From Aureliella helgolandensis (GTDB lineage Bacteria > Planctomycetota > Planctomycetia > Pirellulales > Pirellulaceae): a stretch of 64,000 nt of DNA. Made by a program: the position numbers and the translations under genes. The stretch spans positions 3,782,001-3,846,000 of the forward strand of contig NZ_CP036298.1 of the NCBI RefSeq assembly GCF_007752135.1. Reading direction: 5' to 3'. Positions 1-64,000 of this stretch are shown one piece after another. Below the pieces are notes generated by a model. That model was not told the origin of the DNA. It ran no database searches and saw only the letters and a list, made by a program, of their open reading frames with translations. The stretch's first letter is position 1. Each line of letters opens with the position of its first letter.

Positions 1-342
1 TCAGTGCGCGTCGGAATTATCACAGCTTCAACTCAAAACCCTCGACAATTTGTTCAGCGACGCGGTCGCCTGCTCCGACGCGACCCGAATAGTCCGAAGT
101 CTCATGCTGTGATCTACGATTTCATCGTTTTGCCGCCACTTACTAACGGGGTGAATCTTGAATCTGAGAAAACGTTAATTGGAGCAGAGTTATCACGTTC
201 TGCGGAGTTGGCCGACGCCGCGCGGAACCGCGAGGTGCTGTTCGACATTCGCGAGTGGGCCTATCATTATCAACTTGATCCAGAGAAATACACTTGGATG
301 GAACTTTCAGGCCAAGAACCAATGCAGGAGTGGATACCATGA
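1..342 (+). CDS. C-terminal end of a Dnd-linked SF2 restriction helicase (partial)
   Basis: The frame is open from base 1, so the gene begins left of the window and only its last 113 codons are here. An SF2 helicase motif VI is visible (ENPRQF-like stretch, then QRRGRLLRRDP), followed by a YDFIVLP block typical of the helicase annotated as 'DNA phosphorothioation system restriction enzyme'. Such proteins couple ATP-driven DNA translocation to restriction in Dnd loci. The stop overlaps the next ATG (ATGA), so the four rightward genes are probably one transcript. The helicase assignment is firm from motif VI; the Dnd subtype rests on remembered family sequence plus the neighbours. Confidence 0.75.
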   Translation, partial: SVRVGIITASTQNPRQFVQRRGRLLRRDPNSPKSHAVIYDFIVLPPLTNGVNLESEKTLIGAELSRSAELADAARNREVLFDIREWAYHYQLDPEKYTWMELSGQEPMQEWIP

Positions 343-521
343 GCGCTTTCCAAGAACGAATGAAGAAGCTCGCGAGCGAGCTATCACCAGAAGCGAAGGA
401 TATTGTGAAAAAGGTCGTTACGGCCGAACATCATAAGCGTTTCAGTGACCGCAGCAATCTTCCAGATGAATTTGCAACTGCAGCGTTGCAAGCAGCCAAA
501 CGCAAAGAAGCGACATCATGA
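339..521 (+). CDS. Small 60-aa hypothetical protein between helicase and dndD
   Basis: This short reading frame encodes a charged, mainly helical 60-aa protein (MSAFQERMKKLASEL at its start, Lys-rich end). Its ATG overlaps the helicase stop and its own stop overlaps the dndD start, ATGA at both junctions. Double translational coupling is the main reason to accept it. No cysteine, membrane segment or signal peptide is present. I do not recognise the family. From its position it could be a small adaptor for the helicase or DndD, but that is inference only. Confidence 0.65.
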   Translation: MSAFQERMKKLASELSPEAKDIVKKVVTAEHHKRFSDRSNLPDEFATAALQAAKRKEATS

Positions 522-2650
522 AGTTTATCTCACTGAGAATGAGAAACTGGCGATCTTTCCAAGGTCAGCATGAGATCGAGTTTTCCGTTGATCCAGAACG
601 CCCCGTAACGTTACTGCTGGGCCCCAACGGTGCTGGCAAAACGGCACTACTGAACGCCTTCACTTGGGCGATATATGGTGAATTCACTGAGGGCTTCGAT
701 CACACGGATCGCTTGGTGAATCTTGCAGCAGCGGAGCTCGACAAATCGGCGGATGCATTCGTTGAGATTCGACTGCAACATGAGGAAGACGAATATAGCG
801 TTCGACGATCCACTAACGCACAGCGACAATTGACGGCGGATAACGACTTGGTCGTTACGCGAAACGGCGAGCGCGCGGTCGAAGCCGATATTCATCGCAT
901 CCTTCCCAAGCCGTTAAAGGACTTGTTCTTCTTCCCGGCTGAGACCTTCAGCACAGCAAGCGTGTTGAAGGGGGACAATGGCAGAGAGGGAACATCGTTT
1001 GATGTGGGCAGGGCAATCCGGTCGCTGCTCTCTGGCGACATCTATCAGAATGCAAGCCAAGACATCCGCGACGCAATTAACAGCAATACGTTAAAGCCAC
1101 CCAAAAGGGGGCACGGGCAAGAGGCTGTCGATTCCGCGCGACATCAGTATGAACAAGCGGAGGCGGACCTCAATGCGATCGAGTCACGCAAGGATGAGTT
1201 GCCGAACTTACTCTCGACGGCGACAAAGCAGGCAGCGAAGGCGAAGTCTGAAGCTGAGCGATACGATCCAAAGGAAATCCAGAAATGGAGCCTACAGAAT
1301 GACCGCCTCAATAAGTCGGTCGACGCAGCCAAAGAACTTGTTCAGCGAGCTGATTCTATCTATATGGATTTATCGAGGAGCTCCCACCTTCATTTGGCAC
1401 AGTACGCGTGCGAATCAGCAATTCGGAGGCTGGATCTCGCCGAAACGGCTGGCCTGATGCCTCCACGTATTCATGAGTCGGTTCTTGAAAAAACGCTGGA
1501 AACAGGACAGTGCACTCTGTGCAGAACTCCTCTCACAATCCAAACAAGAGAACGCATCCAGATGCTGAGAGACCGCGTGGGTGATGCTCAAATCGCAGTC
1601 CGCGGTTTGGAAGCGCGCTCAATGTTGAAGCAGTATCTGGTGCGAAGAGAATCGGAAGTTGATCGGCTACGCGGAGAAATTGAAAAACTCGCAACTGAAC
1701 TCGAAATACCATCTCCAGCGAAAGATGCCAATTTTAAGATTCTCGCAGCAGTAGCCCGATCTTGTATTACGGTCAGTAATGGGCTCCAACGGCAAGCGAG
1801 AATGGATCTCGACAAGTTCATTGCAGAAGCAAATATAGAGCGACCGGCGGATGGCAGAAGCCCGGTTGAAATCGCGATCAACGCTCAGAACCGTGTAGAT
1901 ACAATTGACAATGAACTCGCCAGGATCGATTCACTCGTGGACTCAGCGAAGAAGTCACGGGATGAAACGTTCAAAAACTATAAGGAAAAGTCTGGTAAGT
2001 CGGACGAACATAAGCAGAAAACCATTGCCATCGAAATTTTGCAACATGCCAAAGGTTACTTTGACTCGGCGCGCCAAGGACTTGAAGATTTCGGCCGGGA
2101 AGACTTCGAGAAAGCGATCAACAAAACTTACTCCGACCTGATCGCTAAACCGTTCACAATTAAGGTTGATACGGATTTCAGCATTCGGGTGCAGCTCACT
2201 GATAGTCGCGAAACGGTCCCGCTTTCGCAATCAGAGAAAGTGCTTTTGCTTATAGCCTTTCTTGGTGCGATCGCTCGGCTGGCGCCTCACTACGAAGACA
2301 TCGCAAAGCACAATCAACAACTTTCAATGACCGGCACCGTTGCAACGTCTAAGCGAACTGGATTTCCTGTTGTTCTTGACGCCCCCACCAGTCCGTTGGA
2401 CGAGGAATACGAGATCGAAGTCGTCGATGCGCTTCCAAACCTGCTACCACAGATCATCGTTCCCGTCTCTGCAAAGTCAGTCACCGTCTGGGAGCGAATC
2501 GCAGACAAGGTAGGCAAAGCATACGTTATGGAACTGACATCAAGCACTGCATCTAATCGAAAAGTGACTTGGAGCGGAAAGGATTATGTTTACAGCGTCA
2601 ACAATGCGGATGCTTTGCCCGCTCGAACCCGTATTGCGTCACTTAATTAG
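518..2650 (+). CDS. dndD: DndD-like SMC/Rad50-type ATPase of DNA phosphorothioation
   Basis: This 710-aa protein has the layout of DndD: an N-terminal RMRNWRSF block and Walker A (GPNGAGKT, about residues 37-44), a long coiled-coil middle with a zinc-hook CxxC (C332-TL-C335), then a signature-like LSQSEKVLLL and a Walker B/D-loop (VVLDAPTSPLDEEY). DndD works with DndC and DndE in replacing a non-bridging backbone oxygen with sulfur. Its ATPase is thought to open or nick the DNA for that step. The length fits the family, usually about 650-700 aa. The ATG overlaps the preceding stop. DndC and DndE are not in the window, so whether the modification pathway is complete cannot be judged from here. 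Confidence 0.85.
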   Translation: MKFISLRMRNWRSFQGQHEIEFSVDPERPVTLLLGPNGAGKTALLNAFTWAIYGEFTEGFDHTDRLVNLAAAELDKSADAFVEIRLQHEEDEYSVRRSTNAQRQLTADNDLVVTRNGERAVEADIHRILPKPLKDLFFFPAETFSTASVLKGDNGREGTSFDVGRAIRSLLSGDIYQNASQDIRDAINSNTLKPPKRGHGQEAVDSARHQYEQAEADLNAIESRKDELPNLLSTATKQAAKAKSEAERYDPKEIQKWSLQNDRLNKSVDAAKELVQRADSIYMDLSRSSHLHLAQYACESAIRRLDLAETAGLMPPRIHESVLEKTLETGQCTLCRTPLTIQTRERIQMLRDRVGDAQIAVRGLEARSMLKQYLVRRESEVDRLRGEIEKLATELEIPSPAKDANFKILAAVARSCITVSNGLQRQARMDLDKFIAEANIERPADGRSPVEIAINAQNRVDTIDNELARIDSLVDSAKKSRDETFKNYKEKSGKSDEHKQKTIAIEILQHAKGYFDSARQGLEDFGREDFEKAINKTYSDLIAKPFTIKVDTDFSIRVQLTDSRETVPLSQSEKVLLLIAFLGAIARLAPHYEDIAKHNQQLSMTGTVATSKRTGFPVVLDAPTSPLDEEYEIEVVDALPNLLPQIIVPVSAKSVTVWERIADKVGKAYVMELTSSTASNRKVTWSGKDYVYSVNNADALPARTRIASLN

Positions 2651-2663
2651 GAGAGAATTCTAC

Positions 2664-3209
2664 ATGGCTAACGTAACAATCTATGCGGAACATCGCGATA
2701 TGCTTGATGCTCTCATCACGTCGGGGAAGGTTGCCTCAATCGCAGGCGCTACCAAGACCGGCCCTTTTAAAGACCAGCGAGACGCGTACGTGTTTGCCGC
2801 TTCCATCGCAATTGCTTTGAACAACCCGACAGCGGTCGATTCGATGCCTAAGACGACGAAGGATAACACATTGATCAAGGATCATACTTTACTTGCTGCT
2901 AATGGTGGCAAAGAGATTGCGATTACAGTTGCAATGACAACTATGGATATTGAGCATTTAACGATCGATCAATCTCTGTCGTACCAGCTCGACCTAATAT
3001 CCGAAGAACGGGTGGTTGAGAGATTGTCGTTGCTCGACCGTTTCGCACATGCTGGGTTCAAATGGTTAGCTGAGCGTCGCGATGATGAAAGCAGTATCCG
3101 CGACCTAATGCTCACAGCCATTGACGAAATTGATTGCTTGAAGTCGGATGACTCCGCCACCGAAGATGTTCGCGACCCACTTCTCGATTTGCTAGATATG
3201 CAGCTCTGA
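2664..3209 (+). CDS. Small Dnd-associated protein (dnd_assoc_4-like)
   Basis: The protein is 181 aa and starts at the ATG at 2664, which has a good Shine-Dalgarno (TAGGAG at 2648-2653) overlapping the dndD stop. It is soluble and acidic, with a pattern of 'F..QRDAYVFAASIAIAL' near residue 35 and 'LLDRFAHAGFKWLAER' near residue 125. This resembles my memory of the 'dnd system-associated protein 4' family, which also pairs a YVFAA-type motif with a FE.YA-type helix. Biochemical function is unknown. Being last in the operon after dndD supports a Dnd role. It ends about 60 bases before the convergent DndB remnant. Confidence 0.5.
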   Translation: MANVTIYAEHRDMLDALITSGKVASIAGATKTGPFKDQRDAYVFAASIAIALNNPTAVDSMPKTTKDNTLIKDHTLLAANGGKEIAITVAMTTMDIEHLTIDQSLSYQLDLISEERVVERLSLLDRFAHAGFKWLAERRDDESSIRDLMLTAIDEIDCLKSDDSATEDVRDPLLDLLDMQL

Positions 3210-3268
3210 TGGCTGGGAATTGCGATTGTAAGTCGAAACTCTAGTCGCAGATTGTTTTCTCGGTGCAC

Positions 3269-3809
3269 CTATTCACACAGTTTTTCTAGCGGGTCATCAA
3301 TTTCCAGGACCAGCTCCTCTGGCGCGGCGCGTTCCAGGGACTCAACAAGCTTTTCCGCCATGAATTTTGAACACTTGAGGGATTCACCTTCCCCGTAAAT
3401 TCCAGCTGTCTCTTGCAAATGCTTTCGAACCAGCGAACGCCAGGACGGACTATACGTCTTCTTAAGTTTCTGCCAGCCCACTAGACCTCGAATGCTTTTG
3501 AGTTCAAAGATTTCGTGGATATACTCCGTTGCTAGCATTTTTACTTCCTCTGGGGAGCGCCCACGCCAATCTTCATAAGGTGCGAGGAGAGTGTAAATCA
3601 AGAAAGAAACGACTGACTTTTCCGCAGTTCGAGTTACGTTGAGAGTGTCGTCATCGCGAACCAAGAACCCAGTCCAAAAACAACGCAGCCGAGAAATATA
3701 GCCAACCCTTTCGTTAAAAAGTTCTGCCCAAACATTGGCGTACTCGTTCGGAGTAATCGGATCATTTTCGGTCATCTGGACTCTGCACATTTCAACGAAT
3801 GCTGTCAGT
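3269..3809 (-). pseudogene. C-terminal part of the DndB-like gene, cut off by IS21
   Basis: Reading leftward from the IS boundary, codons run without a stop through AFVE and then the 173-aa frame starting ATG at 3790. Removing the IS and one GTCAGT copy joins this frame exactly to the DGQHR gene at 6518-7803 (…AILT then AFVEMC), giving a 606-codon gene. The segment is mostly helical with no motif I recognise, so it looks like the C-terminal domain of the DndB-like protein. An in-frame ATG 19 bases from the IS end could in principle allow separate translation. No clear ribosome binding site is seen. Confidence 0.85.
3804..3809. repeat. Left target-site duplication of IS21 element (GTCAGT)
   Basis: GTCAGT directly abuts the left IS end (TGTTCGG…) and is repeated directly after the right end at 6518-6523. 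The next bases outside differ, so the duplication is exactly 6 bp. IS21-family elements commonly make 4-8-bp duplications. The intact pair points to a simple and fairly recent insertion. Confidence 0.9.
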
Positions 3810-3874
3810 TGTTCGGCGACAACTACCTCTGCGCTTTAGCGACAACTAGAAGTTCCTATCGAGTATTGGGATTT

Positions 3875-3934
3875 GCCGTAGCTGCCGAGTTGTGAAGTGA
3901 GCCGTAGGCGAACGAGCAACTCGGCAGCTACGGC
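3875..3934. terminator. 18-bp perfect inverted repeat downstream of istB
   Basis: GCCGTAGCTGCCGAGTTG at 3875-3892 is perfectly complementary to 3917-3934, with a 24-base loop. It lies between the istB stop and the left IS end. There is no run of T after it on either strand. It could end istB transcription, block readthrough, or act as a translational shield against transcripts entering from outside. Confidence 0.55.
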
Positions 3935-3959
3935 GTCGACTGGGCTAGCCTAGTGGTTC

Positions 3960-4724
3960 CTAACCGTCTGCCTGCTTGGACTGCTTGGCTTGGGCCAGGC
4001 GGTAGCTTTCAGCGTTCAATTCGAGGATTACACTGTGGTGGACCAAGCGGTCGATGGCAGCCGCCGTGGTCATCGGATCTTTGAAGATCTGCTCCCACTT
4101 GCCGAACGGGAGATTGCTTGTCAGCATAACGCTGCTGCGTTCGTAGCGGTCGGCGAGTAACGTGAAGAGCACTTCCATCTCCTCGCGACTCTGCTGCACA
4201 TAACCGATATCGTCGATCATTAGAGCGTCGAAACGACCGAGGCTCTTCAATACGCGGCTTAGCTTAAGGTCCCGCTTGGCGATCAGTAAGTCTTGAACCA
4301 ACAGGCTGCAACTGCTGAAGTACACCCGCCGGCCCTGGCGAATCAATTCCTGCGAAATTGAACTCAGTAAATGCGTCTTTCCGCTACCCGGCTTACCGAA
4401 CGCGAGCACGTTTTCGCAGCGATCGACGAAGGAGCCCTCGAGCAGGCTACGCACCTGCCGAGACACTTTCGTCGGTAGACGCTTCAGATCGAAACTCTCC
4501 AGCGTCTTCTCCAGTGGAAGACGGCTCTTGCGGAGTGCCGACTCGATGCGATTCGTCTGGCGAGTCTGGCATTCCAGCGACGCCAACTCCTGCAAGTATT
4601 GCTCGTAGCTTAGGCTCTGCTGTTCGGCTCGTCGGGCTACAGGCTCGTAGTTCTCCCGGAATTCCGGTAAGCGGAGCTCGCGTAGCTGGTCGGTCAACAA
4701 TTCCTTCGTATCCTTGGCCTTCAT
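3960..4724 (-). CDS. istB: IstB-type AAA+ transposition helper ATPase
   Basis: The product is 254 aa with a Walker A (GKPGSGKTH, residues 110-118) and Walker B (ALMIDDIGYVQQ), matching the DnaC/DnaA-like IstB family that assists IS21 target capture. I chose the ATG at 4724 over the upstream ATG at 4742 because AAGGAGG lies just 5' of 4724. The start lies inside the reading frame of istA, so the two are translationally linked. Length and motifs are normal for the family. Confidence 0.93.
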   Translation of the reverse strand: MKAKDTKELLTDQLRELRLPEFRENYEPVARRAEQQSLSYEQYLQELASLECQTRQTNRIESALRKSRLPLEKTLESFDLKRLPTKVSRQVRSLLEGSFVDRCENVLAFGKPGSGKTHLLSSISQELIRQGRRVYFSSCSLLVQDLLIAKRDLKLSRVLKSLGRFDALMIDDIGYVQQSREEMEVLFTLLADRYERSSVMLTSNLPFGKWEQIFKDPMTTAAAIDRLVHHSVILELNAESYRLAQAKQSKQADG

Positions 4725-6339
4725 CACTGCCCTCCTTGGCATAAGTTAAAAAAACATCCTGACTATCAACAACTTGTTCACAGCATCGCAATGCCTGCCG
4801 CAGTTCGCCGGTTACTTCTACCGCATTCACGGCTTCGTCCACTCCCGTGTCGCTGTACCAACTGTCAGTCTCGTCCAGCAAACTATCGAAGCTCGACAGG
4901 TTTACTGGCTCGACATCTACGTCCGTCACACTTGCTAGCTGCCTGGAGTCCGAGCGAACAAGTAGTTGGACCTGCAGCGAGCTGAGCGATTTCGTGCCGG
5001 CCAGCAGCTCACGCAGTACGTCATCGACTTGTGATTCGCTCTCGCGGGCAGCCAAATGCAAAATGGCTAAGTATTCCTTGGCCGAACGACGTGCGTCGTG
5101 ACGCTCACGCAACGCGTCGTAGGCCATCCGGAAATTCGTTGTTGGGAATAGCTCGTCTTGGTAACGGTAATTCTCAAACGCGCCCGGCTTGCGTACGAGC
5201 CAGTCGATAATATGGCGGTAGTTGATCAGTTGCTTGTCGCGACCTCGAAGACGCGGAAAACTATCAACACATTTCTGTGCGTACCAGATCTCAATGTGAT
5301 CCATGTAGATACGAGCTTCGACCTCTTCACCGATCAGCCGACTGTGCACCGAATACGTATTCCGACTAACTTGGATCAGGCTGCCGGTACGCACGCGTAC
5401 ACGCTCTTTACGAACGCTCTCGAGCCGACTCGTCGGAAGGCCTCGCAACTGTGCGACGTCTTCTGCCGCACGCTTGCTGCGCGACATATTGCGACTGGTT
5501 ACCAACGACTGAAGAAACTCCTCGTAACTCTGGGCGTTTGAGAACTCTCGACTGCCACGCAACATCAAGGCTTGGTCGACCGCTGTCTTGAAACCGCGGT
5601 GCGATGATTCGACATCACCGTTTTCGTTCGGGCAGCGTGGCTGAGTCTTCTCAATCTTCACGCGATAGTGCTCCATCAAGGCTTGATATCGCCCAGTGAA
5701 CTCGCGTCGATCACACTGGTTGTTAACCGCTGCGCTGAGCCGGTCGGTGCGATGGCGGCGGGGCACACCGCCAAGCCGATGCAGGGCGTTCTGCAGCCCT
5801 TCACTCAGGCTTTCAAAACTCTCTGAGTAGCATACGGTTATCGCTTCCCAATTCGAGTACGTCAGCACGAAGTGATAGACCATGTGGGCATAGTGCTGAC
5901 CAGCAATCGTCACATCCAAGCCGCTCATGTCGCTAAAGTCGGAGGCACTCAGGTCACCTGGATGATGCACCTGGGAAAAGTACACTTCTTTGGCAGGACC
6001 CGAGCTGCCACGCCACTGCTTGATCCGTCGCTGTAACGTGCGAAGGTGGCTCTGGTCAAAATCGTCCGGATGCTCGCGGCACAACCACTCCAGCAGCGTT
6101 TTCGCCTGAAGCCCAGGGCTCTCAACTAACCGCTCCTCAATCGACGGCCATACCGACTCCAGAGGATCCTGCCGAGTTCGGTAAGCCCGCGGCATTCGCG
6201 TTTCACTTGGCAGCTGTTCCATGCTTCGATACTTCCTTGCAGTACGCTCACTCATCCCTGTCCTTAGCGCTGATTCGACCAAGGTCTTGCCAGACGACAA
6301 AAGACGATGCAGCTTCTTAACTTGACGATCCTGAATCAC
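4447..6339 (-). CDS. istA: IstA-type DDE transposase
   Basis: The frame encodes 630 aa. An N-terminal helix-turn-helix (GMSERTARKYRSM, about residues 28-40) precedes an rve-type DDE core with likely catalytic residues D134 (SASDFSD), D199 (HRTDRL) and E244 (NGDVESSHRGF). This is the IS21 transposase that binds the terminal boxes. Most IstA proteins are about 500 aa and stop near the istB start. Here the frame runs about 278 bases into istB, adding a low-complexity tail (about residues 540-630) that is a by-product of istB codons. That tail may be tolerated or may mark a lost stop codon. Confidence 0.93.
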   Translation of the reverse strand: MIQDRQVKKLHRLLSSGKTLVESALRTGMSERTARKYRSMEQLPSETRMPRAYRTRQDPLESVWPSIEERLVESPGLQAKTLLEWLCREHPDDFDQSHLRTLQRRIKQWRGSSGPAKEVYFSQVHHPGDLSASDFSDMSGLDVTIAGQHYAHMVYHFVLTYSNWEAITVCYSESFESLSEGLQNALHRLGGVPRRHRTDRLSAAVNNQCDRREFTGRYQALMEHYRVKIEKTQPRCPNENGDVESSHRGFKTAVDQALMLRGSREFSNAQSYEEFLQSLVTSRNMSRSKRAAEDVAQLRGLPTSRLESVRKERVRVRTGSLIQVSRNTYSVHSRLIGEEVEARIYMDHIEIWYAQKCVDSFPRLRGRDKQLINYRHIIDWLVRKPGAFENYRYQDELFPTTNFRMAYDALRERHDARRSAKEYLAILHLAARESESQVDDVLRELLAGTKSLSSLQVQLLVRSDSRQLASVTDVDVEPVNLSSFDSLLDETDSWYSDTGVDEAVNAVEVTGELRQALRCCEQVVDSQDVFLTYAKEGSDEGQGYEGIVDRPATRAPLTGIPGELRACSPTSRTAEPKLRAILAGVGVAGMPDSPDESHRVGTPQEPSSTGEDAGEFRSEASTDESVSAGA

Positions 6340-6510
6340 GTAACTCTCCTTCTACAAGAGAGTTACGATTGTCCACCAACAGATCGAAACCGGTAATTCT
6401 AATTGTCGTCGGCAGGCTCGCCTTAACCCGCACACACGCCCCAAACTACCAACACCCAAACCCCCAAACCGGAACTTCTAGTTGGCGTCAGCCGGCAAAT
6501 CTAGTTGTCG

Positions 6511-7803
6511 CTATACAGTCAGTATTGCTTTTTGAAAAACCAGCTGAAAAGCCAGGTCGTCTGATTTCTCCGCACTAATGACTTTCTCTAGCTGAGTGAA
6601 GTTATGTCCGGAACCGAAGGATTCCGCGAACGCTTTCTTGCCGTGACGATCCATCGCCGCCCAGCACTCAAGGCTTCCATCGAGTATTCGGAGCTTTCGA
6701 AGTTTTTCAATAAAAGACCTATAGGGAGCAGTCGAAGTAAGAACTTTTGATAATGCCGGGCCCCACGACGATACAAACCATCGCTGGAGTTGCTCAAGCT
6801 CAGTCCATCCAAGATAAATCGGAAGGTTGTTTTTCCTGGCGTCACTTACTGCGCCATCAAAATTTAAGCTATTGTCAAGCTGCTTAAAGTGACGCAACCA
6901 ATCTTGGGCCTTGTCGTAATCATAATGGTCGAGTTTGGGAATGTCTAAGAATTCAGCAACAGTTTTGTACAGTGCCAGCAAAGATGTTAGATGAATACCC
7001 TTATCGAATCTTAGACTATCCGAATACCAGTCAACCAGCGCAAGTGGGAGGCTTCCAATTGCAAGGCGCTGCTCAAGAGTTTGTTCGTCAGGTCTCACTC
7101 TTCGTTCCATCAATGTCCGAGTAAGCACTGCTGCCGGATCACGATCGTCTAGCAAAACATTACGTGTTTCGCTAACGGTTTTGGCTTGTCGGTTTAAGTC
7201 AATAAATATCTTCCTGACACTTGATAGTAAGTTTGCATTGTCCGTCTTGAATCCTATCGATGAATCTAAGAGCAGTAGTACTACTGGAATCGAAACATCT
7301 TTCAGGTTTTCTGGGGCGACATCCGCTAGAGACTTTAGTGCAGAATACCTGTGTTGTCCGTCGACAACAATCGCTTTCAATTCATTAACGTCCCATCGAA
7401 TTGTGCCATAGCTAGTTGCCGTTTTTTCCCCTGTACTACTCTCCCTTTTCGCATATCTAATTTTGACCCCTTCCAGCTCATCCTTATTGCCTTCCCGCCG
7501 AACTGAATACTTCGTTTTCAGTTGGTTCCTTTGATGCGGCAACAGCACCACGACAAGCGCGCTAAAAAACTTGAGCTCTCCTTGACGCATTAGATATGGG
7601 GCAATTTCCGACTTGACTCTGAGATCATCAATGTCGCGCTGGAACAATTCTTCTAACACGATTTCGGCAGGATCGAAAATCAATTCACGTGCCACGTGCA
7701 GATTCCCTATCGCTTCATCTGCAGCCATCGTTAGCATGAAATACGGTACCTTGCAGCCGGTGAGTTCAAACGCTCCGCTTACGAAAGGAAATTCGGGTGT
7801 CAT
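6511..7803 (-). pseudogene. dndB: DGQHR-domain DndB-like protein, N-terminal 429 of 606 codons
   Basis: The DGQHR box (VVDGQHRYSAL, residues 148-152 for DGQHR) and the later FIDLNRQAKTVSETR block are hallmarks of DndB and related DGQHR proteins. In several bacteria DndB acts as the transcriptional regulator of dnd genes and affects how many sites are sulfur-modified. The current stop codon comes from the IS21 end: bases 6511-6517 are IS sequence and the native frame continues at 3809. The DGQHR domain itself is whole, so a truncated protein with some activity is possible. It begins 140 bases from the divergent nuclease gene. At 606 aa the ancestral protein was longer than usual DndB (about 350-400 aa). 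Confidence 0.8.
6518..6523. repeat. Right target-site duplication of IS21 element (GTCAGT)
   Basis: Second copy of the 6-bp direct repeat found at 3804-3809, immediately outside the right IS end (…CTATACA). Confidence 0.9.
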
Positions 7804-7942
7804 GGCAGTTCAGACCTTCCGCTTCAAAAGTGGTTTTCGGAAAAAGATAGATAGTGCGCAGGCCTTGGGGGACAGTTTTGCTAAGGTAATCTACCCGAAT
7901 TTCCCTCCTATGTCCGTATGGAAGCGCCTAACAGCGAAAACA

Positions 7943-8848
7943 ATGACTGACAACAATGAAAGTTTATTGCATCACCTGCGGTCCCTGAATGTTTGGCGAC
8001 GAGACGGCGAACGTGCACCGCATAAACCGCTACTCGTGTTACTCGCTTTGGCAAAATGCTCACGTGGAGAGCCGCGATTGATTCCGTACGCGGAAATCGA
8101 CAAGCCATTGCAGGATTTGTTGCGCGAGTTCGGGCCGCCGCGTAAGTCTTTTCACAGCGAGTATCCGTTTTGGCGATTGCAGAACGACGGAATCTGGGAG
8201 CTGGCGAATGCGGAACAAGTCGAAGCGCGTGCAGGAAATAACGACGCCAAGAAAAGCGAATTGCTAAAATATGGCGTTTCAGGAGGTTTCAAGCGGGATG
8301 TTTATGAAGCGTTGGCAAGCGACAGGAGTCTGCTTCGGGCGGCCGCATCTCTATTGCTCGAGTCTACTTTTCCAGATTCATACCACGAGGACATCTTGTC
8401 TGCCGTCGGGCTTGATGACGCTTTTGAGTCGACGATGCGCCGAAAAAGAGATCCGAAGTTCCGCGAGCTGGTGCTGATGGCTTACGAGTACCAATGCGCA
8501 ATCTGTGGTATGGACCTGAGATTAGGCGGACGCGAACTCGGACTTGAAGCGGCGCATATTAAGTGGCATCAGGCGGGCGGGCCAGACATAGCGAACAATG
8601 GACTGGCACTGTGCTCACTGCACCACAAGCTTCTAGATCGCGGCGCTATTGGCATCACGCCAGCCCTTCGCGTTCAAGTTTCGCAACTTACATCCGGTAA
8701 CGCTGGTTTTCAGAACTGGGTCTTACCTTTCAACGGAACGCTCGTTCGAGAACCACAGTCTAGCGACTATGTTCTGGAGCAGGAGTTTATCGACTGGCAC
8801 ACTCACGAAGTCTTTCGTGCTCCACCACGCGAATGGGAAGTGTCATGA
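7943..8848 (+). CDS. SBD-HNH phosphorothioate-recognising restriction endonuclease
   Basis: The 301-aa product matches the two-domain 'phosphorothioated DNA-binding restriction endonuclease' family. The N-terminal sulfur-binding domain includes RAPHKPLLVLLAL (about 24-37) and FGPPRKSFHSEYPFWRLQNDGIWE (about 63-86). The C-terminal HNH domain has C185/C188, the LEAAHIKWHQ block (E202, H205), N219 and LCSLHHKLLDRG (H227/H228). Relatives such as ScoMcrA bind phosphorothioate DNA and cut nearby. I prefer the ATG at 7943 because it directly precedes the conserved N-terminus; an in-frame ATG at 7910 is possible. It is transcribed divergently from the DndB-like gene, and its stop overlaps the next start (ATGA). 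Placement beside DndD is unusual for a nuclease that attacks modified DNA. Confidence 0.88.
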   Translation: MTDNNESLLHHLRSLNVWRRDGERAPHKPLLVLLALAKCSRGEPRLIPYAEIDKPLQDLLREFGPPRKSFHSEYPFWRLQNDGIWELANAEQVEARAGNNDAKKSELLKYGVSGGFKRDVYEALASDRSLLRAAASLLLESTFPDSYHEDILSAVGLDDAFESTMRRKRDPKFRELVLMAYEYQCAICGMDLRLGGRELGLEAAHIKWHQAGGPDIANNGLALCSLHHKLLDRGAIGITPALRVQVSQLTSGNAGFQNWVLPFNGTLVREPQSSDYVLEQEFIDWHTHEVFRAPPREWEVS

Positions 8849-9339
8849 AAGGGCCGATTTCCGCAATACGCCTCCAACACAATCTTAAACCGGACAGGTT
8901 CATGTGGCTGTGGATGAAGTACGTGACTGGCGTTAACGACGAGAAGCACTGTACGAACTGCTTGCGTGGGAAGTACGGAAAGATCCTGAGTAAGCACAAT
9001 ACTGAGCTGGAGTTCACTCCGATGCTGACTTTAAACGAGCAGCCATTGGACTCGTTTTCGGCGATCTATATTTGCGGAGTAATCAAAAAATGTTACCCTC
9101 GCTCGAATTACGAACACAATTTGCATACTGCCATCATTCCCACTGCTGGAAGAACTGACACTTTTGAATTTGAAAACTGGCGTTTGACTGTGACCAACGG
9201 ACTTTTCGAACCGATTCCGAGCGAAGTGGAGTTGCCGGTAAGCTATCGAGGCTTGCCGCCACAGTTTACGACTTGCCGAATTTTTCGATGGGCAGTCTGT
9301 TCGGATTTGAATCGAACCAACGTTTCGATGGAGACTTAA
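8845..9339 (+). CDS. Uncharacterised 164-aa protein in the Dnd island
   Basis: The start overlaps the nuclease stop (ATGA), so the two are co-translated. A CxxC (HCTNCLRGKYG) lies near residues 36-39, and the C-terminal half has alternating hydrophobic segments that suggest a beta-rich fold. There is no signal peptide, membrane helix or catalytic motif I can name. Position between an SBD-HNH nuclease and a Dnd methyltransferase suggests a role in phosphorothioate-dependent defence, perhaps as partner or inhibitor of the nuclease. This is inference from context only. Confidence 0.65.
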   Translation: MKGPISAIRLQHNLKPDRFMWLWMKYVTGVNDEKHCTNCLRGKYGKILSKHNTELEFTPMLTLNEQPLDSFSAIYICGVIKKCYPRSNYEHNLHTAIIPTAGRTDTFEFENWRLTVTNGLFEPIPSEVELPVSYRGLPPQFTTCRIFRWAVCSDLNRTNVSMET

Positions 9340-9414
9340 GAACTGAAAATTCATGAGACAAGAGCGGCCTTTTGTCACCGGGTCGCTTCTTGCGAAACCT
9401 GACTGTAGAGGGAA

Positions 9415-11724
9415 GTGTCAGTGGAAGAGGGAAAACAAGTTGACTTGAGCGAATTGCCGGTCGAAGTTCTGCGCCATCGGGCCGCAATCCGGCGTTCGGA
9501 ACCATCGCTACCACTCAAATGCTTGATACGCGATAACCTGCTGCACTCTGAGACTACCTTCTTCGACTACGGTTGCGGCTATGGCGACGATCTGGAGCAA
9601 GTCGGTCGGTTGGGGTTCGAAGCCAATGGCTGGGATCCGGCCTATCGACCGGACGAATCACGCCGCGAAGCCGATGTGGTGAACCTGGGCTACGTCATCA
9701 ATGTAATTGAAGATCAAGTGGAGCGTGAAGAGACGCTTCGGTTGGCTTGGGGATTGGCGAAAAGCGTCTTGTCGGTTGCGGCTCGGATTGCCGTGGATGG
9801 TACGGGCGACGGCGACTTTGAATTCGGTGATGGAGTCATCACGCGAATTCAAACTTTCCAAAAGTACTTTACGCAGACCGAGCTGCGGCTCTACATCGAA
9901 CAAACGCTCGGCACCGAGGCCGTACCGGCAGCTCCAGGTGTATTCTACGTCTTCAAGGACGCTGGCCTGCGCGAGTCTTTTTCGGCTTCGAAGTATCGTC
10001 GGCGCATCGTGGCTCCCCGCCGGCGAGTGGCGGAGATCCAGTTCGATCGACACCGCGAATTGCTGGAGATGTTGATCCACGTAGCTTCAGAATTGGGACG
10101 GCTTCCGTTCCACGACGAGTTCGAACGGACGGACGAAGTGCTTGCGGCGTTCGGCACGATGAAACGCGCCTTCAAGTTGATTCGCAAAGTTACGGGGGCG
10201 GATCCTTGGGATACACTGCGTCAGAGCCGTATCGACGATTTGCGGGTGTATTTGGCACTGGCGCGGTTCCCAAAGCGGCCAGCGCTGTCTCACATGCCGG
10301 TAGGCATGCAACGCGACATCAAGGAGTTCTTTGGCGGTTACAAAGCCGCTTGTGACTCTGCGGACGCACTCTTGTTTGAGGCAGGCGAGTCGGAGATGAT
10401 CGACGCGGCCTGCCAGCGAGCGACGCTCGGCCGGCTTACCACCAACGCTTTGTACCTCCATCGCTCCGCAGTATCGTCGCTTGAGCCGGTGTTGCGGGTC
10501 TTCGAAGGATGTGCGCAAGCCTACCTTGGTGACGTAGACGACGCCAACGTCGTGAAACTCCATCGCTTTTCCGGGAAAATTTCGTATCTCGCTGTGCCTC
10601 GGTTTGATGAGATCCCGCATCCTCCAGTGCGACGCACGATTAAGCTTTCGCTTCGCAATCTGTTCCTGCAATGCATCGATCACACGGAGAACAAGAATCC
10701 TTTGTTGCTGGACCGAAAAGAGAAAATGATAGAAGCAGACCATCCTTGGCGTGATCGCTTTGCACGGTTCACTGTCCAGGAAGCCCAGCATGGATTGTTG
10801 GAAGACCTCGTAGATATGCAGCTAGCTCTTAATTGGCACATGCGATTGAAGGAAGCCGGTCTAATGATTCGCGGCTATCGTCTGCTTTATCGTGAAGGCG
10901 TTGCTAGAAAACGCCTACCGCCGAAAACGTTGTTTGTTGACGAGAGCGACTCGTCTGAATGCACCCTAGAGCAAGATTCCGTTTCGGACTTGGAGTTCAC
11001 GACGCCTCGCGATCTACCTGCGAACCTAGCAATCGATTCGGATGAAGAGGATGCTGCTGACCTAGACAGCAGGCCGCAGGCCGAACTGCCAACGCGCTCT
11101 CGACGTTTTGGTATTGGCAAAGAGATAGGGTACGCCGTCTACATCCACCGACAGTACGAGGACGCTCTGGGAGCCACCGTCGAGTGGGCGAAACGGCATT
11201 TGCCGCAAGACTATGACTACAATGTGGTCAAGCTCAATCAACGAAATGATTCCGTTTCATTTATCCGCTGTCCCGGATTCGACACTGAACACGAGCCAGT
11301 GATCACCGCGATTATTGTCATTAGTGCGAACGGCACTGCCCAGCGGCGAACATTGCCTAGCGATTCGTACATTTATCATCATAAGTGGTTGTTTGTTGAC
11401 GATGACTATCAAGGTTTTGACGTCACTGCGAGCAAAGAGCGTTCTCAACAGTGGAGTTCATTAGAAAATGTGGACAGGTCTCGTATTGGTCGCAAGAGCT
11501 ACTGGGAAATACACGTTATGCCACGTCTAACACAACAGCCTGTGGATCGCTGGGTACGGAGTGCAGAAGCACGGAAACAGTTGAAACTTTCGACTTGTGA
11601 TCTGGCCCACATGCGTGAGAACGGGGAAATTGAGTCGAAAAAGGTGGGCAATGCCTACCTATACAAAATGTCCAGCGACGGAGTTGCAAGTCAAGAGGCA
11701 GAAGTCCACCCTCCGAAGAATTGA
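9415..11724 (+). CDS. Dnd-associated putative methyltransferase with C-terminal extension
   Basis: Residues about 18-490 match the 'DNA phosphorothioation-associated putative methyltransferase' family: a SAM motif I (F50-D-Y-G-C-G-Y-G57), VVNLGYVINVIED, RIQTFQKYFTQTEL, PAAPGVFYVFKD, and later blocks such as VKLHRFSGKISYLAVPRFD. The family protein is normally about 450-500 aa. This one is 769 aa. After an acidic linker (about 515-560) comes an unrecognised region (IGYAVYIHRQYEDALG…), and the last 50 residues (RSAEARKQLKLST…NGEIESKKVGNAYLY) resemble an excisionase/MerR-like helix-turn-helix. Start is GTG at 9415 with AGAGGGA upstream. Target base and sequence specificity are unknown. Confidence 0.85.
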   Translation: MSVEEGKQVDLSELPVEVLRHRAAIRRSEPSLPLKCLIRDNLLHSETTFFDYGCGYGDDLEQVGRLGFEANGWDPAYRPDESRREADVVNLGYVINVIEDQVEREETLRLAWGLAKSVLSVAARIAVDGTGDGDFEFGDGVITRIQTFQKYFTQTELRLYIEQTLGTEAVPAAPGVFYVFKDAGLRESFSASKYRRRIVAPRRRVAEIQFDRHRELLEMLIHVASELGRLPFHDEFERTDEVLAAFGTMKRAFKLIRKVTGADPWDTLRQSRIDDLRVYLALARFPKRPALSHMPVGMQRDIKEFFGGYKAACDSADALLFEAGESEMIDAACQRATLGRLTTNALYLHRSAVSSLEPVLRVFEGCAQAYLGDVDDANVVKLHRFSGKISYLAVPRFDEIPHPPVRRTIKLSLRNLFLQCIDHTENKNPLLLDRKEKMIEADHPWRDRFARFTVQEAQHGLLEDLVDMQLALNWHMRLKEAGLMIRGYRLLYREGVARKRLPPKTLFVDESDSSECTLEQDSVSDLEFTTPRDLPANLAIDSDEEDAADLDSRPQAELPTRSRRFGIGKEIGYAVYIHRQYEDALGATVEWAKRHLPQDYDYNVVKLNQRNDSVSFIRCPGFDTEHEPVITAIIVISANGTAQRRTLPSDSYIYHHKWLFVDDDYQGFDVTASKERSQQWSSLENVDRSRIGRKSYWEIHVMPRLTQQPVDRWVRSAEARKQLKLSTCDLAHMRENGEIESKKVGNAYLYKMSSDGVASQEAEVHPPKN

Positions 11725-11984
11725 GGAGCAGACATGATTTTGTTCTGCCCCATTTGGGTTTGCTTTCTTGCGCTTTGACGAAGTTGAGGAACAGAGCAAT
11801 GTGGATACTGCATCCCTAGGCTCAACCGCATCAATTCTCGCAGTTCGATGCCATCTGTTGAAGTTGGAATCCGCAGAAACATGCGGGCAAGCTGGCAGAC
11901 GACGAGGCATATTAGCCACGGGGCTGGTAGACGCGTGGGGCTTGCTCTGTCGTTTGGCGAGTGCGTTGAATGCGAGGCGGTGAC

Positions 11985-14630
11985 CTACTTCTCAGACAGC
12001 TGCCAGGTGGGCTTGTCGAGCCGTCGGTCGAAGACGAAGGGTTGGTGTGGATCGCCCGTTACCTGGACTTGTACTGGCGGAAAGGATTCGTTGACCACGT
12101 CCAGCTGGACGCGCGTGATGTTGGCCGCATACTTGCCAGGCTCATTGATCCATTGATGGCCATCGGCGTGCAAGTACAGGATCGGCTTCTCGAATTCACG
12201 CGCCGCGCGGACCAAAGACTCTTGAAACGCACCGATTGGGGAAGAGGCACTCGCTTGGGCGAAGATCACGGCGGAATGCACTTCGTTCCGATACGTCGCC
12301 AACTGCTGGGAAACCCACTCGCCATTCTGCTCTAATCGCTTTTCCCATTCCTCCCGGTCGTGGACCTTTCCGCCAACTTTGTTAATGCCAACGAATAAAA
12401 CGTGGTGCATCAGAAAAGCGAAGTTCTCTGGACGCACGGTCTGCCGCTGCACCTCCGCAGTGCCAGCAGGCAAAGGCCACCTCTCATCGAACTTCAGGAA
12501 ATGGTTCGTCCAGTAACCCCAGTGGCGATCCGGATCCACTTGGTCATTCCATTCGTTATCACCGGGCACGATAAAGGTCGGCAGGTGGTTGCCTGTCGTC
12601 AGAAGCTCCGCCACACTCTCGTACTGGGCCTCTGGCCAATCCTTGACCTTTCCGGTCACGATGTCGCCACAATGGACGAGAAACCGGCTGGACGAATCCT
12701 CGTTTTCCAGCTCGATGTATTTTTTCAACGCCTGTTCGGCTGCGGGCGAGTAGGGGCCGCAGCCCATGGCTGTAAAGACAACCGGTTCGGTGGGCAGCGT
12801 CTTGACCCGCGCCAGGAACAAACTACCATCCGCTCCACGCTGCTTGGCTTGCTCGTTCACGTTGCCTTCGCCCACGGTCACCCACGACTCCAGCGCGTTG
12901 ATTCTGGCCACTCCAAAATTACCCAGTGTTGCTCCTCGCTCGGGGACCACTACTTTTTCGGTGGAACGAATGAGATGCAGATGGTCGGGATCCACCTGGG
13001 CGATGAACAGGGGCGCTCGATGACGCATCACGTGATCGTTGTTGGCACCGCGCCGCGTATAGACCAGAAACAGGCCCTTGCCCGCGTCTAGCCAATGTGC
13101 CTGGGTGTTGTAGCTGCCGAGGTCACTGCCATCGTCAAAGGTCCAGGCTTTGATCTGCCGATAATTCAAACCGTCCTCGGAGACCGTGACATACGCATGC
13201 AAGTCGTTGCGCATCGTCAAAAAGTATCGACCTTGGTATTTGACGATGGACGGTTCATACAGCCCACGTTTGACGTCGAGCCGTAGGACTTCGCCATGCT
13301 CGCGATAGCGAATCGTCTCTCCATCGAAGTCGCATCGAACGATCGTCGTAGCAAACGGTCCCGCGTTGCCGCTGCGGATATAGAACGGAAGCAGTAGCGA
13401 ACCATCGTCCTCGACGATCCATTGAGCGCACGCACTCCGGGCGAAATCGAATTGTTCATCCTCGGGCATTTCCAGTCGCTTCCAGGAGGTCCACTCGCCG
13501 CTGGCCTGCCGGACGGCGTAAGCGGTTTGGTGAGAGCGTTTCTGGTCGTCGAGTTGCCGTCCGTCTTCGCTGTAGCGCACCTGCGCCCCATTCGCCAAGA
13601 AGCGATTGGTCGGCCGGTGGAAGCCAGGCGTCACGTCGGCGACGGCAATGTTGACGCCTCCCGGTTCGGTTACCCAATCGAGTCCTGCGTGCGCGGTCGG
13701 GCCATCCCAGTGTTTGCCCTCATCGTGCGTTTGCATCGTGCTCAGACCGGAGAAGTGGTCCGAACGGCCCAAATGTTTCTGAACGGTCATTACGATCTGG
13801 TTGTCGTTTCCAGTCGCCAATCGTGGGTGAAACCACAGCGCTGGATCCTCCGGATCCTCTCGTTTGAGAACCGTTTCGAGTTGAATTTGGAGCGGTACCA
13901 ATTCCGTATTGGGCGTCCACAGGGCCCGCAAGGTCTTCAGTGCAAGCTTGGCGACTTCCGCTTGACCGGCTGGGTTCGGATGGCATCCATCGGTCGTCCA
14001 ACTGCGCAAGTCGGTTCCGCTCGCTTCGGCCTCACTCCAGTGCTTGAAATGATCGATCAACGGCAGCGCATTTTCAACAGCAACTTGGCGACACGCCTCC
14101 ACAAATTTTTGTAGCGAGACGTTCGGGTGTTCGCCTATCCCGTTCACCGGGAAGCTTGACGCCAGAGGAGGAGGTGTCATCAAGATCGGCTCGATGCCCT
14201 CCAGAAGCAGCTTCCCCGTCAGGTCCGTCAAGTTCTGCTGGTAGGCAGCGATGCTCAGGCGGCTGTCCGTTTTTCCCTGATCGATGTAACTGTCATTTGT
14301 GCCATACATGATCAACACAAAACGCGGCCGCAGCGCGATCACCTCTTTCTCCAGTCGTTTGAGCGCCTGATCGGTCCGCTCGCCGCCAATCCCCACGTTC
14401 ACTACCTTCTGCCCATGCTCCTTGCCCAGGAGCGAAGCGAAGGTTTGGCTTTCGGTGACGCCGGGGCGAACCGCCTTGGTGATCGAGTCTCCCAGAGTCA
14501 CAATCGTGGGACGCTCGGCATCCGGTTGCTGTGCACCCAAGTCCCCGGTGGCGAAAGCGAAGTGGAAGACTAACGCGATGGCAAGTGCCACGCGAGTTGC
14601 AAGTTGAAAGCGGTTTATCGAACGATTCAT
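11985..14630 (-). CDS. Secreted three-domain protein: SGNH esterase, sialidase-like, metallophosphoesterase
   Basis: From the ATG at 14630 the product is 881 aa with a signal peptide (MNRSINRFQL…ATGDLGAQ). Residues about 42-230 are an SGNH/GDSL hydrolase: GDS (Ser49), GTND (110-113) and D214-GC-H217. Residues about 235-610 look like a sialidase/exo-alpha-sialidase propeller with Asp-box-like repeats (EDGRQ, EDDGSLLL, VSEDGLNY). Residues about 616-881 resemble a metallophosphoesterase: HCGDIV, VPGDNEWND and LHADGHQW are present, but the first Asp-x-His motif is replaced by GCGPY, so metal binding may be altered. The combination suggests exported removal of acyl groups and acidic sugars from polysaccharide or glycoprotein. 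An in-frame upstream ATG (14714) would push the signal peptide inward, so I rejected it. Confidence 0.82.
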   Translation of the reverse strand: MNRSINRFQLATRVALAIALVFHFAFATGDLGAQQPDAERPTIVTLGDSITKAVRPGVTESQTFASLLGKEHGQKVVNVGIGGERTDQALKRLEKEVIALRPRFVLIMYGTNDSYIDQGKTDSRLSIAAYQQNLTDLTGKLLLEGIEPILMTPPPLASSFPVNGIGEHPNVSLQKFVEACRQVAVENALPLIDHFKHWSEAEASGTDLRSWTTDGCHPNPAGQAEVAKLALKTLRALWTPNTELVPLQIQLETVLKREDPEDPALWFHPRLATGNDNQIVMTVQKHLGRSDHFSGLSTMQTHDEGKHWDGPTAHAGLDWVTEPGGVNIAVADVTPGFHRPTNRFLANGAQVRYSEDGRQLDDQKRSHQTAYAVRQASGEWTSWKRLEMPEDEQFDFARSACAQWIVEDDGSLLLPFYIRSGNAGPFATTIVRCDFDGETIRYREHGEVLRLDVKRGLYEPSIVKYQGRYFLTMRNDLHAYVTVSEDGLNYRQIKAWTFDDGSDLGSYNTQAHWLDAGKGLFLVYTRRGANNDHVMRHRAPLFIAQVDPDHLHLIRSTEKVVVPERGATLGNFGVARINALESWVTVGEGNVNEQAKQRGADGSLFLARVKTLPTEPVVFTAMGCGPYSPAAEQALKKYIELENEDSSSRFLVHCGDIVTGKVKDWPEAQYESVAELLTTGNHLPTFIVPGDNEWNDQVDPDRHWGYWTNHFLKFDERWPLPAGTAEVQRQTVRPENFAFLMHHVLFVGINKVGGKVHDREEWEKRLEQNGEWVSQQLATYRNEVHSAVIFAQASASSPIGAFQESLVRAAREFEKPILYLHADGHQWINEPGKYAANITRVQLDVVNESFPPVQVQVTGDPHQPFVFDRRLDKPTWQLSEK

Positions 14631-15170
14631 GGAGGTCTCGGGGCGAGGTTTAGGTGGGATGTCTGAGGTGTGGCGGAAACTGGTGTGAGTCTCGCTGGAT
14701 AAAGGGTAATGCAAATGGTCTGGCGGATCAAATCTTGTGAAGCAAGCCGGTTTGAAGTGCGCTAGCCGTTCACCGTTGTCTGCGAGTTAAAATTAAGCAT
14801 GAACAGGCGGTTGGTTTAATGGCTATTGGAATTTTGGCGCGGGGGCGGCGTCCGTCATTATCCGGTGGCGGCAACTTACCTCTCGTTGCTCACCGGGCTG
14901 TCGAAATAGTAACCCGCTGCGTGAGCAAGGAAAGAGAGTTGCCGCTACAAGGCAGGTTGGGACGCAACCTCCGCGTTAAAATTCAAATTGCTACTAAATC
15001 AACAAGCCGTCACGCGGCGGGTTGCTAATTCAACAGCCGGTCAAGCGGCGGTGGAGGCTGCCTGGTAGATGAGGATGGTTTTGAGCGAGCGGCTGAAATG
15101 CTTTGCAGTGGTGCGTTTGCTTGGTCTTGCTCCTCGCCGCTGCGTTCGGACGGGGCAGCTGAGCATGTGA

Positions 15171-15240
15171 TTGGCAGGAAGATGTTGGCAGGAAGATGGT
15201 GGCAGGAAGATGGAGGCAGGAAGATGGAGGTAGGAAGATA
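15171..15240. repeat. 14-bp minisatellite, 5 units
   Basis: Five head-to-tail units of (T/G)(T/A)GGCAGGAAGATG cover exactly 70 bases within the first copy of the dispersed repeat. A unit length of 14 is not a multiple of three, and the open frames here are artefacts of the repeat. Confidence 0.92.
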
Positions 15241-15575
15241 GCTGGAGAAATTCCATCTTCCCGTCAAAACGTCCGCCTGGATGCTTCGTAGCCGTTCACG
15301 GTTGTCAGCGAGTTAGACTCCAACCTGAAGCGGTGGTTAACCTAGTAGCAATTTGAATTCTGGCGTAGAGGCGGCGTCCGTCATTATCTGGTAGCGACAA
15401 CCACCTGTCCTTGCTCACGCGGCGGTTTGCAATGCCAACAGCCCGTCAGGCGGCAATTGGAAATGTCTAGTGGATGAGAAAGGTCTTGGGCGAACTGTTG
15501 CAATGCTGTGCATCGGTGCGATTGCTTGGTCTTGCTCCTCGCCGCTGCGTTCGGACGGGGCAGCTGAGCATGTGA

Positions 15576-15687
15576 TTGGCAGGAAGATGTTGGCAGGAAG
15601 ATGTTGGCAGGAAGATGGAGGCAGGAAGATGGAGGCAGGAAGATGGAGGCAGGAAGATGGAGGCAGGAAGATGGAGGCAGGAAGATA
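15576..15687. repeat. 14-bp minisatellite, 8 units
   Basis: The same 14-bp unit as at 15171-15240, here in eight copies over 112 bases, in the second copy of the dispersed repeat. Flanks are nearly identical to those of the 5-unit tract, so the unit number has changed since duplication. Confidence 0.92.
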
Positions 15688-16785
15688 GCTGGAGAAATTC
15701 CATCTTCCCGTCAAAACGTCCGCCTGGATGCTTCGTAGCCGTTCACGGTTGTCAGCGAGTTAGACTCCAAGCTGAAGCGGCGGTTAACCTAGTAGCAATT
15801 TGAATTCTGGCGTAGAGGCGGCGTCCGCTATTATCCGGTGGCGGCAACCACCTGTCCTTGCTCACGCGGCGGTTTACAATGCCAACAGCCCGTCAAACGG
15901 CAATTGGAAATGTTTAGTGGATGGGAAAGGTCTTGGGCGAGCGTTGCAAGGCTGTGCATCTGTGTGCTTGCTTGGTCTTGCTCCTCGCCGCTGAGTTCGG
16001 CTTGGGCAACTGCGAATGTTGTTGGTAGGAAAATAGTCGGAGTAATTCATCTTCCTGCCAAAACGTCCGCCTGGCTGCTTTGTAGCCGTTCACGGATGAC
16101 AGCGAGTTAGACTCCAACCTGAAGCGGTGGTTGAGTTTAGAGTAGTTTGAATCTTGGCGTGGTGGCGGCGTCGGCTATTATCCGGTGGCGGCAACCACCT
16201 GTCCTTGCTCACGCGGCGGTTTACAATGCCAACAGCCCGTCAAACGGCAATTGGAAATGTTTAGTGGATGGAAAGGGTCTTGGGCGAGCTGTTGCAATAC
16301 TTTGCAGCTGTGCGTTTGCTTGGTCCTGCTCTTCGCCGCTGAGTTCGGCTGGGGGCGAGTCCGGTGCATCCGAGAGTGTTGTTGGCAGGGGAATGTTGGT
16401 AGGAAAATAGTCGGAGTAATTCATCTTCCTGCCAAAACGTCCGCCTGGATGCTTCGTAGCCGTTCACGGTTGTCAGCGAGTTAGACTCCAACCTGAAGCG
16501 GCGGTTGGTTTAAGAGTAGTTTGATTCTTGGCGTGGTGGCGGCGTCCGTTATTATCCGGTGGCGGCAACCACCCGTCCTTGCTCACGCAGCGGGTTGCTA
16601 TTTCAACAGCCGGTGAAGTGGGGGTTGGCAATGTTAGTGTGGATAAGGAAGATTGTGAAGGGTTACGATGATGGAGCGTTCCCGATGCTCGAACCATTTT
16701 GATACAATGCACTTCAAGATGCAAAAGTTCGGGTGCAGGATGGATGGCACGCAAGAATTTCAAACATTGGCCGTAGGCACGTTAG

Positions 16786-17778
16786 ATGCAACAGAGTTTT
16801 GATCTCGATGAAGGCAAGTTACCCAAAGAATTTGGTATGGGATGTCTTATCATCAAGGGGGCACACCTGTGGCCACTTTCGCATGTCGTGTGGGATGGAA
16901 CCGCCAAAGCGGTCGGGGCAACTTATTTCTGTGATTTGGAAGCCCCGTGGGACAGCACAAACTTACTGCGAATTGAAGTGTACAAACTCCCGCAAGCAAA
17001 GGGTTTGCTCGCGGAACAACTAAAATGGTACACACGTGATCGCAAGAAACGACGAATCAAGATCGCAGATGGAGAACTCTTTGACACAAGCATGCTTCAC
17101 GTGAAGGGGCTCACCGAACAGTGGGAACCGGATGCGTTTCCACTCTCTAAATCTGAAATTATTCGTGTCTACACTGGCCCAAAACATGCCGTGATTTTCA
17201 GATTTCTGTCCAGATCCGGAACACTGCTCGACCACCCCGTGTTCAAACGAGCTGCCCGGAACATTCGATTTGACCTAACGCAATGGGTGGCGGATGTTCC
17301 CGATATCATCGACACGAGACCCAAGCGAAAGCGCAGCACGGAAACGCCGTTAACGGAGGAGCAGAAAGCCGAGCTCGGGAAAACGCTTCGCGCGACCATG
17401 AAGCGATTGAAGCTTTCTAAGATCAAGGGTACACCAGCCAGACTGAAGATTGTCGAACAAGAGATCACCGCAGCGAGGAAAGACAAAACGCTGACGCACG
17501 ATGAGAAAGTCGATCTCGCAATTGAACTGGGGAGTATTGCCGGACAAAGCTTCTGCAAGGAATTGGAGTGGGAATGGTGCAATGTTACAGGAAAAGATCA
17601 AAGCGAAGCCTATTGCGTTTGCAGCCCTGATCGTGGACTAGCCATCTATCCGGTCGACTGGATATTCGAACTGATCACGGACAAAAAACGTCCGCTGAAC
17701 TGCATTCTGACTTTCAACATGATCGAGGCTGGTCGCCTGCCGCCCTTACGGCCTCATTCCTATTCTCGCATCGGTTAA
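16786..17778 (+). CDS. Hypothetical protein with DUF3806-like C-terminus
   Basis: The product is 330 aa, soluble, with no signal peptide. The last 90 residues (DLAIELGSIAGQSFCKELEWEWC…SPDRGLAIYPVDWIFE) have the spacing I associate with DUF3806, where a small helical pair is followed by a Trp-containing strand and a P-x-D/S-W block. The N-terminal 170 residues are Trp-rich and do not match a family I know. A basic linker (RPKRKRSTE) separates the two. DUF3806 proteins have no assigned function. The gene sits alone between the repeat array and the IS4 element. Confidence 0.65.
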   Translation: MQQSFDLDEGKLPKEFGMGCLIIKGAHLWPLSHVVWDGTAKAVGATYFCDLEAPWDSTNLLRIEVYKLPQAKGLLAEQLKWYTRDRKKRRIKIADGELFDTSMLHVKGLTEQWEPDAFPLSKSEIIRVYTGPKHAVIFRFLSRSGTLLDHPVFKRAARNIRFDLTQWVADVPDIIDTRPKRKRSTETPLTEEQKAELGKTLRATMKRLKLSKIKGTPARLKIVEQEITAARKDKTLTHDEKVDLAIELGSIAGQSFCKELEWEWCNVTGKDQSEAYCVCSPDRGLAIYPVDWIFELITDKKRPLNCILTFNMIEAGRLPPLRPHSYSRIG

Positions 17779-17828
17779 CCGAGTGGCACGGAGTTTTACC
17801 AGAGCCTGAAGCGCTGGGCGGACTGGTG

Positions 17829-19525
17829 CTAGTGCATTGTCAAGACTAAGAATTAGGGTTGAGCGAGCGTTCGGAAAAAGGTGTCCGACACCAGAAGTGC
17901 AAAGCACCCGAAGGGCCGTTCCGGCTTTTGGTGTCGGACACGAATGGCACTTAATCGGCCTAAGGTACTGGTGCTTCTAGAGTTAAGTTCGATTGACAGC
18001 AGGGGGCTTCACTTGCGATGAGTTTGGGTAATCTTACCCTCCCGAACACACCAAGCAAGGAAGCCCCCGTGTGCCATCATCCGTTTGATTCGTTCCGCTG
18101 TCGAGTCCAACATGCGCGCCAACACGGCGATCTTTACTTCGCCGCCTTGATCTCCAAAGAGACTATCGCGTCAGTCTTTGGCAATGCAAGTGCCATTCTC
18201 GATTCGGCCAGAGTTTACAACACATCGGTCACGCTGTGGGTCTTCCTCTCGCAAGTCATGAGCATCCACCACGGCTGCGTCTCTGCGGTCGCCAAGCTGA
18301 TCACCCATCGAGTCGCCAACAACCAAACTGCTTGCTCTGCCGAAACCGGTGCTTACTGCATTGCTCGAGACAAAATCGACGAGCAATCCATGCAACGTCT
18401 TGTGACGGCCAGCGGACTTGCGATTGAAGACAGCAGTCCCGACCATTGGCGATGGCTGGGGCACCGCGTGATCACCGCCGATGGTGCCACCGTCACGATG
18501 GCAGACACGTCGGAGAATCAAGCCGCCTACCCGCAACTTAGTAGTCAAGCACCCGGTTGTGGATTTCCGATCTTGCGAGTCGTTGTACTGTTCGCGTTGT
18601 CGACTGGCGTTGTGCTCGACATGGCGATGGGCCGATACAAAGGTAAGTTCACTCACGAAGTAAGTTTGTTTCGTCAGATCGACGCAATCATCGAAGAAAC
18701 CGATGTTTTCCTAGCTGATCGCGCCTATGCGGGTTGGTTCGAGATGGCGAGGATGATTCAACGTGGTGCACACGTCGTTGTTCGCAAACACCAGTTGCGC
18801 AAGTCAGATTTTCGGACTGGAATTCGTTACGGCAAAGACGATCACTCCATCCAAATCGACAAGCCAGCTCGTCCCGACTGGATGAGCATTGAAGAGTACG
18901 AGACGTACCCGGACTTCATCACCATTCGCGAGATCCGTATCCGAGTTGAGAACAACGGATTTCGCACTCGCGAGATTATCGTTCACACATCGCTGTCGGA
19001 CGATACGGAGTACACGAGGGAGGACATCGCGGCCCTGTTCCGTAGAAGGTGGCAAGCAGAACTTCATTTACGGAGCTTGAAAACGGTCATGCAGATGGAA
19101 CACTTGCGCTGTAAAAAGCCGCATCGAGTGCGGAACGAAATTCGGACGCACATGTTGGCTTACAATTTGATTCGCGGGGTGATGTCTGAAGCGGCCGTCG
19201 AAGGCGACGTTCAACCTTGGCATATCAGTTTCAAGTCAACACTGACAACGGTGACGGATATGCTTCCGGTTCTAGGCCTAATCAGCAACGCCGATGAATT
19301 ATGCACTGTGTTGTACCGCTGCTGCTTGCAACACGCAGTTGGCAATCGACCGGACCGCTACGAGCCCAGGGTGCTCAAGCGAAGACCGAAGAAATACAAG
19401 CTGATGCAAAAGCCAAGAAGCGAATACAAACCCGGGGAGGCATAGGACTTACGCCGATTAAGTGCCATTCGTGTCGGACACCTTTTTCCGGGCAGCCCAA
19501 AAACTAAGCTTTGACAATGCACTAG
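17829..19525 (+). mobile_element. IS4-family insertion sequence flanked by CTAG
   Basis: The inner element is 17833-19521 (1689 bp), with inverted ends TGCATTGTCAA(g/a), flanked on both sides by CTAG, which could be a 4-bp target duplication or part of the ends. Sub-terminal blocks carry a GGTGTCCGACACC / GTGTCGGACAC palindrome set on both sides. The single transposase gene is intact. The same ends and sub-terminal blocks recur at 56559-56706 without the gene. Confidence 0.92.
18018..19445 (+). CDS. IS4-family DDE transposase
   Basis: The 475-aa product has the IS4 catalytic pattern: D155 (ITADGATVTM), D234 (VFLADRAYAGW) and E348 in the YREK-like block (RRWQAELHLRSLK). A long insertion between the second D and the E is also typical. 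It catalyses cut-and-paste movement of its element and could supply transposase in trans to the 148-bp derivative at 56559-56706. No frameshift or stop interrupts it. Length is normal for IS4 transposases. Confidence 0.93.
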   Translation: MSLGNLTLPNTPSKEAPVCHHPFDSFRCRVQHARQHGDLYFAALISKETIASVFGNASAILDSARVYNTSVTLWVFLSQVMSIHHGCVSAVAKLITHRVANNQTACSAETGAYCIARDKIDEQSMQRLVTASGLAIEDSSPDHWRWLGHRVITADGATVTMADTSENQAAYPQLSSQAPGCGFPILRVVVLFALSTGVVLDMAMGRYKGKFTHEVSLFRQIDAIIEETDVFLADRAYAGWFEMARMIQRGAHVVVRKHQLRKSDFRTGIRYGKDDHSIQIDKPARPDWMSIEEYETYPDFITIREIRIRVENNGFRTREIIVHTSLSDDTEYTREDIAALFRRRWQAELHLRSLKTVMQMEHLRCKKPHRVRNEIRTHMLAYNLIRGVMSEAAVEGDVQPWHISFKSTLTTVTDMLPVLGLISNADELCTVLYRCCLQHAVGNRPDRYEPRVLKRRPKKYKLMQKPRSEYKPGEA

Positions 19526-19769
19526 CCCCAGATATCGATTTGCTAGACCCAAAAGCGTGCTTCTCGACGCCCAGTCAGCAGGCGATGCTGTGAAGATTGC
19601 AGGGCAGCCCATTTCGCATCGTGCATGATCGAGTCAGTGGGACAAGAGTCACGAATGCGTGCCCCACACCGCAACCACGAAGCAACCCCGGGAAGGCGTT
19701 CCTGAACGGCGTTCCTGGATAGGACACCGAGCAGGACCATTGCCATACCAACCTTCTCGCCTTCCTCGT

Positions 19770-19816
19770 CCTACTCCTACTCCTACTCCTACTCCTACTC
19801 CTACTCCTACTCCTAC
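19770..19816. repeat. CCTACT hexamer tract, about 7.8 units
   Basis: Seven full CCTACT units and a partial eighth run without interruption. A related CCTACT/CGTGCT tract occurs at 34491-34590, in another long gene-free stretch. Confidence 0.95.
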
Positions 19817-19995
19817 CCTTAGGGCGCTGCGTCAAAAATCATCGCATACGAGGCGCGTCGGCCAGGGAGCCATTCGTGCATGGAGCTATTCAAAAGCCCG
19901 CATCCCCGTACCTCCTATCGCGAACCGCGTGAAGGCAGACCCTAGCCCTTATCCCTACTCCTCTTCCATTCTTAAGCGGCCGAGGACATCGTGCC

Positions 19996-20037
19996 ATTGC
20001 GAGTTCGACATTGCGAGTTCGACATTGCGAGTTCGAC
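19996..20037. repeat. 14-bp tandem repeat, 3 units
   Basis: Three exact copies of ATTGCGAGTTCGAC followed by a partial fourth (ATTGCG). No function visible. Confidence 0.95.
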
Positions 20038-20130
20038 ATTGCGCTGGAGGCATCGCTGGCACTAGCCTCGGTTTGCGTAACCGCGTGTACTGAGTAAGGA
20101 GGTCCGCATTGGCGTCCTGGCAGACCGTGT

Positions 20131-21306
20131 TCAACGCGCAGGTGCGGCGTGGTTTTTGGGCAATTCGGAATAGCCATTCTTGATCCAGAGTGAGACGATC
20201 ATTGCATGTGCTTGGATCAATTTGACCACATAGGCATCGTCCGACGTTTCCCGGACCCTAACGCCATGGTCGGTGTGTTCAACTTCCATTTGGATCTTCT
20301 TGCTAAATGCGAAGACGGCTCGAAACAGCGGGTCGCGCATCCGTATGGGATGTGCGTTCTCTAGGCGATCGTACATAGCCTCGACATGCACCTGAATTCT
20401 GCTGGCAACTTCGTCGTCGTCCGACTCGGTTAATGTTTCGACCCCCTGGGGAATGTTCTTGACGGAACGGCGAATCGCATCGCGGTGTTCAATCAAGTAG
20501 AAGAAATCTTGGTGATCCTTCGCGTGCTGTGAATCACCTGCATGTCCCCGTCCCATTCCACGCGGCATTCCAACTGCACTAGGCACTTCGCTTTCCTCCG
20601 TCGCCGCTTCTTTGCCAGCTTCTTCACAAGCACTGCATGCTGATTGCTCGCCCTTTCCCAGACACATACCGCATTTCTGTCCGCTGGAGTTGAGCGTGGA
20701 ATCGGTTTTGACGGTATCGAGCACCTTGCAATCGCCTTCGCAGCATTTGTTGGCACTTTCTGAGCCTTTCGAATCCCCCGCCGCTTTCTCGCAGGTCAGC
20801 CTTACCGGCAACGCTTGCTCCTTCTGCCCTGGGACTTCCTGCGATTTACACGCTTGGCAATTCTTGGTGCCATCGGCCGAAGCTGAATTCACCGCGATTT
20901 GGGATGCGGCAACTGCGGTGACGCTAATCGCGTTTCCCTGGAGACTTGGGCATGCACATATCCTCGGAAGCGCCGCGTCAGCCTTGCTGTCTGCCACTTC
21001 ACGGACTTCCACTGCGTCGGTATAAGCGGAACTCGGCTGTTCAGCACCTACCACCTGCTTGGTCGCATTGCTCGATTCGCAGCTACACGGAGCTGCCTTG
21101 GCAAGCTCACTATTTGTCGCTACGGCTGTCAAACAGCACTCAGATTTCGGCGTCTCGGAAGTCTTGACGCTTAGGGCCTCAGATGCTTGTTGGCAGCATG
21201 GGGTGTCCGATTCGGCGGACCTCTCTTTCGACACGGCTGCCGTGATCGCAGTGCCCAAAATGGCGACTGCCGAAAGTTTGACGATCAGTAAAACTCGTTT
21301 TTTCAT
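20131..21306 (-). CDS. Cysteine-rich exported protein with a conserved helical C-terminal domain
   Basis: The 391-aa product starts with a signal peptide (MKKRVLLIVKLSAVAILGTAI). Residues about 35-235 hold clustered cysteines (CC, CC, CSC, CAC, CQAC, CCEGDC, CGMC, CSAC) in a Ser/Ala/Glu background, the look of a metal-binding or redox-active secreted region. Residues about 265-391 form a compact domain (EHRDAIRRSVKNIPQGVETLTES, then MRDPLFRAVF, RVRETSDDAYVVKLIQAHA) that I recall from other exported proteins in metal-exposed bacteria, without a named function. It is divergent from the DUF2202/two-component operon. A periplasmic metal buffer or sensor partner is a reasonable guess. Confidence 0.7.
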   Translation of the reverse strand: MKKRVLLIVKLSAVAILGTAITAAVSKERSAESDTPCCQQASEALSVKTSETPKSECCLTAVATNSELAKAAPCSCESSNATKQVVGAEQPSSAYTDAVEVREVADSKADAALPRICACPSLQGNAISVTAVAASQIAVNSASADGTKNCQACKSQEVPGQKEQALPVRLTCEKAAGDSKGSESANKCCEGDCKVLDTVKTDSTLNSSGQKCGMCLGKGEQSACSACEEAGKEAATEESEVPSAVGMPRGMGRGHAGDSQHAKDHQDFFYLIEHRDAIRRSVKNIPQGVETLTESDDDEVASRIQVHVEAMYDRLENAHPIRMRDPLFRAVFAFSKKIQMEVEHTDHGVRVRETSDDAYVVKLIQAHAMIVSLWIKNGYSELPKNHAAPAR

Positions 21307-21545
21307 CGTGCATTCCTTCTGGATTCGTTCTTGATTCGTTCTTGATTCGGCACCGATGCGGGTGGCGGGAGATTATTTCCCTCTTTTGCAACTGCCGTAC
21401 CGACTGCAGTTTTCCCTGCAGAAGAAGTTATCGCGTCCCTGGGATGCGTTTCGCAAATTAGTGCGTTTTCCAAGTAGATCACGAAGGCTAACGATTCTTG
21501 AAAACGCAAACATTTCGGCTTCCCTGTAGGTGTGGACCGGTGGTC

Positions 21546-21561
21546 TGGCTCAAAGTGCGCA
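21546..21561 (+). promoter_or_regulatory. Candidate sigma54-type -24/-12 promoter
   Basis: TGGCTCAAAGTGCGCA has the invariant GG-N10-GC spacing of sigma54 promoters but deviates in the -12 box (GCGCA for TTGCA). It lies about 240 bases upstream of the DUF2202 gene, whose operon encodes a sigma54-activating regulator. A chance match cannot be excluded. Confidence 0.22.
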
Positions 21562-21801
21562 AAATTTGCAGCGCCAGGATTGGCAATTCGCGCACGATTT
21601 GCAGGGCATTCCATTGAGCGATCATTTTCACCTGCGTCTTACGGCTCGTTGCGTTCAAATTTCTAGCCCATAATCGCTGGTATGCGGTCTAATTACCTCC
21701 TTTCCATAGAATTGCAGCCATACGTTACCGGTAGCGGTATCTCAATTGCTTTTGAGCAGTAGTGTTAAACGAATCACTCACTCGACTTAAAGGTGGATGC
21801 C

Positions 21802-22770
21802 ATGAAACGCTTGCTGATTGGAATTGGATCGATCCTCGTGCTAACGTTTGTCGCCCCCATTACGATGGCACAACGAGGCGGCGCTGGATCTGGCCGCTCC
21901 GCTGGGAATGCTGTGCAGGTACAAACACGTGCGCGTATGGGCAATCAGGGGCGCAACCAGAACAGCGTGGGACTTCAAACTCAATCCAACACACGCTCTG
22001 GCAACCAAGGGCTCTCTCAAGCGCAGCGGGGCAATTCGAGTCGTCAATCCAATGGCAATCTGTCGGTGAACACCAGCGACACGGATTTGCTGCGCATGCG
22101 GGAGGAGGAAAAGTTGGCGCGCGACGTTTACATCCAGTTGGCGAAAACTTCCCAGCTGCCTATTTTCCAGAACATATCACGTGCCGAAAGCCAGCACATG
22201 CAGGCGCTTGAGCGTCTGAGTCCAGGAAGTAGAAGCAGTGGTCAAAACGATGCACCTGGAAGCTTCGTCTTTCCAGAGTACCAAAAACTTTATGACTCGC
22301 TCATTGCCAGCGGGGCACGTAGCCCATTGGATGCGTTGAAGGTAGGAGCTAAAATCGAGGAGATGGATATTGCAGATCTGAGACGAAGGCTGGCGGAAAC
22401 GACCGATCCGCAGGTTCAGAAAGTGCTTGAACGGTTGATGAGAGGTTCGGAAAACCACTTGCGCGCTTTCGCATCGCAGATCGCCAACCAGGGGGCAAGC
22501 TACAATGCTGAATTCCTATCCCAAACCGACTTCGACCAAATTGCAAACTCATCGGGATCCGGACAAGGAAACGGTCAGCAGTCCACCCGTGGGAGAAACG
22601 GTAGTGGGGGAAACGGCAGCGGACGGGGGGCTCAGAATCGAGGAAGTGCACTTCAGCCAGGGTTGCAAAACCAAAACTTCCGCAGCCAAGGGATCAGCGG
22701 TCAAGGGCTCAGCGCGCAGAAGCAAGGCGGTGTAATCCGGGGTGGCCGCGGCAGTGGACGAGCTCGATGA
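21802..22770 (+). CDS. Exported DUF2202 ferritin-like protein
   Basis: From the ATG at 21802, preceded by AAAGGTGG at 6-base spacing, the product is 322 aa with a signal peptide ending near MAQRGG. Residues about 95-245 form the DUF2202 four-helix domain: LLRMREEEKLARDVYIQLAK, FQNISRAESQHMQALERL and RGSENHLRAFASQI carry the Glu and His residues expected of a ferritin-like di-metal site. Long Gly/Asn/Gln/Ser-rich tails on both sides are disordered. The gene leads the two-component operon. A role in periplasmic metal binding or oxidation fits the family and the cysteine-rich neighbour; the metal is unknown. The in-frame GTG at 21793 is a less likely start. Confidence 0.8.
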   Translation: MKRLLIGIGSILVLTFVAPITMAQRGGAGSGRSAGNAVQVQTRARMGNQGRNQNSVGLQTQSNTRSGNQGLSQAQRGNSSRQSNGNLSVNTSDTDLLRMREEEKLARDVYIQLAKTSQLPIFQNISRAESQHMQALERLSPGSRSSGQNDAPGSFVFPEYQKLYDSLIASGARSPLDALKVGAKIEEMDIADLRRRLAETTDPQVQKVLERLMRGSENHLRAFASQIANQGASYNAEFLSQTDFDQIANSSGSGQGNGQQSTRGRNGSGGNGSGRGAQNRGSALQPGLQNQNFRSQGISGQGLSAQKQGGVIRGGRGSGRAR

Positions 22771-22841
22771 GCTCAAGGAGGCATAGCAGGAATTGGACAG
22801 CCCAGTGGATCTTCAGCCAATAATCGCGAGCAGAATAGTCG

Positions 22842-24152
22842 ATGCAGAAACCGAGCCCGCAAGGTGTGCCGCAGCCCAGGATCGTCGGACTCGCTTTTCT
22901 TGGTGTCTTGTGGTTGATGTTCGCTACGTGGCAGCGATCTGAGCACATTCACCAGTGTGAACTGATCCAAGATTCGCTAGCGTCGCAAGCGGAGACATTG
23001 TCGAGTGCTGTGACCAGCGGAGTCCAATCGCATCGCTGGTTCGGTCCGTTTGTCCAACAACAATTGCCAACCACCCTGGAAGTGCTCGCTAGATCTAACA
23101 ACGTCCTGGCGATTGCGGTCATTGTCAACGATGGCTCTGGCGAAGTCTTTTTCGCTGGAGATCGTGAGCGTGTCGATCTGGTACTTCCCGTGGGGGAACA
23201 TGCACGTGGCGATACGCTGCAGGTCGTCAGCAGCTTTAGCATGCGGAACAATCCTCCCCTACACGGAGACGTGGCTGACTTTGTTGGCGTCCCCGCATCG
23301 GTGGATTTTCATTGCGTGGTCGTACTGGACCGCACCGGAATGAAGGCTCAAATCTATCGCGAGGCCAGGAATCGCCTCCTAATCTTTGCATTGGGCACCC
23401 TACTTTTAATCGCCGCCGGAGCCGCATGGCAGTTTACCGTGCGACTAACGCAGGCCGAGGGAGCCACGCGAGTTCTGCAGGCAGAAACACGACACTTGCG
23501 CGAGCTGGGGCAAGCGGCAGCCGGGTTGGCGCACGAAACTCGAAATCCGCTGGGGTTGATCCGTGGCTGGACTCAAAGGCTTGTAAAATCGGGGCTGCCG
23601 ACCGACGTGCAGCAGGAACAGGCCGAAGCAGTGCTGGAGGAGTGCGACCGGGTAACCGCGCGGATCAATCAGTTCCTGGCCTTTGCACGCCAAGCGGAAG
23701 CGAACTTGGAATCGGTAGCTGTTGACAAGCTTGTTGCTGACTTGCAATCGCTGTTGCAATCAGACCTGCTTACCAACAATCTTGAGCTGGAAACGCTGCG
23801 GCTCGATCAGCCACCAGCAATTTGGGCAGATCGCGACCAGTTACGGCAAGTACTCTTCAATCTGCTCCAGAACGCCATTGCATTCGCCCCCCAGGGCAGC
23901 ACAATTACAATCTCCCTCAACCACTCCAAACGTGGTTCGTTCCGCTTGGAAGTCGCCGACCAGGGGCCGGGCGCTACCGAGGAGATTGTGGATTCGCTGT
24001 TTGAACCCTATGTCACGCGTCGACCGGGCGGTACCGGCCTAGGTCTATCCATCGTCCGCCGCATTGCGATTGCACACGGATGGGACGTGGACTACGAGCC
24101 TGGCCAGGGAATTGGCAGCGTCTTTTGGATTGACGGAATCCGCAGCGCGTGA
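22842..24152 (+). CDS. Membrane-bound sensor histidine kinase
   Basis: This 436-aa kinase has a transmembrane helix at about 13-28, an exported sensor segment of roughly 145 residues, a second helix at about 177-197, then an H-box with H231 (AGLAHETRNPLGLIRGW), N-box (NLLQNAIAFA), G1 (DQGPGA) and G2 (GGTGLGLSI). The family autophosphorylates on His and passes phosphate to a response regulator, here surely the NtrC-type protein 64 bases downstream. The layout resembles ZraS/AtoS-type kinases that control sigma54 regulators. The sensor segment has no family I recognise. Confidence 0.9.
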   Translation: MQKPSPQGVPQPRIVGLAFLGVLWLMFATWQRSEHIHQCELIQDSLASQAETLSSAVTSGVQSHRWFGPFVQQQLPTTLEVLARSNNVLAIAVIVNDGSGEVFFAGDRERVDLVLPVGEHARGDTLQVVSSFSMRNNPPLHGDVADFVGVPASVDFHCVVVLDRTGMKAQIYREARNRLLIFALGTLLLIAAGAAWQFTVRLTQAEGATRVLQAETRHLRELGQAAAGLAHETRNPLGLIRGWTQRLVKSGLPTDVQQEQAEAVLEECDRVTARINQFLAFARQAEANLESVAVDKLVADLQSLLQSDLLTNNLELETLRLDQPPAIWADRDQLRQVLFNLLQNAIAFAPQGSTITISLNHSKRGSFRLEVADQGPGATEEIVDSLFEPYVTRRPGGTGLGLSIVRRIAIAHGWDVDYEPGQGIGSVFWIDGIRSA

Positions 24153-24216
24153 AGCACTCCGTCGGCAAGCACTCGATCTCGATGACAACCATGAACACGA
24201 TACGTCTGAAATTCGC

Positions 24217-25566
24217 ATGACCAGTAACGCCTCACTGAAACGTGATTCTAAGTCACCCGTTCTGATGGTGGTCGACGACGAGCCATCTCAACGGAAGCTG
24301 ATTGGTGGGTTCTTTGAAGGTTTTGGATTCACGATTCTCGAAGCGGAGTCGGCTGAGACGATGCTCGAAACGCTCGCTCAACAGCCGCCCGATATGATCC
24401 TGCTGGACGTGCGTTTGCCCGCAATGAGTGGCATCGAGGCACTGCCGAAAATCCGGGAACTGCTGCCCACGATTCCCGTTGTTCTAATCACCGCCTATGC
24501 GGATCTTCGGCAGGCGGTTGCCGCCGTCAAAAATGGTGCAGACGACTATCTTTCGAAGCCAATCGACCTCGAAGAATTGAAAGTGGCGGTGTACGACGCT
24601 CTGGCTATCCCGTCATCAGACGATGCGCCACACACAATCGCGTTACCCAACCTGCCAGCGGACTTCATCTTCGAAAGCCGAGCGATGCGTCAGTTGCTCG
24701 AAACGGTCGCGGTCGTGGCTCCTTCCGAGGCGCCGATTCTCATCCAAGGTCCAAGTGGTTCCGGCAAGGAGGGGATCGCGCAATTGATTCACGCGTGGAG
24801 TTCACGTGCATCGCATCCAATCATCACAGCCAATTGTGCTGGCCTCTCATCGACATTGATCGAGAGTGAGCTCTTCGGTCACGTGAAGGGCGCGTTCACG
24901 GGAGCTTCGGAAGATCGAAAAGGCCTGTTTCGGACGGCGCATGGCGGAAGCCTATTTCTAGACGAGGTTGGCGAAATGCCACTGGAGATGCAGCCAAAGT
25001 TGTTGCGCGCGTTGGAGGCAAGCGAAGTGACACCCGTTGGCGGTGATCGCACTGTCGCTATCGATACACGCTTTATCGCAGCCACCAATCGCAATTTAGT
25101 CGATGAAATACAGGAAGGACGTTTTCGAGAGGACCTTTTCTATCGGCTGAACGTTGTCGAATTGATTGTTCCTGCACTTGCGGATCGTCGCGAAGACATC
25201 ATTCCGTTGGCAAGGTATTTCGCAAGCCAGTTTGCCAACCGGCAAGTCCGCATGTCACCGCAAGCATCCCGAGCGATGCTCACCCATTCCTGGACTGGAA
25301 ACGTTCGCGAATTGCGAAATGCTATTCAGCGCGCGTGCTTATTGTGCCAGGGTGATGTAATTCTTCCGGAACACCTACCCAGCAACATTGCCAGCGGACC
25401 AACCTCTGATTTGCCCGATGTTGGTCGTCTCTCGCAAGTCGAACGGGCAACCATTGTCGCAACGCTCCGAGAATGCGACGGAAATCGAACTCAGGCGGCC
25501 AAACAACTCGGCATCAGCCGCCGAGCACTGATCTACAAGCTGCACGACATCGAAGGCGAGCACTAG
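24217..25566 (+). CDS. NtrC-family sigma54-dependent response regulator
   Basis: The 449-aa protein has a receiver domain with phospho-acceptor D64 (MILLDVRLPAMSG) and a conserved Lys (YLSKPIDL), then a sigma54 AAA+ domain (GPSGSGKEG Walker A, the ELFGHVKGAFTGA loop that contacts sigma54, SLFLDEVGEM Walker B), and a C-terminal Fis-type helix-turn-helix (NRTQAAKQLGISRRALIYKL). It would activate sigma54 promoters in response to the kinase upstream. ATG at 24217 is the first start after the kinase stop that keeps the receiver intact. Targets likely include the local DUF2202 and cysteine-rich genes, by inference. Confidence 0.92.
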   Translation: MTSNASLKRDSKSPVLMVVDDEPSQRKLIGGFFEGFGFTILEAESAETMLETLAQQPPDMILLDVRLPAMSGIEALPKIRELLPTIPVVLITAYADLRQAVAAVKNGADDYLSKPIDLEELKVAVYDALAIPSSDDAPHTIALPNLPADFIFESRAMRQLLETVAVVAPSEAPILIQGPSGSGKEGIAQLIHAWSSRASHPIITANCAGLSSTLIESELFGHVKGAFTGASEDRKGLFRTAHGGSLFLDEVGEMPLEMQPKLLRALEASEVTPVGGDRTVAIDTRFIAATNRNLVDEIQEGRFREDLFYRLNVVELIVPALADRREDIIPLARYFASQFANRQVRMSPQASRAMLTHSWTGNVRELRNAIQRACLLCQGDVILPEHLPSNIASGPTSDLPDVGRLSQVERATIVATLRECDGNRTQAAKQLGISRRALIYKLHDIEGEH

Positions 25567-26488
25567 CAACTGCCGCTCCCAGTCGTCAACAATTTCTAGA
25601 CTTCGACGACCACTTGAATTCTGCAAGTCCACTTCTGCGGCACGCGTTTTGCACTTACAGCCAGTGACCCATGGGGGGAGTTTCGCTCCCTGAGCAAGGA
25701 CTCCCGTGGCAGAGAAAAAGCGTGCGTTCCAGAACTCCACGCAGATCCGAGGCCCCGGAGGAGTGACGCTTCCGATTGGCCAGTAGCAGCCGGCTGGTGT
25801 CCAGCAATGGCGTTCACTGCACGGGAGATTCCACTCGAAAGCGTGGCTTCCATGACTGAACGGATCGTTGAAATAGTAACCCGCCGCGAGTCTGGTTGTT
25901 GAAATAGTAACCCGCTGTGTGAGCAAGGACAGGTGGTTGCCGCTACAGGGCGATTAGGGACGCAACCTCCGCGATGAAATTCAACTTGCTACTAGATAAG
26001 CAGCCCGTGAAGCAATTTGCGAGGACGCGGTGAATTGCATGACATCCGCCGGCACACACAAAATTACTGCCCAGCGTCGCTACTCACCTAGCGATCACGC
26101 ATGGGAGATCGCAAGCGATGCTTGTAAGCTTGCGGAGGCGTCGTTCTCGATGGTTCAAAGATTTGCAAGCCTGCCGTATAAGCAACCTGTTTCATGAATC
26201 GGAGGGAGTCTTAGGAACGCATCCAGAAGAGCCAGCATCTGGCGATTGGCGCCAGATCGCAACTTGGCGAACCGGCTGGAAGCAGCGATGTGGTCTAAGC
26301 ATTTGATACTGTCGCGCCATGTGTGCGGATCCTGCCCACAGCGAATGGCCAAGCGTGCCAAGACGGTACTGTTTTAGAGATACAACTCGCGTGCATTCGG
26401 CTACGCAGTTTATTTGGGATCGATTGCATTTGCGGTCGATTGAAGTGAAAAGTCCAAACACCGTCTACGCGGTAACGAGGAACAGAAA
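25567..26488. other. Gene-free stretch with a dispersed-repeat fragment
   Basis: No coding frame with believable composition is present. About 25858-26010 matches the dispersed repeat family in the orientation opposite to the main array, with two tandem GAAATAGTAACCCGC boxes at about 25873 and 25906. The rest shows nothing I can name. Confidence 0.6.
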
Positions 26489-27043
26489 ATGACCATCACA
26501 CACACGAATCCCCCAACCGCACTCGGAGAACCGGACGCTCATGCCAACTTCCGACACATGCAGACAGCGATTCGCGGCTTACTCATCGTGGCAAGTGTTG
26601 CGACCATCGCACTTTTCCTGACCAACCGGCCCGCGACTCTCTTTGCTGCGATTCCAATTCCAGCCCTGATCATCATCTCAGCCATCGTGGGCTACTTTGA
26701 GCGGCGATCGCGAGCATCTGTGCTCCGTCATCCCGGCCAGAGCCACATCACCAAACAAGAACTCGAAGCTGATGTTCAATCTGCTGGCATCGTGACTGGA
26801 CTGAAAGTCGGAGTGGCACTGGCCTTGGGAACGTTCATCGCCGCCGCATCCGTTTTTGATTTGGCGACTCTCGGGATTGGTGCCACCGTTTTACTGGTAC
26901 TCGCCATCCTGATTGAGATTCCGTACTTGGCATTGTTCGTCACTGAAGCGGAACGAGAGGAGCTGGAAACGGTTCGCCCTCAAACGCACGCTGACCAATC
27001 GAGCGAGAAACCGAGTGGGAAGTCGACGGCAACCTCCGAGTAA
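26489..27043 (+). CDS. Small membrane protein, four predicted helices
   Basis: The 184-aa product has hydrophobic segments at about 29-45, 50-68, 107-128 and 133-155 joined by a charged loop (YFERRSRASVLRHPGQSHITKQELE), with hydrophilic ends. GAGGAACAG lies upstream of the ATG. I do not recognise a family. It precedes the exported DsrE-like gene by about 190 bases in the same direction, so they may share transcription. Confidence 0.65.
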   Translation: MTITHTNPPTALGEPDAHANFRHMQTAIRGLLIVASVATIALFLTNRPATLFAAIPIPALIIISAIVGYFERRSRASVLRHPGQSHITKQELEADVQSAGIVTGLKVGVALALGTFIAAASVFDLATLGIGATVLLVLAILIEIPYLALFVTEAEREELETVRPQTHADQSSEKPSGKSTATSE

Positions 27044-27236
27044 CGACCAATTGCGAACTCGATTCCGTCGCTTGCCTCGACCTGCCCTTGTCCTCCGCCT
27101 TCAGTTCAAAATTCCATTTGCACACCGGCGTGGTGCCTGCCCAGACCACTGGGAGATTGCAGTAGTGTCCACATCAAATTGTGTGCTTTCCTAGGACGTA
27201 TTTTCTAGCCTCCCTATTTAAAGATCAGGATTTAAC

Positions 27237-27692
27237 ATGCGATTTTATGCCCCCCTTCTCGCGCTCGTACTTCTTTTGTCCTTTGCTCAGCCCAACGTAC
27301 GTGCCGAAGATGCAACATCGACTGAAAAAACTCAGCAGGTTGTAGTCCATCTCTCGCACTTTACCGACGACTTACACCGTTGCTTTATGGCATTGAAAGT
27401 CGCGAGCCTGCTGCAAGAGCACGGCGCCGAGGTAACAATCTTTCTCGATCTTGAAGGCGTCCGCCTTGCGGAGCGTCGCCAACTGCTGGATCTGACATGG
27501 GGACAAGACTCGCCACCGCTTTCGGAACATTACGACAAGTTTATCGATGCTGGCGGCAAACTGGTACTGTGCCCGCATTGTGCGAAGTCCGCTCGTATCG
27601 GTTCTGGAGCACTCAAACGACACGCAGCAATCGCAACCATGCCCTCTCTCGCGAAACTGTTGTTGGATGCCGACAAGGTCATGGATTATTGA
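27237..27692 (+). CDS. Exported DsrE-family protein
   Basis: The 151-aa protein carries a signal peptide (MRFYAPLLALVLLLSFAQPNVRA) followed by a DsrE/DsrF fold: VVVHLSHFTDDLHRCFMALKVASLLQEHGAEVTIFLDLEGVRLA. A CPHC pair sits near residues 118-121 (KLVLCPHCAKSA), where sulfur-carrier DsrE-like proteins keep their reactive cysteine. Cytoplasmic relatives move persulfide sulfur; exported versions are poorly characterised. Its short downstream region runs straight into dispersed-repeat sequence at about 27715. Confidence 0.8.
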   Translation: MRFYAPLLALVLLLSFAQPNVRAEDATSTEKTQQVVVHLSHFTDDLHRCFMALKVASLLQEHGAEVTIFLDLEGVRLAERRQLLDLTWGQDSPPLSEHYDKFIDAGGKLVLCPHCAKSARIGSGALKRHAAIATMPSLAKLLLDADKVMDY

Positions 27693-27714
27693 ACGCGCTA
27701 TTTCGCTTCACGAT

Positions 27715-28545
27715 TCTCCTCGTCCACCAGGCAGCTTCCACTGCCGCTTGACCGGCTGTTGGCATTGTAACCCGCTGCGTGAGCAAGGCGAGGTGGCTGT
27801 CGCTACAGTGCAATTATTGACGCCGCCTCTGCGCCAGAATTCAAATTGCTACTCGGTCAACCGCCGCTTCAGGATGGATTTTGAGTCGCCGGCATTCGTG
27901 ATTGGGGCGAAGCATCCAGGCGGACGTATTGACAGGAAGATGGAGGCAGGAAGATAGACTGCCCTTCTAATTTTCCTGCCAACATCTTCTTGCCAACAAC
28001 ACGCTCTGCTGCACCAGACTGGTCCTAGGCCGAGCTCAGCGGCGAGGAGCAGTACCTAGTAAGTTCACCACTGAGAAGCATCGTATCCGCTTGCCAAAGT
28101 TCTTCCTCATTCACCAGTCAGCTTCCACGGCGCTTGACGGGCTTTGGTCATTGTAACCCGCTGCGTGAGCAAGGCGAGGTAAGTTGTCGCTACAGTGCAA
28201 TTTATTGACGCCGCCTCTGCGTCAGAATTCAAATTGCTACTTGGTTAACCGCCGCTTCAGCTTGGATTTTGAGTTGCCGGCATCCGTGATTGCTACGAAG
28301 CATCCAGGCGGACGTATTGACAGGAAGATGGAGGCAGGAAGATAGATTGCCCTTTTTAATTTTCCTGCCAACATCTTCCTGCCAACAACACGCTCGGCTG
28401 CACCAGACTGGTCCCAGGCTGAGCACAACGGCGAGGAGCAAGACCAAACGAGCGCACCACTGCAAAGCATTTCGGCCGCTCGTCCAAGACCTTTCTCATC
28501 CATCGAGCAGATACATCTGCCGCTTGACGGGCGGCGCGATCTTGA
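27715..28545 (-). repeat. Two reverse-orientation copies of the dispersed repeat
   Basis: Copies at about 27715-28060 and 28090-28545 are the reverse complement of the 14.8-16.6 kb units. Each shows GTAACCCGCTGCGTGAGCAAGG, GACGCCGCCTCTGCG, AGCATCCAGGCGGACGT, two 14-bp GGCAGGAAGAT units and GGCGAGGAGCA. The two copies differ from each other by scattered substitutions. No gene is supported between 27693 and 28847. Confidence 0.8.
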
Positions 28546-28550
28546 TGGTT

Positions 28551-28595
28551 GAGAGCTGTGGTGAGAGCTGTGGTGAGAGCTGTGGTGAGAGCTGT
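28551..28595. repeat. 12-bp tandem repeat, 3.75 units
   Basis: GAGAGCTGTGGT is repeated three times plus a nine-base partial. It lies just upstream of the BlaI promoter region, with no visible function. Confidence 0.95.
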
Positions 28596-28783
28596 ATTGC
28601 GTCTGGAGCGGGCGGGCTGCGGGGGCTTACCAAGGCGTGCAGGACATTGGCTCTGGCGGTTCGGTGAGCGCAACGGACGTGTTGCTCGACCCAATCACGT
28701 CACAGGGAGAGGTCAGACAAGGCTGCAGCGCTGCAAGGCTTTTCGCCACCTTGAACCTATTTCTAGGTTTCTAAAAATGCTTA

Positions 28784-28827
28784 TTGACCGGCCCTTCTTC
28801 AGTGGATAGACTTCTAGTGGACTAGAA
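28784..28827 (+). promoter_or_regulatory. BlaI/BlaR1 operon promoter with operator
   Basis: TTGACC (28784-28789) and TAGACT (28807-28812) are separated by 17 bases, a good sigma70-like pair. A perfect inverted repeat TTCTAGT-GG-ACTAGAA (28812-28827) overlaps the expected transcription start and ends 20 bases before the blaI ATG. A related TTTCTAGG half-site lies at about 28760. A dyad over the start site is the classic arrangement for BlaI-family self-repression. Confidence 0.65.
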
Positions 28828-28847
28828 ATGCATAGGAGTAGCCAAAA

Positions 28848-29249
28848 ATGCCCAGAGCCATGTCAGAGCATCCGACGGAGTTAGAATTGCAAATTTTAAA
28901 GGTGTTGTGGGGGCAATCGCCGCTAACGGTCCGGGAAGTGCGAGATGCATTGGATGCCAGTGGGCGAAACCTGGCGCACACAACGGTGATCACCATGCTG
29001 AGCACAATGGTGGAGAAGGGGCAGTTGGAAAAACTTGCTCCGGTGCAAGGCAAGGCGTTTCGATTTGCCCCGCTAATTCAGCGCGCAGATGTCTCGAAGG
29101 GAATGTTGGGGGACTTTGTCGACCGTGTGTTTGATGGGTCGGCCGAGGCGGTGATGCTGAGCCTGTTTGACGTGGCGGACTTGGATGCCGAGGAGTTGGT
29201 CAGCCTTCGCAAGTTGCTGAACAAAAGATTGCGGGAGGCCAAGTCATGA
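28848..29249 (+). CDS. BlaI/MecI/CopY-family repressor
   Basis: The 133-aa protein has the family's winged helix (TELELQILKVLWGQSPLTVREV…THTTVITMLSTMVEKG) and a C-terminal dimer arm (LSLFDVADLDAEELVSLRKLL). Such repressors are inactivated by proteolysis once the BlaR1-type sensor is triggered. The stop overlaps the start of the M56 gene (ATGA), so the pair is co-translated. In planctomycetes these pairs are abundant and usually not linked to beta-lactamase; none is seen here. An in-frame ATG at 28860 is an alternative start. The inverted repeat upstream is the likely operator. Confidence 0.92.
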   Translation: MPRAMSEHPTELELQILKVLWGQSPLTVREVRDALDASGRNLAHTTVITMLSTMVEKGQLEKLAPVQGKAFRFAPLIQRADVSKGMLGDFVDRVFDGSAEAVMLSLFDVADLDAEELVSLRKLLNKRLREAKS

Positions 29250-32200
29250 TGCCTTCGATTGATTGGCAGTCGCTGTCGCTTCAACTCGTCACCACATTCG
29301 CGCACTTTTTGTGGCAAGGTTCCTTGATTGGCATTCTGCTGGCGGTTCTGCTGCGTGTGGTGGCGGCGCGGTCTGCCAGTACTCGCTACATCTTCGCCAG
29401 CGCTGCCTTTGCCAGCTTGCCTCTCTGTGTGGTGGTAACTTTGGCGATCGTCCATGCTGAGAACGGTTCCCTATTCTTGCCAAGCAGTTCGGCAGGAAGG
29501 GCGTTGCCAGCGTTTGCGCAATCTACGATGGATGCGCCGCTGACTGCTCCCGAAATGGGCGCTGTTGCCAGCACACGGAGTCCTGCAGTTCATTTGCCGA
29601 CGGAGGAAGCTGAAGCAGTTGCGTTGCCAAGCGTGGGAGCTGCGAATCGGGCGCCTTCATGGTTGGCATCAACGCCGCCCTATGTGCTGGTTGTGTATGT
29701 ATTGGGGGTAGCGGTCAGCCTACTTCGGCTCGCCGCCTCGATTTGGGCTAGTGGGCGACTGCGGCGTGCGGTCCAGACGATCAAGGATTCGCCGATCACT
29801 CGCATCATCCCCGAACAGGCAAAGCGAATGGGATTACGGACAATTCCACTGTTTGGGTTGTGCGATCAGATTGCAGTGCCGATTGTGGTGGGCATCTTGA
29901 AGCCAACGATCCTGCTACCGCCGGCCATCCTGTGTGGACTCGACCCGCAGCAACTCGCCGCGATCCTAAGCCACGAAATGGCCCACATTCGTCGATACGA
30001 TCTGTTGGTCAATCTAGTGCAACGCATTGTTGAGGCGTTCTTGTTTTTTCACCCCGTGACGTGGTGGATCAGTCGCAGGCTGAGTATCGAACGTGAGGAT
30101 TGTTGTGACGATTTGGCAGTCGCAGGGTGCGGACGATTGGAGTTTGCTGAGGCGCTGTTAAGTATGGCGGAGATCAGCGCAAGACAGCAAGGAATGGCGA
30201 TTGGCATGCAGTTGGAGGCGTTGGCCGCAGACGGTGGCAACCAATCGCAACTCACTCGCCGCATCCGTCGTTTGCTGAGCGAAGTGGATGCACCACGGGT
30301 TGTTCTTAGTCGTCTGTCGCTGGTGATAGGGCTGGTTGCTGCACTGCTGTTGTCGGTCTCGGTACTGGCGTATGCTCAAAACAAGGTAAGCAACCGCGAT
30401 GCGTCCAGCGAACGGAAAGAACGCATGCCAGTGGAAGACCAAACGGAGTTCGCTAGCCCACCAGCCCGCTACACGCACCTTGTGTACGATCAAAGTGTGG
30501 CCGATCCATTGCAGGGACTGAAAACAGCCCGCGTGATGCAACCGTTGCCTTTACGTGGCAGAGGGGTAGAACCGGCGGTGCCGTTTGCCGAGCAGTCGTT
30601 GGTGGCTGAGAGTTCAATCATGTTGCGATCACGCGGTATCGATAGTCGAATCGACTTGTCTCAATCGGAAGCGGCTGCAGATCGCCAGCTATCGCCACAG
30701 TACGAACTGCGCGGTCAGCGATACTATCCGTCACTGTGGTATGGCGATGAGCAACTGGCGGAAGTGATTCACTTCCGCAACGTGGGCGTGTCCCCCGACG
30801 GACTAAGCATCGCTTGGTACACACGCTCAGATTCACGAGATAGGTCGAACCTCGGCAATACTTCACAACATCCGACGACGCTGTGGTTTCATTCACCTGA
30901 TGCCGGAACGGTGAAGCTGGCTGAGGGGAACTTTGGACGGGACGACCCGTCGGACACGTTCGATAGTCCGATTCTACGCCCAAGATTTCATTGGTTGGCT
31001 AATGCCGGTCTCGCCGCGAATGCAAAACCAGCTGAGAGGGGCGCTGAGCAACAGACCGCCGACCCGGAGTATTCTAACTTGCCGATCGCCTGGGGAGAGT
31101 CGAAGAACGGAATGCGTGTTGGAGCGATGTTTACCGACGAAGCTCATGGCACGTTGAAGAGGTTTCGTCATGGTGATTTAGCTCAATTGCAGCTGTTTGT
31201 GCAGAACGTCGGTCCCGTGGCGATAAAATGTCAGGTCCTCCTGCCGCACCCACTGGATGGCTGGGGACTTGAGCTGGAAAACATCGAGGGGGATTCGATC
31301 CCATTGAACCGGATTTTCAATTCTGCGTACTCTCCTTTGAGACTTTTTGAGGCAGAACTTGCCGCCAAGGAAATACAGCCGATCACGGGCAGGTTGCCCA
31401 AATTTCGCGAGGGAAACGAAGACGACGGCTACGTTCCAGAACTCGAGCACGTAGAATTTCAGATTGAAGCCAAGCCGCCCGAGCAGGGGCAACATGTGCA
31501 GCCATTTGTATACGGCCTCGAGAATGGAACTTACACCGCCAGCTCTTTCCTAACGCTTCGTCGCGCGGACTCGCCGACCGCTGACATTTCTGTTTCGACT
31601 GGCAGGATCGCATTTCAAGTTGGCGAACAGGTCGGGGATGCTGAGGACGTCGGGCCTGTCGAAGAGCCTAAAATAGGCCAGGCCGACGAAACGCCGGGCC
31701 CGGTCGCGGCGGTTCCGCCACCGCCCAAGTTGCCAGTTGACTCTACAAACATGGGCGTCAGCCCAGCGGCAGCGAAGGTGAAACGCGCAAAGGTCGAAGA
31801 CGGCAATGAAGTGCAAAATCCATCTCACTATGAAGGCCGGGTGCTTGGACCAGATGGCCAGCCGATGCAGGGGGCCGAAGTGTTTGTTATCTCCGACTGG
31901 AATGAAACCACTAGGCTCGGTCCGGTCCGCGATGTGACCAATGCCGAAGGGCAGTTCTCTTTCGATGCACCGGATATGACTTGGCAATCAATGGGCAAGA
32001 CGATGCGTCGAGGAGGCTTGATCGTCGCGAAGAAGCAGGGCTTTGTGCCGGAGTGGATGGAGACTTGGGGCCACGCTCGAGGCGTCTTCAGCACTGGCTT
32101 GTGGGGGCAAACGCAGAGTCAAACGCTGGAATTGCAACTCACTCAGGACGATGTACCGATCCGTGGCCAGCTGCTGGACGTGGACGGGAATCCTGTGGCC

Positions 32201-33850
32201 GGTGCTCGCGTGCGCCTGACTCGGATGATGATCCCTCGCAATCGTGATCTAACAGCGTTTCTGGAGCATTGGTCGAAAGCAAATCTCACGGCCATCTTCA
32301 TGACCGGCATTTCTTACAAGCGTGAGATCAACAAACACTTCGAGCTGATGGATCTCAGGTCCGAGTGGATTTCCGATGCCAACGGACGAATCGAAATATC
32401 AGGTATTGGTCGCGATCGGATCGCGAGATTTGAAGTCACAGCGCCGAGTATCGTTACCACGCGTATCGATGTAATGGCTCGCGATACCGAGAACGTCGGT
32501 ATCTTATTGGATGGATTGGATGGCAAGGGCCAGCCGACGCAAACGATCTACGGAGCCAACTTTTCAATCAAGCTCAAATCAGGTCTGACCGTCACTGGCG
32601 TCGTCCGCGATCGCGCCACCCAGCGGCCGGTGGCTGGGATGTGGGTTACAACGGGCGGTTATAGTCCCTTGACCGCGCCTCAGCAGACTAAAGGTGCCGT
32701 CGTCACGGGCTCAGACGGACGATTCACGCTCAGCGGTCTCAATCCCAAACTGCTGGAGTACGAACAGGAAAGCACGCGTAGGATCAGTGCTATCCCGCAA
32801 CCCGGCGTCCAATTCTTGAGAGCGGGGACTGTGTTTGAGAAGGACAAAGACACGGTGATCGAAACGGTGCAAGGCATTGGCTATCGACTGAAGGTGGTCG
32901 ACGAAGACGGCCTCCCGATACAGGCAACGGTAGAGTATCGCCGCGTTCAGCCCAATTCGGTCGGACTGGAATTGATCCGCTCGGTCGGCGGAGGCGCCGA
33001 GGGACATCTGAATCACGCAGTGCTCCGAGAAGATGGCACCTACGAAGGGTTCGTCTTGCCCGGTCCTGGAGCGGTCCTCGTATCGGTGCCAGGTAGCGCG
33101 TATCGTCCGGCGAGTATTGACCCCAAGAATTTCTTCGCGCCTGGAAAGAGTTGGGACGATGACTCCACATACACCTATGGGACCCCCAGCCTCTTGTCAG
33201 TTGGAGGCAGTTGGCTCGATCCACGTAAGTACGAAGCGATAGTTTTAGTCAATCCCGCTAGAGATTCCAAGTCACTGACTTTGACGGCCACCTTGTTGCG
33301 AGACCGACCACGCATGATTTCATTGGTGGATACCGAAGGGACCCCCGTTGCCGGTGCAGTGGCCCTGCTACATGAACGAAGAGGTACTTCGATTGTCAAG
33401 CAAACGATTCGCGGTCCGGCCTTTCCATTGTCCGGATTGAATGTTGACAGAGATCAGTGGATCACGTTTATGCATCAAGCTCGAAAGCTGGCAACTGTCG
33501 TCGCGATTCGTGGCGATGAGGATGCAGGTGTGAGCGTCAAGCTGCAGCCGTGGGGCACGGTGAAAGGTCGATTCGTCGACGCGAGGGGAGCCCCTGTTGG
33601 CATCAACGGCGAGGCCAAGTTTAGCACTATCGTCAAAGATGCCTCCCATGCTGGCAAGCAGTACTTTCCGCATACGGTCGGCGAAGACGGGACGTTCCAG
33701 ATCGAAGGCTTTGCTGCTGGGCAGAGCTACAGCAGCAGCGGAACGTATCGAAAGCGAAAAAACTACATTCGCGAGGGAATGTTCCAGAACCTAGTGTTAA
33801 GCCCAGGGGAAATCCGCGATTTGGGCGATATAGAAGTGCAAACTCCCTAG
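29246..33850 (+). CDS. M56/BlaR1-type membrane metalloprotease with giant regulatory-like tail
   Basis: The 1534-aa product begins with membrane helices (FAHFLWQGSLIGILLAVLLRVVA and others) and an M56 zinc-protease domain with HEMAH (H243, H247) and the downstream ERE-CCDDLAV region. A further helix (LVIGLVAALLLSVSVLAYAQ, about 352-371) leads to some 1160 extracytoplasmic residues. This tail contains an unknown beta-rich section, then several carboxypeptidase-regulatory-like modules (YEGRVLGPDGQPMQGAEVFV, IRGQLLDVDGNPVAGARVRL, TVTGVVRDRATQRPVAGMWV, VKGRFVDARGAPVG). Typical BlaR1 is about 600 aa with a penicillin-binding sensor; none is seen. The tail probably senses a surface or polysaccharide cue, by inference. 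Confidence 0.88.
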   Translation: MMPSIDWQSLSLQLVTTFAHFLWQGSLIGILLAVLLRVVAARSASTRYIFASAAFASLPLCVVVTLAIVHAENGSLFLPSSSAGRALPAFAQSTMDAPLTAPEMGAVASTRSPAVHLPTEEAEAVALPSVGAANRAPSWLASTPPYVLVVYVLGVAVSLLRLAASIWASGRLRRAVQTIKDSPITRIIPEQAKRMGLRTIPLFGLCDQIAVPIVVGILKPTILLPPAILCGLDPQQLAAILSHEMAHIRRYDLLVNLVQRIVEAFLFFHPVTWWISRRLSIEREDCCDDLAVAGCGRLEFAEALLSMAEISARQQGMAIGMQLEALAADGGNQSQLTRRIRRLLSEVDAPRVVLSRLSLVIGLVAALLLSVSVLAYAQNKVSNRDASSERKERMPVEDQTEFASPPARYTHLVYDQSVADPLQGLKTARVMQPLPLRGRGVEPAVPFAEQSLVAESSIMLRSRGIDSRIDLSQSEAAADRQLSPQYELRGQRYYPSLWYGDEQLAEVIHFRNVGVSPDGLSIAWYTRSDSRDRSNLGNTSQHPTTLWFHSPDAGTVKLAEGNFGRDDPSDTFDSPILRPRFHWLANAGLAANAKPAERGAEQQTADPEYSNLPIAWGESKNGMRVGAMFTDEAHGTLKRFRHGDLAQLQLFVQNVGPVAIKCQVLLPHPLDGWGLELENIEGDSIPLNRIFNSAYSPLRLFEAELAAKEIQPITGRLPKFREGNEDDGYVPELEHVEFQIEAKPPEQGQHVQPFVYGLENGTYTASSFLTLRRADSPTADISVSTGRIAFQVGEQVGDAEDVGPVEEPKIGQADETPGPVAAVPPPPKLPVDSTNMGVSPAAAKVKRAKVEDGNEVQNPSHYEGRVLGPDGQPMQGAEVFVISDWNETTRLGPVRDVTNAEGQFSFDAPDMTWQSMGKTMRRGGLIVAKKQGFVPEWMETWGHARGVFSTGLWGQTQSQTLELQLTQDDVPIRGQLLDVDGNPVAGARVRLTRMMIPRNRDLTAFLEHWSKANLTAIFMTGISYKREINKHFELMDLRSEWISDANGRIEISGIGRDRIARFEVTAPSIVTTRIDVMARDTENVGILLDGLDGKGQPTQTIYGANFSIKLKSGLTVTGVVRDRATQRPVAGMWVTTGGYSPLTAPQQTKGAVVTGSDGRFTLSGLNPKLLEYEQESTRRISAIPQPGVQFLRAGTVFEKDKDTVIETVQGIGYRLKVVDEDGLPIQATVEYRRVQPNSVGLELIRSVGGGAEGHLNHAVLREDGTYEGFVLPGPGAVLVSVPGSAYRPASIDPKNFFAPGKSWDDDSTYTYGTPSLLSVGGSWLDPRKYEAIVLVNPARDSKSLTLTATLLRDRPRMISLVDTEGTPVAGAVALLHERRGTSIVKQTIRGPAFPLSGLNVDRDQWITFMHQARKLATVVAIRGDEDAGVSVKLQPWGTVKGRFVDARGAPVGINGEAKFSTIVKDASHAGKQYFPHTVGEDGTFQIEGFAAGQSYSSSGTYRKRKNYIREGMFQNLVLSPGEIRDLGDIEVQTP

Positions 33851-34490
33851 GCCCGCCTGCGAGCGATCAAGCATTACTTCCGCTACGTTTTCTATCGGAA
33901 AATCCATTCAGAGAACGGATGTTTTGCCCGATGTTCGGAACAATAGTCCCCAAGTCGTCGGCTGCTCTTGGGGATTGTGATCCAGTGACAGTGATCCAGC
34001 GGCTGTGGGCACACGCGCGTCACTGATCGCAAAGCCGCCAAACCCAGCTAATGCAAAAGCTTGCGCCGAGTTTGCGCGGCAGTATTGGCCCGAGAGCGTC
34101 TATCGCGCCGTTGTACTTCGACGTATGCCGTTTGCAAATCTGTGATTGTCAGGGAGTCCGCGGCAGAGGGAGGTAGGGCCAAGCGGCGGCTCGACTCTTC
34201 GGGTCCGTCGCCCGTCCGCTGCTTGCTGGCACAAATCAATCGCTTCGGCAGGCGAGACAGGGTTGTTTTCTTGCGGTATCAAGTTCCCCGTATCGCTCGC
34301 TGCCGCACGTTGTTGGCCGGAGACTCTCAAGCAAATTTGCCTGAAGTCGACCAGCGATTGTTGCCTAAATGCAATCCAGGTAGAACACCCGCGCCCCCTG
34401 AATCGGATGCGGTCCTTGTTGCGGCAAGCGTCGATACTGCATCAATAGAACACCACTCCCCAAAAGTCTGCAAAGCGTTGGCGCTGTTTA

Positions 34491-34590
34491 TACCCGTACC
34501 CGTACCCGTACTCCTACTCCTACTCCTACTCCTACTCCTACTCGTGCTCGTGCTCGTGCTCCTACTCGTGCTCGTGCTCGTGCTCGTGTG
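34491..34590. repeat. Hexamer tract of CCGTAC, CCTACT and CGTGCT variants
   Basis: About 16 successive six-base units of the form C(C/G)(T)(A/G)C(T/C) drift from TACCCG through TCCTAC to TCGTGC. It is the same class of repeat as at 19770-19816. Confidence 0.92.
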
Positions 34591-34866
34591 ATAACGATTC
34601 GTTGTGTTTACCGAGACAACCGCAGGCCCTGACGTGCTAGCCGCGCCCGGATGGCACCCGCGGAGTACTGATGTCACAGTGACAGGCCAAAAATCTTCCA
34701 ACCAGCCATCTGCACGGCGGGATTGACTCGCGGCTACTATGGCAACGGAGTGATGGACACCACTGCGCCAGTTTCCCGCCCGGCCGATAGGAAGATACCG
34801 ACCATCGCCTGGGGGGCACTGAGGATGCCTGACTGCGAAGAGAGCTTGGCGAATCCAAGCCAAGGC

Positions 34867-34956
34867 GAACTAGACCAAGGCGAACCAGACCAAGACGAAC
34901 CAGACCAAGACGAACCAGACCAAGACGAACCAGACCAAGACGAACCAGACCAAGGC
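34867..34956. repeat. 15-bp tandem repeat, 6 units
   Basis: Six units of GAACCAGACCAAGAC with the first and last ending GGC. The 15-base period keeps a frame open, but the product is a simple acidic repeat ending before the sulfatase gene. I see no start signal for it. Confidence 0.93.
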
Positions 34957-35101
34957 GGAGCGTGCTTGATGGTACACTAAACCAATGCTCGCCCCCTTTG
35001 GGCGACTTTGTTTTGCAGGCGACGGACGGCGAGCAATCGAACGCGAGGCCGAGTCAATGATCTGCAAAATCGATTTACTTGCAATTCGAAGGGAAAGCCA
35101 A

Positions 35102-37480
35102 ATGAACAAGCGCAGGATTTTCACGCTATTCCAGCCGTTGCTCATAGGGATGTGCCTGTGTGCATGGCCGTCTGCGACGTTGATCGTGTCTGCTCAGGAG
35201 GCAGCACAAGTCGATCGCACTGAGCTTCCTATCAAGGGCCCTTGGTATCCGCCGATCACTACCCTAGATGCACGCGATGCAAAGGCGCCGCCGGTATTTG
35301 AGGTTAAGGCGCCGCGAGGTGCACCCAACGTGGTCGTGATCCTGCTCGATGACCTGGGCTTCGGCGGCACCAGTGCCACGGGGAGCGTTATGCAGACGCC
35401 GCATTTCGACAAACTGGCCAAAAATGGGCTGTTGTACAATCAGTTCCATACGACGGCGCTGTGCTCACCGACGCGGCAAGCTCTGATCACCGGCCGCAAT
35501 CACCACTCGTGCAACCAGGCCAAAATTAGCGAGGTCGCTACATCATTCCCGGGGGCGACCGGCATGCTGCCTAACGATGTGGCCACCATCGCCGAGACGT
35601 TGCGGCTCAACGGCTACAGTACCGCCGCGTATGGCAAACACCATGAAACCGCCGTTTGGGAGATCAGTCCGTCCGGTCCTTTCGCACGTTGGCCCAACTA
35701 TGTCGGGTTCGATGAGTTTTACGGCTTCATGGGGGGAGAAACCAATCAGTGGTCGCCGGCCGTCTATCACAATTTAAATCGTGTAGAGACGCCAGAAGAT
35801 CCCGACTACCACTTCATGAATGACATGGCGACCAAGTCGATAGAGTGGATGCGTTTCCAGCAGGCGCTTACGCCCGACAAGCCGTTCTTTGTTTACTTTG
35901 CTCCCGGTGCTGTCCATGCGCCCCACCACGTACCGCAATCCTACATCGACAAACAAGCAGGCAATTTCGATGAAGGTTGGGACGTAATCCGACAGCGGAT
36001 CTTTGAACAGCAGAAAGCGTTGGGCGTCATTCCCAAGGATACGAAGCTGGCGAAAAAGCCAGACGACATCAAGGACTGGGCGGATCTCTCTGCGAATGAG
36101 AAGAAGCTCTACGCTCGTCAGGCCGAAGTCTTCGCCGCTTTCCTCGACATGACTGACCATGAAACCGGGCGAGTCATTCAGGCGATCGAAGACATGGGAG
36201 AGCTCGATAACACGCTCATCTTCTACATCGCCGGTGATAACGGCACCAGTGCTGAAGGTGGGATGACCGGACTCTACAACGAGATGACTTACTTCAACGG
36301 AGAACCGCAAGGTTCGGACATCGATTTCATGTTGAAGCATTATGACGATTGGGGGGGACCGTCCACTTATCCCCACATGTCCGCAGGTTGGGCCGTCGCC
36401 TTCGATTCGCCATTCACCTGGACGAAGCAAGTGGCCTCCAACTATGGCGGCACTCGCAATGCTATGGTTGTCCACTGGCCGGAACGCATCAAGTCAACGG
36501 GAGAAGTACGCTCGCAATGGCACCACGTGATCGATGTCGCACCAACAATTCTGGAGGCGGCCGGATTGCCACAACCGCGAATCGTCAATGGTACGCCACA
36601 GCGGCCGATCGAAGGCACTAGCATGGTCTACACCTGGGACTTTCCGCAAGCGCCAAGTCAACATACGACTCAGTACTTTGAGATGTTTGGCAACCGAGGC
36701 ATCTACTTCGACGGTTGGTTCGCTGGCACCATTCACGTCAAGCCCTGGGCAAGTCCCGAAAATCGGTTCCCAGAAGATACCTGGGAGCTGTATCACGTCG
36801 ATGAGGACTTTAGCATGTCGACTGACTTGGCGAAGCAACATCCTGAGATGCTTTCCAAGTTGCAGCAGGCGTTCCTCGGTGAAGCGGTCAAGTACAATGT
36901 GTTGCCACTGGACGACCGGCGACAGGAGCTCTTCAACCCCAAGATAGCGGGACGCCCCGACCTGATGTTCGGACGCAAGAGTTTGACGCTTTACGAGGGT
37001 ATGAATGGACTGCTTGAAAATGATTTCATCAACGTTAAGAACACGTCGTTTGAGATTGTTGCCGATGTGGAGAGTGGAGACGAACCGTCCAACGGTGTCA
37101 TCGTCGCGCAAGGCGGACGCTTCGGCGGTTGGGCGCTGCACGTCAAAGATGGAGTCCCGAGGTACACCTACAACTATCTCGGTCTTGAGCATTCGGTCGC
37201 CGCAGGAACCGCTAAACTACCCAACGGCAAGTCCACCGTGAAGATGGACTTTGCCTACGATGGTGGCCAAAAGCCGGGCGCAGGTGGCACGGCAACGCTG
37301 TTTGTGAACGGCGAGTCTGTAGCGTCGACAAGGATTCCGAAGACCGAGTTCTCAATTTTCTCGGCGGACGAATCGGCAGGTGTCGGCATCGATATGGAAA
37401 CGACCGTTTCCGAGGAATACGACCGTGCAAGCAGTAAGTTCACCGGCACGATTGGCAAGGTGACCATCACGCTGAAGTAG
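35102..37480 (+). CDS. Secreted arylsulfatase-like enzyme
   Basis: From the ATG at 35102 (GAAGGGA upstream) the product is 792 aa with a signal peptide (MNKRRIFTLFQPLLIGMCLCAWP…SAQ). NVVVILLDDLGFGG supplies metal-binding Asp residues, and C121-S-P-T-R is the CxPxR motif whose Cys becomes formylglycine, the catalytic residue. GRNHHS and a later YIAGDNGTSAEGG complete the active site. The C-terminal 200 residues form a beta-rich domain (LHVKDGVPRYTYNYLGLE, TLFVNGESV) common in the P. aeruginosa AtsA-like branch. Substrate is unknown. It would hydrolyse sulfate esters in the periplasm or outside the cell. An upstream in-frame ATG (34985) is rejected because it precedes the signal peptide by 39 residues. 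Confidence 0.92.
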   Translation: MNKRRIFTLFQPLLIGMCLCAWPSATLIVSAQEAAQVDRTELPIKGPWYPPITTLDARDAKAPPVFEVKAPRGAPNVVVILLDDLGFGGTSATGSVMQTPHFDKLAKNGLLYNQFHTTALCSPTRQALITGRNHHSCNQAKISEVATSFPGATGMLPNDVATIAETLRLNGYSTAAYGKHHETAVWEISPSGPFARWPNYVGFDEFYGFMGGETNQWSPAVYHNLNRVETPEDPDYHFMNDMATKSIEWMRFQQALTPDKPFFVYFAPGAVHAPHHVPQSYIDKQAGNFDEGWDVIRQRIFEQQKALGVIPKDTKLAKKPDDIKDWADLSANEKKLYARQAEVFAAFLDMTDHETGRVIQAIEDMGELDNTLIFYIAGDNGTSAEGGMTGLYNEMTYFNGEPQGSDIDFMLKHYDDWGGPSTYPHMSAGWAVAFDSPFTWTKQVASNYGGTRNAMVVHWPERIKSTGEVRSQWHHVIDVAPTILEAAGLPQPRIVNGTPQRPIEGTSMVYTWDFPQAPSQHTTQYFEMFGNRGIYFDGWFAGTIHVKPWASPENRFPEDTWELYHVDEDFSMSTDLAKQHPEMLSKLQQAFLGEAVKYNVLPLDDRRQELFNPKIAGRPDLMFGRKSLTLYEGMNGLLENDFINVKNTSFEIVADVESGDEPSNGVIVAQGGRFGGWALHVKDGVPRYTYNYLGLEHSVAAGTAKLPNGKSTVKMDFAYDGGQKPGAGGTATLFVNGESVASTRIPKTEFSIFSADESAGVGIDMETTVSEEYDRASSKFTGTIGKVTITLK

Positions 37481-37495
37481 TGCGTCCTCAAAAGC

Positions 37496-37527
37496 CCCCT
37501 GCCCGATGATTCGGGCAGGGGTTATTT
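37496..37527 (+). terminator. Rho-independent-type terminator after the sulfatase gene
   Basis: CCCCTGCCCGA (37496-37506), loop TGAT, and TCGGGCAGGGG (37511-37521) form an 11-bp perfect stem followed by TTATTTATT. It begins 16 bases after the sulfatase stop. Confidence 0.88.
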
Positions 37528-38196
37528 ATTGACTTACCAGAAGAAGTAGGATCGCCTCCTGAGAATCTTGCCGATCTGCGCCACGGGCCGTAAATCCGGT
37601 TGTGGGAGACTTGGAGCTTCAAAGCCTGTCCAAGGGACCTGGTGTGATGCTCCAAGTCTGCCACAACCCGCTAGGCACAGGCAAACGGAACAAAACTGCG
37701 CATCGCATTCTCCGTCACGTCCATCGCAAGTGGTGTGACGTTTCCTTGGAATCACCCGAATTCGTCGTCAGTTTGGTAAACGCAATGCGAACCGATGAAG
37801 GGGGCGACGTCCCCGGCTAGCGTGATTCGGGCGCATTGAAGATGGGGCGCCAGACAGCATGCGCTGGCTGGTTAGGCGCGCGATTCAAACGCCGTGCATT
37901 CCACAGTGAATGGGTTTGCGGAATACCCCTAGCCCCCATGAGAACAATTCAGGGGCAGTCCTTTGCGGACGACTCCTGAACGGAAGTGCTGGTAACCTCC
38001 CAACCCGAAACGTTCCGGGCTGTTGATCTAATCGCAATTTGAATTTCAACGCGCAGGCAGCGTCTCTAATTGCCCTGTAGCGGTAGCCACCTGTCGTTGT
38101 TCACACAGCCGGGGCACTCTTTCCACAGCCCGGTTCGCTGGGGGAGACTGTGGACGGGGCTACTGGCGGACTCGACATTGCTAGAGCGGTGGGTGG
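37528..38196. other. Gene-free spacer with a repeat fragment
   Basis: No gene is supported. About 38030-38115 (AATTTGAATTTC, then TGTAGCGGTAGCCACCTGTCGTTGTTCACAC) is a diverged fragment of the dispersed repeat family. Confidence 0.55.
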
Positions 38197-39498
38197 TCAG
38201 GGAGCGTCGTTGCGAGCGCGTGGCGGGGGAGGTGGTGGCGGACCACCGCCGCGTCGCGGACGCTCTTGGCGCGGCGTGTAAGTTTCCGACTTGGTGCGAC
38301 CGTTGGGATCGACGAAGACAAAACTGGCCGAGCCATTGTCCGCCAGCGTGTAAGAAACGGAGCCCTGCTTGCCGTTCACGTCGTAAACGAGGCGATAGCT
38401 CCCCGGCTTCGGCTGAGTAAACTCCGTAATCTTCGCATCTCGCAGTGGACGCAAGTCTGGCCGAATCGGTTCGGCGCGCGGTTGCGGATCGACTTGACCA
38501 CCACGCTCGACCACTTCACCGAAGAATCCGCCATTTAGATACGGGTACGTTCGGGTCGCGTGAAAGTGATAATTGCCGTCCCCATCCTTGTGGCCTCCCA
38601 GCGCATCTAGCGGTGCAAAATCGGTCGCCTGAGCGTCTTGATATCCGAAAATGGGATAGCCGTCCAAGGCGTAGGCAATGGGCTGGCCCTTGCCCGTAGT
38701 CGTTTCGAGATGCACTGGAGCGATGTGGTAGTGGTAATCATCCGCTCGCCCGCAGTGACCACCGTATTCATCCAATTCGCCGAACAACAATGCATCGTCG
38801 CCCCGATTGTTGAGCGGATTGAAAATCGGGACGCCGTTGACCGCCAGTGCGATTGCACCACGCAGAAAGTTGCCCTTCGTTGACATTGGCCGTTTCGCAG
38901 GAACCGGGTGCAGGGGAATTCGCCAAGCGTTCTCGCCAAAGTACTTTTGAGGAATCGGGACCTGCTGTTGCCAGGAGCGAATTCCGATCATCATCGGATG
39001 TGCTGGGATTCCATTGGAACCAACATAAAAGTACTCGTCGTCCCACCGCAGCTTCAACGATTCTGAAAACGGTAGGAAGTGTTCGTGGATCGATGGCATG
39101 GGCTTGGCTTTGTCCTGGGCCTGAATTTTGTCACTGTTCAGCGGCTGTTGTACAACAAACCGCACGGGACGCTGTTGGTTGAGGTTCTCAATGGCTTCCA
39201 GGCGGTTTGCGATCCACTCTCGGTCTGAAGCGATCAGACGTTCCAGCTTGAGGGTGACGAGCCGCCGGCCGTCGAGGCGGATCTGAATATTCTCACCGGA
39301 GGCGGCTACGAACGTGCCATGCAAGTGGGCACCCGCGTCACCGAGCGTCCAGGTCCTGGATCCCGTGGATTGCTCTGGATCGCCATGATGCGGCCCATCG
39401 TGGGCCCAAAGAATATTGGGGGCGGCCAGCGAGACTGCAATTGCGAAAGCTACTCCGAGAAATCGGTGGGTGATCCCATGAATGTTGGTGGGTGTCAT
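38197..39498 (-). CDS. Secreted YHYH-domain protein
   Basis: Starting at 39498, where the ATG overlaps the upstream stop, the product is 433 aa with a signal peptide (…FLGVAFAIAVSLAAPNILWA). The YHYH motif is at residues 255-258 (DDYHYHIAPVHLE), followed by the expected ALDGYPIFGYQDA and a second His cluster (GNYHFHATRTYPY). YHYH proteins are exported and probably bind metal; their role is not settled. An N-terminal AHLHGTFVAASGENIQI…LKLERL segment resembles an SLA1-homology-like domain. The tail is Pro/Arg-rich (seven consecutive Pro). It closes the sigma-factor operon. Confidence 0.85.
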   Translation of the reverse strand: MTPTNIHGITHRFLGVAFAIAVSLAAPNILWAHDGPHHGDPEQSTGSRTWTLGDAGAHLHGTFVAASGENIQIRLDGRRLVTLKLERLIASDREWIANRLEAIENLNQQRPVRFVVQQPLNSDKIQAQDKAKPMPSIHEHFLPFSESLKLRWDDEYFYVGSNGIPAHPMMIGIRSWQQQVPIPQKYFGENAWRIPLHPVPAKRPMSTKGNFLRGAIALAVNGVPIFNPLNNRGDDALLFGELDEYGGHCGRADDYHYHIAPVHLETTTGKGQPIAYALDGYPIFGYQDAQATDFAPLDALGGHKDGDGNYHFHATRTYPYLNGGFFGEVVERGGQVDPQPRAEPIRPDLRPLRDAKITEFTQPKPGSYRLVYDVNGKQGSVSYTLADNGSASFVFVDPNGRTKSETYTPRQERPRRGGGPPPPPPPRARNDAP

Positions 39499-40229
39499 CG
39501 CTTGGGCCTTTTCGGTGGGGAGTCGGGAACGATGTTGTTTAAGTTGGAAAAGTCGGGGCGAGACACACCATCGGGCGAACCGGCGACGAAATGTCGGAAG
39601 ATGACGGTGTTGTCGAGTTCGATGTCGTCGGTCCAAATGAAACTTGCCCCACTGAAATCATGCTCAAAGAATGGTTCCTTCGGTCCAACTTGCTGCTGCG
39701 AATACTCCTTGGCGAACCCCCAAGATTTATCATCGAAGTCGGTCTTGTACCAGTTTTCGGGAATCGGCAGATTTCTAACTTTGGGATGTTGCGTGTCACG
39801 GTCTATCGGTCCGTGAGAAAACGCCTTGGCTTTCCAACTTGCATTGGTCACCGTGCCGTCGCCAAACTTCAGGATGAAACCTGCGTCGCCAATATTGGTA
39901 TTTGCGTACTCCATGCCGGTTTCGGAATCGGCATTGTCTTTGGCCATGACCGCAATCGTCATTGGATACGCTGGCAGAATATCAACGCTGACAACGTTGT
40001 GCGGCATGAACTTGATCGAGTCGACTGCCACATGCTCGCCGTTGATGTACAGGGTAAACCAATTGTCGGCATACACATTGGCTCTCACGGTGTCGCTGAT
40101 GCTAGGTTTACCCACGCGATTGGCACCTCGCGGTTGATTGCTTGGCGGCTGCGCCCCCAATTGCACCGCGAGGTGCGTGGTGCCGAAGCCAGCTGCGACA
40201 ACAATCGCAATCCATAGAAGTCGTTTCAT
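39495..40229 (-). CDS. Secreted hypothetical protein of the YHYH operon
   Basis: The 244-aa product has a signal peptide (MKRLLWIAIVVAAGFGTTHLAVQLGAQ). The mature part is beta-rich with a sugar-binding or jelly-roll look (VYADNWFTLYINGEHVAVD, ASWKAKAFSHGPIDRDTQ, WYKTDFDDKSWGFAKEY), as in galactose-binding-like modules of planctomycete exported proteins. No catalytic motif is evident. It is separated by six bases from the anti-sigma gene and overlaps the YHYH gene by ATGA, so the four are one operon. It often accompanies YHYH proteins by my recollection, but I cannot name the family. Confidence 0.7.
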   Translation of the reverse strand: MKRLLWIAIVVAAGFGTTHLAVQLGAQPPSNQPRGANRVGKPSISDTVRANVYADNWFTLYINGEHVAVDSIKFMPHNVVSVDILPAYPMTIAVMAKDNADSETGMEYANTNIGDAGFILKFGDGTVTNASWKAKAFSHGPIDRDTQHPKVRNLPIPENWYKTDFDDKSWGFAKEYSQQQVGPKEPFFEHDFSGASFIWTDDIELDNTVIFRHFVAGSPDGVSRPDFSNLNNIVPDSPPKRPKR

Positions 40230-40235
40230 ATTTCT

Positions 40236-41228
40236 TTACTCGTATTCCAGGGCTCGTTCGGGTCCGTGATGGGGGGAATGATCGAAATGGTTTTCCGGGA
40301 GGATTCGCTCTTGGGTGAGAGTCATTGTCAGGGTGATTTGCTGGGGGCCGAAGGCCATTTGCTCAAAGCGCATCTCAGAAATCTTGCCACTTGATTCGGC
40401 ATAGCGTATTTCCACCTTCACGGCCCCTCGGAAACCGGGCTTCTTAACGGCGACCATGCGTCGATGGGTTTCACTGTCTGGCGTTGCTGCTGACGTGCCG
40501 TCTCCCGGAGGCAACAATTCTAAATCATAGGCGGTGCGTAGCGCTTCGAGTCCGTCGTGCAAATTGTGGATGGGCAAGCCGTCCTCATGGCCGGGAAGAT
40601 CTCGCGCGAAGTGAGTCAAGTCGTTGCTATAACGAACCGGCCCATCGGGTCGCACTGCCCAGCTGGCCGTTCCGTTACTGCCCGTTATGAACCACTCACC
40701 ATGCACGGTTTTGCGTTTGAGCACGAACTGATTCGGGCCACGCACGTCGAGCACCGCACCGTCCAGGGAGGGTTTGGGGGGGCGGCGTCGCTCTGGTGAG
40801 GCGGGATCTTGGTGCTTGGGGGGAATCATGACGTCGCGAACGGATATCAAGAACGTGCGATCCATGGGGAAGTCGTTTGCCTTGATAATTCGATCCAACT
40901 CAATGATGGCTGCCGATGCGTTAGGAGCATCCACGGTTTGCCACAACACCGCAACGGCCAGCAGCACCGCACTGGCAGTGGATGCCACGGTAAACGACCG
41001 GCGACTCCAGGCTCTCGAATGCGACCGGTTGGGTAGCAACACGTTCGTTGCAGCAGCCTCGGAAGCGACCAATTCGTTGCGGAGGCGATCATGCAACAGC
41101 AGGTACGACGCAAATTGACGCGCGTGCTGCGGATCCGACTTGATCCATTGGTTCAATTGAGCTTGCTGCTCACTCAACAGGCAACCGTCGAGGTATCCGT
41201 GGATCAGCTCTTGATAATCTACATTCAT
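40236..41228 (-). CDS. Membrane anti-sigma factor (FecR-like N-terminus)
   Basis: The 330-aa product begins with a cytoplasmic zinc-less anti-sigma-like helix set (ELIHGYLDGCLLSEQQAQLNQWIKSDPQHARQFASYLLLHDRLR), typical of planctomycete anti-sigma factors. One membrane helix follows at about 78-98 (TVASTASAVLLAVAVLWQTV), then an exported region of about 230 residues with beta-strand repeats. ATG at 41228 overlaps the sigma-factor stop (ATGA). The partner sigma is immediately upstream. Release of the sigma factor presumably follows an extracytoplasmic signal. A longer in-frame start upstream lies inside the sigma gene and is rejected. Confidence 0.82.
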   Translation of the reverse strand: MNVDYQELIHGYLDGCLLSEQQAQLNQWIKSDPQHARQFASYLLLHDRLRNELVASEAAATNVLLPNRSHSRAWSRRSFTVASTASAVLLAVAVLWQTVDAPNASAAIIELDRIIKANDFPMDRTFLISVRDVMIPPKHQDPASPERRRPPKPSLDGAVLDVRGPNQFVLKRKTVHGEWFITGSNGTASWAVRPDGPVRYSNDLTHFARDLPGHEDGLPIHNLHDGLEALRTAYDLELLPPGDGTSAATPDSETHRRMVAVKKPGFRGAVKVEIRYAESSGKISEMRFEQMAFGPQQITLTMTLTQERILPENHFDHSPHHGPERALEYE

Positions 41229-41746
41229 GAAGCACTCGCTTCCACGACCTTGCGTTGGATGCACTCTTTGAGTTGCTCTCGGACTCGCTGGAGTGCTTTT
41301 GCGACAGCATTCGGCGTCATGTCTATGTGGGAGGCGATTGCGGCTGGTTTCATGTCGTCTCGATACCGCAGGCCAATCAACTTTTTCGCGCGACCCTCCA
41401 GGGAGCCCAGGCAATCCTGGAGATAATCGTGTGCCGCCGAACGCTCTTGTGCCTGCTCATGAAAGGCAATGGCAAGGCAAGCGACCGCGTCGTCATCGAA
41501 AACCAGTGGATCTCGGCTCCGACGTCGCAGGTACGTCCCAACCTGCCGGCGGGCAATTCCGATTGCCCAGGGGATGAATGGCGAATTTGGGTCGTAGGCA
41601 TGAAAGGATTCAACGACCGCTACGGCAACGTCTTGCAGCACGTCGTCACGATCGCGGAAATCGCGGACCACCGAGGCAATGAATGCTGAGACGGCGGGTT
41701 GAGCGAGCGTCCACTGTCGGGTCGCCTGTCGGGTTGTCTCGTCCAC
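41225..41746 (-). CDS. ECF-type sigma factor
   Basis: The 173-aa protein has sigma region 2 (VSAFIASVVRDFRDRDDVLQDVAVAVVESFHAYDPNSPFIPWAIGIARRQVGTYLRRR) and region 4 (LIGLRYRDDMKPAAIASHIDMTPNAVAKALQRVREQLKECIQRK). It belongs to the planctomycete-expanded ECF group paired with FecR-like anti-sigma factors. It would direct RNA polymerase to its own operon and possibly others. Start is GTG at 41746 with AAGGA seven bases upstream. It leads the four-gene operon ending in the YHYH gene. Confidence 0.9.
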   Translation of the reverse strand: MDETTRQATRQWTLAQPAVSAFIASVVRDFRDRDDVLQDVAVAVVESFHAYDPNSPFIPWAIGIARRQVGTYLRRRSRDPLVFDDDAVACLAIAFHEQAQERSAAHDYLQDCLGSLEGRAKKLIGLRYRDDMKPAAIASHIDMTPNAVAKALQRVREQLKECIQRKVVEASAS

Positions 41747-42174
41747 AAAATTCCTTCACAAAAAAACTTTCTCACCTAGTTACTTATCCGACCAAACTGT
41801 TTTATGACCAACCTTTTGCCCATTTTGTGAAATTCGTCCGTATTTAGCCATGCTTCTCCGTCCTGCCCATGCCAATCGATGTCCCTTGCTACGCATTCGC
41901 CGGTGTGATCGCAGTCGGCCTGGAGCACATTAAAGAGCAGTCAGATGCGGAAGTCGACAAAACTAGCCCCTTTGCGGTTGAGACAGGGCGGAACCGCATC
42001 GCCCAGGGCAGTTGCGCTGTGGTTCTGTGTTGTATTTAGCCAGCAGCTTCAAACGCAGCAGACTTCACCGCCCTGGATTAGCCTCCTTCTCATTGCAAGC
42101 TTCCTGCGCAACGCGCTTGGTGAACTGCATCGAGCATTGTGAACGCGCTCCAGCCAGACATGAAATGCTCGCCA
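41747..42174. other. Intergenic region between sigma-factor operon and ATPase gene
   Basis: An AT-rich stretch at about 41745-41800 lies directly upstream of the sigma-factor start and probably holds its promoter. I see no convincing -35/-10 pair and no gene. Confidence 0.45.
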
Positions 42175-43308
42175 TTACGACTGGAGTTGGCTGATCCACA
42201 AACGCAAGAAACGATCGTTGATGACGTACGATGCTGCTTCACGTTCGATTAAGTCTTTGGCGACAAGTGATCCTGCCGCACGCTGGGCATTCGATGCGCT
42301 GCGAAGACCGTACTGACGCGTGAAGTCGGACGAAAAGGGTTGGGGGGGCGTTTCGCGATCCGCCAGTCCACGCAGGAAACGCTGTTCATTCTTGGTCAGC
42401 GATTCCCACAGGATGACGTAAGCATGGCTTTCGCGACGCAGCAATTCGGCGACTGCTTGGTCGATCTGCGCGGCGCTGACCTCGCTGCCGGGCTCAATCA
42501 GTGACCAGAGCACATGGCAAAGGTGCTGCGTATAGAACGGATGTCCTTGCGTGGCCTCACACAGCTCTGAGATCAATGGGTTGGAAAACGTCTTATTCGC
42601 GTCCGCAAATCGTTTGGCAATGAACGGCTGCCAATGTTTGGTCGCGATTGGACCAACCGGATAATGCATTGCCGAGCGGTACAGCGGACGCGATTGATCC
42701 AAGAACATCGACTGCAGGAGGTGCTTTCGACTACCCAGAAAAAGGTAGGCGACGTTCTTGTGATGCTGGATTGAGCTGCGGATTTGTCGTTCGGCCAAAT
42801 CGTCTTCATAGTCGGCGATCTGTTGAAACTCGTCAAAGACCACCACCACAGTTTTGCCACTCCGCACGGCCAAAGATTGTGGAGCGGCAAGGACTTCCGT
42901 CAGATCGGTTTTCGAAACACTTCGACCGTCGATACCGAATTCAACTTTGGGTTGACCGGAGTCATCCAGCGAAACACTCGGCCGCAGTCGTCCAAACATC
43001 GCCTTACCGAATTCCAGCAATTTCGTCGTCTTCGTTTCGGCGGCCGAAGTAATGGCTCGAGCGGTCGTGGTCGCGAACGAAGCGGAGCCGTCGGTGGGCC
43101 ACAGGTCCACATAGACCGGAACGAACGACTTCTTCGGCAGCTTATCCAACGCGCGCATCACCAACGAGGTCTTGCCCATGCGTCGCTCCGCGTAAACGAA
43201 ACAGCGCCCGCATGAGCGCATCGTCTGAGACAGATCGGCCAATTCCTGGGTGCGATTGCAGAACTCGCCGTTTCCAACCACACCACCGTAAGTAAAGGGA
43301 TTTGTCAC
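42175..43308 (-). CDS. AAA/STAND-type ATPase (archaeal-ATPase-like)
   Basis: The 377-aa product has a Walker A at residues 41-48 (ERRMGKTS), Walker B (VVVVFDEFQQI) and sensor-like SRKHLLQSMF, followed by a winged-helix-like C-terminus (FTRQYGLRSASNAQRAAGSLVAKDLIER…VINDRFLRLW). This matches single-copy ATPases of the archaeal_ATPase/DUF234-like class, often found near mobile or defence genes. The start is GTG at 43308 with GGGAGGA at eight-base spacing. A palindromic operator candidate lies 28-50 bases upstream. Cellular role unknown. Confidence 0.82.
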   Translation of the reverse strand: MTNPFTYGGVVGNGEFCNRTQELADLSQTMRSCGRCFVYAERRMGKTSLVMRALDKLPKKSFVPVYVDLWPTDGSASFATTTARAITSAAETKTTKLLEFGKAMFGRLRPSVSLDDSGQPKVEFGIDGRSVSKTDLTEVLAAPQSLAVRSGKTVVVVFDEFQQIADYEDDLAERQIRSSIQHHKNVAYLFLGSRKHLLQSMFLDQSRPLYRSAMHYPVGPIATKHWQPFIAKRFADANKTFSNPLISELCEATQGHPFYTQHLCHVLWSLIEPGSEVSAAQIDQAVAELLRRESHAYVILWESLTKNEQRFLRGLADRETPPQPFSSDFTRQYGLRSASNAQRAAGSLVAKDLIEREAASYVINDRFLRLWISQLQS

Positions 43309-43335
43309 TTTATCCTCCCAGCCAAAATACGCAAC

Positions 43336-43357
43336 ATGCGTTACGCATTATGCGTAA
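43336..43357 (-). promoter_or_regulatory. Palindromic operator candidate upstream of the ATPase gene
   Basis: TTACGCAT-T-ATGCGTAA (43341-43357) is a perfect 8-1-8 inverted repeat, overlapped on its left by ATGCGT-T-ACGCAT (43336-43348). The arrangement of three ATGCGT half-sites suggests cooperative binding of a dimeric regulator controlling the leftward ATPase gene. Confidence 0.6.
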
Positions 43358-43677
43358 TTCGAGCAGCGAATGCTAGGCCCAAGCAGCGTTGGTCGAAAGG
43401 AACCCATGCTCCTTTCTAACTTCAGCCTTCCAGGTTCCAGCCACCGCAGGAGAGCGAATTGCGAGGTCGACGGAGGTGGTGCAATGGATGGGCCCTTCCC
43501 AAGGGATCACATGGCGCGTGCGTTAGACGGCTAACTTTTCTTGGCATGGGCACCACCCCAACCAAACCGCCTGTCTTCACGCAGTCTTCTGCAAATCTAT
43601 GGTTGAGGTTTCTTCATCGCCCCGGGGCTCACCATCCCTGACATGCACCCCAGAAACTTCGGCCTTCAATCAACGTC

Positions 43678-43706
43678 TTGACGACAGTTGTTGCGACGTG
43701 TAATAT
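43678..43706 (+). promoter_or_regulatory. Sigma70-type promoter of the marR-family gene, probably leaderless
   Basis: TTGACG (43678-43683) and TAATAT (43701-43706) are 17 bases apart. The ATG at 43713 begins six bases after the -10 box, where transcription would start, so the mRNA would have no 5' leader. There is no Shine-Dalgarno sequence, as expected. Confidence 0.7.
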
Positions 43707-43712
43707 CGTTCC

Positions 43713-44216
43713 ATGACCAAGACATCGACCAATGCGCCCACAGTCGGCAAGCCAGCCTTTGATTCGCTGGAACAGGAAGTCTTCTTGAACTTATGGCGGA
43801 CGTATGACCGTCTCAGGTCGATGGAAGACGAGGTTTTCGGACGAGTCGGCTTGTCTGCTCAGCAGTACAATGCATTGCGACTATTGCGTTCGGTTTATCC
43901 GGACTCGATGCCGACGCTAGTGCTGGGCGGGCGGCTGATTTCTCGTGCCCCGGATATGACGCGTCTGCTGGATCGCCTGGAAAGTAGATGTCTGCTGGTC
44001 AGGGAGCGAAGACCTGAGAATCGCCGAGTCGTGGAAGTCCGTATTGCCAAAGAGGGGACGCAGCTGCTCGACGAGGTACACGATGCCCTTCAAGAATGTC
44101 ATCGGCAACAGTTGGGGCACCTCGACAAGAAGGTTTTGCGTCAACTGGCCAGCTTGCTTAAACAAGCTCGGCAGCCACACGAGGATGCCGAAAACCTATC
44201 ATTCATCGATGAATGA
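43713..44216 (+). CDS. MarR-family transcriptional regulator
   Basis: The 167-aa protein has a MarR winged helix (VGLSAQQYNALRLLRSVYP…LGGRLISRAPDMTRLLDRLESRCLLVRERRPENRRVVEVRIAKEGTQLL) with the DxR-like wing. N-terminal and C-terminal helices would form the dimer interface. MarR proteins usually bind palindromes and respond to small aromatic or oxidising ligands. It precedes the halogenase-like gene by 47 bases in the same direction and may control it. A perfect 26-bp palindrome covers its stop codon. Confidence 0.92.
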   Translation: MTKTSTNAPTVGKPAFDSLEQEVFLNLWRTYDRLRSMEDEVFGRVGLSAQQYNALRLLRSVYPDSMPTLVLGGRLISRAPDMTRLLDRLESRCLLVRERRPENRRVVEVRIAKEGTQLLDEVHDALQECHRQQLGHLDKKVLRQLASLLKQARQPHEDAENLSFIDE

Positions 44217-44220
44217 TAGG
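44195..44220. promoter_or_regulatory. Perfect 26-bp palindrome at the marR stop codon
   Basis: CCTATCATTCATC is followed by its exact reverse complement GATGAATGATAGG with no loop. It covers the last codons and stop of the MarR gene and lies 43 bases before the next start. Its length and perfect symmetry suit either an operator for the MarR protein controlling the downstream gene, or a processing/attenuation hairpin. Confidence 0.6.
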
Positions 44221-44263
44221 TGTCAGCATTTGAACTGCAACCAATTGCCAAAGGTGTTCAAGT

Positions 44264-45499
44264 ATGACAGATCATCAGTCTCCCCATGTCGTCGTGATTG
44301 GCGGCGGTCCAGCCGGTGCGACTGTTTCGACCTTGATTGCTCAGCAAGGGTATCAAGTCGAGCTGTTCGAGCGTGAAAAGTTTCCCCGCTACCATATTGG
44401 AGAGTCGCTGATTCCCGAAACATATTGGGTTTTGAAGCGACTGGGGATGCTCGCCAAGATGAAGTCGAGCCACTTCGTCAAGAAACATAGCGTGCAGTTT
44501 GTGAGTCCTTCGGGCAAGCATTCCGCCCCCTTCTACTTTCAGGACAACAAGCCGCACGAATGCTCGCAGACATGGCAGATTCGTCGGAGCGAATTCGACG
44601 TGATGATGTTGAAGAACGCTGAAGAGCAAGGTGTCATTGTTCACGAAAATGTGCGAGTTCACGATGTCCTTTTCGCGGGAGATCAAGCGGTCGGTGTGCA
44701 AATCACGGACGAGTCCGGAAAATCGAAAGAGGTTCGGGCAAGTGTGGTCGTAGATGCCAGCGGGCAAAGCTCAATGCTCATTAACAAGTTCAAGCTCCGA
44801 ATTCCCGATGCTGAATTGAACAAGGGAGCGATTTGGACCTACTTCGAGGGTGCGTATCGAGATCAAGGCAAGGATGAGGGGGCGACCATCGTTCTGAGCT
44901 TGCGAGACAAGAAGGGCTGGTTCTGGTACATTCCGATGCAAGACGACACGGTGAGCGTCGGCGTGGTGGCAGATTTCGACTATCTGTTCAAAGGGCGAGT
45001 GAATCATGAGACCACTTTTGCGGAGGAAATGGAGAACTGCCTCAGTGTAAAAGAGCGGATCTCGAACGCAAAACAAGTCGCCCCGGTGAAGGCGACAAAA
45101 GATTACACCTACCGTGCCAGTCAAGCCGCAGGTGACGGTTGGGTGTTGGTCGGTGACGCGTTCGGATTCCTCGATCCGCTTTATTCATCAGGAGTGATGC
45201 TGGCGTTGAAATCTGGAGAACTTGCTGCCGACGCGATTGTCGAAGGCCTGCAGAAAGGCGATACCTCTCAGGCGCAGATCGGGAAATGGGAGGCGGGGTT
45301 CGTGGAAGGAATGAATCGGATGCGCCGGCTGGTGTGCGAGTATTACGAGGGATTCAATTTCGGCGAGTTCATACGCCGCTTCCCTCACCACCGAGGAAGC
45401 GTTACCGACCTGCTCATCGGAGACCTGTTCAGGCAGGAGCTCGACCAAGTATTCGATGATATCGATTCAATGAGATCGGCGAAGAGTCCAGTCGAATAG
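44264..45499 (+). CDS. Flavin-dependent halogenase-like FAD enzyme
   Basis: The 411-aa product has a FAD-binding Rossmann start (VVVIGGGPAGA, GxGxxG at 13-18), an FPRYHIGESLIPETY block, a Lys-rich spot FVKKHSVQF (K73/K74) where halogenases carry their catalytic Lys, WFWYIP (W219-P224), the WxWxIP signature of flavin-dependent halogenases, and FLDPLYSSGV (302-311) with the FxDPxxSSG pattern. These features separate it from plain geranylgeranyl-reductase-like enzymes, though the two families are related. It would use reduced FAD, halide and oxygen to halogenate an aromatic or pyrrolic substrate. Substrate and flavin reductase partner are not evident nearby. Confidence 0.78.
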   Translation: MTDHQSPHVVVIGGGPAGATVSTLIAQQGYQVELFEREKFPRYHIGESLIPETYWVLKRLGMLAKMKSSHFVKKHSVQFVSPSGKHSAPFYFQDNKPHECSQTWQIRRSEFDVMMLKNAEEQGVIVHENVRVHDVLFAGDQAVGVQITDESGKSKEVRASVVVDASGQSSMLINKFKLRIPDAELNKGAIWTYFEGAYRDQGKDEGATIVLSLRDKKGWFWYIPMQDDTVSVGVVADFDYLFKGRVNHETTFAEEMENCLSVKERISNAKQVAPVKATKDYTYRASQAAGDGWVLVGDAFGFLDPLYSSGVMLALKSGELAADAIVEGLQKGDTSQAQIGKWEAGFVEGMNRMRRLVCEYYEGFNFGEFIRRFPHHRGSVTDLLIGDLFRQELDQVFDDIDSMRSAKSPVE

Positions 45500-45919
45500 A
45501 TGCAGAGCCTGCTTGGTCCGCAGATGCGCACTGCGCAGTGTGGGGCTGCCGCAGCTGTGCTCTGGTGAGTCTTGTCAGTAGCCCGTCTATTTCCCAATTG
45601 CGTCCTGCGCAACATCTTGCACGGGCTCATCTCAGTCTGAAGCCATCGACATTGCGTCAAAGCGTTTGAACCATCGCGGTGTGTCACTTCCTATTCGGTT
45701 CGGATGATGAAGGCGGCCTTTTTCGCGTTGAGAACTCACCGACGCTTCGGATGCCATTGAGCATCAGAATGCACCACGAATGTCCCGACAGATCACGGCT
45801 GCGTTGCTCGTCGATCAATCGTGCACCTGCCGCTTGCCATAGACGCGAGACGCTCGAGCGGCTTACGCCTGGCGACTTCTACTTCACCACAGACACTTGA
45901 CGAATTCTGCCCCCAGACA
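45500..45919. other. Intergenic stretch with no supported feature
   Basis: I see no convincing gene, repeat or RNA structure in this roughly 420-base region. Confidence 0.5.
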
Positions 45920-46262
45920 TCAACGCTTGGATACAGCTTTCTTCAGTTGCTCTGGATCGTTGGCGGCGGCGTAGCTGACCAGCTCCACCCGGCGGCTTCC
46001 ACCGGCCCCCCGGCGCTCGCGAACTTGCGGACGCGTCACCGACTCCCGTTCACCTTCGACCAAGATGCGTCCCACGGCGCTACCAGCTCGATAGGTCCGA
46101 AAATCGCTTGGGGCCGCACAGTTCGGCCACTCCCGCCACTTCGGCAGCCATTACATCACAGGCCATTTTCACGATCGAGCCCCGCCAGAATTCGCGAACC
46201 ACTTCGCGAACTTGAGCGTTCGAAACTTGCCCAAGCTCATGCAACAAACTAGATTCATGCAT
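45920..46262 (-). pseudogene. IS256/mutator-family transposase fragment with frameshift
   Basis: Reading leftward from 46262, the frame gives VREVVREFWRGSIVKMACDV and then MAAEVAGVAELCGPK, the N-terminal pattern of IS256/mutator transposases (MLLDVMAAEV…LCGP). A one-base change after CCCAAG shifts to another frame that resumes with DFRTYRAGSAVGRILVEGE, RESVTRPQVRERR and GSRRVELVSYAAANDPEQ before an early stop. Only the N-terminal third remains, and no catalytic domain or end repeats are found. It is a decayed remnant. Confidence 0.7.
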
Positions 46263-46437
46263 GGTGGTCTCCCCGTCGGCGGTAACCGGCGTAAATGGGA
46301 AAATGCAGACGGCCATATATTGCTTTCTGAAAAAACATCTTTCAGGTTTTAACATCGATTCGGACGCTTCCGAGAAATGTGCCGCCTACGGAACTACAGC
46401 CATCGAAAGTGCCATGATGCATGATTCTTTTGTCGCG

Positions 46438-49431
46438 ATGAAAAATGTCGTGTTCACTGCAACAATTGCGGTGTCGCTTTCCACTGCACAAGCTGCGGAC
46501 GCACCGCAAGTCAAGGCTTTGGTGCCGGGTTTGGCAATTAAGGCCCTGCCGATTACTCTGACGAACGTAGACAGCGTCGACTATGGTCCGGACGGTCGTC
46601 TTTATGCGGCGGGCTACGACGGTCGCGTTCACGTGTTGACGGACACCGACGGTGACGGACTGGAAGACAAGGTAGAAGTGTTCTGGTCCAAGCCAGGTGA
46701 CTTGCTAACTCCCGTTGGAATCCTTGCGACGAAGGAGGGAGTCTATGTCGCAGCACGAGGCAAGGTCGCGCTGCTGCGTGATACCGATGGCGACGGAATC
46801 GCGGACACGAGCGAAGCGGTGGTCTCCGGTTGGCACAGTGAAACCCATAACAGCGATACTCGTAACGATGCGGCGGGCGTCGCGGTTGATGCCGATGGGA
46901 ATTTGTACTTCAGCCTCGGATGCATGTCGTACAATAAGGCGTGGCTGCTCGACAGCAAAGGTCAATCGCAGTACGACATGCGGAGCGAACGAGGCACGAT
47001 TCTAAAAGTTTCGGCCGATCGTCAGCGGCGAGAAATCGTCGCGACCGGATTGCGATTTGTGATCGGCATGGACTTCAACAAGCACGGGGATCTGTTTGCG
47101 ACGGACCAGGAAGGTGATACCTGGTTCCCCGGCGGTAATCCTCGCGACGAATTATTGCAGATCATTCCTGGTCGGCATTATGGCTTTCCATTTCGCCATC
47201 CGAAGTATCTGCCCAGCGTGATCGACGAGCCAGCCGTTGTCGATTTCTCGCCCCAACACCAATCCACTTGCGGGTTCCGCTTCAATGAATTGCGTTCTCA
47301 TCGCCAGCCTTTTGGCCCAGCGTACTGGGAAGGCGACGCGATCGTCACCGGCTTCTCACGTGGTAAACTGTGGCGAGTACCCTTGGCAAAGTCGCGTGCC
47401 GGTTACATCGGCAAGCAAATCCAGTTTGCGGCGTTGGAGTCGCTGCCAACCGATGTTGCGATTTCGCCCTCGGGTGATTTGCTGGTGACGTGCCATGGTG
47501 GCAAACCAGACTGGGGATCGGGTCCAGCAGCCAACGGCTATCTCTATAAAATCAGTTTTGATGCGACTCAACCACAACCGGTTACTGTGTGGTCGGCCAG
47601 TCCGCTGGAGGTCAAAGTCGCTTTTGATCGCCCGGTTGATCCTAAGCAACTTCAAGCAGCGCAGATTGAAATGGGAGACTTCGTTTGGGAAGGCGACCAG
47701 CACGAGTGGATCTTCCCCGGCTACGATGTCGTCAAGCAGGAGAAAGGTAGTCTGCGTCGGTCGCTGAAAGTCGGTGGTCTTGCGGTCTCAGACGACGGTC
47801 GCACGGTCACGCTAACGACCGCTGGCCAGCCTTGGCGAACACGCTATGCCATGCTGCTTCCCGGAGTAGCGTCTGCCGCGGGAAATGGTGGCAAGGGCCC
47901 AAGCGACGTGGAGATGTCCTTTGATCTCAGTGGAGTCCAGGCCGAATGGACGCGGGAAGGAGATTCGCGACCAGCATGGACTGGATGGCTACCGCACGTC
48001 GATACAAATGTCATCGATGCGTTGACCGCGGGCTCTGCGGAACACGACCGGCTCAAACTGTTGCTGCATCAACCGGGATCGCTCTTGCTTCGATCGCAGC
48101 TTCTGCTTCCCGGAAACCACGTTGCGTTCCGCTTTGAAGCGAGTCATGCGTTTGCCATCAAGTGTGGTGACGTAGTCGTCAATTCGATTGCTTCTAGGGC
48201 TCGTCATGTTGCTGAATTCACGATGGATTCAAAACAGCCGCAACATCAAAGTGATCCACGTGGAGGCCGCGAACAAATCCTGCCCAGTGACGAAGTGCCC
48301 CTGGAGATCGTTGCTCAAACGGGTGCAACCGGCAATGCCTTTCTGCTGGACGCATCGTACCACGCCGACTTTGATCCCTACGAGCGTCCCTTGCGACTGG
48401 AACATCTGTTTGTTCCCTGGGCACCGACGATCCAGCCTCCCGATGAAGAAACGCTCAACGATGAAGACGCGCTGGTTGTTGGCGATCCCGTCAAGGGACG
48501 AGAGCTTTTCTTCGGCAATGAAGCCAGTTGTGCAAACTGTCATACGTTCGCGGGGAATGGCGGCAAGGTCGCCGCGGATCTTACCGTTTCCGTGCGTCGA
48601 TCACCGGAAGCGGTTATGCGTGACATTGTCGAACCAAATGTAGCGATCAATCCGGAGTATGTCAGTTACACGTTACTGACAGATTCAGGCGAAGTGTTGA
48701 CCGGACTGTTGCAGACTGCGGACCAGCAACAGATCACACTGGTGGATGCGAATGGGAAACTGCATCAAATCAATCGCGCAGAAGTCGAAGATATCCGTGC
48801 CAGTTCGGTGTCGTTGATGCCGACTAGTTTTGACAAGCTCGGTAAAGAGAAGTTACAGGACTTGGTTGCATTCCTGTGCAGTGAAGACGAGGAGGCAAAG
48901 CGTAACGGACTTCCCACCGGTGTGATTGCTCGCGAGTTCTGGCTGGGGCTTCCCAAACAGGGATTGTCCAGTCTGGCGAAGCACAAGGACTTTCCAAACC
49001 AACCTACCGGCACAGGATTGCTGACTCGATTTGAGTCTCCGGTCAACTGGGGAGATTCCTTTGGTACGCGAATACGCGGTTACATTTACCCGCCACAAAC
49101 GGGTGACTATGTTTTTTGCATGGCCGCGGACGACTATGCTGAGTTGTGGATGAGTTCGTCCGAAGATCCAGCGAAGAAGTTTCAGATTATTCAGATGAAA
49201 CGTTGGACACCGTCGCGAGTCTGGGACAAGTACCCGGAGCAGAAGTCGAAACCCATTCGTTTGCAGGCCGGCAAACGCTATTACATCGAAGCCTTGCACG
49301 TAGAAGCAACGGTCGATGATTGTCTGGCCGTAGGCTGGCAACTGCCTGATGGTACGATGGAGCGGCCTATTCCGGGTACGCGACTATCGACGGCTGATAA
49401 TCTTGAACCCGCACAGAAGGATACTCCCTGA
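46438..49431 (+). CDS. PVC-type secreted cytochrome with beta-propeller and PA14 domain
   Basis: From the ATG at 46438 (signal peptide MKNVVFTATIAVSLSTAQA) the product is 997 aa. Residues about 25-370 form a propeller of the membrane-bound-dehydrogenase type (DTDGDGLEDKVE, DTDGDGIADTSEAV, GRHYGFPFRHP). A c-type heme motif C698-AN-C701-H702 follows, in the PVC-type CxxCH domain with a TLLTDSGEVLTGLL block, and residues about 855-975 are a PA14-like domain (GYIYPPQTGDYVFCMAADDYAELWMS) that usually binds carbohydrate. It probably oxidises a sugar or alcohol and passes electrons to a periplasmic chain. Earlier in-frame ATGs (46261, 46420) add sequence before the signal peptide. Confidence 0.88.
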   Translation: MKNVVFTATIAVSLSTAQAADAPQVKALVPGLAIKALPITLTNVDSVDYGPDGRLYAAGYDGRVHVLTDTDGDGLEDKVEVFWSKPGDLLTPVGILATKEGVYVAARGKVALLRDTDGDGIADTSEAVVSGWHSETHNSDTRNDAAGVAVDADGNLYFSLGCMSYNKAWLLDSKGQSQYDMRSERGTILKVSADRQRREIVATGLRFVIGMDFNKHGDLFATDQEGDTWFPGGNPRDELLQIIPGRHYGFPFRHPKYLPSVIDEPAVVDFSPQHQSTCGFRFNELRSHRQPFGPAYWEGDAIVTGFSRGKLWRVPLAKSRAGYIGKQIQFAALESLPTDVAISPSGDLLVTCHGGKPDWGSGPAANGYLYKISFDATQPQPVTVWSASPLEVKVAFDRPVDPKQLQAAQIEMGDFVWEGDQHEWIFPGYDVVKQEKGSLRRSLKVGGLAVSDDGRTVTLTTAGQPWRTRYAMLLPGVASAAGNGGKGPSDVEMSFDLSGVQAEWTREGDSRPAWTGWLPHVDTNVIDALTAGSAEHDRLKLLLHQPGSLLLRSQLLLPGNHVAFRFEASHAFAIKCGDVVVNSIASRARHVAEFTMDSKQPQHQSDPRGGREQILPSDEVPLEIVAQTGATGNAFLLDASYHADFDPYERPLRLEHLFVPWAPTIQPPDEETLNDEDALVVGDPVKGRELFFGNEASCANCHTFAGNGGKVAADLTVSVRRSPEAVMRDIVEPNVAINPEYVSYTLLTDSGEVLTGLLQTADQQQITLVDANGKLHQINRAEVEDIRASSVSLMPTSFDKLGKEKLQDLVAFLCSEDEEAKRNGLPTGVIAREFWLGLPKQGLSSLAKHKDFPNQPTGTGLLTRFESPVNWGDSFGTRIRGYIYPPQTGDYVFCMAADDYAELWMSSSEDPAKKFQIIQMKRWTPSRVWDKYPEQKSKPIRLQAGKRYYIEALHVEATVDDCLAVGWQLPDGTMERPIPGTRLSTADNLEPAQKDTP

Positions 49432-49499
49432 CCCATTTGCGACTGAGCATGACCGTTCTTCGCGAGCCGAACGTCGCTGAATAGGAAGCCTTCGTACGA

Positions 49500-49992
49500 A
49501 CGTTTCGAATTTTACGCTGGACGGCCCAGGACGCACGCGGCGAGGTCACGCAGCTTACGTAACGCTGCACTTCGAGACCGGCTATCCCGATATCGGTAAT
49601 CTCTGGTATCATCGATTCCGCCCGCTGACCGAGCATGCGGGAGGCTTCGATGTCCAGCGTGATACACTGAAGAATCAAGGTCCGCTAGGCTCGCTTTATA
49701 CAACGCCCAAGGTATTTTGCGAGTCAAGGCGACATCCGGGAGAAAGCCAGCGCTCGATGCTCGTGGCACGACCGGTCCAGACGGCGAAAAGCTGACGTAG
49801 CGTTGGTTCGACTATCTCAATTTAGGCAATGATCGCGGTGAAGTTCAAGTGCAAGAGAGCACGGAATCGCGAGCGACCATTGACGTGCCGGCGAGGGCTC
49901 GCGGAAAGTCGCTCCATGTTATCTTGCAAGTGACGGACAGCGGTACTCCGGCACTCACTCGGTACCGCCGCATACTGCTGGAATGCTTTTAA
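49500..49992 (+). pseudogene. Decayed DUF1593-like gene (C-terminal remnant)
   Basis: Two disconnected frames carry related protein sequence. One gives HFETGYPDIGNLWYHRFRPL and then KNQGPLGSLYTTPKVF before a stop. A second frame ends with SRATIDVPARARGKSLHVIL followed by QVTDSGTPALTRYRRILLE. This closely resembles the closing domain of DUF1593/Sde182-like cellulose-binding or nucleoside-hydrolase-like proteins (HVILEVTDNGTPALTRYRRVVI in my memory). Stops and shifts between the pieces show it is non-functional. The upstream limit is uncertain. Confidence 0.5.
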
Positions 49993-50032
49993 ACGATTAC
50001 GAATCACACACTATTTGGGACGATGAACCACC

Positions 50033-50647
50033 ATGAGAATGCTTTCTACCGGTAGCCTGACACTCGCTTACCTCTTTCTCAGTGTGTCGACCAGCCAAGC
50101 CGAACAGTTCGTGCTTTTCGACACCACGTTTACTTTCACCAAAGCCGACGCCGACAACTCCAAGCCCAGTCCGTCACACTACTACGTCAAAGGGGCAAAG
50201 CTAAACGCCCAGCGGCCCGAGGACTGGACCGCTCCGGTCGATTATCGCAACGGCACTGTGCACGTGCGGCTCGAAGTCATCGAGAAACCGCCCGGCAGCG
50301 AACCCACCACGTGGAGCGTTTGTTACATTCCGAACAAAGGCCAGAATCACGGCTACGGTTGCATTGGCACCGATGTCTACAAGGAGGTGGGGGTATACGA
50401 GAAAGACATCGATATGACGAAGTTCTGGCAACACGATGACATCGTATGGACAGAGGGCATCAAGGAAATGCATCTCGTCATCAAAGATAACAGTGGCGGC
50501 CAGGGGCACGCCCACAAACGCCCCGACCACGAAAAGTTTTTTCCCACCAAAGTCCGCATGACGATCGTGCAAGTATCCAAAGGGGCCAAGTACGATCCCA
50601 AGCAACTGCCGAATCTGCCGCCTGCGCCCTTGGATGGCAAGCCATGA
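50033..50647 (+). CDS. Secreted hypothetical protein
   Basis: The 204-aa product has a signal peptide (MRMLSTGSLTLAYLFLSVSTSQA) and a compact domain with many aromatic and His residues (FVLFDTTFTFTKADADNSKPSPSHYYVKG…GYGCIGTDVYKEVGVYEKDIDMTKFWQHDDIVWTEGIKEMHLVIKD). The pattern suggests an exported beta-sandwich, possibly carbohydrate-related. I recall similar planctomycete proteins without assigned function. Two cysteines could form a disulfide. Its codon use and clean signal peptide support a real gene. Confidence 0.7.
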   Translation: MRMLSTGSLTLAYLFLSVSTSQAEQFVLFDTTFTFTKADADNSKPSPSHYYVKGAKLNAQRPEDWTAPVDYRNGTVHVRLEVIEKPPGSEPTTWSVCYIPNKGQNHGYGCIGTDVYKEVGVYEKDIDMTKFWQHDDIVWTEGIKEMHLVIKDNSGGQGHAHKRPDHEKFFPTKVRMTIVQVSKGAKYDPKQLPNLPPAPLDGKP

Positions 50648-51252
50648 TGGAACTGGTGTTTCTCTACCGCTTATCCGATCGAATACCATTGCCTGTCCGG
50701 CCAAGAAACGAAGCCGAGCACCTTGTCCCGTAATTCCCCCTTTTTGAATCGCAAGGCAAACTCAGACTATCGATGTCCATGGTGAAAAAGTTTGAAGTGA
50801 GGCTGGTAGAGGAGTTCTCAGGTTGGTTAACCAAAATCAAAGTGGCCGTTGCAGAAAGACAGAACGTCCTCTGATTAACGAGAACGTGCTAACCGACCTC
50901 AGCCAATTTCGCGAGCGTCCTGCCTTCCCAACACCCCCCCCCCCTCGAGCGGGCGCAAGCAGTTGCTGGCAAAGCATTGAAGAGAAACAACAAACAAAGA
51001 CTTGTTCCGGAGCGGGGGAGGCGGGGAGACTTCTCGGATATTCGCGAAATACGGGCGCGAGTCAGTTGAGAATGAATGCAAATTTCAGAGCCGCAGTCAA
51101 TGCTTCGTTCTAATTCGGTTCACCGCGAATTCCGTCCTAAGTTGCGAATTGATATGTCGCAGCGAAGCCGCACTTTTGTTTCGGCTCGACTTTTCCGTCC
51201 TCGATGGCTAAGCTGTTGACTTGCGGTCCCAGTGGCTGAACGAGGTTGAGCA
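50648..51252. other. Gene-free stretch with an 11-base C run
   Basis: No gene is supported. Eleven consecutive C occur at 50934-50944, a site prone to sequencing or replication slippage. Short open frames here lack start signals and family resemblance. Confidence 0.5.
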
Positions 51253-51621
51253 CTACGAACGTTTCCAATGGCAATTGATCTCGGAGAAGATGGAGTCGGC
51301 ACTTTGAGCGACGCAGTTAAGTTCGACGACCAGCAGCTTCGACCAGTGGTAGCGTCCGCCTGATCGCGAGTGGCGATTCCATTCTCGGAGCAGCTCGGAC
51401 GTTGCTCGCTTATGGATCAGAAGACGATTTCCTGACCGGCGTACGTACGAAACATCACGCCTTTTGAATGACCGACGAAGCCATGCATGGTAGCCTTGAA
51501 CGCCTTTCTCAGTGATCACAATTGCCGCAGGATCGAGAGTCAGCCTGACTGCGTTCAGCACTCTGCCAGAGACATGCCGAACAACGCGAGAAAAATGCAG
51601 CTCATTCGACTTCGTTCCCAT
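51253..51621 (-). CDS. Possible small basic protein
   Basis: This 122-aa frame has an AGGGAGGTGA sequence 12 bases before its ATG, close to a perfect ribosome binding site but a little far away. The product is basic and rich in Arg/Ser, with a possible strand-turn region (AAIVITEKGVQGYHAWLRRSF…DVSYVRRSGNRLLI). I do not recognise a family. It may be real, or a chance frame in a region of otherwise poor coding signal. Confidence 0.35.
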   Translation of the reverse strand: MGTKSNELHFSRVVRHVSGRVLNAVRLTLDPAAIVITEKGVQGYHAWLRRSFKRRDVSYVRRSGNRLLIHKRATSELLREWNRHSRSGGRYHWSKLLVVELNCVAQSADSIFSEINCHWKRS

Positions 51622-51866
51622 GGTCCTGGAGTGTCACCTCCCTTTCCGAGTGGATAGTTGTCCCACACAGCATCGGTTTGAATGGCGATTGAAGGAATTC
51701 CGAATAGCAGCGACAGGGGCGCGTGCGTGCAAAACAGCAGGTCCATCCGCTCGATACAACTGAGGCGACGAATGGATGTTCTTTGGCATGGCGAGCGAAA
51801 GGATCGGTCGCAGGAAGATTCAGTTGCTCGTGGGACATAATGAGTGACTTCACAGAGCGATTGCGG

Positions 51867-53609
51867 TTAGATCTCGGCTTGAATGCGTTGCAGCCGATCG
51901 CGGATTTGAGTCTTGGTTCGGTTGATCTGCTGCTGGCTTGAGTGGGGAAAGAACGGCAAGTCATCGACGGAAACTCCCATCCTTGCCAAAGTCAATCGCC
52001 ACGCTTGCACATCATTAAAGCCAGACGTGATCGGTGACGGACGCTGCAAAATTAGAGTGCTGATCTTCGCGGAATCCTGTTTTGCGGCTGGCCCGAGTGA
52101 CGCGTAAGCGTCTCGAATCCCTTCCACCATCTCGCGTCGTTGGCTCCAGGTCTCTTTGGTCGAAACGTGATCGAGCGCGTCGCTCAAAAGGGGCATTGCA
52201 CGCCCGGCATCGAGGTCAGCAAGCCTTGAAAGAAACAGCCCGGCCTGTTCGTAGAGTTCGGGCCTTGTCCAAATGGCGAGGTGAGCTGGATCGGGTTTGG
52301 CGAAGGTGCCCGGTGGCATTAACGATAAGTCTTTCGCCAACAGCGATCGTTCTTTTTCGGTCGCATCATCGAACGCAATCCGTCGTGCGTAGGCGGTGCT
52401 GAGTTCGATTGGCGTTTTGCCCTTGGAAAATACGCTCTCGATCGGACCGGCGATGTCTTTCACTCGCTGGTCACCGACAACGCGGGCGATCAATTTGTGG
52501 TCGTCCTGCGGCGCGTCGAAGAAAAAGAGCGACAGCCAGCGTCTCGCTAATTCCAGCCTCGCTGGACTCGCGTCGGGATCTTCGATCGCGCGCTGGACTT
52601 CCAAACGCAATCGTTCGCGGGTGTCATCGAGCTCGGCGAGAAGCGGCACCTCGAGGGCTTCCAACAACGTCGGTTCCAAGTTGATTGGCTGGTCCGACGA
52701 CTTCCACTCACTTCCTCCGATACCAAACGATGCGTTAGAGATCGTTCCGATACCCGATTGAACATCAAAGCCGAAGTAGAAGAGGTTGCCAGGAACAAAG
52801 TGACGAACTTCACTCCGGCGAAATTGAACGTCATTGTCGCTGCGGGCAATCTCGACTCGTTGGACTCGTGGACTTTCTTTACTGTGGGTTGAGACCAAAC
52901 GCACGATCCAATCCGCTTCGTCGGCGGTTGTTGGCTTCACCTCAACAATTCGCTCCCCACCGGCAAGACGTAGCGCCCAATCGGCTTCGAGCGATTTCTC
53001 AACCTTCAGCAACTCAATGCCTTTCACTTGTCGCACGAGCCCTGGATGTTTGCGAATCAGATGACCAGGGTTCGTTGGAAACACTCCTGGTTCCGCATCC
53101 GCACCGGTGCGAACCAAAGCGAACGCCGCGGCAGAAGAATCTTGCTTGCGGCCAGTCAGACCGGTGCGTTCGATGGTGACACTTTCCACGCCCGGTAAAT
53201 TTAAAAGCGTCGTGCACAGGTAGTCACATTCGGGTGACCGATGGAGATCGCCGTTCTCGACGTACACGTTTCCGCTCAAGATGATTGGTTCACCGGGAAG
53301 AACGTCGGGTGAGACTTCCGCGTGGAACTCTGATATGGCTGACAAGCGAATGGGTTGCATCACCAACCAGCCCAGGCCGAGTGCAAGAAACATCGCGATC
53401 GGAAACGCGGCCCAACCGATCTTGGTTGGTAACATTTGCTGAATACTGAGCGTGGTCGCAAGATAAACAAACACGGTGGGAGCCGTGATAAGGACCAATC
53501 CTGGAACAATGAGTGCCAAGAAGCCAAACACGACCAGCATCGGGCAACAGAGCGACACGGCAGCCGTGACGCCGGTGAGGATTAGAACAATGTTACGGAA
53601 TTTACGCAT
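51867..53609 (-). CDS. Large hypothetical membrane protein
   Basis: The 580-aa product has three N-terminal hydrophobic segments (about 6-25, 28-55 and 68-85: IVLILTGVTAAVSLCCPMLVV, FGFLALIVPGLVLITAPTVFVYLA, AAFPIAMFLALGLGWLVM) and then about 490 residues without membrane segments. The soluble part mixes a beta-rich section and a long helical section that looks like armadillo/TPR-type helical pairs (SRLADLDAGRAMPLLSDALDHVSTKETW). A CDYLC pair is near residue 128. No family recognised; planctomycetes have many such proteins. Confidence 0.65.
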   Translation of the reverse strand: MRKFRNIVLILTGVTAAVSLCCPMLVVFGFLALIVPGLVLITAPTVFVYLATTLSIQQMLPTKIGWAAFPIAMFLALGLGWLVMQPIRLSAISEFHAEVSPDVLPGEPIILSGNVYVENGDLHRSPECDYLCTTLLNLPGVESVTIERTGLTGRKQDSSAAAFALVRTGADAEPGVFPTNPGHLIRKHPGLVRQVKGIELLKVEKSLEADWALRLAGGERIVEVKPTTADEADWIVRLVSTHSKESPRVQRVEIARSDNDVQFRRSEVRHFVPGNLFYFGFDVQSGIGTISNASFGIGGSEWKSSDQPINLEPTLLEALEVPLLAELDDTRERLRLEVQRAIEDPDASPARLELARRWLSLFFFDAPQDDHKLIARVVGDQRVKDIAGPIESVFSKGKTPIELSTAYARRIAFDDATEKERSLLAKDLSLMPPGTFAKPDPAHLAIWTRPELYEQAGLFLSRLADLDAGRAMPLLSDALDHVSTKETWSQRREMVEGIRDAYASLGPAAKQDSAKISTLILQRPSPITSGFNDVQAWRLTLARMGVSVDDLPFFPHSSQQQINRTKTQIRDRLQRIQAEI

Positions 53610-54098
53610 GCTGGATTCAAGATCGTGACGTTCGGCGCATATCTACTGCGGCGACGACCGCAGGTCGATGAAGCTTAGGTCACGATTTGAACCCGCTAAA
53701 ATCCATTGTTGACGGTGACTTTATCGAGCGTCAGTTACCCAGGCTTCGGCCAAGCTTCTTTGGTGCCTTTGCTGATGGCGACCATTGGTCCCATGACGTG
53801 GTCGTCGGGGAGGTTGACCACATTCTTCGGAGAGCACTCCGGGACATCATAACCTGGAGGTCAAATAGTACAGAGACAAGAGAGACCTTTGGCGGAGATC
53901 GCCCCTGAGAGCGTTTCGCCAGCAGCCCGATATTTTTTTCCAGAGACACTCCGAGAGGTCTCTGCCGACGGACCCGATGACGTAAGTCCTCGCCCAGACA
54001 GCGGTAAAGCACGAAAAAAGCCGACGCCAGTCATGGTGACCAACGTCGGCGTATTCGATAACCCGGCGATCGGATTCAACCAACATGCCGAATTGAAG
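53610..54098. other. Intergenic stretch with no supported gene
   Basis: Several overlapping short frames exist on both strands but none has a start signal or family likeness. The segment ends at the tRNA gene. Confidence 0.5.
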
Positions 54099-54172
<74 letters not shown>

Positions 54173-54629
54173 ACATAAATAGACCCGATCTCCTACTTGG
54201 CGCCTAGGGGGATCGGTCAGTTTTCTGGGAATGTTGTTTGAGCAGCAATGGATTGGTGCGCGATGGCCTGCGGTGGATGCCAATCTGCCCGCTGCAATGA
54301 AGCTGTGACGCTCGCTGTAGTGGGGCAGTGGGGCAGTGGGGCAGTGGGCGGGCAGCGTGGCGCAGAGTTCATGGTGGGCAGTGTAGTGCCGCAACATCGC
54401 TGGATGCGCTCCGCACTGTGGTTGTCGTGTTGTTGATATCCCTGAGTTGTTGATCATCACTGCGGGGAAGCGAAGCGGTGTGCGAACGCGAAGTCTGAGG
54501 CGAGGGCTGCAGGGCCGAGGGGGATCTAGCGGGATAGGTGCGTTCTGTCACAATCTTACTTCTTGATACTTCCGTTTTGGATGATTGCAGTGCCATCTTG
54601 CTTGCAGCACTTTGAGGACAGCGCCGCCT
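54173..54629. other. Spacer with an 8-bp tandem repeat
   Basis: Three GTGGGGCA units lie at 54321-54344, followed by a near-copy. No gene is seen upstream of the methyltransferase start. Confidence 0.5.
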
Positions 54630-55511
54630 ATGGACAACTCGACTTCAGTTGCTCCCGCCGAGAATAAGCAAGATCGAGCGGAGATTTCCGACTACTACAA
54701 CGACACCGTCGTGGACTACGATGCGTGGAGTCGGGAGGGCTACTTGCACTTCGGCTACTGGCGACCGTGGATGAATCCCTTCGCGCGGCGACCGATGCTG
54801 GAGGAGATGAACCGCCTTATCTTTCGGCACCTGCGACTGGACGAGCTTGAGTCGGGCAGCGTGGCGGATCTGGGGTGCGGGGTCGGAGCGGTCTCGCGTT
54901 TCGGCAGCCAGGAGTTTCCCAAGTTGGCATTCCAGGCGATGACCATTTCGCCGGGCCAAGTTGCCGAGGCGAAGCAGCGGCATGCTGATCAAAATGTTCA
55001 TTACTATTGCGGGGACTATCACTCCATCCCACTTCCTGACGCATCGGTCGATGGAGTCTTCTACCTGGAGAGCCTCTGTCATAGCACGTCGCCCGACGTG
55101 GCCTTAGCGGAGGCGGCGAGAATTCTGAAACCGGGAGGAAGGATCGTGTTGACCGATGGCTTTCTGACCCGCCCCTTGGATCGCACCTCGCGGCTATTCC
55201 GACACGTGGTGTGCGGTGTGGCCCATAATTGGGCGGTGCCGATGTTCCATGAAATCGAGCTGGGTAGAGGATGGACTGGGCAAGGACGGCTGAAATTGGT
55301 CGAAGAATTTGAGTGCGGTTGGCGACTCGGTCCATCTGCCTTGCATGCCGCTCACCTGTCGCTCATTCACTTTTTCAAGCTCGTTTGGCAGCGCAAGGTC
55401 ACGCCATGGCAGTGGAAGCACCTGACCGCCTCGGCTTATACCATCGTCCTCGGGCTGTATCGCAAGTATTTCCGCTATCACTTGCTGGCCTTCGAGCGTC
55501 TACCGGATTAG
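54630..55511 (+). CDS. Class I SAM-dependent methyltransferase
   Basis: The ATG at 54630 gives a 293-aa protein. Motif I is VADLGCGVGA (about 79-88), with the later GGRIVLTDGF (about 170-179). The N-terminal lead (ISDYYNDTVVDYDAWSREGYLHFGYW) and the spacing resemble UbiE/sterol- or tocopherol-type methyltransferases that act on quinones or isoprenoids. C-terminal helices with aromatic residues suggest a hydrophobic substrate. No pathway genes flank it. It does not resemble an rRNA or DNA methyltransferase. Confidence 0.85.
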   Translation: MDNSTSVAPAENKQDRAEISDYYNDTVVDYDAWSREGYLHFGYWRPWMNPFARRPMLEEMNRLIFRHLRLDELESGSVADLGCGVGAVSRFGSQEFPKLAFQAMTISPGQVAEAKQRHADQNVHYYCGDYHSIPLPDASVDGVFYLESLCHSTSPDVALAEAARILKPGGRIVLTDGFLTRPLDRTSRLFRHVVCGVAHNWAVPMFHEIELGRGWTGQGRLKLVEEFECGWRLGPSALHAAHLSLIHFFKLVWQRKVTPWQWKHLTASAYTIVLGLYRKYFRYHLLAFERLPD

Positions 55512-55556
55512 AAGGGGCGAGGCCCGGGACGAGGTAGAGCATGTGCCGCCCGCGAC

Positions 55557-55616
55557 CTCAGCGAAACGCTGTGAACATGCGTAGACCGCATGTTCGCCCC
55601 CTTACGTTTCGCTGAG
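55557..55616. terminator. Composite 12+9-bp hairpin downstream of the methyltransferase gene
   Basis: An outer stem CTCAGCGAAACG (55557-55568) pairs with CGTTTCGCTGAG (55605-55616), and an inner stem GAACATGCG (55573-55581) pairs with CGCATGTTC (55587-55595) around loop TAGAC. Asymmetric internal loops lie between the stems. No T run follows, so it may be a processing or protective structure rather than a standard terminator. Confidence 0.5.
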
Positions 55617-55695
55617 ATCACGTGCGACCAATGGATGGTCGGACTCAGCATGCAGCTCATCAGCTCGCGGCATGAAGTTCCGTGGAGTTTCGAGA

Positions 55696-56034
55696 TTAAG
55701 AGGCCTCGGCCAGGTTCAAACTGGCGTGACGACGGTAGGCCAGCAGGACTTCATAGAGATCTTGCGAGACTTCCAGAGTATCCTCTGCAAAATCATGGAC
55801 CCAAGCCTTGTTGGATTGAGCGGCATGCATCAAGAGTGGTAGAGCGTCGGAGACACTCAAGCTGACCTTCGGGGCCGTGGTGAGGCTGCTGACCGCGAAG
55901 TCGGCGGAGGTTTCCGCTTCTAGCGCCGGGGCGTGGTAAGGACTGAATAGCTTGAGCAAAGCTGGTTCAAAGTCCGAATCGGAGCTGCGGTGGGTAGAAC
56001 TCGAATTGGGAAACGCACGACTATCTCTAGGCAT
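55696..56034 (-). CDS. Small hypothetical protein
   Basis: From the ATG at 56034 the product is 112 aa with a disordered N-terminal half and a helical C-terminal segment (SDALPLLMHAAQSNKAWVHDFAEDTLEVSQDLYEVLLAYRRHA). Codon use looks normal. It resembles small planctomycete-specific proteins but I cannot name the family. It converges on the methyltransferase gene. Confidence 0.5.
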   Translation of the reverse strand: MPRDSRAFPNSSSTHRSSDSDFEPALLKLFSPYHAPALEAETSADFAVSSLTTAPKVSLSVSDALPLLMHAAQSNKAWVHDFAEDTLEVSQDLYEVLLAYRRHASLNLAEAS

Positions 56035-56558
56035 ATCAACTTCACGTTGTTCGTGGTGCGCCAAGCTGGGCAGCTTGAGTCGCAGGGGCTTGCATGGAAA
56101 ACTAATGTGCTTTGCACGGCAGCGCTCGCTAAAACTGGATTGAGAATCGATCCCGCATCAGCACGCACTGGGCGTTCCTGCACTTGGTCACGGCTTGGAT
56201 CTCAGGTGCCACCGGCCGACTGCGTTACGCTAGCGACCGGATTGATCCGGGATTGATGCCCGGCGGCTAAATTGCAGGGGAGGAGCTGGGCAAATGGCCC
56301 GCCACCGGTTCCCGCAATTCGAGTTCTTCGTGGTGACTCAGCACTGGGCAAAGTGATTAGATTTTCTCGGCGACTTTTACGATTGCCGCCTCGCTTAGGT
56401 AGATGTATCGGTTATCCCGACTTTGCGGATTAGGTAAACTTCACCGATTTTTCGCATCATCTTTCTAGATGGTCCCAAAACCTTCGTCGCGAGCGTAGCG
56501 ATGGCCGGGAGGGCACGGGGCGAGCCGTCCGATTTAACCTGGGCGCCCGCCTGTCTAG
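56035..56558. other. Intergenic stretch with no supported gene
   Basis: Short overlapping frames without family likeness. Ends at the 148-bp non-autonomous element. Confidence 0.45.
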
Positions 56559-56710
56559 TGCATTGTCAAAGCTTAATTTGCGGGTTGCCCGGGAAAAGGT
56601 GTCCGACACCAAAAGCCGGAACGGCCCTTCGGGTGCTTTGCACTTTTGGTGTCGGACACCTTTTCCGAACGCTCGCTGAACCCTAATTCTTGGTCTTGAC
56701 AATGCACTAG
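56555..56710. mobile_element. MITE derived from the IS4-family element
   Basis: The inner sequence 56559-56706 (148 bp) is flanked by CTAG on both sides. Its left half matches the right end of the IS4 element in reverse complement (TGCATTGTCAAAGCTTA…), and its right half matches the left end (GACCAAGAATTAGGGTTC…), including the GGTGTCCGACACC blocks. No coding sequence remains. It is an internally deleted copy that could be moved by the transposase at 18018-19445. Confidence 0.93.
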
Positions 56711-57119
56711 GCTCGGCTCCAAGGCACTTTATGGGGCTGGATGTACCCGATTTTACAGGCCGTGTGCGGGGGAAGATCTAACGGCTAGTGTGTGGGGCTG
56801 GTCGGGCGTGGAACTGGGGATCAGAGCAATTGAGGAGTTGCAGCTTGCAAGAGGGAAAGGCCCGTCAAGGGAACGATAGCGGCAAGATAGGAGAGATTGC
56901 CGGTGAAAGTTGGAAGTATTGCTGGCTTTATAGTGCCCGAGTATTGACAATGTCATTTTGCTTGCGTAGATTCGCGCGATTCAAGAAGGTATTGACGTAT
57001 TTAACTGGCACGGATGTGGTTGGGGAATTCACCTCCTGCCTTGTCCCCAATATTCACAGCGATCGCAATTCCCGTCCCACAGAGGGGGTTGTGCTTGCAC
57101 AAAGTAGCTTTGCATTTGC
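56711..57119. other. Upstream region of the Tex-like gene
   Basis: About 400 bases without a convincing gene; it probably contains the promoter of the Tex-like gene, but I see no clear -35/-10 pair. Confidence 0.4.
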
Positions 57120-60100
57120 ATGATTGATCTAAGCGGAATTGCCCGCCATCTCCGACTCTCCCTTGATCAAATTCGTATCGCGGGGGATTTGCTCCAACAG
57201 GGATATCAGCCTGCCTTTATTGAAAGGTATCGAGCCGATGAGACGGGGCGACTGTCTCGTTCGACTCTTTGGGCTCTCAAGCTGGAGATTGACCGACAGC
57301 GGCGTTTGCAGGCGACTCGAGAGCGTTTGACTGGCCAGCTGCCCAAGGACTCGGAGCTGGATGGCGAGGCCAAGTCGAGTTTAGAGCGTTCGACGACCGA
57401 AGTCGAAGCAGAGGCAGCCCTGAAGGCCTTCCGGGCGCGGCGGGCACTGGCGTCTACCCAAGGCCGTGATGGCCAGGCTGGCGAGCTTCTTGAGAAGATG
57501 ATCGCTTACACCGGCGCTCCCATTGCCGACGTGACCGCTTGGGTTGCTCAAGAATTTCAGCTTGAGCCAGCTGCCGCTGACCAGCTCCTTGAGCAGGCCA
57601 ATCGCTTGATCAGCAGCTTGATTCAGTGCGATACCGAATTGACGGAAAAGCTCCGCCGGTCCATTCAGAAGAAAGCCAATATCCGCGTCGAATTGTGTGC
57701 GAACCCTTCCGATGATGGGCCCGACGAGGGAGCCGGCGATGAAGGTGCTGGTGAAGATGGCGAGCACAGCGAGGGCGATTCGAGCGCCGAAGCGACTACT
57801 GCTGATAGCACAGCGAGTGAAACACCGGCGGCCAGCGACAGCGTTGCGGCTGGTGAAATTGCTTCAGCCAGTGAACCCAATGCGATTGTCGAAGTAACTG
57901 CAGCAGCTAGTGAGCCTGTTGTAGCCAGTGAGCCCACGGAAGCGGTAGCTGCTGCGAAGCCTGCCGAGCAAGCCCCAGCAGGTGTAGCAGAGGCAGCCGC
58001 CAGTGCTGAAGATGCTGCCCAGCCAGAGAGCGTCTCGGGAGCAGAGGTGTCTGCTGAAACGCCGAGTGATCGCCCCGCCGAGAGCGTCGCTGGAGCGGAA
58101 ACGCAAGCAGAAAGCAGCCCCAGCGGAGCCGAAAGTGGCGAGGCTGTTGCGGAAAGTGCTGCGACGGAAGGTGCCGCGACTGAGGCGTCGAGCGAAGCGC
58201 CAGCGGAGCCCGTGGCGGTTAGTGACAAGGATCTGGTACTGTCGGGCAAGAAGAAGTCCGCCAAGCTGGGCAAGTCGAAGAACAAGTCGGGTGCGAAGAA
58301 AGAAGCCAAACGCAAGTCCGTTGCCAAGCTGACTCCCCGACAGCGACGTCGACGTTGGTTGATGTCGATGCTCAATCCCATGAAGTCGTTGCGTTGCCCA
58401 TTGGGTAAATTAACCGCTTATCAACGGCTGATGCTCGGTCGGGGACGTCGCAGTCAACTGGTGACAACCGAGCTGGACTACGACAAGCGGTCGTTGGTGC
58501 CGATGGCTCGCGATACGTTTGTGGCAAAGGATCACCCCTTGGTCAAATGGTTTGACCAAACGGTGGAGCAGGTCCTGGATCAAACGGTTCGTGCGAAGAT
58601 CGAGCAAGAAGCCATTGCAGATCTCGAAGAGATCGCGGGCGAGAAGTTGCTCGTTTCAGCCGCAGATCAATTGCGTCAGACCCTGATGCAGCGCCCGGTA
58701 CGTGGTCATACCATCCTAGTTGTCGATACCGTCGGGCCGAAGGCCGCGGGGATCGCAATTGTAGGACCCACCGGCAATGTTTTGGCGACCGATGAGATCG
58801 CTTGTTCGGCGCAACCTGCGACGGTCAATCAAAACGTGGTGAAGCTGGGCGAATTGGTCCATAAGCACCGCGTGACTTTGGTCGTTCTGACCAATGGTCC
58901 GGCCCGTCGTTTCCTAGTACTGACGCTCAGAGAGCTCGTCAAGCAAAGTGCGAGTAGTGGTCTTCGCTGGACCATGGCAGATCGCAGTGCCGCGGATGCC
59001 TATGCCGTTGGTCGCGTCGCCTTGCGTGAGCTGTCTGCCTACAATCGCCGTGATCGGGCTGCAATTTGGGTTGCACGCAGTTTGCAGGACCCGTTGTCAG
59101 AGCTGCTGAAAGTCGATGTGAGCCGTTTGCGATTGGGAAGCTACCAGCGAGAGCTCGCACAGGAACCTCTGCGAAACCTCGTACGCGATACCATCTCGGA
59201 CTGTGTCTGCAGTCGCGGTATCGATACGTGGCACGCCAGTGTGGCGGAATTGAATTGCGTCCCAGGAGTGCAAGACCCGCAAGCCCAGCAGATTGCGACG
59301 CTGGCAGCGCAAGGCAAAATTGAGAGCCGAACCCAGTTGTTGGAGGCCGTCCAGAACTGGGATGAGTTGGATTCGCGTCAGGCAATTGGCATGTTGCGTA
59401 TCTACGAGAGCGAGCAGCGGCTCGATGCGACGCTGATCCACCCAGACGACTACCGATTGGCCGAGCGGCTGATTGAGAACACCGAATTGGAATTGCCTCC
59501 CTCTGCACCAGAGGGCTGGACTAAGCCGGCTCCTATGGCAGCTGCCGATGTGGTCGCAGCGGAGCCATCGACGAGTACTGAGGCGGCGTCCGCTCCAGAA
59601 GCGGCTGCGTCAGAAGAGTCCGTTTCCGAAGCGGCTGCTCCAGAAACGCCTACCGAATCAGGTGCCGCAGCCGGTGCCGACGATGCCCAAACCGCGACAG
59701 ACGCTGCAGCAGAAGTTACGGTTACGGTTGCTATTGAAAACGAAGTGACCGCTGCCGATTCCGGAGAAACGCCAGCTGGCGAGGACACCTCCGGCGCCGA
59801 ATCTGTGGAAGCGGATACGGCTGCCGATTCAACTTCGGAAGGGGACGCGTCCGCAGAGTCGACTGAAGCATCTGCGGAGAATTCGCCTACCGCAGCGGTC
59901 GCGACTGCTCCAGCTGAGGAAGCTGCGAGTACGGCGGGGATCAAGCCTGAATACTCGGAGGACGCCGTGGCTGAGCAAGCCGCAGCAACCGCCATCGATG
60001 TAGAAAAATTAGCGCGAGGGTGGCAGGTTGGGCGAGAGAAATTGCGCTCCATCGCTGCGAATCTTCAGAGCCCCTTTGCAGATCCAAGATTGGCTGAATT

Positions 60101-60803
60101 TCCGATTCCCATGATGTCGGAAATGCCCACCTTGGCAAATCTCGAACCCGGGATGTGCGTCTGGGCAGTAGTGGTTGGCGTTGCAGAGTTCGGTGCCTTC
60201 GTGGAACTGGGGCCCGACTGCAGCGGTCTGATCCACATTAGTCGTCTTTCGGCTGAGTACGTAGAAGATCCCCATCAGTGTGTGCAGGTCGGCGACTTGC
60301 TCATGACCTGGGTCGTGACGGTGGACGAGAAGAAAAACCGAGTTGCCCTAACGGCACTGTCTCCCGCGCAGCGAGCCACTATTGAAGCAGCGAATGCGCA
60401 GCGACGTGAAGAGCGCAATGAGCAGCGCCGCGGACCTCGTGGTCAATCCGGCGGAGGTGGACAGGGCGGTTCCAGAGCTCATTCGAATCGCGCTCCTCGC
60501 CAAGGCAGTGGCTCAACTGGTGGTGGCGGTCGCGGACGTGACGGTGGTGGTCGTGGCGCAGGCGGTGGCAGAGGTCGTGGTGCTTCCGCGCATCCTACCA
60601 AGCCAGTTGTGGTGAAGAGTAAGAAGCCCAAGGCGCCAATCACTGATGCGATGAAGGATGGTGCGGAACCCTTGCGATCCTTCTCCGACTTGCTTCAATT
60701 CTACGAAACGAAACGGACCGATGAGCCGCCGGTCAAGACGGTCCCACCACCGGCGCCCAGTGAGCCAACCGATGAGGCTTCCAACGCGGAAGTTGAGTCC
60801 TAG
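57120..60803 (+). CDS. Tex-like RNA-binding protein with long Ala/Glu-rich insertions
   Basis: The 1227-aa protein follows the Tex layout: an N-terminal helical domain (LSLDQIRIAGDLLQQGYQPAFIERYRADETGRLS), a YqgF/RNase H-like region (GHTILVVDTVGPKAAGIAIVG), helix-hairpin-helix-type segment (ELNCVPGVQDPQAQQIATLAAQGKIESRTQLLEA) and an S1 domain at about 1010-1080 (MCVWAVVVGVAEFGAFVELG). Standard Tex is about 780 aa. Two low-complexity insertions (about 200-385 and 804-960) rich in Ala, Glu, Ser and Thr and a Gly/Arg-rich tail (about 1104-1157) account for the extra length. Tex is an RNA-binding transcription factor. The Gly/Arg tail may add RNA affinity. Confidence 0.88.
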   Translation: MIDLSGIARHLRLSLDQIRIAGDLLQQGYQPAFIERYRADETGRLSRSTLWALKLEIDRQRRLQATRERLTGQLPKDSELDGEAKSSLERSTTEVEAEAALKAFRARRALASTQGRDGQAGELLEKMIAYTGAPIADVTAWVAQEFQLEPAAADQLLEQANRLISSLIQCDTELTEKLRRSIQKKANIRVELCANPSDDGPDEGAGDEGAGEDGEHSEGDSSAEATTADSTASETPAASDSVAAGEIASASEPNAIVEVTAAASEPVVASEPTEAVAAAKPAEQAPAGVAEAAASAEDAAQPESVSGAEVSAETPSDRPAESVAGAETQAESSPSGAESGEAVAESAATEGAATEASSEAPAEPVAVSDKDLVLSGKKKSAKLGKSKNKSGAKKEAKRKSVAKLTPRQRRRRWLMSMLNPMKSLRCPLGKLTAYQRLMLGRGRRSQLVTTELDYDKRSLVPMARDTFVAKDHPLVKWFDQTVEQVLDQTVRAKIEQEAIADLEEIAGEKLLVSAADQLRQTLMQRPVRGHTILVVDTVGPKAAGIAIVGPTGNVLATDEIACSAQPATVNQNVVKLGELVHKHRVTLVVLTNGPARRFLVLTLRELVKQSASSGLRWTMADRSAADAYAVGRVALRELSAYNRRDRAAIWVARSLQDPLSELLKVDVSRLRLGSYQRELAQEPLRNLVRDTISDCVCSRGIDTWHASVAELNCVPGVQDPQAQQIATLAAQGKIESRTQLLEAVQNWDELDSRQAIGMLRIYESEQRLDATLIHPDDYRLAERLIENTELELPPSAPEGWTKPAPMAAADVVAAEPSTSTEAASAPEAAASEESVSEAAAPETPTESGAAAGADDAQTATDAAAEVTVTVAIENEVTAADSGETPAGEDTSGAESVEADTAADSTSEGDASAESTEASAENSPTAAVATAPAEEAASTAGIKPEYSEDAVAEQAAATAIDVEKLARGWQVGREKLRSIAANLQSPFADPRLAEFPIPMMSEMPTLANLEPGMCVWAVVVGVAEFGAFVELGPDCSGLIHISRLSAEYVEDPHQCVQVGDLLMTWVVTVDEKKNRVALTALSPAQRATIEAANAQRREERNEQRRGPRGQSGGGGQGGSRAHSNRAPRQGSGSTGGGGRGRDGGGRGAGGGRGRGASAHPTKPVVVKSKKPKAPITDAMKDGAEPLRSFSDLLQFYETKRTDEPPVKTVPPPAPSEPTDEASNAEVES

Positions 60804-60806
60804 GCG

Positions 60807-61319
60807 ATGAGTTGGAATTCGCAGCAGTTCATCCTAGAGGATCTCAACTTGGTCCATCGCTACACGCTCGACATGCTGTCGCATGTCGAGGATGGACTTT
60901 GGTTTAAACAACCTCAACCCGGCATTAACACCATAGCTTGGCAGGTCGGGCATATCGCACTGGTGCGCTACCGACTCTGCCTAGGGTTGGTGCGCGGCGA
61001 AAGCGCCGGGGATAGCCAATTGCTCCCGATTGCCGAATATTCACGAATGTTCGGCAAGGGCTCTATGCCAGCCAAGGATCCGGTAGCGGAGTATCCGAGC
61101 GCGGGGGAATTGCGCGAGAGCCTGCTGGCAGTGCACCGCCAAGTGATGGAGGAAGTACCGCAACTGGCTGAGTCGGTATTAGCGGAACCTTGCAACATCA
61201 CCCACCCTTTGTTCTCGACCAAAGGGCAAGCGATGCGATTTTGTTCGAAGCATGAAATGCTGCACGTGGGACAGATCGGTTTGCTTCGGCGACTTCTGCA
61301 TTGCGAGATCATTCGCTAG
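60807..61319 (+). CDS. DinB-superfamily protein
   Basis: The 170-aa helical protein carries the DinB metal triad H49 (WQVGHI), H149 and H153 (KHEMLHVGQI). DinB-fold proteins include thiol transferases (bacillithiol/mycothiol-dependent) and damage-inducible proteins of unknown role. It starts three bases after the Tex-like stop, so the two are co-transcribed. No signal peptide. Confidence 0.85.
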   Translation: MSWNSQQFILEDLNLVHRYTLDMLSHVEDGLWFKQPQPGINTIAWQVGHIALVRYRLCLGLVRGESAGDSQLLPIAEYSRMFGKGSMPAKDPVAEYPSAGELRESLLAVHRQVMEEVPQLAESVLAEPCNITHPLFSTKGQAMRFCSKHEMLHVGQIGLLRRLLHCEIIR

Positions 61320-61546
61320 CCAGCACTAGCTCGCACGCAACTGTCTGCAGCAGTTTTCTAGGCCAAGTGTGGCTCGATAAATTCTACTTAGTTGGCAACG
61401 TACCCTAGTTCACAGACTTGGTAGCTGCGTTGCGAGTAACCTTTGGAATCGGAGCATTCGGCAAGGTGAGTTCCACATATCGATCCTTAGAGCATTGCGC
61501 GCGCGATGCGGTGAGGGAACGCTAGTGGGGGAATTTCTGTCGCGTG

Positions 61547-61579
61547 TTTCTAAAAGGCGTAGCACGGTGCTACTAGAAA
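61547..61579 (+). promoter_or_regulatory. Inverted repeat upstream of the peroxiredoxin-like gene
   Basis: GTAGCAC-G-GTGCTAC (61559-61573) is a perfect dyad, bracketed by TTTCTA (61547) and TAGAAA (61574-61579). It lies 43 bases before the ATG at 61622. ACTAGAAA here resembles one half of the BlaI-type operator at 28812-28827. Confidence 0.45.
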
Positions 61580-61621
61580 ATTCCTAGGTGAATGAGAAGC
61601 GACTGAAAGAGGATTTCGGAA

Positions 61622-62206
61622 ATGGTAAAATTGTGGATCGCGTTAAGCCTTGGGCTATGTCTAATAGCGAACGGACTGGTTGTCTCTGCTGCCGACAAGG
61701 GGAGTGCTGAGAAGCCAAGTGTCGGCAAACCTGTCGTTGATTTTGAATTGGCTGCGGTTGCGGGAACTTTAGAGGGTGAAGTGCGTTTGACGGAGACGCT
61801 CAAACATGGGCCTGTGTTGCTCGTGGTGCTACGTGGTTATCCGGAGTATCAATGCCCTGCTTGCACACGGCAGGTCGGCGCGCTGATCGGTCAAGCCAAA
61901 ACCTTCGCAGACCACAACGTGAACGTGCTCTTGGTCTATCCCGGTGCGGAGAAGGATTTGGATAAGCATGCGGACGAGTTTCTGCATGGCACGAAATTGC
62001 CAGCTCCGTTCACCTTCCTGCTAGATCCTGGCTACAAATTCACCAACGCATATGGCCTGAGATGGGACGCCCCCAAGGAAACAGCCTACCCATCGACGTT
62101 TCTAATCGATACCGATCGGACCGTGAAATACGCCAAGATCAGTAGCACGCACGGTGACCGCGCCGAAGTGAAGCAATTGATTGCTGCCATCAAGGAATTG
62201 AAGTAG
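61622..62206 (+). CDS. Exported peroxiredoxin/thioredoxin-like protein
   Basis: The 194-aa product has a signal peptide (MVKLWIALSLGLCLIANGLVVSAA) and an AhpC/TSA-redoxin fold (VLRGYPEYQCPACTRQV with CPAC, LLDPGYKFTNAYGL, YPSTFLIDTDRTVKYAKIS). CPAC gives peroxidatic and resolving cysteines three apart, as in some peroxiredoxins of the BCP/PrxQ type. It likely reduces peroxides in the periplasm. A short palindrome lies in its upstream region. Confidence 0.85.
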   Translation: MVKLWIALSLGLCLIANGLVVSAADKGSAEKPSVGKPVVDFELAAVAGTLEGEVRLTETLKHGPVLLVVLRGYPEYQCPACTRQVGALIGQAKTFADHNVNVLLVYPGAEKDLDKHADEFLHGTKLPAPFTFLLDPGYKFTNAYGLRWDAPKETAYPSTFLIDTDRTVKYAKISSTHGDRAEVKQLIAAIKELK

Positions 62207-62298
62207 CAGTCTTGCGAAGATCGATTGTAGTGCCAATCGAATAGACAATTGGATATACTGGCAACTCCACCACCAGAGCCAGAGTTAGGAGTTGCCGC

Positions 62299-63810
62299 GT
62301 GCCGAGTTCATTAAGTCCGATCGATTTTGGAATCATCGGGATCTACCTCATTGGCATGATTGCCGTTGGAGCGCTGTTAGCAAAGCGCAATACCAACGCC
62401 AAAGAGTTCACGGCAGCCGGCGGGGCCATGGCAGGCTGGGTTGTAGGGCTCTCTATCTTTGGGACGTTTGTGAGCAGCATCAGTTTTCTTGCCAATCCGG
62501 GCAAGGCTTATGCGGACAATTGGAATCCCTTTGCGTTCTCCCTTTCGTTGCCACTGGCCGCATACTTTGCAGCCAAATATTTTGTTCCCTTCTATCGTCG
62601 CAGCGGTCATGTGTCTGCGTACCAGCACTTGGAAGAACGCTTTGGAAGCTGGGCGAGGTTCTATGCCGGTGTTTGTTACATGCTGACCCAAGTTGCCAGG
62701 ATGGCGACGATCATGTACCTCGTCGCCTTGGCGCTGGCGCCGCTGACGGGCTGGAGTATCCACTGGATTATCGTGGGAACGGGCCTGATGGTAACGGCGT
62801 ACACTTTGATGGGTGGCATTGAGGCGGTGATCTGGACCGATGCGGTGCAAAGTCTCGTGTTAACGCTGGGCATATTTATTGCCCTAGGCTTAATACTCTT
62901 TCAGATGCCCGCAGGTCCCATGCAAGTGTTTGAGATTGCGCAAGAGCAGAACAAATTCTCGCTGGGTAGTCTCTCTACCAGCCTCAGTCAGTCCACGTTT
63001 TGGGGCGTGCTGTTGTACGGGACGTTTATTAATTTGCAAAATTTCGGCATTGATCAATCTTATGTCCAGCGCTACATCACGGCGAAGAGTGAGCGCGAGG
63101 CGGTGAAGAGTGTTTGGCTGGGAGCGCTCCTCTACATTCCCATCTCAGCCTTGCTGTTTCTTGTGGGGACAGGGTTGTTCTCGTTTTACACGGCCATGCC
63201 GGAACGCTTGCCTGCAGGGCTGGCTGCCGATGAAGTCTTTCCGCATTTTATCGTGACTGAATTTCCAATCGGTCTGAAAGGGATTTTGATCGCAAGCATC
63301 TTTGCGGCAGCGATGAGTAGCGTCGACTCTTCGCTCAACAGTTCCGCTACGCTGGTATTCGAAGATTGGTACAAGCGGCTGTTTCGCGCCTCCCCCACCG
63401 AACGCCAAGCGATGCGCGTGCTGCACACGGCGACTCTCGTCTTCGGGCTGTTGGGAACTGGAGCGGCGCTCGCGATGATTGGGGCGGCCAGCGCACTGGA
63501 TGTCTGGTGGAAGTTGGCTGGGATATTTTCGGGAGGTATGCTGGGCTTGTTTTTGCTCGGCATCCTGACGCAACACCGCAGAAGTACGTTTCCTCCCATG
63601 GCGGCACTTTGGGCAACGCTCGTCAGCGTAGTCCTGATCGTGTGGCTCAGCCTTTCCCAGACCGAACTATGGCCAGCGGCATTGGATGATTATCGCAATC
63701 CGTTGCATAACAATTGGACGATTGTCCTTGGGACGACTGTACTGGTCGTAGGCGGAGCCATGTTGAGTTCTCTGTTGAGCAAAAAGCCAATTCGCTCTGG
63801 AGGAGAGTGA
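62299..63810 (+). CDS. Sodium:solute symporter (SSS family)
   Basis: The 503-aa product has about 13-14 membrane segments and SSS family blocks: GGAMAGWVVGLSIFGTFVSSISFLANPGKAY, YTLMGGIEAVIWTDAVQ and ASIFAAAMSSVDSSLNS. It imports a solute with sodium, probably a sugar, sialic acid or other organic compound; the substrate cannot be told from sequence alone. The start is GTG at 62299 with AGGAG (62287-62291) at seven-base spacing. It follows the peroxiredoxin gene by about 90 bases. Confidence 0.9.
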   Translation: MPSSLSPIDFGIIGIYLIGMIAVGALLAKRNTNAKEFTAAGGAMAGWVVGLSIFGTFVSSISFLANPGKAYADNWNPFAFSLSLPLAAYFAAKYFVPFYRRSGHVSAYQHLEERFGSWARFYAGVCYMLTQVARMATIMYLVALALAPLTGWSIHWIIVGTGLMVTAYTLMGGIEAVIWTDAVQSLVLTLGIFIALGLILFQMPAGPMQVFEIAQEQNKFSLGSLSTSLSQSTFWGVLLYGTFINLQNFGIDQSYVQRYITAKSEREAVKSVWLGALLYIPISALLFLVGTGLFSFYTAMPERLPAGLAADEVFPHFIVTEFPIGLKGILIASIFAAAMSSVDSSLNSSATLVFEDWYKRLFRASPTERQAMRVLHTATLVFGLLGTGAALAMIGAASALDVWWKLAGIFSGGMLGLFLLGILTQHRRSTFPPMAALWATLVSVVLIVWLSLSQTELWPAALDDYRNPLHNNWTIVLGTTVLVVGGAMLSSLLSKKPIRSGGE

Positions 63811-64000
63811 CTGCAAGGCGACGTTGCTACGGAGCATGGGGGCTATCGAAATTGCAATCTGTCGCTTAAGTGGGGCAGCAGTCGATGTTGTTACAACGGC
63901 ATGCCAAGTACGATTCTAGCGTTGAAATTCGAAATGCGAGTAGAGCACTGATCTGCCACACAACGGGTGCATTATCAATCGGCTGGATGCCTTGCAGCTG

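Follow-up and report, generated by a model that had tools for sequence, protein, structure and literature searches.

A long DGQHR-domain gene split by an IS21-family insertion beside a dnd/pbe phosphorothioate island

Two reading frames on the minus strand lie beside the dnd/pbe phosphorothioate (PT) island of a Planctomycetota genome, one on either side of an insertion sequence. The locus raises the question of whether they are halves of one gene and, if so, what the intact protein did. The window referred to below is the whole stretch of 64,000 nucleotides that was analysed.

The interrupted gene and the inserted element

The two frames belong to one 606-codon gene that was split by an insertion of the IS21 family. 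The split gene extends from 3269 to 7803 on the minus strand, the insertion included, and its parts were as follows.

6511 to 7803, minus strand: 5' part of the split gene with the DGQHR domain; 429 native codons, plus a Val and the TAG from the IS
7348 to 7362, minus strand: DGQHR motif at residues 148-152, without variation among the aligned homologues (coordinates worked out by hand, counting from 7803)
3269 to 3809, minus strand: 3' part, the C-terminal third; a 173-aa frame from the ATG at 3790, carrying W472 of the joined reading
3804 to 3809, no strand: left copy of the target-site duplication GTCAGT, from the sequence
6518 to 6523, no strand: right copy of the duplication, from the sequence
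3810 to 6517, minus strand: IS21-family element of 2708 bp, in the same orientation as the host gene, both of its genes open
4447 to 6339, minus strand: istA transposase, a mechanical ORF of 630 aa that overlaps istB (NF033546, 194.7 bits, cut-off 160)
3960 to 4742, minus strand: istB helper ATPase, 260 aa (NF038214, 260.2 bits, cut-off 200)

The original prediction held that the 429-codon and 173-aa frames join once the IS and one GTCAGT are removed. The flanks joined in silico indeed gave 606 codons with the sole stop at the end. At present, the right frame encodes 430 aa, namely 429 native residues and one Val, and its TAG lies inside the IS, as had been proposed for the apparent stop. A single gene split in frame was thus borne out by the 6-bp duplication on either flank, the open joined frame and the homologues across the junction.

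IS21 elements carry terminal inverted repeats and generate a direct duplication of the target. The element studied here belonged to this family, with IstA and IstB both above the curated cut-offs. Its ends, TGTTCGGCGACAACTA and TGTATAGCGACAACTA, were in inverted orientation and agreed in 13 of 16 bases by hand count. In a genome of the same genus (G007), positions 1-2708 were matched at 79% over the full span; the left end had a foreign flank and the right end coincided with the contig end, so this copy supports the left IS end only. Moreover, two partial copies in another genome (G010) ended at position 2708 within contigs, and the own genome contained short derivatives ending at 1 and 2708. 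The duplication was 7 bp long at one short derivative, compared with 6 bp at the split gene. With istA and istB, inverted repeats and direct duplication all as in other IS21 elements, the insertion event is in itself ordinary.

The genes around the split gene, which was correctly called a Dnd gene as far as its location is concerned, were as follows.

1 to 342, plus strand: C-terminal end of a PbeA-like helicase, its start upstream of the window, at 18108 of L005 (PDLC02707, 552.9 bits, part in L005)
339 to 521, plus strand: small 60-aa ORF (counted from the ATG), comparable in size to PbeB and located between pbeA and pbeC; assigned by position with no family match
518 to 2650, plus strand: PbeC-like ABC ATPase, 710 aa (PDLC02750, 222.6 bits; DndD TIGR03185, 80 bits, under the cut-off of 245.85)
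2664 to 3209, plus strand: gene in the PbeD position, weakly dnd_assoc_4-like (TIGR04062, 22.7 bits, under the cut-off of 74.25; no PADLOC match); start chosen by us, mechanical ORF from 2586
7943 to 8848, plus strand: PT-DNA-binding HNH restriction endonuclease, in divergent orientation to the split gene (NF045808, 362.3 bits, cut-off 180); start chosen by us, mechanical ORF from 7613
9415 to 11724, plus strand: DNA phosphorothioation-associated putative methyltransferase, mechanical ORF (TIGR04096, 564.1 bits, cut-off 150)

PbeB itself has been reported to be 66 aa (PMC6459918, available text). A scan of 7700-8000 for promoters and terminators gave 0 sites for either type.

Homologues across the junction

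The gene was absent from all 14 other genomes of the same genus that were searched. Six peptide patterns run against genome contigs gave 10 stretches and 0 relatives, tblastn in plasmids gave 7 records, none with 80% query coverage, and the phage search gave no match to the gene. Counting the own genome, matches were obtained in 3 of 98 relatives' genomes and in 5 of 392 genomes of the phylum. As comparison within the species or genus was not available, the argument rests on distant homologues, whose identity was low (24-32% in alignment A3, at best 33% in the tree set). Alignment A2 comprised 39 of the 46 listed homologues, and A3 comprised 23 of the 46 plus the frame of the window.

The profile and the junction alignment were built from 31 intact homologues (E < 1e-28, length of 590 aa or more, after removal of two additional copies of one G331 protein), with the window excluded from the profile. 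The profile matched the joined 606-aa product, the search of which had been suggested as a check, as a single domain over residues 2-502 at 335.4 bits, while the right part alone scored 323.4 bits. The 173-aa frame alone gave a weak 7.1 bits, yet scored above all 200 shuffles (best 2.1). Further, the sequence read through the junction in 29 of the 31 homologues, with 8 or more of the 11 residues present on either side, and W472, which lies in the detached frame, was kept in 30 of the 31; the selection for at least 590 aa biases this set towards full length. The shuffle scores and the junction-spanning homologues ruled out a chance ORF for the 173-aa frame.

The function of the gene was probably lost through the insertion. 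It is unlikely that the 430-aa product still works, with the conserved part complete and the C-terminal third dispensable, although several results were in agreement with such a reading. All invariant or nearly invariant A3 columns but one precede the junction, the exception being a tryptophan in column 745, and the identity per block drops to 0.04-0.20 from residue 421 onwards. In addition, the model of the 430-aa product was fairly confident (pLDDT 82.2), and one relative (L049) likewise ends early, at 414 aa. Against it stand the retention of W472 and the reading through the junction in the length-selected homologues. The model of the intact homologue L019 was also confident across most of the C-terminal part, and the cut lies inside a predicted helix whose motif is conserved in intact relatives.

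Affiliation with a long DGQHR group

The 5' part matched the Pfam model DndB (PF14072) at 58.4 bits and the DGQHR domain TIGR03187 at 60.4 bits, above the cut-off of 58.85. It failed the DndB equivalog TIGR03233, with 44.7 bits against a cut-off of 328. A canonical DndB (505.8 bits) was intact in the same island, about 12 kb from the split gene. A quick-method tree of 89 DGQHR proteins, which carried a long-branch warning, placed the 10 DndB proteins of canonical size in one group (100% SH-aLRT) and the split gene with 54 other long proteins across a 100% branch. The canonical DndB shares the DGQHR motif and domain and the PT-island setting with the split gene, but it has about 360 aa against 606 and belongs to a separate tree group. 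Accordingly, the split gene is very probably not DndB and is instead a member of a separate long DGQHR group, with proteins of about 590-765 aa, which was matched in Pfam and PADLOC only by their DndB models. The residues Q55 R56, D148-R152 and F200 N204 were invariant in the 24 rows of A3; QR, DGQHR and FxxxN are described as motifs of the DGQHR domain in the available text of PMC4619093.

Gene neighbourhood and possible function

The homologue loci contained a GIY-YIG-like gene, a helicase and Ssp or Dnd genes as neighbours. The 63 loci are not independent, since many come from closely related cyanobacteria and two of the loci are identical, and the cluster names were taken from scanned members or from the island's own genes. 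In 47 of the 63 loci, the neighbour directly upstream fell into a GIY-YIG-like cluster, of which there were three (38+6+3). Of 12 upstream proteins scanned with Pfam, nine had a match to GIY-YIG (PF01541, E up to 0.03; three at or above the cut-off and six below), one matched GIY_YIG_2 alone (E 0.066), and two had no match. SspB or SspC was found in 24 of the 63 loci, DndE or DndD/PbeC in 29, and both in 1. A PT-linked cluster of any kind was nearby in 54 loci, and the other nine had none in the fetched DNA. Dropping the unscanned cluster c10 (about 150 aa) left the 54/63 unchanged, because every c10 locus has another PT-linked cluster. These neighbours point to a restriction-side accessory.

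The explanation that we favour, with slightly better than even confidence, is that an IS split a long DGQHR accessory which in its intact form is a restriction-side NTPase. The intact protein would be a ParB/sulfiredoxin-superfamily NTPase partnering a separate nuclease, in most relatives presumably the GIY-YIG-like protein encoded directly upstream. NTPase and nuclease together would distinguish self DNA, which carries the PT mark, from DNA without it, with a logic like that of SspE/DndI. For the intact protein as such, a role on the restriction side rather than in the regulation of expression may be given about an even chance. The insertion probably inactivated the accessory and left dndABCDE, the Pbe genes and the PT-binding HNH gene in place. 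Loss of one accessory layer is likelier than changed modification, because the PT modification genes (dndABCDE) have open frames. The earlier suggestion that loss of the C-terminal part may change modification or restriction therefore keeps its restriction half, whereas no ground was found for the modification half. Directly upstream of the split gene lies the divergent PT-binding HNH gene and no GIY-YIG-like gene, and one query for a GIY-YIG partner in the own genome found none (best E 0.66), so the usual pair appears not to be present there.

More tentatively, the loci suggest a putative PT-linked restriction module that pairs a long DGQHR NTPase with a GIY-YIG-like nuclease and often includes a helicase; it would serve both Ssp and Dnd/Pbe as a two-protein counterpart of SspE/DndI, and several of its members look broken, perhaps from cost. 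Five other long DGQHR members appeared broken or shortened: L025, with the C-terminal part in another frame (profile positions 456-575, near the same region); L071, with a frame change near the DGQHR motif; L037, with an in-frame stop close to the start; L049, with the end lost; and L058, with the start lost. Such losses would also suit an effector acting as a back-up or in cell suicide, which would break down nucleotides or host DNA when the system fails and whose cost the IS insertion would relieve. A role of this kind was proposed generally for ParB-type DndB and Dnd border nucleases in the available text of PMC10853773. We consider it rather doubtful for the split gene, as sequencing errors are possible in all five: L025, L049, L058 and L071 belong to draft genomes or MAGs, and L037 to a genome listed as nearly complete.

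The original prediction saw in the gene a DndB-type regulator of dnd expression; on this reading, the C-terminal loss would alter dnd expression and the PT level. The shared DGQHR domain and the match to the Pfam model DndB are consistent with this, and DndB has been reported to regulate dndBCDE negatively (PMC6459918 and PMC10853773, available text). This proposal was not upheld and seems improbable, given the failed equivalog, the island's own intact DndB and the separate tree group. Moreover, SspB or SspC occurs in the 24 loci mentioned above, and eight of the 63 loci contain a DndB of canonical size besides. That the frames are two unrelated genes, or that the assembly is at fault, would fit the missing family match and the low profile score of the 173-aa frame alone, but is hardly credible beside the target duplication, the further IS copies that end at the same positions, the single-contig genome and the homologues that cross the junction.

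Compared with known restriction systems, the long DGQHR accessory resembled SspE and DndI loosely, through short motifs and gene context. According to the available text of PMC9646914 and PMC11662687, SspE and DndI combine a DUF262 domain carrying DGQQR with an HNH nickase and are PT-stimulated. They share the ParB-like NTPase domain, the DGQ(Q/H)R motif and the setting in PT islands (Ssp, Dnd) with the split gene, but have a fused nuclease, whereas in the long DGQHR group the nuclease is encoded apart, if at all. Neither part of the split gene nor the long homologues L015, L011 and L042 gave a Pfam match to HNH or DUF262. For either predicted model, Foldseek yielded no match to a solved structure at E up to 0.001, and SspE and DndI were absent among the matches listed (best 50 of 63 and 49/49) from a library that may not include them. 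Further, the family profile matched three structure chains at E up to 1, neither SspE nor DndI.

The URI/GIY-YIG nucleases at Dnd borders are likewise standalone GIY-YIG-type proteins at PT islands, but the available text of PMC10853773 mentions no pairing with a long DGQHR protein, and one query found none of these nucleases in the own genome. SspFGH, a three-gene restriction module beside sspBCD, is likewise near PT genes but is not a GIY-YIG/DGQHR/helicase set; a Walker A motif is reported for SspF and an FtsK-like portion for SspH (PMC8092258, available text). The split protein was also considered as an SspG-like part of SspFGH, and this was rejected, as the neighbours were unlike SspF and SspH as described there. 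In the available literature on DGQHR, DndB/GIY-YIG and PT/Ssp, no description of the long DGQHR and GIY-YIG-like pair was found.

The split matters for annotation, because the halves would otherwise be entered as one DndB-like protein and one orphan. The locus also points to a DGQHR group that is separate from DndB yet matched in Pfam and PADLOC by DndB models alone. In the available text of PMC8092258, 2,211 of 2,678 sspBCD loci (printed as 83.9%) are without sspFGH and also without sspE. The GIY-YIG-like and long DGQHR pair is a candidate partner for some of these loci.

Structure of the split gene and the inserted element

The features of the interrupted locus are as follows.
3269-7803, minus strand: split gene
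3804-3809 and 6518-6523: GTCAGT duplication on the flanks of the IS
3810-6517: IS21-family element with two ORFs

When the IS and one duplication were deleted, the flanks gave 606 codons with no internal stop, which agrees with the original prediction of a single gene split by IS21. The right frame as present (5' part) ends after 430 residues, the final residue and the stop being supplied by the IS. Relatives were located via a three-row alignment (77 loci, 63 of them at phmmer E < 1e-12), and 31 of these, each at least 590 aa long, were used for a profile and an alignment, with the window excluded from the profile. Homologues spanning the junction had also been expected: residues 2-502 of the joined protein were matched by the profile as a single domain, and the junction was crossed by 29 of the 31 relatives within the motif AFxxVFQ(K/R)A. 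Furthermore, W472, located in the 173-aa frame (3' part), was retained in 30/31. The 173-aa frame alone scored weakly against the profile, at 7.1 bits compared with at most 2.1 for 200 shuffles; the C-terminal third is poorly conserved, with per-block identity of 0.04-0.20 from residue 421 onward. The G+C contents of the left and right parts, 47.8% and 45.8%, respectively, agree with one gene; that of the IS was 55.1%.

In a profile search, the two ORFs of the element passed the curated thresholds of the IS21 IstA and IstB models. In the 8.44-Mb single-contig own genome (G000), one complete copy was found, the remaining matches being fragments. The copy in the congener G007 aligned over positions 1-2708 (79%), with a foreign flank at its left end. 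Since its right end coincides with the contig end, the right IS end is supported by two partial copies in genome G010, both stopping at position 2708, and by short own-genome derivatives. The insertion event is real and ordinary.

The 302-bp element at G000:C1:6193407-6193708 (L113) carried identical 27-bp copies of the two IS ends and a 7-bp duplication, GTCTAAG, on its flanks, and was too short for transposase genes; judged by sequence, it is a MITE-like derivative of the element at 3810-6517. Two IS remnants lay at G000:C1:1787051-1787448 (L007, L114) and 5383918-5384474 (L006, L115): one has 124 bp identical to IS positions 22-145, the other 407 bp of transposase at 91% identity, each plus a 27-bp end. 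An IS4-family transposase at window 18018-19445 (187.5 bits, cut-off 115) marks another mobile element close to the island.

The predicted structure of the 430-aa frame was fair (pLDDT 82.2, pTM 0.74), and that of the intact relative L019 was good (pLDDT 86.8, pTM 0.80). Foldseek returned no solved structure for either model at E up to 0.001. By alignment, the position in L019 that corresponds to the IS cut is near residue 472, within helix 462-476, and the models suggest that the lost region is mainly helical, with a beta hairpin.

Identity of the DGQHR protein and its island

The N-terminal part of the split gene contains a DGQHR domain (TIGR03187, 60.4 bits; cut-off 58.85). Against the DndB model it scored 44.7 bits, where 328 are required. 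PF14072 matched two loci in the own genome, a canonical DndB at 464.7 bits and the split gene at 57.8 bits. The canonical DndB reached 505.8 bits against TIGR03233, precedes dndC, dndD and dndE, and is separated from the split gene by about 12 kb. A total of 89 DGQHR proteins were placed in a quick maximum-likelihood tree, which gave a long-branch warning and was rooted for drawing only. In it, the 10 canonical-size DndB formed one group (100% SH-aLRT) and shared one side with 21 of 24 medium-length proteins (100% support). The opposite side (100% support) comprised the window protein, 54 further long proteins and three shortened proteins. The score below the DndB cut-off, the canonical DndB in the island and the separate tree group make the predicted DndB-type regulator of dnd expression unlikely.

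Near the long DGQHR gene, cyanobacteria (L033, L036-L043, L046, L048, L049, L058, L060 and L071) had DGQHR proteins of 531-543 aa that formed a third group (15 tree rows, 100% support). In addition, the long members of L025, L037, L049, L058 and L071 were apparently broken or shortened, through a changed reading frame, a stop in frame or the loss of one end; these defects may be sequencing errors.

Genes of the phosphorothioate (PT) island around the split gene
Upstream of window: cysteine desulfurase, DndA model 442.2 bits, below cut-off 480
Upstream of window: DndB, canonical
Upstream of window: DndC, 556.9 bits (cut-off 290.4)
Upstream of window: DndD, 545.6 bits (cut-off 245.85)
Upstream of window: DndE, 86.3 bits (cut-off 25)
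Upstream of window, between dndE and pbeA, 15636-18107 of L005 (own-genome stretch): 823-aa protein, sigma-70 region 4 match (39.1 bits)
Starting upstream of window, frame ending at window 342: PbeA-like helicase
After PbeA-like helicase: small ORF of PbeB size, named by position
After PbeB-size ORF: PbeC-like ATPase
After PbeC-like ATPase: gene weakly like dnd_assoc_4, named PbeD by position
After PbeD-position gene, opposite strand: split gene
After split gene: PT-binding HNH restriction endonuclease
After HNH endonuclease: PT-associated methyltransferase

The PbeB and PbeD positions used for naming are those described in PMC10853773 and PMC6459918. Judged by reading frames, no break besides the split gene was seen in the island genes. 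Large proteins related to the 823-aa protein occurred in L065 and L070, with PbeC-type and helicase genes.

Neighbours in relatives and possible role

Among the 63 loci of relatives, which are not independent (many come from cyanobacteria related to one another, and L063 is identical to L064), 54 had a PT-linked cluster. SspB or SspC was present in 24, DndE or DndD/PbeC in 29, and both Ssp and Dnd genes in one; a methyltransferase was found in 19 and a canonical-size DndB in 8. In 47 loci, the directly upstream same-strand gene fell into a GIY-YIG-like cluster, of which there were three (38, 6 and 3 loci). Pfam was run on 12 upstream proteins: those of L076 and G027, and 10 members of these clusters (that of L015 being a copy of that of L020). 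Hits to PF01541 with E values no higher than 0.03 were obtained for nine, of which three reached the cut-off; the sole match of L076 was GIY_YIG_2 (E 0.066), and L015 and G027 gave no Pfam match. Four close relatives, L019 (plus one small extra ORF), L020, L023 and L024, shared the order cysteine desulfurase, SspB, SspC, SspD, GIY-YIG-like, long DGQHR and helicase. The GIY-YIG-like gene was absent beside the split gene, and one query sequence did not find it elsewhere in the own genome.

SspE and DndI are described in PMC9646914 and PMC11662687 as a DUF262 NTPase with DGQQR joined to an HNH nickase, the NTPase being stimulated by PT marks. According to PMC4619093, DUF262 is related to the DGQHR domain via QR, DGQHR and FxxxN; all three were invariant in 24 aligned rows. 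Among the matches listed, neither SspE nor DndI came up directly by sequence or by fold. Because of the likeness via these motifs and the gene pairs, the long DGQHR protein may supply the NTPase of a PT-dependent nuclease made up of two proteins. In contrast to SspE and DndI, where NTPase and nickase are fused, the two would be encoded separately. If so, the insertion would have removed one accessory restriction layer, leaving modification and the other restriction layers untouched. The long DGQHR group is more interesting than the insertion event itself and merits a test with intact homologues.

A FAD-dependent halogenase-like protein was also observed at window 44264-45499; since its CmlS model score (229.4 bits) is below the cut-off of 900, this likeness is at the family level only.
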